This document shows positions 1 to 38,029 of a DNA stretch of 38,029 nucleotides, in pieces. Origin of the DNA: Lachnospiraceae bacterium (GTDB lineage: Bacteria; Bacillota; Clostridia; Lachnospirales; Lachnospiraceae); assembly GCA_021205385.1 (NCBI GenBank), contig JAJPXQ010000033.1:1-38029 (forward strand), written 5' to 3'. Each line of letters starts with the position of its first letter. Within the stretch, counting starts at the first letter, position 1. A program made the position numbers and the translations under genes. Under the pieces are notes generated by a model. The model did no database searches and was not told where the DNA came from. It was given only the letters and a program-made list of their open reading frames with translations.

Positions 1-4
1 ATAA

Positions 5-38
5 TATATAGATGAAAGATATATAGAATATCTATATA
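5..38. promoter_or_regulatory. Candidate PadR operator (palindrome plus extra half-site)
   Basis: TATATAG occurs at 5-11 and 20-26, and its exact reverse complement CTATATA at 32-38. The last two form a perfect 7-bp inverted repeat around AATAT. The site lies 34 bases upstream of the start codon of a PadR-family gene. PadR regulators commonly bind AT-rich palindromes in their own promoter, so autoregulation is a reasonable inference. A -10 box may be embedded in the AT-rich stretch, but I cannot define a matching -35 because the window begins here. Confidence 0.5.
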
Positions 39-71
39 ACCTGAACACTTTGAAGAAGGAGAATGACAAAC

Positions 72-401
72 ATGGCAATTGACAGGACCCTGCTCTCTGG
101 CAGCATGGGGATGATGATTCTGCAGCTGCTCTCAGAGAAGGACATGTACGGCTACGAGATGATCGAGGCGCTGCGCAGCCGCTCACAGAATGTATTCGAG
201 CTGAAGGCGGGGACGCTCTATCCGTTGCTGCACGGGCTGGAGGAGAAATATTTTCTCACGTCTTATGAGCGGGAAGTGCAGGGGAAGACCCGGAAATACT
301 ACCGGATCACGAAAGAGGGCAGAAAACAGCTGGAGCGGAAGAAGGAAGAGTGGGAGACTTATTCGCAGGCGGTCTCAAGCGTGCTGGCGATGGAGGTGTG
401 A
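72..401 (+). CDS. PadR family transcriptional regulator
   Basis: A small winged-helix DNA-binding protein of 109 residues, the normal size for the short PadR subfamily. The sequence shows the family signature: an N-terminal helix leading to MYGYEMIEAL, then the recognition helix and wing region GTLYPLLHGLEEKYFL, and a basic C-terminal helix. Two ATGs are possible, at 63 and 72. The AAGAAGGAGA motif at 52-61 is too close to 63 and well spaced for 72, so 72 is preferred. The stop overlaps the ribosome binding region of the next gene, so the two are translationally linked. PadR proteins of this type usually repress themselves and a neighbouring membrane-protein gene, typically responding to small hydrophobic or cell-envelope-active compounds. 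The inducer is unknown here. Confidence 0.9.
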   Translation: MAIDRTLLSGSMGMMILQLLSEKDMYGYEMIEALRSRSQNVFELKAGTLYPLLHGLEEKYFLTSYEREVQGKTRKYYRITKEGRKQLERKKEEWETYSQAVSSVLAMEV

Positions 402-403
402 CG

Positions 404-1765
404 ATGCGGATGGAGGGATATCTTGATACGGTCACGGAGCAGATCCGCTGCGCAAGGGCGCGCGATTTTGTGCGTGAGGAGATGGAGGCGCACATCCGTG
501 ACCAGGCAGAGGCCTACGAGGCGGAGGGGCTGTTCCCGGAGGAGGCCCTTGAGAGGGCAGTGCGCGAGATGGGCGACCCGGTGGAGGCAGGCGTCGCGCT
601 GGACGGCGTTCACCGGCCGCGGACGGACTGGCATTCGCTCGGGATTGTCGGGATTCTGAGTCTGCTCAGCATCGCAGCGCAGTTATTACTGTCGCAGGAA
701 TATTCCCTCGGCAATTCGCTCGCCCTGCGACATATCCTTTTCACGGTGACGGGCTTTGCGCTGATGCTGCTGATCTACCGGCTCGACTACAGCGTCCTTG
801 CGAAATGCGGCAGACAGGCGGCGGGAGGCGTGCTTCTTCTGATGGCGCTTGCCATTCCCACGGGGATTCGGATGAATGGGAGCGTGATCGGCCTTTCAGT
901 AGCGTTCCTCTATATTCCGCTGAGCGCCCTCACTGTGCTCTACGTGCCGCTTTTCGGCGCAGTGCTGTACAGCTATCGCGGGCAGGAGTATCGTTGCTTA
1001 TGGAAAATTCTTCTGTGGATGGCGGTTCCGGTTCTGCTGATGCTGCGGCTGAGCTATTTCAGCCGGGCGGCGCTCTTCGGACTGATGCTCGCGGCGGTGC
1101 TGGCTTTTTCGATCGGGAAGGGCTGGTATGCGGTGGCGAAAAGGAAGGTGCTTGCCTTTCTTGGCGGCGTTGCGGTGCTGCTGCCCGCCGCGGGGATACT
1201 CTTCCTGGGGGTAAGCGGCAGGCTGACTTCTTACCAGCTCGCGCGTCTCGCAGCCTTTGTCTCCGGCTCATCGGAGACGGCTTATACGGAGCAGATCGCC
1301 AGGCAGTTTCTGACGGAAAGCAGCCTCGTCGGCCTGCGCGGAGGAGGGGAGCTCTACGACACACTGCCCGGCGCGAACAGCGAGTATATCCTGGTCAGCA
1401 TCGCCTGGACCTGCGGCCTTGTGATTGCGGTGGCGGTCGTGTTCTTTCTGCTCTCGCTGATCGGCCGCGTGTTCCGCACCGCGCTGCGGCAGAGAAACCA
1501 GCTCGGCATGATCTTAGGACTCAGCTGCGGCGTCGTCTTTCTCTTCGAGACGCTGTTGACACTGGCGATGACGCTGGGGCTCTCCCCGGTGATGAGCACG
1601 GTGCTGCCCTTCTTTTCGCAGGGCGGCAGCAACGTGATCTGCTCCTATATTCTGCTCGGGCTGGTTCTCAGCGTGTACCGCTACAAGGATATCCTGCCGG
1701 GGCAGCGGGCAGAGACCGGACAAGATCAGTCTGCGACTGCGGATATGATATTTCAGAAAACTTAA
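404..1765 (+). CDS. SEDS (FtsW/RodA/SpoVE)-like membrane protein with N-terminal permease-prefix domain
   Basis: This 453-residue protein has two parts. Residues 1-65 are a soluble, charged helical segment (EEMEAHIRDQAEAYEAEG, then ALERAVREMGDP) resembling the HAAS/permease-prefix domains found beside PadR regulators. The rest is a polytopic membrane protein of about ten hydrophobic segments. It ends with PFFSQGGSN, matching the PFFSYGGSS motif of FtsW/RodA glycan polymerases. True SEDS enzymes use an Asp in a PExHTDFIF-like loop. The equivalent here reads LPGANSEYIL, with Glu at residue 327. The start at ATG 404 follows GGAGG at 392-396. No class B penicillin-binding protein partner lies nearby. 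It may be a specialised glycan polymerase, a regulator of one, or inactive. The fold assignment is good; the activity is unknown. Confidence 0.75.
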   Translation: MRMEGYLDTVTEQIRCARARDFVREEMEAHIRDQAEAYEAEGLFPEEALERAVREMGDPVEAGVALDGVHRPRTDWHSLGIVGILSLLSIAAQLLLSQEYSLGNSLALRHILFTVTGFALMLLIYRLDYSVLAKCGRQAAGGVLLLMALAIPTGIRMNGSVIGLSVAFLYIPLSALTVLYVPLFGAVLYSYRGQEYRCLWKILLWMAVPVLLMLRLSYFSRAALFGLMLAAVLAFSIGKGWYAVAKRKVLAFLGGVAVLLPAAGILFLGVSGRLTSYQLARLAAFVSGSSETAYTEQIARQFLTESSLVGLRGGGELYDTLPGANSEYILVSIAWTCGLVIAVAVVFFLLSLIGRVFRTALRQRNQLGMILGLSCGVVFLFETLLTLAMTLGLSPVMSTVLPFFSQGGSNVICSYILLGLVLSVYRYKDILPGQRAETGQDQSATADMIFQKT

Positions 1766-1856
1766 GATTCTGCAGCTGAAATCTGTGCTACAATGGCTTC
1801 GCTGGCATCGTCTCATATGGGCGACGCCGGTGAAGTTTTGCTTTTGAGGAGGAACT

Positions 1857-3449
1857 ATGATTCATAAATACGGAAAGATATTTACATGGTTTGTACTGGC
1901 CGGTGTACTGCTCACGGGTTGTGCGGGAGCGGACAACGAGGCACTTCCCGGGGAAGAAGCTACAGAGGTAGAAACCACAGAGGCAGAAGGAGAAGAATCC
2001 TCCGCAGAGGAAAGCACACAGGGGCAATCGGCGGAGACCTCACAGGCGGAATCTTCGTCCGGGAACGCGGCTCCCAGGGTAGAGATCGAGACGAACGATC
2101 GGGACTGGTACGACGAGGACGGCATACGCTGGCTTATGCACGCGGAAAATGTCAGCATTTCTGTCAGCGGGGAAAGTTATGAGGCTCTTGGCGAGGCCGT
2201 AGCCGGATGGAATGAGGAGCAGACGGAAGCATTCTGGGAGAGCTGCGAGGAATTTTCCGGCTATGCCGCGGAGGAGGCCACATATACAGAGTGGGATGCG
2301 GACAGTTATTATTATGACGCGTGGCGGGAGGCGGAGCTCTGCCGCGTGGACGAGAGCGTCGTGAGCTTCACGATTCTGAGTTATGCCTACACCGGTGGCG
2401 CGCATGGAAATTCCGGCTATACCGGCGTGACCTTCGACGCACAGAGCGGAGAAATTCTGACGCTTTCCGATATTCTGACGGATGAAGATGGTTTTCAGGC
2501 CGCGGCACAGCAGTGGATTGTGGAGAAGCTCGCGGCGGACCATGGGGACGAGCTCTTCGAGGACTATGAGGAGACGGTTGCGGCCATGTGGGAGGCAGAG
2601 CCGGACTGGTATCTGGACGCGGAGGGCATTACCTTTATATTTGATCCCTACGAAGTAGGTCCCTATGCCATGGGTGCGGCCTTTGTGTGTTGTCCTTATG
2701 ATGAATTCGGCGCATATATGAAGGAAACCTATTCCGGGATGAATGGCGTGGGCGCAGGAAGATTTTCCGCAAATGCGGATGTGGAGACGGATCTGGGGAC
2801 GCTTCGTATTGATATGCCTGTGGACGAGGACTACGGGATGGCGCCGGTATCTCTGAGTCTGAACGGGGAATTGCTGGAAGCGGGCGAATTCGGCAGCTTC
2901 GGCGACGCGTATCTGCTTCGCCTGTCCGACGGTCGCAGCTTTGTGCTGTTTGACGCCGACTATGCGTCGGACGATTATGTCTGTTTTTTCTGCGAGATCA
3001 CGGACGGCAGCCCCGTGCTGCGCAGCCGCCTCGAGGAGGTGAGCCTGCAGGGCGGGACGGCCGGAACGGAGGTTCTGACACTGCGCGTCCATCTGGATGT
3101 GCTGGGAACCTACTATGCCTACATGGATTATGTGATCGGGGAGAGCGGAGAACTCATGCAGACGGAGGATGTCTTTGAGATCCGTTCCGACAGTTACGCC
3201 TGGCGTGTGCTGACTGTGGCGAGGGAGCTGCCGGTCACGGTGGACGGGCAGGCGGGCGTACTGCCGGTGGGGACGCGTATCCGCATCACAGGATCTGACA
3301 ACGCGGGGACAGTGTATTACCGTGATGAGGACAGCGGTGAGAAGGGGAGTATCTCCTACACGCGCGGCGACGGGGAGAATGCGTGGGAGCTCTACATCGA
3401 CGGCGTGTCGGAGTATGAGTATTTTGAGATGCTCCCCTATGCAGGTTGA
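1857..3449 (+). CDS. DUF3298 (RsiV-like) lipoprotein
   Basis: A 530-residue predicted surface lipoprotein. It has a short signal peptide ending in LLTGC, so Cys22 would be lipidated and the protein anchored outside the membrane. A Glu/Ser/Thr-rich linker of about 60 residues follows. The central part contains SYAYTGGAHGNSGYTGVTFD and then GEILTLSDIL, the hallmark of the DUF3298 domain, with a DUF4163-like region before it at roughly residues 85-150. These two domains form the outer part of RsiV, the lysozyme-sensing anti-sigma factor of Bacillus. This protein has no sigma-binding cytoplasmic domain and no sigma gene beside it, so it is not RsiV itself. Residues 300-530 are acidic and not recognised. 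GAGGAG at 1846-1851 serves as ribosome binding site. It appears to be a separate unit ending in the terminator at 3486. Confidence 0.75.
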   Translation: MIHKYGKIFTWFVLAGVLLTGCAGADNEALPGEEATEVETTEAEGEESSAEESTQGQSAETSQAESSSGNAAPRVEIETNDRDWYDEDGIRWLMHAENVSISVSGESYEALGEAVAGWNEEQTEAFWESCEEFSGYAAEEATYTEWDADSYYYDAWREAELCRVDESVVSFTILSYAYTGGAHGNSGYTGVTFDAQSGEILTLSDILTDEDGFQAAAQQWIVEKLAADHGDELFEDYEETVAAMWEAEPDWYLDAEGITFIFDPYEVGPYAMGAAFVCCPYDEFGAYMKETYSGMNGVGAGRFSANADVETDLGTLRIDMPVDEDYGMAPVSLSLNGELLEAGEFGSFGDAYLLRLSDGRSFVLFDADYASDDYVCFFCEITDGSPVLRSRLEEVSLQGGTAGTEVLTLRVHLDVLGTYYAYMDYVIGESGELMQTEDVFEIRSDSYAWRVLTVARELPVTVDGQAGVLPVGTRIRITGSDNAGTVYYRDEDSGEKGSISYTRGDGENAWELYIDGVSEYEYFEMLPYAG

Positions 3450-3485
3450 GATCAGGCTCCTTATTATAGAAGATATAAGTTGAGA

Positions 3486-3516
3486 AAAGCCCGACGGAAA
3501 TGTCCCGTCGGGCTTT
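3486..3516 (+). terminator. Intrinsic terminator after the lipoprotein gene
   Basis: A perfect 12-bp stem AAAGCCCGACGG / CCGTCGGGCTTT surrounds a 7-base loop. It starts 36 bases after the lipoprotein stop codon. The T run is short (TTTC), so termination may be partial. The stem is symmetric, with A residues on the left, and could also act on leftward transcripts, though no leftward gene needs it. Confidence 0.75.
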
Positions 3517-3545
3517 CGCTGCTCGCCGAATCACAAAGCTTTCGC

Positions 3546-3574
3546 TTGCCAAGGGGGTCTTCGGGTGCTATTAT
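3546..3574 (+). promoter_or_regulatory. Sigma-A type promoter for the GH13-like operon
   Basis: TTGCCA at 3546-3551 and TATTAT at 3569-3574 are separated by 17 bases. This is a good match to the housekeeping consensus, placed between the preceding terminator and the start codon at 3622. Confidence 0.55.
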
Positions 3575-3621
3575 ACATATAATTGGGTGTAGTATCGACT
3601 ACAGGAAAGAAGGAGAGGAGG

Positions 3622-5436
3622 ATGGCGATGTTCGAGTATCGTGTAAGCACCGGAGACCCGGAGCGGATGGGTGTGACGAAGGCAGGAAGAGACGTCTGTT
3701 TTACGGTAAGCGTGCAGGATGGACAGGACTGCAGCCTGATCCTCTATCAAAAGGGAACGGACGAGCCTGCAGTGGAGCTGCCATTTACGGATGAGATGCG
3801 TTTTGCAGATGTCTGCGCGATGCGGCTCCATCATTTTCCCCTGCAGGATTACGAGTATAATTACCGGACAGGCGGGCGCATTGTACAGGATCCTTATGCG
3901 GACGAGATTCGCGGACACAGGACCTGGGGCGCGGTTCCGGAAGGACCGCATGCGCTTCGCTGTGCCGCGCGCCCGGAGCGCTACCCCTGGCGGGGTGACA
4001 GACCGCTGCGCCTGGCGGAGGAAGACTGTGTTCTCTATGTGACGCATCCGCGCGGCTTCACGATGGACCGCTCATCGAAGGTGAAGCACCCCGGGACTTT
4101 CGCAGGCATTCGCGAGAAGATCCCCTACTTAAGAGAGCTGGGGATCACGCAGCTTGAACTGATGCCGGTCTACGAGTTTGCAGAGACCGGAGCTATAGAG
4201 AGCGGACGCAGGCATATGCCGTTGCGGAAACGAGGTGCGGCGATCAGCAATTACTGGGGCTATGGCGAGGCGTTTTTCTTTGCGCCAAAGGCGGCCTACA
4301 GCGCGTCGGAAGATCCGGTCCGGGAGTTGAAGGATCTGGTCCGCGAGCTTCACCGAAATGGAATCGAGCTGATCCTGGAGTTTTCTTTCCCGGAATACAC
4401 TTCTCCGGAGCTGGCGGTTGACTGTATCCGCCACTGGGTGCGCGATTATCATATTGACGGCGTCCATGTGACCGGAAGCGGCGCTCCGACTACCGCGCTT
4501 GCACTCGACCCGCTGTTGGGTGAGACCAGGATTATGAGCGATTACCTGCCGATGGAGCACATTTACGGGAGTGCCTATCGGCCGCGAAAGCGGCGGCTTC
4601 TTGAATATAACGATGATTTTCTGGGAAAGGTACGCCGCTTCCTGCGCGGTGATGCGGGTGTCGTATGGCAGATGGCAGAGTGCCTCTGTCGGAATCCGGC
4701 GCAGTATAACGTTGTAAATTACGTGGCGGGGCACAATGGCTTTACGCTGGCAGATGCGCTGCGTTACGAGCAGAAGCACAATGAAGCGAACGGAGAGGGA
4801 AATCTTGACGGAAGCGACCGGAATTACAGCTGCAATTATGGAACGGAGGGGCCATCCGACGTGCCGGAAGTGGAAGAGCTGCGTGCGAGACAGGCGAGGA
4901 ACGCGCTGCTGCTGACGATTCTGGCGCAGGGAGTCCCGGCGATTTACGGCGGCGACGAGATGGGAAATTCTCAGCAGGGAAATAACAACGTCTACTGTCA
5001 GGACAACGAGATTTCCTGGATTCAGTGGGCAAGCGATGAGAAGGGCCTTGCGCTGCAACGGTTTGTGAAGAAAGTGCTTGCGCTGCGCAGGGAGCATCCG
5101 GCGTTCCGGCAGAGACATACCCGTGTAGAAGGAACGCCGGCGATCTCCTATCATGGAAGCCGGGCGTGGTATGGCGATTTTGAGAACGACAGCCGTCATA
5201 TTGGCATTCTGTACGCGGGCGAGGAAGCGCTTTACGTGGCGATTAACATGCACGAGGAGGCGCTGGAGCTTGCCGTACCGAAGGCTCCGTCAGGACAGCG
5301 ATGGCAGATTATCGTGGATACCGGACAGGGAGAAGAGGCTTTTTCTGAGAATGGACCCGTGCTTTCACGAGAGACGGGTAAGACCGTGGAGATTCCGCCG
5401 CGGACAATTCTGGTGATGGCAGGAAGGAACGCATGA
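3622..5436 (+). CDS. GH13 isoamylase/glycogen-debranching-like protein, predicted catalytically inactive
   Basis: This 604-residue protein has the overall layout of a GlgX/isoamylase debranching enzyme: an N-terminal beta-sandwich (about residues 1-125), a TIM barrel, and a C-terminal beta domain. Family landmarks are clear, such as EKHNEANGEGNLDGSDRN, GVPAIYGGDEMG and QQGNNNVYCQDNEISW. The catalytic sites are not conserved. Region I (family DVVFNHT) reads EFSFPEY at 253-259. Region II (GFRFD, nucleophile Asp) reads GVHVT with Thr284. The region III acid (AEPWD) appears as SDYLP with Asp307. Region IV (HD) is HN at 371-372. It is therefore probably a carbohydrate-binding or regulatory pseudo-enzyme. 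AAGGAGAGGAGG at 3610-3621 could serve ATG 3622 or ATG 3628. The next gene overlaps its stop. Confidence 0.8.
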   Translation: MAMFEYRVSTGDPERMGVTKAGRDVCFTVSVQDGQDCSLILYQKGTDEPAVELPFTDEMRFADVCAMRLHHFPLQDYEYNYRTGGRIVQDPYADEIRGHRTWGAVPEGPHALRCAARPERYPWRGDRPLRLAEEDCVLYVTHPRGFTMDRSSKVKHPGTFAGIREKIPYLRELGITQLELMPVYEFAETGAIESGRRHMPLRKRGAAISNYWGYGEAFFFAPKAAYSASEDPVRELKDLVRELHRNGIELILEFSFPEYTSPELAVDCIRHWVRDYHIDGVHVTGSGAPTTALALDPLLGETRIMSDYLPMEHIYGSAYRPRKRRLLEYNDDFLGKVRRFLRGDAGVVWQMAECLCRNPAQYNVVNYVAGHNGFTLADALRYEQKHNEANGEGNLDGSDRNYSCNYGTEGPSDVPEVEELRARQARNALLLTILAQGVPAIYGGDEMGNSQQGNNNVYCQDNEISWIQWASDEKGLALQRFVKKVLALRREHPAFRQRHTRVEGTPAISYHGSRAWYGDFENDSRHIGILYAGEEALYVAINMHEEALELAVPKAPSGQRWQIIVDTGQGEEAFSENGPVLSRETGKTVEIPPRTILVMAGRNA

Positions 5437-6008
5437 AGCTGATTAATATATGGAGACATTTTTACACGATCACGGAGCATCGCCTCATGGTTGCGCGGCA
5501 CTGCTTCCGCGTGGGGATGTACTGGCAGGGGCTGACACACGACCTGTCCAAGTATTCGCCGTCTGAGTTCTGGCAGGGCTGCCGCTACTATCAGGGCTTT
5601 TGCAGCCCGAACAATGCGGAGCGCATGGATAAGGGATATTCCATTGCCTGGATGCACCACAAGGGCAGAAATAAACATCATTATGAATACTGGACGGACT
5701 ACAATGTGAAGACGCATCGCATGGAAGGCGTGAAGATGCCGCTCAGGTATGTAAATGAGATGATCATGGACCGGATTGCAGCCTCAAAGGTGTATGAGGG
5801 CGCAAAGTATACACAGCATTCTCCCCTGGCATATTATGAAAAAGGGAAGGACAGCTACATGATCCATCCGGAAACGAGCGCCCTGCTCGAATATGTCCTG
5901 CGCATGCTGGACAAGTATGGCGAAGAGCGGACCTTCGCCTGGATGAAAAAAAATATGGTTGGGAAGAAACGCTATCCCAATATCAGGAAAAGAGGAGTGA
6001 AGAAATGA
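5433..6008 (+). CDS. DUF5662 family protein
   Basis: A 191-residue soluble protein matching, from memory, the uncharacterised DUF5662 family of Firmicutes and phages. It is rich in conserved-looking His and aromatic residues. LTHDLSKYSPSEFW contains a His-Asp pair (36-37), and WMHHKGRNKHHYEYW carries four histidines (75, 76, 82, 83). Earlier histidines lie at 9, 16 and 23. That spacing is reminiscent of a metal-binding helical domain of HD type, but this is inference. No membrane segment or signal peptide is visible. Its ATG overlaps the TGA of the GH13-like gene (ATGA), and its own TGA overlaps the lrgA start in the same way, so it is translated as part of this operon. Function is unknown. 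Confidence 0.75.
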   Translation: MKLINIWRHFYTITEHRLMVARHCFRVGMYWQGLTHDLSKYSPSEFWQGCRYYQGFCSPNNAERMDKGYSIAWMHHKGRNKHHYEYWTDYNVKTHRMEGVKMPLRYVNEMIMDRIAASKVYEGAKYTQHSPLAYYEKGKDSYMIHPETSALLEYVLRMLDKYGEERTFAWMKKNMVGKKRYPNIRKRGVKK

Positions 6009-6373
6009 AATACATGCGTCAGATCGCGCGTATTGCGGGATTTGCCTTTGTCGGCGAGCTGCTCAATACGCTGATTCCGCTCCCGGTGCCGGCGAGCGTA
6101 TATGGCATGTTGCTGCTTCTGTTCTGCCTTTGTACGGGCATTGTAAAGCTGGAACAGATCGAGGAGACGGCGGATTTCCTGGTGGAGATCATGCCGCTGG
6201 TGTTTGTGATGCCGGGCGTCGCCGTGATAGAGTCCCTGGGGCTTCTGGCCGATTCGCTGGTGGGGATCATTGTGATCTCGATTCTGTCGACGCTGCTGGT
6301 CTACGCAGTGACCGGCCTGACAGCGCAGGCGCTGGTTCGCCTGCGGAGAAGAAGGGAGGAGCAGCATGGATAG
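6005..6373 (+). CDS. lrgA: CidA/LrgA family membrane protein
   Basis: A 122-residue integral membrane protein with four hydrophobic segments and a basic tail (LRRRREEQ). This is the size and topology of LrgA/CidA. The family motifs FVGELLNTLIPLPVPASVYGM near the N-terminus and FLVEIMPLVFVMPGVAVIES in the middle are recognisable. LrgA works with LrgB. The pair was described as holin/antiholin-like modulators of murein hydrolase activity and autolysis, and more recently as a pyruvate transport system in Bacillus and Streptococcus. The start overlaps the upstream stop, with AGGAG at 5993-5997, and the lrgB start lies inside the end of this gene. Confidence 0.9.
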   Translation: MKYMRQIARIAGFAFVGELLNTLIPLPVPASVYGMLLLLFCLCTGIVKLEQIEETADFLVEIMPLVFVMPGVAVIESLGLLADSLVGIIVISILSTLLVYAVTGLTAQALVRLRRRREEQHG

Positions 6374-7058
6374 TTTACTGCAGGAATCCCTGTTCTTTGG
6401 CTTCTTCCTGACACTTGCCTGTTATTTTGCCTGCGTGGAGATCGCAAAGCGTTACAAAAGCCCGCTTCTGAATCCCCTGTTCTGGTCGATCGTGCTGACG
6501 ATCGTAGTATTGAAGCTTCTGGGAATCAGTTACAGTACGTTTGAGTATGGGGCGAAATACCTTAATTATCTGCTGACGCCGATCACGGTCTGCCTGGCGG
6601 TGCCCCTGTACCGGCAGCTGCGGCTCCTGCGGGATTACGCGGATGCGGTGATCATCAGCATTCTGTCAGGGACGCTGGCCTGTGCGGCGATGATCTTTCT
6701 GATGTCAAAGATGTTCGGTTTCGACAAGTCGATGTACGCATCCATGGCGGTAAAGTCGATCACGACTGCGATTGCGCTTGGGGTAAATGAGGAACTCGGC
6801 GGTATTCAGGTCGTATCGATCATGGCGATCACGATCACCGGTACGATCGGCCCGATTTTCGCAACGTCCGTCTATAAGCTGCTGCACATCAAAGAACCGA
6901 TTGCACAGGGCCTGGCGCTCGGAACCGGTTCCCATGCGATTGGGACAAGCCGCGCGCTGGAGCTGGGCGAGATCCAGGGGGCAATGAGCAGTCTGGCGAT
7001 TGTCGTAACCGGTGTGCTTACGGTGATCATTGCACCGATTCTGTACAGTATTTATTAG
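6366..7058 (+). CDS. lrgB: LrgB family membrane protein
   Basis: A 230-residue polytopic membrane protein with about seven hydrophobic segments, full length for LrgB/CidB. The diagnostic stretch KSITTAIALGVNEELGG at about residue 129 and the later LGTGSHAIGTSRALELGE are characteristic of the family. It overlaps lrgA by 8 bases and presumably forms the LrgAB unit affecting autolysis or three-carbon acid transport. The usual LytSR regulatory pair is not next to it in this window. Control here is more likely through the operon promoter at 3546 or an unseen internal one. Confidence 0.92.
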   Translation: MDSLLQESLFFGFFLTLACYFACVEIAKRYKSPLLNPLFWSIVLTIVVLKLLGISYSTFEYGAKYLNYLLTPITVCLAVPLYRQLRLLRDYADAVIISILSGTLACAAMIFLMSKMFGFDKSMYASMAVKSITTAIALGVNEELGGIQVVSIMAITITGTIGPIFATSVYKLLHIKEPIAQGLALGTGSHAIGTSRALELGEIQGAMSSLAIVVTGVLTVIIAPILYSIY

Positions 7059-7074
7059 GAAAGGAGGGAGGCCG

Positions 7075-8082
7075 GTGACGATCCGTGAAAAAACAGAGGA
7101 ATGGGAGTGCCGTTTCTTAAGTCCCTATGCGGCGAGGAGCCGCGATTCACGGGGACGGGCTCTGGACGAGCCTCCCTGTGAGATCCGGCCGGTCTATCAG
7201 CGCGACCGCGATCGTATCCTGCACTGCAAATCGTTTCGCAGACTGAAGCATAAGACGCAGGTGTTTCTCGCGCCGAAGGGCGATCATTACCGGACGCGCC
7301 TGACGCACACGCTGGAGGTCTCGCAGGTCGCGCGGACGATCGCGCGTGCACTCCGCCTGAATGAAGATCTGACCGAGGCGATTGCGCTTGGACATGATCT
7401 TGGGCATACGCCTTTCGGTCATGCGGGCGAGCGGGTACTGAACCGGGTCTGCTCGGAGGGCTTCGCCCATTACATACAGAGCGTCCGGGTCGTGGAAAAG
7501 CTCGAAAAAGAGGGCCGTGGACTGAATCTTTCCTGGGAAGTCCGCGACGGGATCCGGCAGCACCAGATGGATGGTCGCGCAGCCACGCTGGAGGGCCGGG
7601 TCGTGCGGCTTGCGGACAAGATCGCCTATATCCATCATGATGTAGATGACGCGATCCGCGGAGGTATCATCCGGGAGGAGGATATCCCGGAGATGTACCG
7701 TGTGACACTGGGACGGTCAGGCCGGGAACGCCTGAACACGATGGTCTGCGACATTATCACGACCAGTCTCGATCAGCCGGATATCCGGATGTCGGATGAG
7801 GTGGACGCGGCGTTTCGCGGCATCCGGCGTTTCATGTTTGAGAATGTCTATACGAATCCGGTTGCGAAGGCGGAGGAAAAGAAGGCGGAGAACATTGTGA
7901 GTGAACTGTTCCATTATTATATGGAACGTCCGGAGCTGCTCTCCAACGAATATATCGAACGCATGTGGAAGGCAGGCGAGACGCAGGAGCGGAGCGTCTG
8001 CGACTATATCTCCGGGATGACCGACCAGTTTGCCATCGACAAATTCCGGGAGTTTTTCGTGCCGGAGGCATGGAGATACTGA
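7075..8082 (+). CDS. dgt: Deoxyguanosinetriphosphate triphosphohydrolase-like protein (HD hydrolase)
   Basis: A 335-residue HD-superfamily enzyme of the dGTPase-like family, which removes triphosphate from dNTPs and so affects nucleotide pools. The metal site is visible: RTRLTHTLEV (His78), then ALGHDLGHTPFGHAGE (His107-Asp108 followed by further His). The N-terminal RDRDRILHCKSFRRLKHKTQV is typical of the family. The GTG start at 7075 follows the strong AGGAGGGAGG at 7061-7070; an in-frame upstream extension inside lrgB is less likely. This gene sits immediately before dnaG, a common arrangement in Clostridia that links it with replication. Confidence 0.9.
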   Translation: MTIREKTEEWECRFLSPYAARSRDSRGRALDEPPCEIRPVYQRDRDRILHCKSFRRLKHKTQVFLAPKGDHYRTRLTHTLEVSQVARTIARALRLNEDLTEAIALGHDLGHTPFGHAGERVLNRVCSEGFAHYIQSVRVVEKLEKEGRGLNLSWEVRDGIRQHQMDGRAATLEGRVVRLADKIAYIHHDVDDAIRGGIIREEDIPEMYRVTLGRSGRERLNTMVCDIITTSLDQPDIRMSDEVDAAFRGIRRFMFENVYTNPVAKAEEKKAENIVSELFHYYMERPELLSNEYIERMWKAGETQERSVCDYISGMTDQFAIDKFREFFVPEAWRY

Positions 8083-8100
8083 CGAAAAGGCAGGTGCTGT

Positions 8101-9867
8101 ATGGGTTTTTATTCGCAGGAGCTTGTGGAGGAGATCCGCTCGCGCAGCGATATTGTGGACGTGATCTCCGGCTACATCAAATTACAGCGCAAGGGCAGCA
8201 GCTATACCTGCGTCTGCCCCTTTCATAATGACCATAATCCGTCCATGAATGTGAACCGGCCGCGGCAGATGTACTATTGCTTCAGCTGCGGCGCCGGCGG
8301 CGATGTGTTCAAATTTGTCATGGACTATGAGAATCTGTCCTTCCCGGAGGCGGTGAAGGTGCTGGCGGACCGCGCCGGGATTGCACTGCCCGAGCGGGAG
8401 GAGACGCGTGAGGACCGCGAGGAGAGAGATCTGAAGAGCCGGATCCTTGAGGTCAATAAGCTGGCAGCGCAGTTTTACTACTATATGCTGCGTCAGCCGG
8501 AAGGCCGGCAGGCGCATGACTATCTGACCGGACGGGGGCTCTCAAAGGAGACAATCCGCAGCTTCGGACTCGGCTGTTCCGGCAAGAGAGGAAACGAGCT
8601 CTATCAATATCTGAAAAGCAAGGGATATTCCGATTCCCTGCTGAAGGAGTCCGGTCTCATGAATGCGGACGAGAAGCGCGGCATGTATGATCGTTTCTGG
8701 AACCGCGTTATGTTCCCGATCATGGACACGCGCAGCCGGGTGATCGGCTTCGGCGGCCGCGTCATGGGCGATGCAAAGCCGAAATATCTGAATTCGCCGG
8801 AGACGAAGGCCTTCGACAAGAGCCGCAATCTGTACGGCCTGCATCTGGCGCGCGCAAGCCGGAAACCGAATATGATTCTCTGCGAGGGCTATATGGATGT
8901 GATCGCCCTGCACCAGGCCGGTTTTAACCAGGCAGTGGCCTCGCTCGGAACAGCTTTTACGCAGCAGCAGTCGGTGATTCTGAAGCGTTATACGAATGAG
9001 GTGCTGCTGACTTATGACAGCGATGACGCCGGTGTGCGCGCGGCGGCGCGCGCGATCCCGATCCTGAAAGAGGCAGGACTGCGGGCAAGGGTTATCAATA
9101 TGGAGCCCTATAAGGATCCGGACGAATTCATCCGGGCGCTCGGCGCGGAGGAGTTCCAGAAACGGATTGACAGCGCCGAGAGCAGTTTCTTCTTTGAACT
9201 GCGCATTCTGGAACGAAACTATGATCTGAAGGATCCGGAGAGTAAGACGGCATTTTTCCGGGAGGTGTCCACGAAGCTTCTGGAGTTTGAGGCGGGCATT
9301 GAACGGGATAACTATATAGAAGCCACGGCGGCGAGATATCATCTGAGCGCGGAGCAGCTCAGGAAGCTCGTAAGCCGGACCGGCGAGCGCCTGGGCGGAA
9401 TGCCGCGTCTGGCCGCGCCGAAGCCGCCGCCCGGCAGGAAGAAACCGGACGATACGGAGCTTACGGCACAGAGGATGCTGCTCACGTGGATGAGTGCGGA
9501 CGAAAAGCATTATCGTTGTATTTCGCGTTACGTAGAACCGGAGGATTTCACAGATCCGCTGTGCCGGAAGGCGGCGGAGCTTTTGAAGGAGCAGGCGCAG
9601 GAGGGGACATTACGACCGGCCTCGCTGTTTCAGTATTTCACAGAGGAGGAGGATCAGAAAAATCTGTCCGCCGCGCTCGGGGCTAAGTTGCCGACCCCGG
9701 ACGGCCGGGCAGAGGAGGAAAAAGCGTTGCAGGAGACTATCCTGAGAGTAAAGCAGCAGAGTATTGCCTGGCAGACGGAAAATATGGAGCCGGGGGACAT
9801 GGATGCCCTTATGAAAATCGTCCGCAAACGCCGGGATATCGAGAAACTGCATATTTCTCTGGATTAA
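8101..9867 (+). CDS. dnaG: DNA primase
   Basis: A 588-residue primase that makes RNA primers at the replication fork. The N-terminal zinc site is intact (CPFH at 39-42, Cys60 and Cys63 in YYCFSCG). The RNA polymerase core follows, with the Toprim fold seen as [12 protein letters not shown] (Glu262) and TYDSDDAG (Asp306, Asp308). The C-terminal part, after about residue 430, is the less conserved helicase-interaction domain. Length is normal. The start at ATG 8101 lies 18 bases after the dgt stop. It belongs to the classical dgt-dnaG-rpoD macromolecular synthesis arrangement. Confidence 0.97.
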
Positions 9868-9886
9868 GGAGAAAATAGGAACAATT

Positions 9887-11005
9887 ATGGAAGGAAGAAC
9901 CAGTATGGACGAAAATGTAGCAAAATTTAACGAAAAGCTGAAGGAATTACTGGAGCTCGCAAAGAAGAAAAAAAATGCGCTGGAATATCAGGAAGTCAGT
10001 GATTTCTTCAGCGATATGGAGCTTGGTCCGGAAAAGCTGGAGAAGGTGCTGGAATTTCTCGAGCAGAACAACGTGGACGTACTCCGGATCACCGACGATG
10101 ACGATGACGCGCTTATCATGACCGACGAGGAAGAGGTGGACATGGAGCAGATCGACCTCACGGTTCCGGACGGCGTGAGCATCGAGGATCCGGTGCGCAT
10201 GTATCTGAAGGAGATCGGCAAGGTGCCGCTTCTGACCGCGGAGGAGGAGATCGAGCTCGCAAAGCGGATGGAGGCCGGCGACGAGGAGGCGAAGAAACGT
10301 CTGGCCGAGGCGAATCTGCGCCTCGTGGTCAGCATTGCAAAGCGTTATGTCGGACGCGGAATGCTCTTCCTCGATCTGATTCAGGAAGGAAATCTGGGTC
10401 TTATCAAGGCGGTGGAGAAGTTTGACTACCGCAAAGGCTATAAGTTCAGTACCTACGCGACCTGGTGGATTCGCCAGGCAATCACGCGTGCGATCGCGGA
10501 TCAGGCGAGAACGATCCGCATCCCGGTGCATATGGTTGAGACGATCAACAAGCTGATCCGCGTGTCACGTCAGCTCCTGCAGGAGCTGGGGCGTGAGCCA
10601 ACGCCGGAGGAGATCGCGGCGGAGATGAGTATGCCGGTGGAGCGCGTGCGTGAGATTCTGAAGATTTCTCAGGAGCCTGTCTCCCTCGAGACACCGATCG
10701 GCGAGGAGGAGGACAGCCACTTAGGCGACTTTATCCAGGATGACAATGTCCCGGTGCCGGCGGACGCGGCGGCCTTTACGCTTTTGAAGGAGCAGCTCGT
10801 CGAGGTGCTTGGCACGCTGACGGAGCGTGAGCAGAAGGTGCTTCGGCTGCGCTTCGGACTGGATGATGGGCGGGCCCGCACACTTGAGGAAGTCGGCAAG
10901 GAGTTTAATGTGACGCGAGAGCGTATCCGCCAGATCGAGGCGAAGGCGCTCCGGAAACTGCGTCACCCGAGCCGCAGCCGCAAGCTGAAGGATTTCCTGG
11001 AGTGA
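9887..11005 (+). CDS. rpoD: RNA polymerase primary sigma factor (sigma-70/SigA)
   Basis: The housekeeping sigma factor, about 372 residues, similar in length to Bacillus SigA. Region 1.1 is followed by an acidic patch ([20 protein letters not shown]). Region 1.2 starts at [11 protein letters not shown]. Region 2 includes [20 protein letters not shown], which melts and recognises the -10 element. Region 4 ends with [20 protein letters not shown], the -35-binding helix-turn-helix. The start may be ATG 9887, or ATG 9905, which has AAGGAAG at 9891-9897. The second gives a protein six residues shorter. It lies 19 bases after dnaG. Confidence 0.97.
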
Positions 11006-11051
11006 TCGGCAATTGTTACGCCGGGCTCCGGGTACATAGAAGGGACAGGTT

Positions 11052-11762
11052 TTGAAGATCAGGCTTTCAGACAGAATGGAGCGGCTGGCCGGGTATGTGA
11101 CAGAAGGAAATCGTCTGGTCGACATCGGTACGGATCACGCCTATCTGCCAATCGCGCTTGTGCAGGCGGGACGGATTCCGGCGGCGATCGCCGCGGATGT
11201 GAACGAGGGACCGCTTTTGCGGGCGGATGAGCATATCCGGGCGGCGGGGCTTGACGGGCAGATTGTGTCGCGGCTTTCCGACGGCTTTGCGCGTATCCGG
11301 CCGGGCGAGGCGGATACGGCTGTGATCGCCGGGATGGGCGGGCAGCTGGTGAGACGGATTCTGGAGGGTGGCGCGCATTGCCTGGCATCCGTCTCAGAGC
11401 TGGTACTGCAGCCGCAGTCGGAGATCTGGCTGGTGCGCGGCTGGCTGGAGGAGCACGGATTTTATATTACGGATGAAGATATTGTGTTCGAGGATGGGAA
11501 ATATTATCCGATGTTCCGCGCAGCACATGGCAGTCCGGGGACGGCGGCGAAGCCGGCGGAGCTGCATTTTGGCAGAGCTTCGCTCCAGAGATCGCCGCGT
11601 GTATTCCTTGGATTTCTGGACAGGGAATCAAAGAAGAATCAGAAAATCAGGAAAGGCTTAAGTGCGGCAGAGCGCGGGCAGGCGGCAAGACTTCAGGAAC
11701 TGGAAGAAGCGGAAATGTGGATTGGACAGGCGCGCGCGGCGGCAGAACGGAGTATGATATGA
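11052..11762 (+). CDS. trmK: tRNA (adenine(22)-N(1))-methyltransferase
   Basis: A 236-residue SAM-dependent methyltransferase matching the TrmK family, which methylates A22 in tRNA. The SAM-binding motif VDIGTDHAYLPIAL lies near residue 23, and AGMGGQLVRRILEGG about 75 residues later. LVLQPQSEIWLVRGWLEEHGF in the middle is typical. The start codon is TTG at 11052 with a weak upstream AGAAGGGA. The final codons overlap the Nif3-like gene, and this trmK-nif3 pairing after rpoD is conserved in Firmicutes. Confidence 0.9.
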   Translation: MKIRLSDRMERLAGYVTEGNRLVDIGTDHAYLPIALVQAGRIPAAIAADVNEGPLLRADEHIRAAGLDGQIVSRLSDGFARIRPGEADTAVIAGMGGQLVRRILEGGAHCLASVSELVLQPQSEIWLVRGWLEEHGFYITDEDIVFEDGKYYPMFRAAHGSPGTAAKPAELHFGRASLQRSPRVFLGFLDRESKKNQKIRKGLSAAERGQAARLQELEEAEMWIGQARAAAERSMI

Positions 11763-12529
11763 AGTGTAGTGAGATTTGTTCGCTCCTGGAGCGCGAGTAC
11801 GGAACAGAATATGCCTGTGACTGGGATAATGTCGGGCTGCTGGCCGGACGGCGCGACAAGGAGGTAAAGCGCATTCTGCTGGCGCTGGACGCGAATGATG
11901 AGACGGTGGCGCGTGCGGCGGACGGCGGATATGATATGCTGATCACGCATCATCCGATGATTTTTACACCGCTGAAGAGTGTGACGGACGCGGATATGAA
12001 CGGCAGACGGCTGCTGAAGCTGATCCGGCAGGATATTTCTTATTATGCGATGCATACCAACTACGACACGCGCGGCATGGCGGATCTCGCGGCGAAGATG
12101 CTGGGGCTGACCGAGTGCGCGGTGCTGGAGGAGGTAAAAGACGGCGAAGGCATCGGGCGCGTCGGACGGCTGCCGGGGAGGATGACGCTGCGGGAGTGCG
12201 GAGCACATGTGAAGGAAGTCTTTGCGATCCCGAGTGTACGCCTTTACGGAGATCCGGAGAAAGAGCTTTCTCTGGCGGCGCTCTGTCCGGGCGCGGGAAA
12301 GAGCACAATGAAGGAAGCCCTGAAATTTCACTGCGACGTCTACATTACCGGTGATATCGACCACCATACCGGTCTGGACGCGGTGGATCAGGGACTGTGT
12401 ATTGTCGACGCGGGGCATTACGGCATCGAGCATATTTTCATGGAGGATGTCAAAGCGTATCTTGAAAAAGTACTGACGGGCGTGCATATGGACTGTGTGC
12501 CGGTCAGACATCCCTTTGAGGTCGTGTGA
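11759..12529 (+). CDS. Nif3-like dinuclear metal centre protein
   Basis: A 256-residue protein of the Nif3/YqfO family, which forms hexameric toroids with a two-metal site. The signatures are CDWDNVGLLAG near the N-terminus, DMLITHHPMIF (the His pair ligating metal) and IVDAGHYGIEH near the C-terminus. It lacks the inserted PII-like domain of the long YqfO proteins, so it is the short form. The exact role is unsettled; some members affect folate chemistry (GTP cyclohydrolase I type 2). The ATG at 11759 overlaps the trmK stop. Confidence 0.92.
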   Translation: MKCSEICSLLEREYGTEYACDWDNVGLLAGRRDKEVKRILLALDANDETVARAADGGYDMLITHHPMIFTPLKSVTDADMNGRRLLKLIRQDISYYAMHTNYDTRGMADLAAKMLGLTECAVLEEVKDGEGIGRVGRLPGRMTLRECGAHVKEVFAIPSVRLYGDPEKELSLAALCPGAGKSTMKEALKFHCDVYITGDIDHHTGLDAVDQGLCIVDAGHYGIEHIFMEDVKAYLEKVLTGVHMDCVPVRHPFEVV

Positions 12530-12548
12530 CAGAAAGGAGACAGTGTCT

Positions 12549-14201
12549 GTGCAGATAACGGTAGAAGGAAAGACAACAGAAGTACCGGAGGGCATGAGCT
12601 ATCTGGAGCTTTCAAGGCAGTATCAGAAGAATTACAGTAACGACATTGTACTGGTTCTGGAAAATGGCAGCAAGATGCGCGAGCTGTTCCGCCCTGTGAA
12701 GGAAGGGGCACAGATTGAATTCCTGACGACAGCCAGCGCGGACGGTTTCAAGACCTACCGGCGCAGCGCGACGCTGCTGCTCTTAAAGGCGGTCTATGAT
12801 GTGGCGGGGCAGGAGGCAGTGAACGGCATCCGGGTCTGTTTTTCTCTCGGCGACGGCTATTACTGTACGAGCAGGAATCACCCGGTAGACGAGGAGTTCC
12901 TGCGTGCGGTGCAGACGCGGATGGAGGAGTTGGTGGCGCAGCGGCTTCCGTTTGTGAAGAAGAGCATTTCCGTCGAGGAGGCGATCGAGCATTTTACACG
13001 TCACGGGATGCTGGATAAGGCACGGCTGTTCCGCTTCCGCAGGAGTTCGACCGTAAATGTGTACCTGTTGGACGGCTTTGAGGATTATTATTATGGATAT
13101 ATGCTGCCCGATACGGGGTATCTGAAATATTTCCGGCTGCTGGCCTGGGACGAGGGCTTTGTGCTCGACTTCCCGCCAAAGAAGACGCCGGATACCTTTG
13201 GCGAATTCCGCCCGCAGCGAAAGCTGTTCCAGGTGTTGAAGCGCTCGAATGCGTGGGGTGAGCTCCTTGAGGCGCCGACTGTCGGTGCGCTGAACGCGCA
13301 GATCGCGGATGGAAATATGACCGACATCATTCTGGCGCAGGAGGCGCTGATGGAGAAGGAGATCGGAAATATTGCGGAGCAGATCGCGGGGCGGCATGAC
13401 CGCAAGCTGATCATGATCGCGGGTCCCTCCTCCTCGGGCAAGACGAGTTTTTCTCACCGGCTGTCTGTGCAGCTGCTTGCGCATGGTCTGAAGCCGCATC
13501 CGATCGCGGTGGACAATTATTTTGTGGAGCGGGACGATACGCCGAAGGACGAGAACGGACAGTTCAATTTCGAGTGTCTCGGGGCAATGGATATCGCGCT
13601 GTTCAACGAGCAGATGAGCGCCCTCCTGCGCGGCGAGGAAGTCTCGATGCCGACCTTCAATTTTGTGACCGGAAAGAAGGAATACAAGGGAAATCTTCTG
13701 CGGCTGCACGACGACGAGGTGCTCGTGATCGAGGGTATTCACTGCCTGAATGACAGACTTTCCTGGTCGCTCCCGAAGGAGAACAAATTTAAGATTTATG
13801 TGAGCGCGCTGACGCAGCTCAATGTCGACGAGCACAACCGGATCGCGACGACGGACGGGCGCATGGTGCGCCGGATGGTGCGGGACGCGCGTACGCGCGG
13901 CACCTCCGCAAAGAAGACGATCTCGATGTGGCCGTCGGTGCGCCGCGGCGAGGACGAAAATATTTTCCCGTATCAGGAGGAAGCCGACGTGATCTTCAAC
14001 TCGGCGCTGATCTATGAGCTGGCCGTGCTCAAGCAGTATGCGGAGCCGCTGCTCTTCGGCATCCAGCCGGGCGAGCCGGAGTACCCGGAGGCGAAACGCC
14101 TGCTGAAATTTCTGAATTATTTTCAGGGAGTCGACAGCAACCTGGTGCCGAATAATTCGATTCTGCGGGAATTCATAGGAGGAAGTGTATTCAACGTATG
14201 A
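12549..14201 (+). CDS. Uridine kinase-like nucleoside kinase with N-terminal TGS and ThrRS-like domains
   Basis: This 550-residue protein combines three parts. Residues 1-62 are a TGS domain (ITVEGKTTEVPEGMSYLELS). A segment to about residue 200 resembles the second domain of threonyl-tRNA synthetase. The C-terminal half is a P-loop kinase: MIAGPSSSGKTSFSHRLS near residue 290, AVDNYFVERDDTPKD and DEVLVIEGIHCLND, as in uridine kinase/phosphoribulokinase enzymes. The combination is a known Firmicute nucleoside kinase architecture. Its physiological substrate is uncertain; uridine or cytidine is likely from the kinase part. The start is GTG 12549, nine bases after GGAG at 12536-12539. A GTG at 12543 is too close to that site. 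Confidence 0.85.
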   Translation: MQITVEGKTTEVPEGMSYLELSRQYQKNYSNDIVLVLENGSKMRELFRPVKEGAQIEFLTTASADGFKTYRRSATLLLLKAVYDVAGQEAVNGIRVCFSLGDGYYCTSRNHPVDEEFLRAVQTRMEELVAQRLPFVKKSISVEEAIEHFTRHGMLDKARLFRFRRSSTVNVYLLDGFEDYYYGYMLPDTGYLKYFRLLAWDEGFVLDFPPKKTPDTFGEFRPQRKLFQVLKRSNAWGELLEAPTVGALNAQIADGNMTDIILAQEALMEKEIGNIAEQIAGRHDRKLIMIAGPSSSGKTSFSHRLSVQLLAHGLKPHPIAVDNYFVERDDTPKDENGQFNFECLGAMDIALFNEQMSALLRGEEVSMPTFNFVTGKKEYKGNLLRLHDDEVLVIEGIHCLNDRLSWSLPKENKFKIYVSALTQLNVDEHNRIATTDGRMVRRMVRDARTRGTSAKKTISMWPSVRRGEDENIFPYQEEADVIFNSALIYELAVLKQYAEPLLFGIQPGEPEYPEAKRLLKFLNYFQGVDSNLVPNNSILREFIGGSVFNV

Positions 14202-14839
14202 TAGAGAACATAAAGGTATTTATCAAAAGAAGAAAGCTGATTCCGGTCGCGATCTGGTTTGTCATCTACATGGCGCTGTTTGTGTTCCTGGAGGTGCGTC
14301 CGCACAAGAAGGTACATCTTGTGCACAGCAAACTGGACGATAAGATCCCGCATGTGCCGCAGTTTATCTACCCCTATCTGAGCTGGTTCCCCTACATTAT
14401 CGTGTGCGTGTTCCTGGCTCTGAAGAATCTCTCGGACGAGGACTACAAAAAGGCGCTGACGGTGCTCTCGACGGGTATGAATCTGTTCATTCTGATCGCT
14501 TATATCTGGCCGACCGGGCTGGATTTCCGCGACAGCATTACCTACAATTCTGAGAAACTGAGCGGACGGCTGATGAAATTCGTACAGACTGTGGATACGC
14601 CGCAGAGCGTTTTCCCGAGCATGCACGCCTATGTGACGATGGTATTTCAGGGAACGCTGGAGATGCAGGCGGGGCAGCTGCCGCGGGCGGGCATTCTGTT
14701 CGGACGCGTGCTTTCTGTGTCGATCATCGCCTCGACGGTGTTCACAAAGCAGCACTCGATCCTGGACGTGATTGCGTCGGTCGCGCTGTACGGCACGCTG
14801 GAGACGGCCTGGCGTTTTTCACAGAAGAAGGAGAACTGA
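14198..14839 (+). CDS. PAP2-superfamily membrane phosphatase
   Basis: A 213-residue integral membrane protein with about five or six hydrophobic helices. Two of the three PAP2 motifs are visible: [11 protein letters not shown] (PSGH-type motif, His present) and [16 protein letters not shown] (SRxxxxxHxxxD-type motif, with the catalytic His and partner Asp). The first KxxxxxxRP-type motif is not obvious, as in several diverged members related to lipid phosphatases and inositol-phosphoceramide synthases. It probably acts on lipid phosphates or undecaprenyl pyrophosphate at the outer face of the membrane. The start overlaps the kinase stop (ATGA). Confidence 0.75.
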
Positions 14840-14843
14840 ACCT

Positions 14844-15605
14844 ATGTTGAAACGACTCTATTCCTGGAATGTCAACGGGCTGCGCGCCTGCATGAACAAG
14901 GGCTTTATGGATTTCCTTGACAGGGAGCAGCCGGATGTGCTGTGCCTGCAGGAGACGAAGATGCAGCCGGAGCAGGCAGATTTCAGCTTTCCCGACTATG
15001 AGCTGTACTGGAACAGCGCAGTAAAGAAGGGCTATTCCGGCACTGCGGTGCTGACGAAGGAGAAGCCGCTCACCGTATTCTATGATCTCGGCATGGAGGG
15101 AAAACATGACGATGAGGGACGCGCGATCACGCTGGAATATGAGGATTATTATCTCGTCTGTGTCTATGTGCCGAACGCACAGGACGGCCTGCGCCGGATC
15201 GCCTACCGGATGGAGTGGGAGGACGATTTTCGCGCATATCTTGGAGCGCTGAAGGAGAAAAAACCGGTCATCGTGACCGGAGATTTCAACGTGGCGAAGG
15301 AAGAGATTGACCTTAAAAACCCGAAGACAAACCGCGGCAATGCAGGCTTTTCCGACGAGGAGCGCGGCAAGATGCGCGAGCTTCTCGCATCCGGTTTTGT
15401 CGATTCCTTTCGTTACCTTTACCCCGATAAAGCGGAGGCCTACAGTTGGTGGTCGTACCGGGCGAGAGCCCGCGAGCGGAACGCGGGGTGGCGCATCGAC
15501 TACTTCCTCGTTTCGGAAGGCTTTGAAGCGCACATTGAGGACAGCCGCATCCTGGCGGAGCAGCTGGGGAGCGACCACTGTCCGGTGGAACTGATCCTGA
15601 GATAA
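14844..15605 (+). CDS. xth: Exodeoxyribonuclease III (AP endonuclease)
   Basis: A 253-residue member of the exonuclease III/APE1 family, which cleaves abasic sites and trims 3' ends in base excision repair. Visible motifs: SWNVNGLRA at the N-terminus, LCLQETKM (catalytic Glu), [37 protein letters not shown] (Asp and Asn of the active site), WRIDYFLVS, and the C-terminal GSDHCPVEL with the catalytic Asp-His pair. Length is normal and all key residues are present. ATG 14844 lies four bases after the PAP2 stop. It is likely the last gene before the RNase P promoter. Confidence 0.95.
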
Positions 15606-15612
15606 ACAGGCA

Positions 15613-15641
15613 TGGACAAACAGGCTTTTTTCGGTTAAAAT
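15613..15641 (+). promoter_or_regulatory. Promoter of the RNase P RNA gene
   Basis: TGGACA at 15613-15618 and TAAAAT at 15636-15641 are separated by exactly 17 bases. Expected initiation near 15648-15651 coincides with the first base of the RNase P RNA P1 helix. Confidence 0.75.
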
Positions 15642-15650
15642 GGACGGTGC

Positions 15651-15990
15651 AGCAAGTAGGACAGGCAATCGCGGTCCGCGTAAGCGGAGTGAGGAAAGTC
15701 CGGGCTTCACAGGGCAGGATGCCGGATAACGTCCGGTGGAGGTGACTCCAAGGCCAGTGCAACAGAAATATACCGCCGGCCTCACGGCCGGTAAGGGTGG
15801 AAAGGCAGTGTAAGAGACTACCGCCCGCCTGGTAACAGGCGGGGCACATGTAAACCCCATCCGAAGCAAGACCAAGCAGAAGCATATGGCGGCCCGTCAG
15901 CTTCAGGTAGGTCGCTTGAGCGCGCCGGTGACGGCGCGCCTGGATAGATGATTGTCCACGACAGAACCCGGCTTATCGTCCTGCTTGCTG
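15651..15990 (+). ncRNA. rnpB: RNase P RNA (class A type)
   Basis: The catalytic RNA of ribonuclease P, which matures tRNA 5' ends, about 340 nt. Hallmarks are in order: GAGGAAAGTCCGGGC at 15691, GGATAACGTCCGG, AGACTACCGCCCG followed by a TAACAGGC hairpin, TAAACCCCATCCGAAGCAAG, GATAGATGATTGTCC, and the universal ACAGAACCCGGCTTA at 15961. The ends pair to form helix P1: AGCAAGTAGGAC from 15651 with GTCCTGCTTGCT ending at 15989. The short P-loop pattern and overall layout suggest the ancestral A type rather than the Bacillus B type. Exact ends are within a few bases. Confidence 0.95.
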
Positions 15991-16013
15991 TTTTCAAAGA
16001 AAGGAATTTTGCC

Positions 16014-16949
16014 ATGAGTAATAGAAAGAAAGTTGTCGTCGCCCTCGGGCATAAAGCGCTTGGCACCACGCTGCCGGAGCAGAAGATCGCTACAAAGGCC
16101 GCCGCGAAAGCGATCGCGGATCTGGTCGAGGCGGGCTGTCAGGTCGTCATTTCCCACAGCAATGCACCGCAGGTGGGCATGATCCATACCGCCATGAATG
16201 AGTTCGGAAAGCAGCATCCGGACTATACCTTTGCCCCGATGTCGGTCTGCTCGGCCATGAGCCAGGGTTACATTGGCTATGACCTGCAGAACGCGATCCG
16301 CGAGGAGCTTCTGAACCGCGGGATCGGCCGTCCGGTCTCCACGATTCTGACGCAGGTCGTCGTGAATCCTTATGACGATTCCTTCTACAAGCCGGTCAAG
16401 GTTGTGGGCCGTGTCATGACCCGCGAGGAGGCGGATGCCGAGGAGGAGAAGGGAAATTATGTGACGAAGGTGGACGGCGGTTACCGCAGAATTGTCTCTG
16501 CGCCGAAGCCGGAGGATATCGTCGAGATCGAGTCGATCCGCGTCCTCTCAGACGCGGGCCATGTCGTCATCGCCTGCGGAGGCGGTGGGATTCCGGTGCT
16601 CCGGCAGTCCCATCACCTGAAGGGCGCCAGCGCTGTCATCGAAAAGGATCTTGCGAGCGCGAAGCTCGCGGAGCTTCTGGACGCCGACATGCTGATGATC
16701 CTGACGAGCGAAAAAAAGCTGTACCTGAATTATGGAAAAGAAAACGCGGAGCCGCTTGACGAGATCAGCGTGGAAAAGGCGCGCGCCTACATTGCGGAGG
16801 GACAGTTCGACGAGACGAGCGTGCTGCCGAAGGTCGTGGCTGCGGTTTCTTTCGTCTCTCTTAAGCCGGGCCGCGTGACGGTCATCGCTGATCTTGACGA
16901 CGCGAAGGAAGCGCTGGAAGAACGGACGGGAACCATTATTCGATCGTGA
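16014..16949 (+). CDS. arcC: Carbamate kinase
   Basis: A 311-residue amino-acid-kinase-fold enzyme that makes ATP from carbamoyl phosphate and ADP. The family is clear from the N-terminal nucleotide loop, PQVGMIHTAMNEF, DSFYKPVKVVGR, GYRRIVSAPKPEDIVE, VVIACGGGGIPV and IEKDLASAKLAELL. Two loops deviate from the classical family: GGNAL is GHKAL (residues 12-16), and THGNGPQVG is SHSNAPQVG. A GH-N-AL subtype is known to me from Clostridia; the Lys14 form is less usual. No arginine deiminase, ornithine carbamoyltransferase or purine/allantoin degradation gene is adjacent. ATG 16014 follows AAAGGAA at 16000-16006. The gene begins 23 bases after the RNase P RNA and may be transcribed with it. Confidence 0.88.
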   Translation: MSNRKKVVVALGHKALGTTLPEQKIATKAAAKAIADLVEAGCQVVISHSNAPQVGMIHTAMNEFGKQHPDYTFAPMSVCSAMSQGYIGYDLQNAIREELLNRGIGRPVSTILTQVVVNPYDDSFYKPVKVVGRVMTREEADAEEEKGNYVTKVDGGYRRIVSAPKPEDIVEIESIRVLSDAGHVVIACGGGGIPVLRQSHHLKGASAVIEKDLASAKLAELLDADMLMILTSEKKLYLNYGKENAEPLDEISVEKARAYIAEGQFDETSVLPKVVAAVSFVSLKPGRVTVIADLDDAKEALEERTGTIIRS

Positions 16950-16975
16950 TACTGAAGTCAGGGGAGGCAGCGGCT

Positions 16976-18445
16976 ATGAAAGAGATTTCCGCACTGTTTA
17001 CGGAGTTGGATTACAGACTGATCAGAGGGGCGCTGGAGGGTGAGGCCGGCGCACTTGTCTATGATACGCGAAAAGTCACGAAGGATTGCCTGTTTGTCTG
17101 CATCAAAGGCCTGGTTTACGACAGCCATGAACACATAACGGAGATTGCGGATGCGGGCGCACGCTATATTGTGGTGGAACGTCCGGTGGAAGCGCCGGAT
17201 GGCGTGACGCTCATCGAAGTGAAGGATACGCGCTATGCGCTGGCGATCCTGTCGGCGGCCTGGTTTGACTGGCCGGCGCGCCGGATGAAGGTGATCGGCG
17301 TCACCGGTACGAAAGGGAAGACGACGACGACCTTTATGATAAAAGGAATCCTGGAGCATGCGGGCTACCGGGTAGGTCTCATCGGCACGATCGAGGCGAT
17401 CATCGGTGATGAGCATATTCCGGCGGACAACACGACGCCGGAGTCTTACCTGATTCAGGAATATTTCGCGCGCATGGTCGATGCCGGCTGTGAGATCTGT
17501 GTGATGGAGGTATCCTCGCAGGGGCTCATGATGCACCGGACGGCGGGGATTCCGTTTGAGATCGGGATCTTTACAAACCTCGTGCCGGATCACATCGGAC
17601 CGAATGAACATGCGAGTTTTGAAGAATACGCGGCCTGCAAGGGCCTGCTATTCCGGCAGTGCCGGCATGGCATCGCCAATATTGACGATGAGAATTTTGA
17701 CCTGGTGCTGAACGGTCATACCTGTGATCTGGAAACGATCGGTTTCTCGGAGCAGGCGGATTACCGGGCCTCGGATATGGAGCTGCTGGGCGGCGAGGGT
17801 TATCTGGGTGTGAAATATCATATTTCCGGGAAGCTCGACATGGACGTGGAGATTGATGTGCCGGGTCGTTTCAGCGTCTATAATTCCCTGGTTTCGATTG
17901 CAGTGTGTGAACATTTCCGGGTATCCCAAAGCGATCTTAAGGAGGCGCTGCGCGTCGTGAAGACAAAGGGACGCATCGAGATGATTCCGATGCCCGGCGA
18001 CTTTACCCTGATGATTGACTACGCGCACAACGCGATGGCCCTTGAGAGCCTTCTGAATACGCTGCGGGAATATCATCCGAAGCGGCTGGTCTCGGTGTTC
18101 GGCTGCGGCGGGAATCGTTCGAAGCTGCGCCGTTATGAGATGGGCGAAGTGTCGGGGCGTCTGGCTGATCTGACGATCATCACCTCGGACAATCCGCGGT
18201 ATGAGGAGCCGCAGGCCATTATTGACGATATCAAGATCGGCATGGCGAAGACAGATGGGGAGTTTGTGGAGATCTGCGACCGCAAGGAAGCGATCCGCTA
18301 TGCCATCGGGAATGCCAGAAAGGGCGACGTGATCGTGCTGGCAGGAAAAGGACACGAGGATTATCAGGAGATTAAGGGAGTAAAATGCCCGATGGATGAG
18401 CGCGTGCTGATCCAGGAGGTTTTGCAGGAACTGGCGGAGAAATAG
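16976..18445 (+). CDS. murE: UDP-N-acetylmuramoyl-L-alanyl-D-glutamate--2,6-diaminopimelate ligase
   Basis: A 489-residue Mur ligase adding the third stem-peptide residue to the peptidoglycan precursor in the cytoplasm. The ATP loop is GVTGTKGKTTTTFMI (around residue 108). The carbamylated-lysine region is AACKGLLF. DYAHNAMAL replaces the more usual DYAHTPDAL. The specificity motif DNPR at residues 405-408 indicates meso-diaminopimelate rather than lysine, which implies a DAP-type cell wall. GKGHEDYQ lies near the end. ATG 16976 is preferred because GGGGAGG at 16961-16967 is 8 bases upstream; a GTG at 16946 overlapping the arcC stop is an alternative. Confidence 0.92.
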   Translation: MKEISALFTELDYRLIRGALEGEAGALVYDTRKVTKDCLFVCIKGLVYDSHEHITEIADAGARYIVVERPVEAPDGVTLIEVKDTRYALAILSAAWFDWPARRMKVIGVTGTKGKTTTTFMIKGILEHAGYRVGLIGTIEAIIGDEHIPADNTTPESYLIQEYFARMVDAGCEICVMEVSSQGLMMHRTAGIPFEIGIFTNLVPDHIGPNEHASFEEYAACKGLLFRQCRHGIANIDDENFDLVLNGHTCDLETIGFSEQADYRASDMELLGGEGYLGVKYHISGKLDMDVEIDVPGRFSVYNSLVSIAVCEHFRVSQSDLKEALRVVKTKGRIEMIPMPGDFTLMIDYAHNAMALESLLNTLREYHPKRLVSVFGCGGNRSKLRRYEMGEVSGRLADLTIITSDNPRYEEPQAIIDDIKIGMAKTDGEFVEICDRKEAIRYAIGNARKGDVIVLAGKGHEDYQEIKGVKCPMDERVLIQEVLQELAEK

Positions 18446-20677
18446 ATGGAATATGTCGATGTCATTGTAGACATTTCGCATGAGAAGCTGGATCATAAGT
18501 TTCAGTACCGCGTGCCGGAGACGCTCAGAGGAAAGATCCGCATCGGTATGCAGGTGAGATTTCCCTTTGGCAGGGGAAATCGTCCGACGAAAGGCTATGT
18601 GATCGGTTTCACGGACGAACCGGACTATCCGCCGGAGAAGATCAAGGAGCTCACCGGGATCGTCGAAGGCTCCGTATGCGCAGAATCGCAGCTGATCGGA
18701 CTGGCAGCCTGGATGCGCGAGCAGTATGGCTCGACGATGAATCAGGCTTTGAAGACGGTGCTTCCGGTGAAGCAGGAGGTCGCGCGGCAGCGCGACGTTA
18801 CGTTGCGGCTTGCCGTTCCGCGTGCGCAGGCGGAGACATTCCTCGCGGAGGAACTGCACAAAAACCACCACGCCAGGGCGAGGCTCCTGGCGGCGCTTCT
18901 CGATGCGGACGGCGCGATCTCCAGGAGTGAAGCGGCAGAGCGCTGCCGTGTCACTGCCCCGGTGGTCCGCGGACTCGAGCGGGACGGAATCCTGTACAGT
19001 GAGACAGAGACAAAATACAGAAATCCTTTTGAAGGACATTTTCAGGAGACGACAGAGAGGCCGGAACTGACCGCGCAGCAGCGCGCGGCAGTCGACGGGA
19101 TCTGGACGGACTACGAGCGGGGAGAGCGTCGGACGTATCTGCTGCAGGGAGTCACCGGCAGCGGGAAGACCGAGGTCTATATGGAGCTCATCGAGCGTGT
19201 GATCCGCCAGGGAAAGCAGGCAATTGTACTGATTCCGGAGATTGCGCTGACCTATCAGACGGTGCGCCGCTTTTATGAGCGTTTTGGCGACCGGGTGTCG
19301 GTGCTGCACTCGCGTCTTTCCGATGGCGAGCGTTATGATCAGTTTGTGCGGGCGAAGGAAGGCCTGCTTGACGTGATGATCGGGCCGCGCTCCGCCTTGT
19401 TTACCCCTTTTCCCGACCTGGGAATCATCATCATCGATGAGGAACATGAGGGAGCCTACAAGAGTGAGACGGTACCGCGTTATGATGCGCGGGAGGCAGC
19501 GATCTATCGTGCTTCTTCCTGCGGAGCATCGGTGGTGCTCGGCAGCGCGACGCCGTCGCTTGAATCGAGCTACCGCGCGCGGGAGGGGACTTATGGCTGG
19601 TACCGGCTGGACAGCCGGATCGGAGCAGCCGTGCTGCCTGCGGTCCACATTGTCGATCTGAGAAAAGAACTGAAGGAGGGCAACCGCAGCATTTTCAGCA
19701 GGCGGCTTACAGATGCCCTTGGTGAACGCCTCCGCCGGGGAGAGCAGACGATGCTCTTTCTGAACCGCAGAGGCTTTTCGGGTTTTGTATCCTGCCGCTC
19801 CTGCGGCGAGGCGCTGCGCTGCCCGCATTGTGATGTATCGCTGTCGCTTCACATAGACGGTTATCTCAAATGTCATTATTGCGGCTATGAGATGCGGATG
19901 CCGAAGGCGTGTCCGTCCTGCGGTTCGCCCTACATTTCGGGTTTCCGCGCCGGAACGCAGCAGATCGAGCGGGAAGTGAAGCGCCTGTTTCCTTCGGCGC
20001 GTGTGCTGCGTATGGATTATGATACGACGCGCTCAAAAGAGAGCTATGAGAAGATTCTCTCAGCCTTTGGCCGCGGCGAGGCCGATGTACTCGTCGGGAC
20101 GCAGATGATCGTGAAGGGACATGATTTTCCGAATGTGACGCTGGTCGGTGTCGTGGCGGCGGACATTTCCCTGCATGCACCGGATTATCGCGCGGCGGAG
20201 CGGACTTTTGCGCTGCTGACGCAGGCGGTCGGACGTGCCGGGCGGGCCCAAAAACCGGGGGAAGCGCTGATCCAGACCTATCGCCCGGAGCATTACAGTA
20301 TTCGTGCCGCAGCGAAGCAGGATTACGACGCTTTTTATGTGCAGGAACTCTCCTATCGCCGTCTGATGGGCTATCCGCCGATACAGGAAATGCTGGGGAT
20401 TTATCTCTCCTCCACAGAGCAGGAGTTCTTAAGGCAGAGCTCGGAGAAGCTGGGGGCGTATATCCGCACGCTGGATGCATCACTGCAGGTGATTGGTCCG
20501 GCCATCGCGGCGCTTGCGAAGAAGAACGATATCTACCGTATGGTGATTTATATAAAACACGAGAGGAAAGAGAGGCTGCTTGAGGTCAAACGACAGCTGG
20601 AAAGCAGGATAGAGAAAGAAGCGTTTGCAGACAGGGTGCGCGTGCAGTTTGATTACAACCCGCAGCAGTCATATTAG
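18446..20677 (+). CDS. priA: Primosomal protein N' (replication restart helicase)
   Basis: A 743-residue PriA helicase that reloads the replisome at stalled forks. The N-terminal DNA-binding domain begins YVDVIVDISHEKLDHKFQYR. The superfamily 2 helicase motifs are GVTGSGKTEVYMELI (Walker A), IIIDEEHEGAYKSE (Walker B, DEEH) and GSATPSLESSYRA. The zinc domain inserted in the helicase core has eight cysteines in four pairs, from CRSCGEALRCPHC to CPSCG. Later come VGTQMIVKGHDFPNVTLVGV and QAVGRAGRA. Length is normal. The ATG directly abuts the murE stop codon, with no intervening base. Confidence 0.97.
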   Translation: MEYVDVIVDISHEKLDHKFQYRVPETLRGKIRIGMQVRFPFGRGNRPTKGYVIGFTDEPDYPPEKIKELTGIVEGSVCAESQLIGLAAWMREQYGSTMNQALKTVLPVKQEVARQRDVTLRLAVPRAQAETFLAEELHKNHHARARLLAALLDADGAISRSEAAERCRVTAPVVRGLERDGILYSETETKYRNPFEGHFQETTERPELTAQQRAAVDGIWTDYERGERRTYLLQGVTGSGKTEVYMELIERVIRQGKQAIVLIPEIALTYQTVRRFYERFGDRVSVLHSRLSDGERYDQFVRAKEGLLDVMIGPRSALFTPFPDLGIIIIDEEHEGAYKSETVPRYDAREAAIYRASSCGASVVLGSATPSLESSYRAREGTYGWYRLDSRIGAAVLPAVHIVDLRKELKEGNRSIFSRRLTDALGERLRRGEQTMLFLNRRGFSGFVSCRSCGEALRCPHCDVSLSLHIDGYLKCHYCGYEMRMPKACPSCGSPYISGFRAGTQQIEREVKRLFPSARVLRMDYDTTRSKESYEKILSAFGRGEADVLVGTQMIVKGHDFPNVTLVGVVAADISLHAPDYRAAERTFALLTQAVGRAGRAQKPGEALIQTYRPEHYSIRAAAKQDYDAFYVQELSYRRLMGYPPIQEMLGIYLSSTEQEFLRQSSEKLGAYIRTLDASLQVIGPAIAALAKKNDIYRMVIYIKHERKERLLEVKRQLESRIEKEAFADRVRVQFDYNPQQSY

Positions 20678-20691
20678 GGCAGGAGGAAGAA

Positions 20692-21186
20692 ATGGCGACA
20701 AGAAATATCAGATATGACGGAGATCCGATCTTAAGAAAGATCAGCAAGGCGGTCCCGGCAGTGACGCCCCGGATCCGGGTGCTGATTGAGGATATGCTGG
20801 AGACGATGTATGGAGCGAACGGTGTGGGGCTTGCCGCGCCGCAGGTGGGAATTTTAAAGCGGATTGTTGTGATTGATATCGGGGAAGGGCCGATTGTCAT
20901 GATCAATCCGAAGATTACGCGGACAGAAGGAGAGCAGACTGGGGATGAAGGGTGCTTAAGCCTTCCCGGGAAGGCCGGCACCGTGACACGCCCGAATGAG
21001 GTGACGGTGCAGTTTATGGGCGAGGACGGCGAGTACTACGAACTCGAAGGGACGGAGCTTCTGGCGCGTGCGATCTGTCATGAGTGCGATCATCTGGACG
21101 GTAAGCTCTACAAGGACCTTGTGGAGGGAGAGCTCCGCGACGTCACTGCCGAAGATGAGGAAGAAGAAGAGGAGGAGCAGGCTTAG
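20692..21186 (+). CDS. def: Peptide deformylase
   Basis: A 164-residue metalloenzyme that removes the formyl group from the N-terminal methionine of new proteins. All three signature motifs are intact: GVGLAAPQVG (44-53), EGCLSLPG with metal-ligand Cys88, and HECDHLDG with His130, Glu131 and His134. A very acidic tail (EDEEEEEEEQA) follows the catalytic domain. It lies 14 bases after priA, with GGAGGA upstream, and one base before fmt, the enzyme that adds the formyl group. Confidence 0.97.
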   Translation: MATRNIRYDGDPILRKISKAVPAVTPRIRVLIEDMLETMYGANGVGLAAPQVGILKRIVVIDIGEGPIVMINPKITRTEGEQTGDEGCLSLPGKAGTVTRPNEVTVQFMGEDGEYYELEGTELLARAICHECDHLDGKLYKDLVEGELRDVTAEDEEEEEEEQA

Positions 21187-21187
21187 C

Positions 21188-22129
21188 ATGCGGGTTATCT
21201 TTATGGGAACGCCGGACTTCGCAGTCGGTACGCTGGAAGCACTGGCAGAATCAGAGCATGAGCTTGTGCTCGTGGTGAGTCAGCCGGATCGTCCGAAGGG
21301 GCGAGGACACAGTCTGCAGCCGACGCCGGTGAAAGCGGCGGCGGAGCGCCTTGGCATCCCGGTCATTCAGCCGTTGAAAATACGTGAGGCGGTGGGGACG
21401 CTTAAGCAGACGGAAGCCGACGTGATCGTGGTAGCTGCCTTCGGTCAGATTATCCCGAAGGAGATTCTGGGGATGAAGAAATATGGCTGCATCAACGTGC
21501 ACGCTTCGCTGCTGCCGAAATACCGCGGAGCCGCGCCGATTCAGTGGGCCGTGATCGACGGAGAGAAGGAATCAGGCGTCACGATTATGCAGATGGACGA
21601 GGGCCTTGATACCGGGGATATGCTCGCGAAAGTTGTCGTGCCCCTGGATGAGGACGAGACGGGCGGAAGCCTTTTTGACAAGCTGAGCGCAGCCGGGGCA
21701 AAGCTCTGTGCCGGGACGCTGGATCAGCTTGCGCGGGGGGAGATCGTGCCGGAGAAGCAGGGGGAATCCCCTACCGCCTATGCGTCAATGTTGAAAAAAA
21801 GCATGGGCAACATCGACTGGACGAAGGATGCCGTGAGTATCGAACGGCTCGTGCGGGGCCTGAATCCATGGCCGAGCGCCTATACGAGGCTCTTCGGGAA
21901 GACGTTGAAGATATGGAAATGCCATGTGCTGCCCGAGGGTGCACCGAAAGGCGCCTGCGGCGAGGTCATGGAGGTGAGGAAAGACATGATTCTGGTGCAG
22001 ACAGGAGAAGGGATTCTTTCGATCACCGAGCTGCAGCTTGAGGGCAGAGCCAGGATGGAGGCTTCCTCTTTCCTGCGCGGATGCAAGATCGTGCCGGGGC
22101 TGATACTCCCGGCGGAAAAGGAGGCCTGA
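21188..22129 (+). CDS. fmt: Methionyl-tRNA formyltransferase
   Basis: A 313-residue enzyme that formylates initiator methionyl-tRNA using 10-formyl-tetrahydrofolate. The N-terminal Rossmann domain starts RVIFMGTPDFAVG. The catalytic loop INVHASLLPKYRGAAPIQWA has the essential Asn-His pair. EKESGVTIMQMDEGLDTGDM supplies the conserved Asp. A C-terminal OB-like tRNA-binding domain follows from about residue 205. ATG 21188 comes one base after the def stop (TAGCATG), so expression is coupled with def. Length is normal. Confidence 0.97.
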   Translation: MRVIFMGTPDFAVGTLEALAESEHELVLVVSQPDRPKGRGHSLQPTPVKAAAERLGIPVIQPLKIREAVGTLKQTEADVIVVAAFGQIIPKEILGMKKYGCINVHASLLPKYRGAAPIQWAVIDGEKESGVTIMQMDEGLDTGDMLAKVVVPLDEDETGGSLFDKLSAAGAKLCAGTLDQLARGEIVPEKQGESPTAYASMLKKSMGNIDWTKDAVSIERLVRGLNPWPSAYTRLFGKTLKIWKCHVLPEGAPKGACGEVMEVRKDMILVQTGEGILSITELQLEGRARMEASSFLRGCKIVPGLILPAEKEA

Positions 22130-22130
22130 C

Positions 22131-22823
22131 ATGCTGTTTTATGATCCCACGTATATCCTGGTACTGATCGGAGCGATTCTGTCCATGTGTGCGTCCGCCA
22201 GGGTGAATTCCACCTACCGGAGATATTCGCAGGTACGCAGCTATTCCGGACTTACGGGGGCAGAGGCTGCGCAGCGCATCCTGCGGGGAGCAGGTATCTA
22301 CGATGTACAGATAGAGTATATTCATGGGAATCTGACGGATCATTACGATCCGCGGGAGAAGGTGCTGCGCCTGTCTGACGGCGTCTACGGGTCGACTTCC
22401 GTAGCGGCGATCGGCATTGCCGCGCATGAGTGCGGTCATGCGATTCAGGACGATCGTTCTTATGCGCCTCTGCGGATTCGCAATACCTTTGTACCGGTTG
22501 CAAATTTCGGAACCAAAGCGGCGCTTCCGATTATTCTGGTCGGAATTATATTTGGAAGTTCTTACCTGCTGATTGAGATTGGTCTGCTCTGTTTTTTCTT
22601 TGGAGTGGTCTTTCAGCTCATCACGCTGCCGGTGGAGTTCAACGCCTCAAAGCGCGCGGTGCGAATTCTCGGTGAAACAGGCATTCTCTCGGAAGAGGAA
22701 CTGGCCGGTACGAAAAAAGTGCTGTCTGCGGCGGCGATGACCTACGTGGCGGCAGCCGCGGCGTCGATTCTGTCGATGTTCCGCCTGCTGATTCTCTTCG
22801 GCGGCGGCAGAAAGCGCAGGTGA
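22131..22823 (+). CDS. Membrane zinc metallopeptidase (YugP-like)
   Basis: A 230-residue membrane protein of the YugP/neutral zinc metallopeptidase family. An N-terminal hydrophobic segment precedes RVNSTYRRYSQV, a conserved family motif. The zinc-binding helix is IAAHECGHAIQD at about residues 97-108, with two histidines and the catalytic Glu. At least two more hydrophobic segments follow (LPIILVGIIFGSSYLLIEIGLLCFFFGV in two pieces, and the C-terminal YVAAAAASILSMFRLLILF). VEFNASKRAV contains a plausible third zinc ligand Glu. Its substrate is unknown. The position between fmt and rsmB is common in Clostridia. Confidence 0.88.
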   Translation: MLFYDPTYILVLIGAILSMCASARVNSTYRRYSQVRSYSGLTGAEAAQRILRGAGIYDVQIEYIHGNLTDHYDPREKVLRLSDGVYGSTSVAAIGIAAHECGHAIQDDRSYAPLRIRNTFVPVANFGTKAALPIILVGIIFGSSYLLIEIGLLCFFFGVVFQLITLPVEFNASKRAVRILGETGILSEEELAGTKKVLSAAAMTYVAAAAASILSMFRLLILFGGGRKRR

Positions 22824-22833
22824 GGAGCAGGAC

Positions 22834-24114
22834 GTGGCGGAACAGGAAAATGTAAGACTGCTCGCACTCGAGTATCTGCTCGAGGTGACGGAGCGGGGCG
22901 CGATGGCTCATACGGCCCTGCGCGGGATGCTGGAGCGCTATCAGTATCTGGAAAAACGGCAGCGTGCCTTTCTCACAAGGCTCTGCGAGGGGACCCTTGA
23001 GCGTCTCATCGAACTTGACTGGATCATCGATCAGGTCGCGAAAGTACCGGTGAAAAAGCAGAAGCCGGTGATCCGCGGTATTCTGCGGCTGTCGGTCTAT
23101 CAACTGAAATACATGGATCAGGTGCCGGACGCAGCGGTCTGTTCCGAGGCAGTCCGGCTTGCCCGGATAAAGGGATTTTCCGGGCTCACGGGTTTTGTCA
23201 ACGGTGTCCTGCGTGGCATCGCGCGCCGGAGGCCGGAAGCGATGCCGGATGATCTTTCAGTTCGCTACTCTACGCCGCAGTGGATTGTGGAGCAGTGGAC
23301 GCAGGAATACGGAGCGGAGCGGGCGCTTCGGATGCTGGAAGATCAATACCGTAAGAAACCGACGACGATTCGCGTCAATCTATCAAAAATCACCAGGGAA
23401 AAGCTTAAAAGACGCCTGGAAGAGGAAGGCGTGACGGTGTGTGAGGTCGAGGGCATGGCTCCGGCGCTTGCGATCTCTGGTTATGATTATCTGCGCGCCC
23501 TGCCGTCCTTTCGTGAGGGACTGTTCCAGGTGCAGGATGTCAGCTCGATGCAGGCGGCGCTTCTGGCCGCGCCGCATCCCGGAGATTATTGTATCGACCT
23601 GTGCGCCGCACCGGGAGGAAAGAGTCTGCATCTTGCGGAGCTGCTCGGCGGCACCGGCATGGTGGAGGCGCGTGATCTGACAGAGGAAAAGGTGGAGCTG
23701 ATACGGGAGAATATCCGGCGTGTACAGCCCGGAAATATACATACCGTGTGCCAGGATGCCACTCTGCCGGATGAGGCATCCTTTGGGAAAGCGGATATCG
23801 TGCTGGCCGATCTGCCCTGTTCCGGGCTTGGGGTCCTGAATAAAAAACATGATTTAAAGTACCGGATGTCGCCTGCGCAGCAGCAGGATCTGGTACAGCT
23901 GCAAAGGAAGATTCTGGACGCTTCCTGGCAGTACGTAAAGCCGGGCGGGACACTGCTCTACAGCACCTGCACCGTGCATTATGATGAGAATGAGGGCAAT
24001 GTGGAATGGATTCTCGAACATTACCCTTTCGTTCTGGAAGAACAGAAAAAGACATTGCCGGGGATTGATCTCTGGGATGGATTTTTCATCGCAAAGTTGA
24101 AGAGGAAGGCCTGA
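22834..24114 (+). CDS. rsmB: 16S rRNA (cytosine(967)-C(5))-methyltransferase
   Basis: A 426-residue RsmB (Sun) protein. The N-terminal NusB-like RNA-binding domain (LALEYLLEVTERGAMAHTAL, then LYDRLCEG-like FLTRLCEGTLE) covers about residues 1-140. The Rossmann methyltransferase follows: the SAM motif IDLCAAPGGKSLHLAELL, LADLPCSGLGVL with one active-site Cys, and LLYSTCTVHYDENE with the catalytic Cys. All catalytic elements are intact. The start codon is GTG at 22834 with GAGGAG eight bases upstream. Its stop overlaps the rlmN start (TGATG). Confidence 0.95.
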   Translation: MAEQENVRLLALEYLLEVTERGAMAHTALRGMLERYQYLEKRQRAFLTRLCEGTLERLIELDWIIDQVAKVPVKKQKPVIRGILRLSVYQLKYMDQVPDAAVCSEAVRLARIKGFSGLTGFVNGVLRGIARRRPEAMPDDLSVRYSTPQWIVEQWTQEYGAERALRMLEDQYRKKPTTIRVNLSKITREKLKRRLEEEGVTVCEVEGMAPALAISGYDYLRALPSFREGLFQVQDVSSMQAALLAAPHPGDYCIDLCAAPGGKSLHLAELLGGTGMVEARDLTEEKVELIRENIRRVQPGNIHTVCQDATLPDEASFGKADIVLADLPCSGLGVLNKKHDLKYRMSPAQQQDLVQLQRKILDASWQYVKPGGTLLYSTCTVHYDENEGNVEWILEHYPFVLEEQKKTLPGIDLWDGFFIAKLKRKA

Positions 24115-25142
24115 TGACGGACATCAAATCTCTTACGCTTGCCGAATTGCAGGCACAGATGGAGAAAATCGGAGAGAAAAAGTTCCGCGCGAGTCAGATC
24201 TACAGCTGGCTCCATGAGAAGCTGGCGGGCAGTTTTGACGAGATGAGCAATCTGCCGAAGAGCCTGCGGGAGCGGCTGCGTGCGGAGTACGAACTGACCA
24301 ATCTGGAGCTTCTGGAAGTGCAGACCTCGAAGCTGGACGGAACCGCCAAGTTTCTGTTTCGTCTTTTCGACGGAAATGTGATCGAGAGCGTGTTGATGCG
24401 TTATCACTATGGAAATTCTGTCTGCGTCTCCTCTCAGGCCGGCTGCCGGATGGGCTGCCGCTTCTGTGCTTCGACGCTGAACGGCCTTGCACGGAACCTG
24501 CGGCCTTCCGAGATTCTCGATCAGGTCTATCAGATTCAGAAATGGTCGAAAGAGCGCGTTCGCAGCGTTGTCGTTATGGGCAGCGGGGAACCGCTTGACA
24601 ATTATGAAGCTCTGCTGCGCTTTATTGAAATTCTGACTGCAGAGGGCGGGCTGCATATCAGCCAGCGGAATGTGACGGTGTCGACCTGCGGTATTGTGCC
24701 GATGATGCGCCGGCTGGCGGATGAGGAGCTCCAGATTACCCTGGCGCTGTCCCTTCATGCCCCGTCGCAGGAGAAGCGCCTCCGGCTGATGCCGATAGCA
24801 AAGCGCTATACGCTTCCCGAGGTGCTGGATGCCTGCCGCTATTATTTTGAAAAAACGGGGAGGCGCGTTACCTTTGAATACAGCCTGGCCAGCGGCGTGA
24901 ACGATGCGCCGGAGGATGCCCGGGCGCTCGCATCGCTGCTGGACGGTATGAATTGCCATATCAATCTGATTCCAGTCAACCCGGTGGCGGAACGCGGACT
25001 TTTCGGACCGGAACGCGGAAAAGTCCTGAATTTCAAAGAAATTCTTGAAAAATCGGGGAAACATGTTACTATAAGAAGAGAAATGGGTCGGGATATCGAT
25101 GGCGCGTGCGGCCAGCTCCGAAGGCGATATCTTGAGAAATGA
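24114..25142 (+). CDS. rlmN: Dual-specificity 23S rRNA/tRNA methyltransferase RlmN (radical SAM)
   Basis: A 342-residue radical SAM enzyme that methylates C2 of A2503 in 23S rRNA and A37 in some tRNAs. The iron-sulfur cluster motif CRMGCRFC supplies Cys111, Cys115 and Cys118. MGSGEPLDNY matches the family MGxGEPL loop. The resolving C-terminal Cys332 lies in GRDIDGACGQLR, and the second catalytic Cys is probably in VNPVAERG-adjacent sequence typical of RlmN rather than Cfr. Length is normal. Its coding end overlaps the upstream part of the PP2C reading frame. Confidence 0.95.
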   Translation: MTDIKSLTLAELQAQMEKIGEKKFRASQIYSWLHEKLAGSFDEMSNLPKSLRERLRAEYELTNLELLEVQTSKLDGTAKFLFRLFDGNVIESVLMRYHYGNSVCVSSQAGCRMGCRFCASTLNGLARNLRPSEILDQVYQIQKWSKERVRSVVVMGSGEPLDNYEALLRFIEILTAEGGLHISQRNVTVSTCGIVPMMRRLADEELQITLALSLHAPSQEKRLRLMPIAKRYTLPEVLDACRYYFEKTGRRVTFEYSLASGVNDAPEDARALASLLDGMNCHINLIPVNPVAERGLFGPERGKVLNFKEILEKSGKHVTIRREMGRDIDGACGQLRRRYLEK

Positions 25143-25155
25143 GGTGAAGAAAAGC

Positions 25156-25884
25156 GTGCATACATCAGTTGCAGTGACAGACGTGGGAAGGACGAGAAAG
25201 ATCAACCAGGATTTTGTGTACGCCTCGGATGTCCCGGTGGGGAACCTTCCGAATCTCTATATCGTGGCGGACGGCATGGGCGGCCATCGGGCGGGGGAGA
25301 TTGCCTCTTCTCTGGCGGTGGAGAGCGTCATTGAGGCGGCCAATAAGAGCATGGAGACCCGTCCGGCGCTGATCCTTCAGAAGGCAGTGCGCTATGCGAA
25401 CCACCGAATCTATGAGAAAGCCTGTGAGTGTGAGGATTATGAGGGCATGGGTACGACGCTCGTAATGCTGACAGTCATGGGGGAGGAGGCAGTCGCGGCG
25501 AATGTCGGAGACAGCCGCCTTTACGAAATCGCAGGAGGCAGCATCCGCCAGATATCGGAGGATCATTCTTACGTGGCGGAACTCGTGCGAAAGGGAGAAC
25601 TCAGCCCCGAGAGGGCAAGGAAGCATCCCGACAAAAATATTATCACAAAGGCGCTTGGAATACAGGGAGACATTCAGCCGGATCTGTATTTCCTTGAAGT
25701 GGCGCATGGAAATAAATATCTGCTCTGTTCCGATGGCCTGAGCAATATGGTGGAGGATACGGAACTCTGCCGGATCATCAGCCAGGAACGGCCGCTGTCC
25801 GAGATCGGCAGCGAACTGATTCTGCAGGCGAACCAAAACGGCGGTCTGGATAATATTGCGGTAGTGCTGACAGAAGCAGAATAG
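25156..25884 (+). CDS. PP2C-type Ser/Thr protein phosphatase (Stp/PrpC)
   Basis: A 242-residue PPM-family phosphatase that reverses phosphorylation by the kinase encoded next. Metal-binding motifs are present: TDVGRTRKINQD at the N-terminus, IVADGMGGHRAGE, ANVGDSRLY, EDHSYV, LLCSDGLSNM and GGLDNIAVVL. Start choice is uncertain. GTG 25156 has GAGGTGA at 25141-25147 at good spacing. GTG 25144 is possible, and an upstream start inside rlmN would add residues that do not resemble the family. This phosphatase-kinase-rsgA order is a conserved Firmicute module. Confidence 0.92.
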   Translation: MHTSVAVTDVGRTRKINQDFVYASDVPVGNLPNLYIVADGMGGHRAGEIASSLAVESVIEAANKSMETRPALILQKAVRYANHRIYEKACECEDYEGMGTTLVMLTVMGEEAVAANVGDSRLYEIAGGSIRQISEDHSYVAELVRKGELSPERARKHPDKNIITKALGIQGDIQPDLYFLEVAHGNKYLLCSDGLSNMVEDTELCRIISQERPLSEIGSELILQANQNGGLDNIAVVLTEAE

Positions 25885-25899
25885 CAGTGAGGTAGAATT

Positions 25900-27936
25900 A
25901 TGATCAAAATCGGAACGATAGTGGGTGATCGCTACGAGATCCTGGAAAAGATTGGCGTCGGCGGCATGGCGGAGGTCTATAAAGGCAAGGACCATAAGCT
26001 CAACCGCTACATCGCAGTCAAGATCCTGAAGGAGGAATTCCGCGGAAATGACGCTTTCATCAGAAAGTTCAAAGAGGAAGCGCAGTCCGCGGCACGCCTT
26101 GCGCATCCGAATATCGTGAATGTCTATGATGTCGGCGATGAAAACGGGATTTATTACATTGTCATGGAGCTGGTCGAGGGCATCACGCTCAAAAATTATA
26201 TTGAGCGGAAAGGCAGTCTTACGATCAAGGAGGCCACGAGCATTGCAATTCAGGTGTCCGCAGGCCTTGAGGTGGCGCACAACAATCAGATCGTGCACCG
26301 CGACATCAAGCCGCAGAATATTATCATTTCCCGGGAAGGCAAGGTGAAGGTGACGGACTTTGGCATCGCCAAGGCGACGACTTCCCAGACGACGACCTCG
26401 AATGCGATGGGTTCTGTCCATTACTCCTCTCCGGAGCAGGCCAGAGGCGGCTATGTGGACCACAGAAGCGATATTTACTCTCTGGGCATCGTGCTCTATG
26501 AGATGGTGACCGGCCGCGTGCCTTTTGATGGGGATTCGGCAGTGACGATCGCGGTCAAACATCTGCAGGAGGAGATGGTCCCGCCGGAGACCTATTGTAA
26601 GAATCTTCCCTACAGTCTTTCCCAGATTATCAAAAAGGCGACAGAGAAGAGTCCGGATCGCAGATATCAGGATATTGGAGATCTGATCGCGGACCTGAAA
26701 CAGTCCCTGATGGATCCGGAAGGGGATTTCGTGAAGATCATTGACCCGGACAATCAGGCAAGAACGGTGATTGTGACGAAGGATACGACGTCTCAGGTGA
26801 AAGAGGTCAGAAGAGCGCGTCATCAGGAGATTGAGGAGGAAGATGATGACGAGGAAGACGAGGATGAGGACGACGAGGATGACGAGAGCCTGAGTCCTGC
26901 CGTGGAAAAAGCCATGACAGCGGCCGGCATCGTGCTCGCTATCATTATTGTGATTATTGTCTTTCTGCTGGTGTCGAGGCTCTTTGGGCTTGGCTCAGGC
27001 AGCAGTTCCGACACGGAAGACACGCAGACGGAGGAGAGCGTTACGGACGATGACAGCAGCTCATCGGCGAATACGGTAGAGATGCCGAGTCTCCTTGGCA
27101 TGACCATGACGGAGGCGAAGATCGAGCTGGAGGAGCTGGGCTTAAGCATCACGCTGAAGGGCAGCGAACCTTCTTCGGAGTATGCCTCCGGTCAGATCAT
27201 CGAGCAGAGTGTGGAGGAGGGCAGCCGTGTGGAAGTCGGAAGCTCTGTGGAGGTAACGACTTCGAGTGGTGAGGACACTCAGACGACAAGCTCTGATACG
27301 GAAGAGGAGGAGACGACGGTGACGGTGCCGAGCGTGCTGGAAAAGGATGAGGCGACCGCGCGCAGCGCGCTGACTGCAGCGGGGCTGACGGTTGGCACGG
27401 TGTCGGAGAGCAGCAGTGATACCGTGGAGGAAGGCCTGGTGATCAGCCAGAGCGTGACGGCCAATTCTACCGTGGAAAAAGGAACCTCTGTCGATCTGGT
27501 CATCAGCAGCGGTCCGCAGACGGTGACGGTGACGGTGACGGACGTGATCGGGCATGAGCGGACAAGGGCGACTTCAGAGCTGGAAGCCGACGGTTTCAAG
27601 GTATCTGTGGCAGAGGCCTATTCGGATGATATCCGCAGCGGCCTGGTGATCAGCACCGATCCGGACCGGGGCACGAGTGTGTCTCCCGGGAGCACGGTCA
27701 CGATTACGGTCAGCCTGGGAAAACAGACAGTCACGATTCCGTCTGTTGTGGTCAATATGACTTATGACGCGGCGGTGACCGCGCTTCGGAGTGCGGGATT
27801 TACGGGGACGGTCACACAGGCCACCGAGTACAGCAATTCTGTGGGAGCGGGTTATGTGACGCGTTTCAGCCCTGGCAGCACGGTGAATTATGACGGGGAT
27901 GTGACGATCTATGTCAGCCTGGGGCCGTCGTCCTGA
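25900..27936 (+). CDS. PASTA-domain Ser/Thr protein kinase (PrkC/Stk1-like)
   Basis: A 678-residue membrane kinase that senses peptidoglycan fragments or lipid II outside and phosphorylates division, wall and metabolic proteins inside. The kinase domain (1-270) has GVGGMAEVYKG, Lys41, HRDIKPQN (Asp135) and the DFG motif (Asp153), with a Thr/Ser-rich activation loop. A strongly acidic juxtamembrane stretch (about residues 307-332) leads to a single membrane helix near 341-363. Four PASTA repeats follow, at about 392-457, 474-540, 544-609 and 611-676, after a Ser/Thr/Asp-rich linker. The third begins VTVTDVIG rather than the usual V-P pattern. ATG 25900 is 15 bases after the phosphatase stop. 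Confidence 0.95.
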   Translation: MIKIGTIVGDRYEILEKIGVGGMAEVYKGKDHKLNRYIAVKILKEEFRGNDAFIRKFKEEAQSAARLAHPNIVNVYDVGDENGIYYIVMELVEGITLKNYIERKGSLTIKEATSIAIQVSAGLEVAHNNQIVHRDIKPQNIIISREGKVKVTDFGIAKATTSQTTTSNAMGSVHYSSPEQARGGYVDHRSDIYSLGIVLYEMVTGRVPFDGDSAVTIAVKHLQEEMVPPETYCKNLPYSLSQIIKKATEKSPDRRYQDIGDLIADLKQSLMDPEGDFVKIIDPDNQARTVIVTKDTTSQVKEVRRARHQEIEEEDDDEEDEDEDDEDDESLSPAVEKAMTAAGIVLAIIIVIIVFLLVSRLFGLGSGSSSDTEDTQTEESVTDDDSSSSANTVEMPSLLGMTMTEAKIELEELGLSITLKGSEPSSEYASGQIIEQSVEEGSRVEVGSSVEVTTSSGEDTQTTSSDTEEEETTVTVPSVLEKDEATARSALTAAGLTVGTVSESSSDTVEEGLVISQSVTANSTVEKGTSVDLVISSGPQTVTVTVTDVIGHERTRATSELEADGFKVSVAEAYSDDIRSGLVISTDPDRGTSVSPGSTVTITVSLGKQTVTIPSVVVNMTYDAAVTALRSAGFTGTVTQATEYSNSVGAGYVTRFSPGSTVNYDGDVTIYVSLGPSS

Positions 27937-28823
27937 TGGAAGGCAGGATCATCAAGGGGATCGCGGGCTTCTACTATGTCTACGTGGAGGACCGCGGCGT
28001 ATATGAGTGTAAGGCGAAGGGCATTTTCCGTAACCGGGGCTTAAAGCCGATGGTCGGAGATCTGGTGGAAATACAGGCGCTTGATGAGACAGAGCGCAGT
28101 GGAAATATTGAGGAGATTCTGCCGCGGAGCAGCGAACTTATCCGGCCCGCTGTTGCCAATCTCACGCAGGCGCTGATCGTCTTTGCCCTGTCGCGGCCGA
28201 AGCCGAACCTGGGCCTGCTGGACCGCTTTCTGGTCATGATGCGGCAGAAGGGGCTGCCCTCGATTATCTGCTTCAATAAGCTGGATGAGGCGGAGCCGGA
28301 ACAGGAGGACGAGCTGCGGGCGATTTATGCATACAGTGACTGTCTGCTTACGTTTGTCAGTGCGAAGACCGGTCAGGGGGCTGAGGAGCTGAAGGCCTTG
28401 CTTCTGAATCAGACGACTGCGCTGGCGGGACCGTCCGGCGTAGGAAAATCGACGCTGACCAATCTTCTGATCCCGGACGCCGGGAGTGAGACCGGACAGA
28501 TCAGCAGAAAGCTTGAACGCGGAAAACATACAACGAGGCACAGCGAGCTGTTCTGGATTCAGAAGGACAGCTATCTCTTCGATACGCCGGGTTTCAGCTC
28601 ACTTGACCTGATGGAGACGAAGAAGGAAGAGCTGCGCTTTGATTTCCCGGAGTTTTTTCCTTATGAAAATCAGTGCCGTTACCCCGGCTGTGCGCATGTG
28701 CATGAGCCCGGCTGTGCGGTAAAAGCGGCTGTGGAGACGGGAAGCATCCACAGAAGAAGGTATGACAGCTATCTCGATTTCTATGAGGAGCTGTGTGAGA
28801 GAGAGAAGAGGAGGTATCGCTGA
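27936..28823 (+). CDS. rsgA: Ribosome small subunit-dependent GTPase A
   Basis: A 295-residue circularly permuted GTPase that assists late 30S subunit maturation. The N-terminal OB fold begins GRIIKGIAGFYYVYVED. The GTPase motifs come in permuted order: NKLD (G4) in CFNKLDEAE, SAKTG (G5), then GPSGVGKSTLTN (G1), GKHTTRH (G2) and DTPGFSSLD (G3). A C-terminal zinc knuckle, CRYPGCAHVHEPGC, lies near residue 247. The ATG shares one base with the kinase stop (TGATG), fixing it in the phosphatase-kinase-rsgA operon. Confidence 0.96.
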   Translation: MEGRIIKGIAGFYYVYVEDRGVYECKAKGIFRNRGLKPMVGDLVEIQALDETERSGNIEEILPRSSELIRPAVANLTQALIVFALSRPKPNLGLLDRFLVMMRQKGLPSIICFNKLDEAEPEQEDELRAIYAYSDCLLTFVSAKTGQGAEELKALLLNQTTALAGPSGVGKSTLTNLLIPDAGSETGQISRKLERGKHTTRHSELFWIQKDSYLFDTPGFSSLDLMETKKEELRFDFPEFFPYENQCRYPGCAHVHEPGCAVKAAVETGSIHRRRYDSYLDFYEELCEREKRRYR

Positions 28824-28826
28824 ACC

Positions 28827-29480
28827 ATGAAAAAATATTTGTCACCTTCGATTTTATCGGCGGATTTTGCGCATCTGGGCGATGATATCCGGCGCGCGCA
28901 GGAGGCGGGAACGCAGTATCTGCACTACGATGTGATGGATGGACTGTTTGTCCCGAGTATTTCCTTTGGTATGCCGGTGCTGGAGTCTGTTCGGAAGATT
29001 ACGGATCTTGTGCTGGACGTACATCTGATGATCGTGGATCCTGACCGCTATATTGACGAATTTGTGCGCTGCGGCGCGGATATCATCACGGTACATTATG
29101 AAGCCTGCAAGGATGTAAAGAAGACGCTGCGCACGATCCGGTCGAAGGGCGTGAAGGCAGGCGTGACGATCAAGCCGAAGACGCCAAACAGCGTTCTTGC
29201 GGATCTGCTCGATGAGGCGGATATGATTCTGCTCATGTCGGTGGAGCCGGGCTTTGGCGGGCAGTCGTACATTCCGGAGTCTACGCAGAAGATCCGCGAG
29301 CTTCGCGCGATGCTTGACGCACGTAGACTTGACACCGATATCGAGGTGGACGGCGGCATCAAGAAAGAGAATCTTCCGATGGTGCTCGATGCAGGAGCGA
29401 ATGTGATCGTGGCCGGTTCTGCTATTTTCAAAGGCGATATCGGGCAGAATGTGCGCGATTTCATGGAGATCATGAAGTGA
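28827..29480 (+). CDS. rpe: Ribulose-phosphate 3-epimerase
   Basis: A 217-residue TIM-barrel enzyme interconverting ribulose 5-phosphate and xylulose 5-phosphate in the pentose phosphate pathway. The start LSPSILSADFAHLG, the metal/catalytic motif HYDVMDGLFVPSISFG, LDVHLMIVDP, MSVEPGFGGQSYIP and the phosphate-binding EVDGGIKKEN are all present. Length is normal. AGGAGG at 28809-28814 is the ribosome binding site, inside the end of rsgA. The rsgA-rpe-thiN order is common in Firmicutes. Confidence 0.97.
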   Translation: MKKYLSPSILSADFAHLGDDIRRAQEAGTQYLHYDVMDGLFVPSISFGMPVLESVRKITDLVLDVHLMIVDPDRYIDEFVRCGADIITVHYEACKDVKKTLRTIRSKGVKAGVTIKPKTPNSVLADLLDEADMILLMSVEPGFGGQSYIPESTQKIRELRAMLDARRLDTDIEVDGGIKKENLPMVLDAGANVIVAGSAIFKGDIGQNVRDFMEIMK

Positions 29481-30127
29481 TGAAAACTTTGATTATCAGT
29501 GGGGGCAGGATTGATACTGATTTTGCCCTCCGTGTTCTTAAGCAGCCCTTTGACCACATCATCTGTGCGGATAAAGGGCTTGCCTTTTGTTATGAGCAGG
29601 GAATCCGGCCGACGAGGATTGTAGGAGATTTTGACAGCCTGAAGCCGGGCATTCTGGAAAAGTACCGGAACACGGACATTGAAGTCCGTGAATTCAATCC
29701 GGTAAAGGACGCTACGGATACGCAGATCGCAGTAGAGCTGGCGCTGGAGCTTGGCAGTACGGATATCACGCTCCTGGGAGCGACCGGAACGCGGCTCGAC
29801 CATGTGCTCGGAAATATTCATACCCTGTATCTTCCCTTTGAAAAGGGAGTTCCCTGCCGGATTCTCGATGCATACAACCGCATCCGGCTGATCAGCGGCA
29901 GCGTCACGCTGAAGGCGGAAGAGCAGTACGGAGAATTCTTTTCTCTGATCCCGTTTACGGAACAGGTGAGCGGCGTGACGCTGCGGGGAGTGAAGTATCC
30001 GCTTGACGCGTACAATTTTACCGTCCGCGGGAGCGCGTCCCGGGGGGTCTCGAATGAGATCAAAGAAAATGAGGCGCGGATCACGATTGGAGAAGGCATT
30101 ATGATTCTGATAGAATCGAAGGAGTGA
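29480..30127 (+). CDS. thiN: Thiamine pyrophosphokinase
   Basis: A 215-residue enzyme that transfers pyrophosphate from ATP to thiamine to make thiamine pyrophosphate, the cofactor of transketolase and pyruvate enzymes. Family motifs: ICADKGLAFCYEQGIRP, VGDFDSLKP and VKDATDTQIAVELAL, then GATGTRLDHVLGNIH. The C-terminal beta domain has SLIPFTEQVSGVTLRGVKYPL and GSASRGVSNE. The ATG at 29480 overlaps the rpe stop (TGATG); a GTG one codon earlier is possible. It stands four bases before the response-regulator gene. Confidence 0.94.
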   Translation: MKTLIISGGRIDTDFALRVLKQPFDHIICADKGLAFCYEQGIRPTRIVGDFDSLKPGILEKYRNTDIEVREFNPVKDATDTQIAVELALELGSTDITLLGATGTRLDHVLGNIHTLYLPFEKGVPCRILDAYNRIRLISGSVTLKAEEQYGEFFSLIPFTEQVSGVTLRGVKYPLDAYNFTVRGSASRGVSNEIKENEARITIGEGIMILIESKE

Positions 30128-30131
30128 TGGC

Positions 30132-30806
30132 ATGCGAATTCTTCTGGCAGAGGATGAGCGGGACCTGAACCGCATCATCAGCAAAAAACTGACTTCAGAC
30201 GGCTACAGTGTGGACAGCTGTTACGACGGAAAAGAGGCGATGGACATGCTCGCCTGTGCGGATTATGACGCCGCGATTCTGGACATCATGATGCCGGGGG
30301 CGGACGGTTTCGCCGTACTCGCCTCTCTTCGGAACGCCGGAAGAACGACGCCGGTGCTCTTCCTGACGGCGCGTGATTCGATCTCGGACCGCGTGAAGGG
30401 GCTGGACAGCGGAGCGAACGATTACCTCGTGAAGCCTTTCTCCTTTGAGGAGCTGAGCGCACGCATCCGGGCGATGATCCGCACGAGCCACGGCACGGCG
30501 AAGAGCGAGCTCGCAGTCGGCGATCTTATTATGGACTGCGCGACAAAGCGGGTCACGCGCGGCGGACGCGAGATCACCCTATCTGCCCGGGAATACGCGC
30601 TGCTCGAATACCTGATGCACAATGTGGGCATCACGCTCTCGCGGGAGCAGATCGAAGACCACATCTGGAACTATGATTACGAAGGCGGCACGAATGTCGT
30701 GGACGTGTATATCAGCTATCTTCGCCGCAAGATCGACAGCGGACAGAAAAAGAAGCTGATTCACACCGTGCGCGGCAGGGGCTATGTCATACGGGAGGAC
30801 GCGTAA
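30132..30806 (+). CDS. OmpR/PhoB family response regulator
   Basis: A 224-residue two-component regulator. The receiver domain (1-115) has the acidic pair LLAEDER, the phosphoacceptor Asp51 in ILDIMMPGADG, and Lys100 in DYLVKPFSFEE. The C-terminal winged-helix DNA-binding domain includes ITLSAREYALLEYLM, SREQIEDHIWNYDYEGGTNVVDVYI and HTVRGRGYVIRE. It is likely phosphorylated by the kinase encoded three bases downstream, and to control the PepSY-repeat gene after that. No clear promoter separates it from thiN, so it may be transcribed with the PP2C-kinase operon at least in part. Confidence 0.95.
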   Translation: MRILLAEDERDLNRIISKKLTSDGYSVDSCYDGKEAMDMLACADYDAAILDIMMPGADGFAVLASLRNAGRTTPVLFLTARDSISDRVKGLDSGANDYLVKPFSFEELSARIRAMIRTSHGTAKSELAVGDLIMDCATKRVTRGGREITLSAREYALLEYLMHNVGITLSREQIEDHIWNYDYEGGTNVVDVYISYLRRKIDSGQKKKLIHTVRGRGYVIREDA

Positions 30807-30809
30807 GCT

Positions 30810-32234
30810 TTGAAAAGATTATCCATCCGCGCGAAGATCACGCTCTGGTTTTCGGCTGTACTGATCGTGGTTGTCGCGCTCACCTATTTTGTGATTCTGT
30901 CGGCCAGCCGGCAGATCATTCAGAAGACTATCCGTGACGAACTGATACAGACTGTGGAGAACAATGTGGACGAGGTCGAGTACTACGCCTCGATCGACGA
31001 TCTCTACGCGGACAATGACGTCGATTACTATGCGCATTTCGATGGCGGTTACATCGAGATCGACGACGATTTCCTCGATGCGGTCAATGAGATCTACACT
31101 TCCCTTTGCCGGACAGACGGTACGCTGGTCTACGGGGAGAACCCGATTGCCAGAGAGAGCGCTGCGGTCGCCTTCACGGATTCGGAGGTGCAGCGTTTGA
31201 AAGTAGACGGGACGCTCTACTATATCTTTGACCGCAGGCTGGAGACAGAGGGACTTGAGGATCTGTGGCTGCGTGGTATCGTCTCTGAGACGCAGGGGGA
31301 GGTCGAACTGTCTGCGATTTCCCGCACCTCTCTCATTTTGCTGCCGAGCCTTGTCGTGCTGGCCATCATCGGCGGTTTTCTGATTGCAGGGCGGACGCTG
31401 CGCCCGATCCGGCAGATTGCAGATACAGCGGCGCAGATCCGCGAGGGAAATGATCTGGGAAAGCGGATTGAGCTGGGCGAAGGGCAGGACGAGCTGCATC
31501 AGCTCGCCGGACAGTTCAATGAAATGTTTACCCGTCTGGATGAATCCTTCCAGGCGCAGCAGCGCTTTGTCTCCGACGCTTCGCATGAGCTGCGGACGCC
31601 GGCCGCTGTGATCAGCGCGCAGTGCGAGCTCTCCCTGGAAGCTCCCCAGAGTCAGGAAGAATATGAAGAGGCGCTCCGGGTTATTCAGCGGCAGAGCCGC
31701 AAGATGAATCGCCTGATCGGAAACCTCCTGGATTTTACCAGACTGGAGCTGCAGCCGGAGCGCTACGCGAAGGAAGAGCTGGATCTGTCCGGGCTGACGG
31801 AAAGCGTCTGCGAGGATCTGGCACTGCTGCGGGAAAAGAACATCGAGCTGCGCTGCGAGGCGGAGCCGGATATCCATTTCACCGGGAATCGCGAGCTGCT
31901 GACGCGTCTTCTGACAAATCTCATCGGCAATGCCTATCGCTATGGAAATACAGACGGCCATACGTGGGTCACTCTGCGTTCTGATGAGAATGCGATTGTG
32001 CTGAGGGTGCAGGACGACGGCATTGGAATCGACAAGGAAAGCCTGCCGCATCTTTTTGAACGCTTTTATCAGGCTGACGCCTCGCGCAGCGGCGAGGGGA
32101 ACGGACTCGGACTTGCGATGGTGAAGGAGATCGCCGAGTTTCACGGCGGCGAGATCAGCGTGGAGAGCGAAGCAGGGCTTGGGAGCACCTTTACAATTAT
32201 TTTTAAAAAAGTTCAGTCTCTAATGTTCTTCTAA
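30810..32234 (+). CDS. Membrane sensor histidine kinase
   Basis: A 474-residue kinase. A first membrane helix (about 9-31) is followed by an external sensor of about 140 residues that is notably acidic (DNDVDYYAHFDGGYIEIDDD). The second helix is near 174-193, then a HAMP linker. The HisKA phosphoacceptor motif is SDASHELRTPAAVI with His259. The ATPase domain has NLIGNAYRYG (N box), DDGIGIDKESLPHLFERF (G1/F boxes) and GNGLGLAMVKEIA (G2 box). The start is TTG at 30810, with GGGAGGA at 30793-30799. The acidic sensor could bind a cation or a cationic peptide, which is inference. The TAA stop lies inside the direct repeat preceding the next gene. Confidence 0.95.
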   Translation: MKRLSIRAKITLWFSAVLIVVVALTYFVILSASRQIIQKTIRDELIQTVENNVDEVEYYASIDDLYADNDVDYYAHFDGGYIEIDDDFLDAVNEIYTSLCRTDGTLVYGENPIARESAAVAFTDSEVQRLKVDGTLYYIFDRRLETEGLEDLWLRGIVSETQGEVELSAISRTSLILLPSLVVLAIIGGFLIAGRTLRPIRQIADTAAQIREGNDLGKRIELGEGQDELHQLAGQFNEMFTRLDESFQAQQRFVSDASHELRTPAAVISAQCELSLEAPQSQEEYEEALRVIQRQSRKMNRLIGNLLDFTRLELQPERYAKEELDLSGLTESVCEDLALLREKNIELRCEAEPDIHFTGNRELLTRLLTNLIGNAYRYGNTDGHTWVTLRSDENAIVLRVQDDGIGIDKESLPHLFERFYQADASRSGEGNGLGLAMVKEIAEFHGGEISVESEAGLGSTFTIIFKKVQSLMFF

Positions 32235-32251
32235 TTTTTCTATTTTATACT
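32219..32251 (+). promoter_or_regulatory. Candidate response-regulator box and promoter of the PepSY-repeat gene
   Basis: TCTAATGTTCT (32219-32229) and TCTAATTTTTC (32230-32240) form a tandem direct repeat with 11-base spacing, the usual half-site spacing of OmpR-family regulators. A -10 box TATACT follows at 32246-32251. The position 17 bases upstream has no -35 consensus (ATGTTC), as in activator-dependent promoters. Binding by the neighbouring response regulator is inferred. Confidence 0.55.
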
Positions 32252-32283
32252 GTGCTTACAGAAAACAAAAGGAGGACAATACA

Positions 32284-33504
32284 ATGACTAATACAATCAT
32301 TCAGAAATTCTTCGGAACCAGGAAAAAAACAGTCATGTCGGTTGCGTGTATCGCGTCTGCAGTTGCACTCTTAGGAGCAGGAACGGCCTACGCGGCGTCA
32401 GGTGCGAGGACAGCCGCCGCGCGGGAATCGGCCATCGGTGAAGAAGCAGCACAGAATTATGCTTTTGCTGACGCGGGCGTGGATCCGGCTTCCGCACTGT
32501 ATGTCAGGGCCGAGTTCGACCACGAGGACGGACAGTTCATCTATGAGGTAGATTTCACGGCGGGCGATACGGAATATGAGTACTGGATTCTCGCGTCTGA
32601 CGGAACCGTGATCAAGAAATCGGCGGAGATCATTGCCCTGGCCAGCGCGGCGGAAGTTTCGGAGATCACGTTGGAGGAGGCAAAGGAAATTGCTCTGACG
32701 GACGCGGGGCTTGCTGCATCCGAGGTCACCTTTACCAAGGCGGATCTTGACCACGACGATGGACAGTCGGTTTACGATATCGAATTCTACGCGGAAAATG
32801 TGGAATATGAGTATGAGATCAAGGTGAGCGGTGGGGCGATCTACAGCAAGTCCAAAGAGACGCATACGGTACAGGCTGCAGAGGAAGAGCCGGCTGCAGA
32901 GAAGAGCGTGACAGAAGACACATCCGCTGTGAAAACGGAAGCTGCTGTGGTGGAAACGGTTGAAACTACACCTGTGACGAGTACCATCGATACGACCTCG
33001 GGCGAGAGTTCCCAGGCGACTGTGAGCAGCCAGATTGATCTGGAAACTGCCAAAAACAAGGCGCTCTCTGACGCGGGGGTCTCCGCCTCTGACGTGACCT
33101 TCAAGAAGGCGCGCGAGGATATGGACGATGGCGTTGTCGTCTATGACATCGAGTTCTACAGTTCCACGACGGAGTATGAGTATGAGATTCGCGTATCCGA
33201 CGGCGCAATCGTGGATAAGAGTGTTGAAGCTCTGGAGACTGCGCCCAGTGCCAGCGCCGGCAACGGATCGTCCGCCGGCGCGGACAGCAGCTCCTACATC
33301 AGTGTGGACGAGGCAAAAGCGATCGCCCTGAATCGGGCAGGACTCTCGGCCTCCGACGTGGTCTTTGAGAAGGCAAAGCTTGACAAGGACGACGGAGTCA
33401 TGGAATATGAGATCGAATTCTATCAGGGAAATATGGAATATGAGTGTACGATCAATGCCGTCACCGGCGCCATCATTGAGTACGATGCGGACTGGGACGA
33501 CTGA
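32284..33504 (+). CDS. Secreted protein with four PepSY-like repeats
   Basis: A 406-residue exported protein. A basic N-terminus and hydrophobic core end in GAGTAYAAS, giving a probable signal peptidase I site near residue 38. Four PepSY-type repeats follow at about 52-114, 128-198, 252-318 and 339-404. Each has a helix such as EAKEIALTDAGL, then V-F-KA-LD-DDG---YDIEFY and EYEYEI---DGAI. The first copy is the most diverged. A Glu/Ser/Thr-rich linker (about 200-250) splits the pairs. The protein is very acidic. PepSY domains occur in peptidase-inhibiting propeptides and in many exported proteins beside two-component systems; its binding partner is unknown. AGGAGGA at 32271-32277 is the ribosome binding site. 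It is probably the main output of the upstream regulator. Confidence 0.85.
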   Translation: MTNTIIQKFFGTRKKTVMSVACIASAVALLGAGTAYAASGARTAAARESAIGEEAAQNYAFADAGVDPASALYVRAEFDHEDGQFIYEVDFTAGDTEYEYWILASDGTVIKKSAEIIALASAAEVSEITLEEAKEIALTDAGLAASEVTFTKADLDHDDGQSVYDIEFYAENVEYEYEIKVSGGAIYSKSKETHTVQAAEEEPAAEKSVTEDTSAVKTEAAVVETVETTPVTSTIDTTSGESSQATVSSQIDLETAKNKALSDAGVSASDVTFKKAREDMDDGVVVYDIEFYSSTTEYEYEIRVSDGAIVDKSVEALETAPSASAGNGSSAGADSSSYISVDEAKAIALNRAGLSASDVVFEKAKLDKDDGVMEYEIEFYQGNMEYECTINAVTGAIIEYDADWDD

Positions 33505-33513
33505 TGAGCAGAT

Positions 33514-33555
33514 AAAAAGAACCCCCCGGGGAAATCCCCGGGGGTCTGATTTTTA
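33514..33555. terminator. Bidirectional intrinsic terminator
   Basis: A nine-base-pair all-GC stem (CCCCCGGGG at 33523-33531 with CCCCGGGGG at 33536-33544) closes an AAAT loop. It is flanked by AAAAAGAA on the left and TCTGATTTTT on the right. It lies between the stop codons of two convergent genes and can terminate the PepSY-repeat gene rightward and rpsB-tsf leftward. Confidence 0.9.
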
Positions 33556-33565
33556 TGAGAGAAGA

Positions 33566-34504
33566 TTAAAGTCCCATCTGCTTTGCAACTTCCGCCGCGA
33601 AGTCCTCGTTCTTCTTCTCGAGACCTTCGCCGGTCTCGAAGCGGACGAAGCCTTTGATCGCGATATTCGCGCTGTTCGCCTTCGCAACCTGCGCCACGTA
33701 GGCGGATACGAGCTGCTTGCCATCCTCAGCCTTCACATAGACCTGGTCGAGCAGGCAGATTTCTTTGAGCTGCTTGTTCAGGCGCCCCATCACTGCGCCA
33801 TTGATTACCTTCTCCGGCTTGCCGGCCATCTTCGGGTCATTCTCGATCTGCGCCTTGATGATCTCAAGCTCGTGTGCCTTATAGGTCTCATCAACCTCGC
33901 TGTTATTCGTGTAGATCGGCTTTAAGGCCGCGACCTGCATCGCAAGGTTTTTCGCCATCTCACGGATCTCATCGTTGATCACATCGGTCTCGACGTCCAC
34001 GAGTACGCCGATCTTGCCGCCCATGTGGATATAGGAAGCGATGAAACCGTTCTGCTCCTCCATCTGCTGGAAGCGGCGGATCTTCATATTCTCACCGATC
34101 ACGGCGATCTGTGCTGCCAGTGCTTCGCCGACCGTTTTGCCCGGCTCAGCTGTCCACTCCTCTGTGAGGAAGGCCTCGACGTCCGCTGCCTTTGTCGTAA
34201 GAGCCTGCGCTGCAACCTGCGCCACATAGCCCTGGAACTTCTCGTTCTTCGCCACGAAGTCGGTCTCCGCGTTTACCTCTACGGCAACGGCCTTCTTTGC
34301 ATCCTCGCTGAGCGCGGTGGCAACAATGCCTTCCGCCGCGATGCGGCTTGCCTTCTTCTGCGCAGTGGCAAGGCCCTTCTCACGCAGAAAATCGACGGCC
34401 TCTTCCATATTTCCCTCGGTAGCGGTCAGGGCCTTCTTGCAGTCCATCATGCCCGCACCGGTCATCTCTCTTAATTCCTTTACCATTGCAGCTGTAATAG
34501 CCAT
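33566..34504 (-). CDS. tsf: Translation elongation factor Ts
   Basis: A 312-residue nucleotide-exchange factor for EF-Tu. The N-terminal UBA-like domain starts AITAAMVKELREMTGAGMMD and contains CKKALTATEGNMEEAVDFLR. The EF-Tu contact motif is NAETDFVAKNEKFQ. The coiled-coil/dimerisation region and a normal C-terminus follow. A strong AAGGAGGG lies nine bases before the ATG. It is the second gene of the rpsB-tsf operon, 21 bases after rpsB, and ends next to the bidirectional terminator. Confidence 0.97.
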   Translation of the reverse strand: MAITAAMVKELREMTGAGMMDCKKALTATEGNMEEAVDFLREKGLATAQKKASRIAAEGIVATALSEDAKKAVAVEVNAETDFVAKNEKFQGYVAQVAAQALTTKAADVEAFLTEEWTAEPGKTVGEALAAQIAVIGENMKIRRFQQMEEQNGFIASYIHMGGKIGVLVDVETDVINDEIREMAKNLAMQVAALKPIYTNNSEVDETYKAHELEIIKAQIENDPKMAGKPEKVINGAVMGRLNKQLKEICLLDQVYVKAEDGKQLVSAYVAQVAKANSANIAIKGFVRFETGEGLEKKNEDFAAEVAKQMGL

Positions 34505-34525
34505 ATTCTGAACCCTCCTTAAAGC

Positions 34526-35272
34526 TTATTCCTGCTCTTCGTATGCGGCGTCCTCTTCGTACTCCGCCTCTTCGGCATACTCCTCGGCCTCGCCCTGTCT
34601 CGCTTCCACAACGGCGTCCGCCATCTTGGAGACGATCAGCTTGACCGCACGGATCGCATCGTCATTGCCCGGGATCACATAGTCCAGCTCCTCCGGATCA
34701 CAGTTGGTATCGCAGATGCCGATCAGCGGGATGCCAAGGGAATGGGCTTCCTGTACGCAGATGTGCTCCTTCTTCGGATCGACCACGAAGATCGCGTCCG
34801 GAAGACGCTTCATATCGCGGATACCGTTCAGATTCTTCTGCAGCTTCTCAAGCTCTTTCCTGAGGGCGATGACTTCCTTCTTCGGCAGCACGTCGAAGGT
34901 GCCGTCCTGCTCCATCGCCTCGATCTGCTTCATACGCACGATACGGCTCTGGATCGTCTTGAAATTGGTAAGCATGCCGCCCAGCCATCTCTCGTTCACA
35001 TAGTACATGCCACAGCGCTCGGCCTCCGCCTGAATCGCATCCTGCGCCTGCTTCTTCGTGCCGACAAAGAGAATCGTGCCGCCCTGTGCGGTGATATCCG
35101 CGACAGCTCTGTAAGCCTCGTCAACCTTTACGACGGACTTCTGCAGGTCGATGATGTAGATGCTGTTACGCTCTGTGTAGATGTACTCCGCCATTTTGGG
35201 GTTCCATCTGCGGGTCTGATGTCCGAAGTGGACGCCGGCTTCTAACAGCTGTTTCATGGAAATTACGCTCAT
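34526..35272 (-). CDS. rpsB: 30S ribosomal protein S2
   Basis: A 248-residue S2 protein. Motifs include [62 protein letters not shown] and [13 protein letters not shown], followed by [15 protein letters not shown] repetitive acidic tail ([20 protein letters not shown]) extends the family core, as in many Clostridia. The in-frame ATG at 35287 is less likely, because GGAGG just after it is perfectly placed for the ATG at 35272. The operon has a strong promoter about 140 bases upstream and a structured leader. Confidence 0.97.
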
Positions 35273-35406
35273 TTTTTCTTCCTCCATTTTGGTTTTTCTT
35301 CCGCGGAGCCATCGCTTCCGGGAGAATCCTTATATGGACACCGCTCCCGAAATAGCCTCGCGTGATTTTTCGCGCAACTCAAGGCCGCCCGACTACCGGA
35401 CAGCCT
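35273..35406 (-). promoter_or_regulatory. Structured 5' leader of the rpsB-tsf mRNA
   Basis: From the predicted start near 35405, the leader is about 130 nt and holds several inverted repeats. AAGGC at the transcript 5' end pairs with GCCTT (plus-strand 35381-35385). CGGGAG (plus-strand 35344-35349) pairs with CTCCCG (35319-35324), enclosing a TCC/GGA inner stem. A CGCG pair lies between them. S2 operons are often controlled by S2 binding its own leader, so autoregulation is plausible. I do not recognise a named Rfam family here. Confidence 0.45.
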
Positions 35407-35411
35407 TGAAT

Positions 35412-35440
35412 ACTATAGCATAAGCAGCTTTGTGCGTCAA
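35412..35440 (-). promoter_or_regulatory. Promoter of the rpsB-tsf operon
   Basis: Read on the minus strand, TTGACG (35440-35435) and TATAGT (35417-35412) are separated by exactly 17 bases, close to the sigma-A consensus. It sits upstream of rpsB, as expected for a highly expressed ribosomal operon. Confidence 0.85.
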
Positions 35441-35556
35441 GGATTTTCTTCCTGCCCGGGCGGACTACCACAAATTTATTTACGATAAGTTCCCACCTGT
35501 GATACAAAATATGATAAAATAGCAGAAAACTACTGGATCGGGGAAGGGAGATACCC

Positions 35557-36324
35557 ATGCAGCAATATGAAAAGGCGCTTACGCTGTGGCGGCGGAAGGG
35601 AATCACGACGGAGGCGGAGCTTGCGGAGGCATTGAACGGGCAATGTATTGCTTACGCATATAACTCAGGGAAAATAGAAAACGAACGGGTTACCTGGCAC
35701 GACACAAGAGAAATTTTTGAGCATGACGGTGTGACCTCCTATACCGGTGATCTGCGAACTTTGTTTGAGATTCGAAACGAGAAGGAGGCCTATGAGTTTT
35801 TTCTGGCTTCCTTTGGTCAGCGGCATCCGATCGATGGGGCATTTATTAAGGAAATGCAGCGGCTTCTGACGCAGAACACTTACGATACGAGGCGATACCG
35901 GCTCGGAGAGCGTCCCGGCGAGTACAAGAAACATGATTTTGTGACTGGAAGGGAGGAGATTGGCGCTCCCTGGGAGGATGTCGCAGAGGAGATGGCGGAG
36001 CTTTTAGAGGAACTGCAGGAGTTTCCGGAGGAAAAGATCCTGATAGCAGCCGCATATTTTCACGTGAAGTTTGAGAATATTCATCCTTTTGCGGACGGGA
36101 ACGGCAGAACCGGGAGGCTGGTCATGAATTATCTGCTGGTGCTCCACAGTCATCCGCCCATCACCATTCATGAAGAAGATCGACGTGCTTATTATGAGGC
36201 TCTGGAGGCCTGGGACAGGGAACAGGCACTTTCTGTAATGTGCTCATTTCTGAAGGAGCAGACGGTCAAAACATGGGAGAAACAGATCGCGCGTGAGGAG
36301 CGCAGAAATGGAGGAGACTTTTGA
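35557..36324 (+). CDS. Fic family protein (class II, self-inhibited)
   Basis: A 255-residue Fic-fold enzyme, likely an AMP-transferase (AMPylase) acting on protein hydroxyl groups. The active site is complete: HPFADGNGRTGR at residues 176-187, with catalytic His, metal-binding Asp and both arginines. The N-terminal helix contains SGKIEN (37-42), matching the [S/T]xxxE[G/N] inhibitory motif. The inhibitor is therefore built in, which explains the lack of a separate antitoxin gene. The flap preceding the active site (RYRLGERPGEYKKHDFVTG) is also present. ATG 35557 follows GGGAAGGGAG at 35539-35548. The target is unknown. Its stop overlaps the next start (TGATG), so the two are co-expressed. Confidence 0.9.
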   Translation: MQQYEKALTLWRRKGITTEAELAEALNGQCIAYAYNSGKIENERVTWHDTREIFEHDGVTSYTGDLRTLFEIRNEKEAYEFFLASFGQRHPIDGAFIKEMQRLLTQNTYDTRRYRLGERPGEYKKHDFVTGREEIGAPWEDVAEEMAELLEELQEFPEEKILIAAAYFHVKFENIHPFADGNGRTGRLVMNYLLVLHSHPPITIHEEDRRAYYEALEAWDREQALSVMCSFLKEQTVKTWEKQIAREERRNGGDF

Positions 36325-36851
36325 TGCAGAAAATTCTGGTAGTTGTGGATATGCAGAATGATTTTATCGACGGTGCGCTCGGCACAAAGGAGGCTGTGGC
36401 GATCGTGCCGCGGGTGGCGGAGAAAATACGCAGTTTCCCGGGACGCGTGATTTTCACGAGGGACACGCATGAACAGAATTATATGGACACGCAGGAGGGG
36501 CAGAAGCTCCCGGTGCCGCACTGCATTCGCGGGACAGAGGGATGGCAGATTTGTTCCGAGCTCGCGGATTTCTGCAGGGAGGCTCCGATCGATAAGCCGA
36601 CCTTCGGCTCCGTGGAGCTGGGCGAATGGCTCCGGCTGGCGAATGAGCAGGAAGCGATCGAAAGAATCACGTTCGTGGGATTGTGCACGGATATCTGTGT
36701 GATCTCCAACGCGCTGCTCGCGAAAGCGTACCTGCCGGAGATCCCGATCACGGTCGACGCGTCCTGCTGCGCGGGCGTCACGCCGGAGAGTCACCAGAAC
36801 GCGCTGAACGCGATGAAGGTGTGCCAGATCGCGGTGGAGAATGAACGGTAG
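36324..36851 (+). CDS. pncA: Cysteine hydrolase, probable nicotinamidase
   Basis: A 175-residue isochorismatase-like hydrolase. The catalytic triad is Asp9 (VVVDMQNDF), Lys91 (IDKPTFGS) and Cys121 (GLCTDICV). Metal ligands match the pneumococcal nicotinamidase pattern: Asp47 and His49 in DTHEQN, Glu58, and His66 in VPHCIRGTEGW. This supports conversion of nicotinamide to nicotinate for NAD salvage, although other amide substrates are possible. The ATG at 36324 overlaps the Fic stop. Pairing a Fic AMP-transferase gene with an NAD-salvage gene may be chance. The stop lies two bases from that of the opposing LysR gene. Confidence 0.82.
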   Translation: MQKILVVVDMQNDFIDGALGTKEAVAIVPRVAEKIRSFPGRVIFTRDTHEQNYMDTQEGQKLPVPHCIRGTEGWQICSELADFCREAPIDKPTFGSVELGEWLRLANEQEAIERITFVGLCTDICVISNALLAKAYLPEIPITVDASCCAGVTPESHQNALNAMKVCQIAVENER

Positions 36852-36853
36852 AA

Positions 36854-37792
36854 TCACCACAATCTCTTCAGGCCAAAGTATGAATCGATTAAATCAAAGA
36901 AAGCATTTATAAAAGGCTCTTTACGTATGCCTTTTTTTAACAAAATGATTTCGGTGGATGAGATAGTTTTTTCTAATGGGATGTAAGTCACATTGGCCAT
37001 GGGCCTGAATTCTACGCTTGGATATCCGACAAAGCAGTATTTGTGCAGGTTCATGGCAATCTGACTGCAGGTTTCTATACTTGCTGTACGGCTGACATTT
37101 TTCAGCTCATATCCCATTTCCTGAAGCAGAAGCTCGCTCTGGGTTTTCTGCTTGGGTGTCGCGGAATAGAGCAGCAGAGGGAGATTGACGAGGACATCTA
37201 ATGGTATATACTCGTATTTTGCAAGTGGATCGTTTTTGGGGACCTGCAGGCAGAGCTCGTCCTCGTATAGAAAAAAGCAGTGGTAAAGAGAACTCAGCTT
37301 TTTTTTATAGAGATCCATATAATCAGCTATTTCATTTGTGAGGATAATTTCTGAAATTTCGTCAGTCTTCCTAAGTGACAGAAGGTAGTCGCGGATTTGG
37401 ACGCTTCCTTTTTTGTCAATTTCCAGATGTATGTTTGTGTAGCAGGGCAAAAGTGAATTGCATATGGATGTAACCAGTACCTCCAGGGCGGAGCAGCTTA
37501 TGATAGACACAGAGGTAAGGAATGTCGAGCCATGAGAGGGAATATGGAAGTACTGGTTCAGTGATTCTACGTCATCGAGGATTTTCTGTACCATGGAATA
37601 TGCCTGTTCTCCTTCCGCGGTGAGCTGCATGCCGGTACGCGACCGATGGAACAGAGTCGTGTTCCATTCTGTCTCAAGCTGCCTGATGGCCTTGCTCGCA
37701 TTTTGAGGAGAAGTATATAAAGCTTCGCCTGCCTTACGGACAGATCCGGTTTCCACGGTTTTACAGAATATATACAATTGTTCGAGACGCAT
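36854..37792 (-). CDS. LysR family transcriptional regulator
   Basis: A 312-residue regulator. The N-terminal winged helix-turn-helix (1-60) reads LYIFCKTVETGSVRKAGEAL, then SPQNASKAIRQLE and LFHRSRTGMQLTAEGE. The remainder is the effector-binding domain, with diverged sequence, so the ligand cannot be inferred. The gene is visibly richer in A and T than the rest of the window, suggesting later acquisition. It converges on the nicotinamidase gene with only two bases between stop codons and no terminator in the gap. AAAGGGG lies upstream of the ATG. The gene it controls may lie to the right, beyond the window. Confidence 0.9.
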   Translation of the reverse strand: MRLEQLYIFCKTVETGSVRKAGEALYTSPQNASKAIRQLETEWNTTLFHRSRTGMQLTAEGEQAYSMVQKILDDVESLNQYFHIPSHGSTFLTSVSIISCSALEVLVTSICNSLLPCYTNIHLEIDKKGSVQIRDYLLSLRKTDEISEIILTNEIADYMDLYKKKLSSLYHCFFLYEDELCLQVPKNDPLAKYEYIPLDVLVNLPLLLYSATPKQKTQSELLLQEMGYELKNVSRTASIETCSQIAMNLHKYCFVGYPSVEFRPMANVTYIPLEKTISSTEIILLKKGIRKEPFINAFFDLIDSYFGLKRLW

Positions 37793-37826
37793 GGAAATTC
37801 AACCCCTTTCCCCATTGTTATAATTC

Positions 37827-37855
37827 ATATTACCATCAGAACTCACGTGTGTCAA
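37827..37855 (-). promoter_or_regulatory. Promoter of the LysR gene
   Basis: On the minus strand, TTGACA (37855-37850) and TAATAT (37832-37827) are separated by 17 bases, a near-perfect sigma-A promoter ending about 35 bases before the start codon. Confidence 0.8.
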
Positions 37856-37872
37856 CTCATGGTTTACACGTG
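37844..37872. promoter_or_regulatory. Candidate LysR operator (inverted repeat)
   Basis: CACGTGT at 37844-37850 and its exact reverse complement ACACGTG at 37866-37872 are separated by 15 bases, giving 22-base spacing (two helical turns). The left arm touches the -35 box of the LysR promoter. LysR proteins usually bind such dyads to repress themselves and activate a divergent gene. Confidence 0.55.
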
Positions 37873-37898
37873 GATTGTTTTGGAGTGTTTAAAGTTGC

Positions 37899-37927
37899 TT
37901 TACGGAAAAATGCCTCCTTTTTATAAT
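37899..37927 (+). promoter_or_regulatory. Rightward promoter leading out of the window
   Basis: TTTACG at 37899-37904 and a perfect TATAAT at 37922-37927 have a 17-base spacer. The upstream edge lies 27 bases from the LysR inverted repeat, as expected for a divergent LysR-controlled promoter. No convincing gene starts in the remaining 100 bases. Confidence 0.5.
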
Positions 37928-38002
37928 ATTGTCATCAGGAGCCTGTGTGATGTAAAAATCAATTTTCAAAGAGGGGTAGTGTCAAGTAATCTATGAAAAA
38001 CC

Positions 38003-38023
38003 CGAGTCTAAAAAATAGGCTCG
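38003..38023. repeat. Hairpin at window end
   Basis: CGAGTCTA (38003-38010) and TAGGCTCG (38016-38023) pair over eight positions, with one G-T wobble, around AAAAA. It is preceded by GTGTCAAGTAATCTATG at 37980, which resembles from memory the outer end of some IS256-type elements. This is weak, and the window stops before any transposase. Confidence 0.3.
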
Positions 38024-38029
38024 AATGAA

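Follow-up and report, generated by a model that had tools for sequence, protein, structure and literature searches.

The window, the whole 38,029-nucleotide stretch of Lachnospiraceae DNA analysed here, carries on its forward strand at 3622-5436 a gene for an isoamylase/GlgX-like GH13 protein of 604 amino acids that lacks the catalytic triad of these enzymes. The question raised by this locus is whether such a protein represents the decay of a single gene copy, an enzyme whose site has moved, or a product kept for another task, and what that task may be.

An isoamylase-like protein with an altered active site

The reading frame is intact from ATG 3622 to the stop at 5434-5436 (604 codons, by ORF and translation check), and a 617-aa frame opening at TTG 3583 would add 13 in-frame codons upstream of this ATG. 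A ribosome-binding-site-like AAGGAG (3610-3615, forward strand) precedes the ATG by 6 nt, and on both frame and ribosome binding site the initial annotation was right. The promoter that it also claimed fares less well: a sigma-70-like match is present on the forward strand (TTGCCA-17-TATTAT, 3546-3574, with TG before the -10), and as a consensus match it is weak evidence alone, since five such sites occur between 3400 and 6500 against 2.1 expected. Between the upstream gene and this site, at about 3487-3515, lies a GC-rich, terminator-like hairpin (-23.1 kcal/mol, z -3.55), which was not among the reports of a terminator scan.

Homology to isoamylase and GlgX covers the barrel and the C-terminal domain, as seen in two Pfam matches above cut-off (Alpha-amylase, 38.4 bits with a cut-off of 22; ISOA1-3_C, 27.6 with 27.3) and in profile alignments to chloroplast isoamylase 1 (ISA1) and GlgX, the closest solved relatives. 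In the profile alignment the N-terminus corresponds to the CBM48 part of ISA1; the CBM_48 model itself matched 11 of 44 family members at E up to 0.01 and gave no match in the window protein. A search of PHROG likewise returned no match for the protein, and a phage origin was dropped on that account.

The active site was read against L002, a catalytically intact isoamylase paralogue from the same genome, together with 19 other active isoamylases. At the places where L002 has VILDVVFNHT, GFRFDLASI, LIAEAWDAGG and FITCHDGF, the window protein has LILEFSFPEY, GVHVTGSGA, IMSDYLPM and YVAGHNGF. Region I (4378-4398, this and the following all on the forward strand) reads E253-F-S-F-P-E-Y259 for D-V-V-F-N-H-T; region II (4447-4473) reads YHIDGVHV-T284, with Thr at the nucleophile position; region III has Asp307 (4540-4542) at the position of the general-acid Glu; and region IV has His371-Asn372 (4732-4737) for His-Asp. 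T284, D307 and N372 stand on the alignment columns of nucleophile, acid and stabiliser, roles held in GH13 enzymes by Asp, Glu (as acid/base) and Asp, respectively, according to passages of PMC11046441. The D/E/D triad that marks a catalytic isoamylase or GlgX is thus absent from the window protein.

All four of these changes had been called in the initial annotation, and the alignment to active isoamylases bears them out. Its broader claim, that every catalytic residue had been lost, is correct for the triad and is not literally true of the active site, because His371 is retained. A larger lesion had been overlooked: relative to active isoamylases the protein is short of about 44 residues immediately behind region I and of about 14 behind region II, two points at which its alignment with solved ISA1 and GlgX is interrupted. 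Because the residues of the former cleavage subsite have been lost, this site cannot hold sugar as it once did, which counts against a glucan-binding role for the protein. Elsewhere in the sequence, around residues 501-502 and before a SYHGxxAW stretch, the window protein and its closest relatives in the genus (L205-L209) lack six residues, among them an Asp conserved at 99% in the rest of the triad-less clade.

Occurrence and conservation within the Lachnospiraceae

In a sample of 120 genomes from 120 genera of the Lachnospiraceae, one per genus and each at least 95% complete, the window protein found matches at 1e-20 in 104 genomes; 103 are carriers of the triad-less form, the remaining genome (G004) being left out since its sole match is of the active type. 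The D/E/D triad occurs in none of the 103 copies. Both deletions are common to all of them, with 15-17 residues between regions I and II, as against 61 in the 19 active rows, and 25-26 between regions II and III, as against 40 in active forms. At the nucleophile column Asp is absent from 102 copies (one of these has a gap there); the single copy that has it, L201 in G005, lacks both the acid and region I. Drift is seen at the acid and stabiliser columns, with Glu at the former in 12 of 103 copies, Asp at the latter in 25, and both together in two (L173 and L181). Two loci, L192 and L203, are truncated at the end of a contig. The initial annotation had proposed to look for Lachnospiraceae orthologues with the same changes, and the sample supplies a family of triad-less copies; its treatment of the locus as one odd gene is not borne out.

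The same picture emerged from other collections. The best 30 loci of 299 genomes of the family (the window and 29 others) all share the lesion, and all 17 genomes of the window's own genus carry the gene. The best 80 of 588 in a search of named genomes comprised 61 triad-less proteins and 19 active isoamylases, the latter including representatives from Nostoc, Streptomyces, Dyadobacter, Phocaeicola and Butyrivibrio. The 61 triad-less loci come from assemblies titled Lachnospiraceae, from genera that we take to belong to that family, or from unresolved Clostridia, Eubacterium and Bacillota assemblies. Alignment of these 80 proteins with L001, L002 and L004-L032 (111 in total) separated 91 triad-less from 20 active forms with no intermediates, L081 being counted as active although its region IV is an alignment gap, since in the remaining motifs and in spacing it agrees with active enzymes. 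Frames of some members are longer, up to 863 aa. Two sets were used, the window with its 29 best-scoring relatives (A1) and the window with 43 of the 61 triad-less named loci (A2). The combined 183 triad-less rows include four near-identical pairs, due to overlap of two collections; no such pair falls inside the sample of 103 copies or among the 61 triad-less named loci.

Beyond the family the triad-less form was not encountered. Of the 393 genomes sampled across the class, about 20 belong to the family, and 18 of these matched at 1e-75 (of the 17 besides the window, part were read residue by residue); a triad-less match was found in none of about 373 genomes outside it. Matches at 1e-35 came from seven of these outside genomes, and all seven were classed as active on how they matched (a break at residues 257/263 and frames of 676-752 aa).

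In a tree built with regions I-IV removed, from 50 of the 183 triad-less rows (four chosen and 46 random) and all 20 active ones, the two forms fall on the two sides of one branch (SH-aLRT 100). The gene is being kept and is not decaying. Relative to its five closest copies in the genus, 77-98% identical, the window gene shows dN/dS of 0.10, 0.13, 0.12, 0.12 and 0.10 at dS 0.12-1.39 (NG86, with frames taken between stops); five more distant copies of the genus give 0.16-0.23 at saturated dS of 1.5-2.2, five further pairs 0.09-0.24, and the comparison with L213 no usable dS. Triad-less and active forms share 57 columns in which each group is conserved to at least 93%, and the remaining protein thus keeps the isoamylase core.

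The pattern of conserved acids speaks to whether a substitute site has been built. Across the 183 triad-less rows 15 columns hold an acid at 85% or more; 12 of them are also 90-100% conserved in the 20 active forms, whereas acids at the remaining three (D344, D507 and a column missing from the window protein) are present in 40-65% of those forms. No acid conserved only in the triad-less clade, and hence a possible replacement for the triad, was found in this comparison of 183 with 20 rows, and a relocated triad was rejected for that reason. The proposal of a maintained pseudo-enzyme is upheld by the breadth of its occurrence, the uniform loss of the triad, the single branch, the low dN/dS and the lack of an acid peculiar to the clade. 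Judged from these sequence comparisons, the protein is very probably non-catalytic as a glycosidase.

Gene neighbourhood and glycogen metabolism

Directly downstream, at 5433-6008 on the forward strand, lies a gene for a 191-aa DUF5662 protein (PF18907, 123.6 bits with a cut-off of 27), whose start overlaps the stop of the triad-less gene (ATGA); at the E threshold applied, the model also recognises all 39 aligned proteins of this kind. DUF5662 is the next gene downstream in 58 of the 91 genomes that hold both (match ends within 304 bp in 45 of these pairs and at 671-879 bp in 13), and it lies downstream in 38 of the 61 named triad-less loci, 32 of them within 100 bp. It is found within the flank in 21 of the 29 loci L004-L032 and in all 11 fetched loci of the genus, and beside none of the 19 named active isoamylases, a test made on fetched flanks that did not include the own-genome paralogue L002. 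In L038, L043, L077, L080, L091 and L108 the two genes are separated by one for a membrane protein that by eye is TraX-like.

The gene after DUF5662 varies within the genus, being either lrgAB or an HD-domain gene. In the window (5433-8082) and some of L205-L215, lrgA-lrgB lie between DUF5662 and the HD-domain, dnaG and rpoD genes; in other loci of the genus the HD gene follows DUF5662 directly, indicating that lrgAB was either inserted or lost here. Part of the adjacency is inherited gene order, as DUF5662 is kept in 24 of 28 named loci with a helicase gene upstream versus 11 of 26 without (seven of the 61 were not judged). Across the 120 genomes 91 hold both genes, 12 the triad-less isoamylase only, 12 DUF5662 only and five neither, an association that is not significant (p 0.07). 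An obligatory partnership was rejected on these two grounds.

Residues invariant in DUF5662 are H16, H36-D37, H75-H76, H82-H83 and D113, a His/Asp pattern which by eye we take to resemble that of metal-binding hydrolases such as the HD superfamily. Sequence searches of PDB and Pfam gave no HD-family match and so did not confirm the resemblance, and NCBIfam gave one weak stray match in one of 39 members. One PHROG family, the unnamed phrog_20637, is related to DUF5662, and weaker extra DUF5662 matches in G136, G149 and G046 are perhaps located on prophages. No paper on DUF5662 was found in the open-licence PMC literature.

The triad-less gene is not located beside glycogen genes; its upstream neighbours in many named loci are gltX-like, helicase-like and DUF1292-like (names by eye). 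Glycogen synthase GlgA is present in 119 of 120 genomes and in 102 of 103 carriers, which says little, since GlgA is nearly universal in the family; as all 17 non-carriers have GlgA too, the triad-less isoamylase is dispensable for keeping the genes of glycogen synthesis. Two genes for glycogen synthase, G000:C153 and G000:C142, both above the family cut-off, occur in the genome of the window itself.

Debranching enzymes are distributed more sparsely. An active isoamylase was found in 40 of the 120 genomes (best E below 1e-200 with L002 as query), type I pullulanase above cut-off in 28 and GDE_C in 21, so that the triad-less protein is more widespread than each debranching family searched. Of the 40 genomes with an active isoamylase, 39 also hold the triad-less form (Fisher p 0.01), the window's own genome among them; conversely, 64 of the 103 carriers gave no active isoamylase match, and 46 gave no match to any of the three families. 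At least one of these families is present in 57 of 103 carriers versus four of 17 non-carriers (p 0.02), and no association across the 120 genomes was seen with pullulanase (p 0.76) or GDE_C (p 0.30) individually. In 59 of the 120 genomes GlgA occurs while none of these three debranching families gave a match.

Parallels and possible roles

The closest parallel is ISA2 of plants and green algae, described in passages of PMC12510319 as a non-catalytic isoamylase that has lost its nucleophile, binds ISA1 and has noncatalytic functions, and whose nucleophile position varies throughout green plants and algae. Like ISA2 as portrayed there, the bacterial form is an isoamylase paralogue that lost its nucleophile and other catalytic residues early in its lineage and has been kept since, the loss extending here across 103 copies. 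It differs in being bacterial, confined in the class sample to one family, in its two large deletions around the active site, and in often occurring without an active paralogue. The extra N-terminal beta-sandwich domain of ISA2 (PMC12510319, same passages) is also absent from the window protein, which has no long N-terminal extension, position 7 of the profile aligning near the start of ISA1. The missing domain and the frequent lack of an active partner are why we do not file the protein as ISA2. A profile of the triad-less family scores 436 bits with ISA1, 402 with GlgX (2vnc), 223 with ISA2 and 210 with 1bf2, an active isoamylase of the Pseudomonas type. Since an active enzyme thus scores only 210, the values hint at an origin separate from ISA2 but do not establish it.

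With GlgX and the bacterial isoamylases (GH13_11) the family shares homology over the whole length and the 57 conserved columns; it differs from them in lacking the triad, in the two deletions, and in a score of the window protein with the GlgX model TIGR02100 of 301.1 bits, under its cut-off of 640.9. More remote analogies are offered by GlgD, a regulatory subunit that stands beside catalytic GlgC in bacterial glycogen metabolism (PMC10395257, in part) but belongs to another enzyme family and works in ADP-glucose synthesis, and by BETA-AMYLASE9, an amylase-family protein described in a portion of PMC8774843 as a nonenzymatic regulator of starch degradation, which is a plant plastid beta-amylase and again of another enzyme family. 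Two glgX homologues are noted for Blautia obeum in a section of PMC10395257. Inactive GH13 proteins of prokaryotes are not wholly unmentioned, since the legend of an archaeal glycogen-gene table, in the excerpt of PMC11046441 cited above, marks "one inactive isoform" in its GH13 column. No description of a triad-less bacterial isoamylase was found among the papers listed in searches of the open-licence PMC literature, judged mostly by titles and the openings of abstracts.

By analogy with plant ISA2 and with the regulatory GlgD, we favour the view, to which we give a probability of roughly 0.6, that the protein binds alpha-glucan and, without catalysis, serves glycogen metabolism as a regulator or scaffold. 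The glycan sensor or scaffold suggested in the initial annotation would be compatible with this. Taken by itself, a role somewhere in glycogen metabolism is likely. Glycan binding, the regulatory or scaffolding role and the partners are what we infer; that most sampled genera keep the same altered version makes a non-cutting job in glycogen metabolism probable. In an ancestor within the family, an isoamylase/GlgX-type gene would have lost its triad and the two active-site stretches of about 44 and 14 residues, the rest of the protein having since been kept under purifying selection. Such a protein would not be expected to hydrolyse alpha-1,6 bonds by the GH13 mechanism. It probably binds alpha-glucan, namely endogenous glycogen, through the retained barrel surface and the CBM48-like N-terminus, and modulates or positions other proteins of glycogen metabolism, as ISA2 does in plants. 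The link to glycogen is drawn from GlgA in 119 of 120 genomes, from the 57 shared columns and from the closeness to solved ISA1 and GlgX. Further points weigh against this reading: the CBM_48 match in only 11 of 44 members, the presence of GlgA in all 17 non-carriers, the location of the gene away from glycogen genes, and the residues at the acid and stabiliser columns of L173 and L181.

The competing explanations differ chiefly in what the protein would act with or upon, and the odds of the favoured reading overlap with those of two of them, which are in part its special cases. That the protein forms a module with DUF5662, in which it directs the pair to glycan and DUF5662 supplies the activity, is rather unlikely. 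This idea draws on the adjacency (58 of 91 genomes, 38 of 61 named triad-less loci, 21 of 29 loci L004-L032) and its absence from the 19 active loci, on the persistence of the pair in all 11 loci of the genus although the following gene differs there, on the overlap of start and stop in the window, and on the invariant His/Asp residues; it is weakened by the inherited component of this order, by the non-significant association across genomes, and by the want of an HD-family match by sequence. A more specific and distinctly doubtful version would have the protein dock DUF5662, as a metal-dependent hydrolase, on glycogen, there to remove a modification or bound ligand. If true, this docking pair would belong to the core storage-carbon physiology of the family, and its likeness to a debranching enzyme would have concealed it so far. 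A strict ISA2-like subunit, acting only as a heteromer with the active isoamylase or GlgX of the same cell, is improbable: the co-occurrence in 39 of 40 genomes and in the window's own, together with the presence of both plant ISA1 and ISA2 chains in entries 9j6x and 9xvi, would fit it, but only 39 of 103 carriers hold an active isoamylase, so that an obligate heteromer of the ISA1/ISA2 type cannot explain the family, and 46 have none of the three debranching families.

Continued enzymatic activity, with a catalytic site that is relocated or of a different kind, is very unlikely. Those 46 carriers do leave room for something else to debranch their glycogen, and Glu stands at the acid column in 12 of 103 copies; yet other GH13 enzymes may debranch in these genomes, the catalytic columns vary freely with no acid conserved only in the triad-less clade, and carriers have at least one debranching family more often than non-carriers (57 of 103 versus four of 17), the opposite of what would be expected of a substitute enzyme. 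Lastly, a pseudogene decaying in one genome, to which the loss of catalytic residues might at first point, is ruled out for practical purposes by the intact frame, dN/dS of about 0.1, and a lesion shared by all 103 copies, each from another genus.

In contrast to the non-catalytic isoamylase known from plants and green algae, the present lineage is bacterial, and the frequent absence of an active paralogue from its carriers, which nearly all have glycogen synthase genes, points to a function for which a catalytic isoamylase is not required. Annotation is affected as well: if every isoamylase homologue were taken for glgX, many of these genomes would be assigned a debranching enzyme in a protein that should have no cutting activity, and in 46 of the 103 carriers none of the other three families searched gave a match. 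Why non-catalytic ISA2 is still selected "is not understood", in the words of a passage of PMC12510319, and a second lineage of triad-less isoamylases would make this question of retention testable in a simpler, bacterial system.
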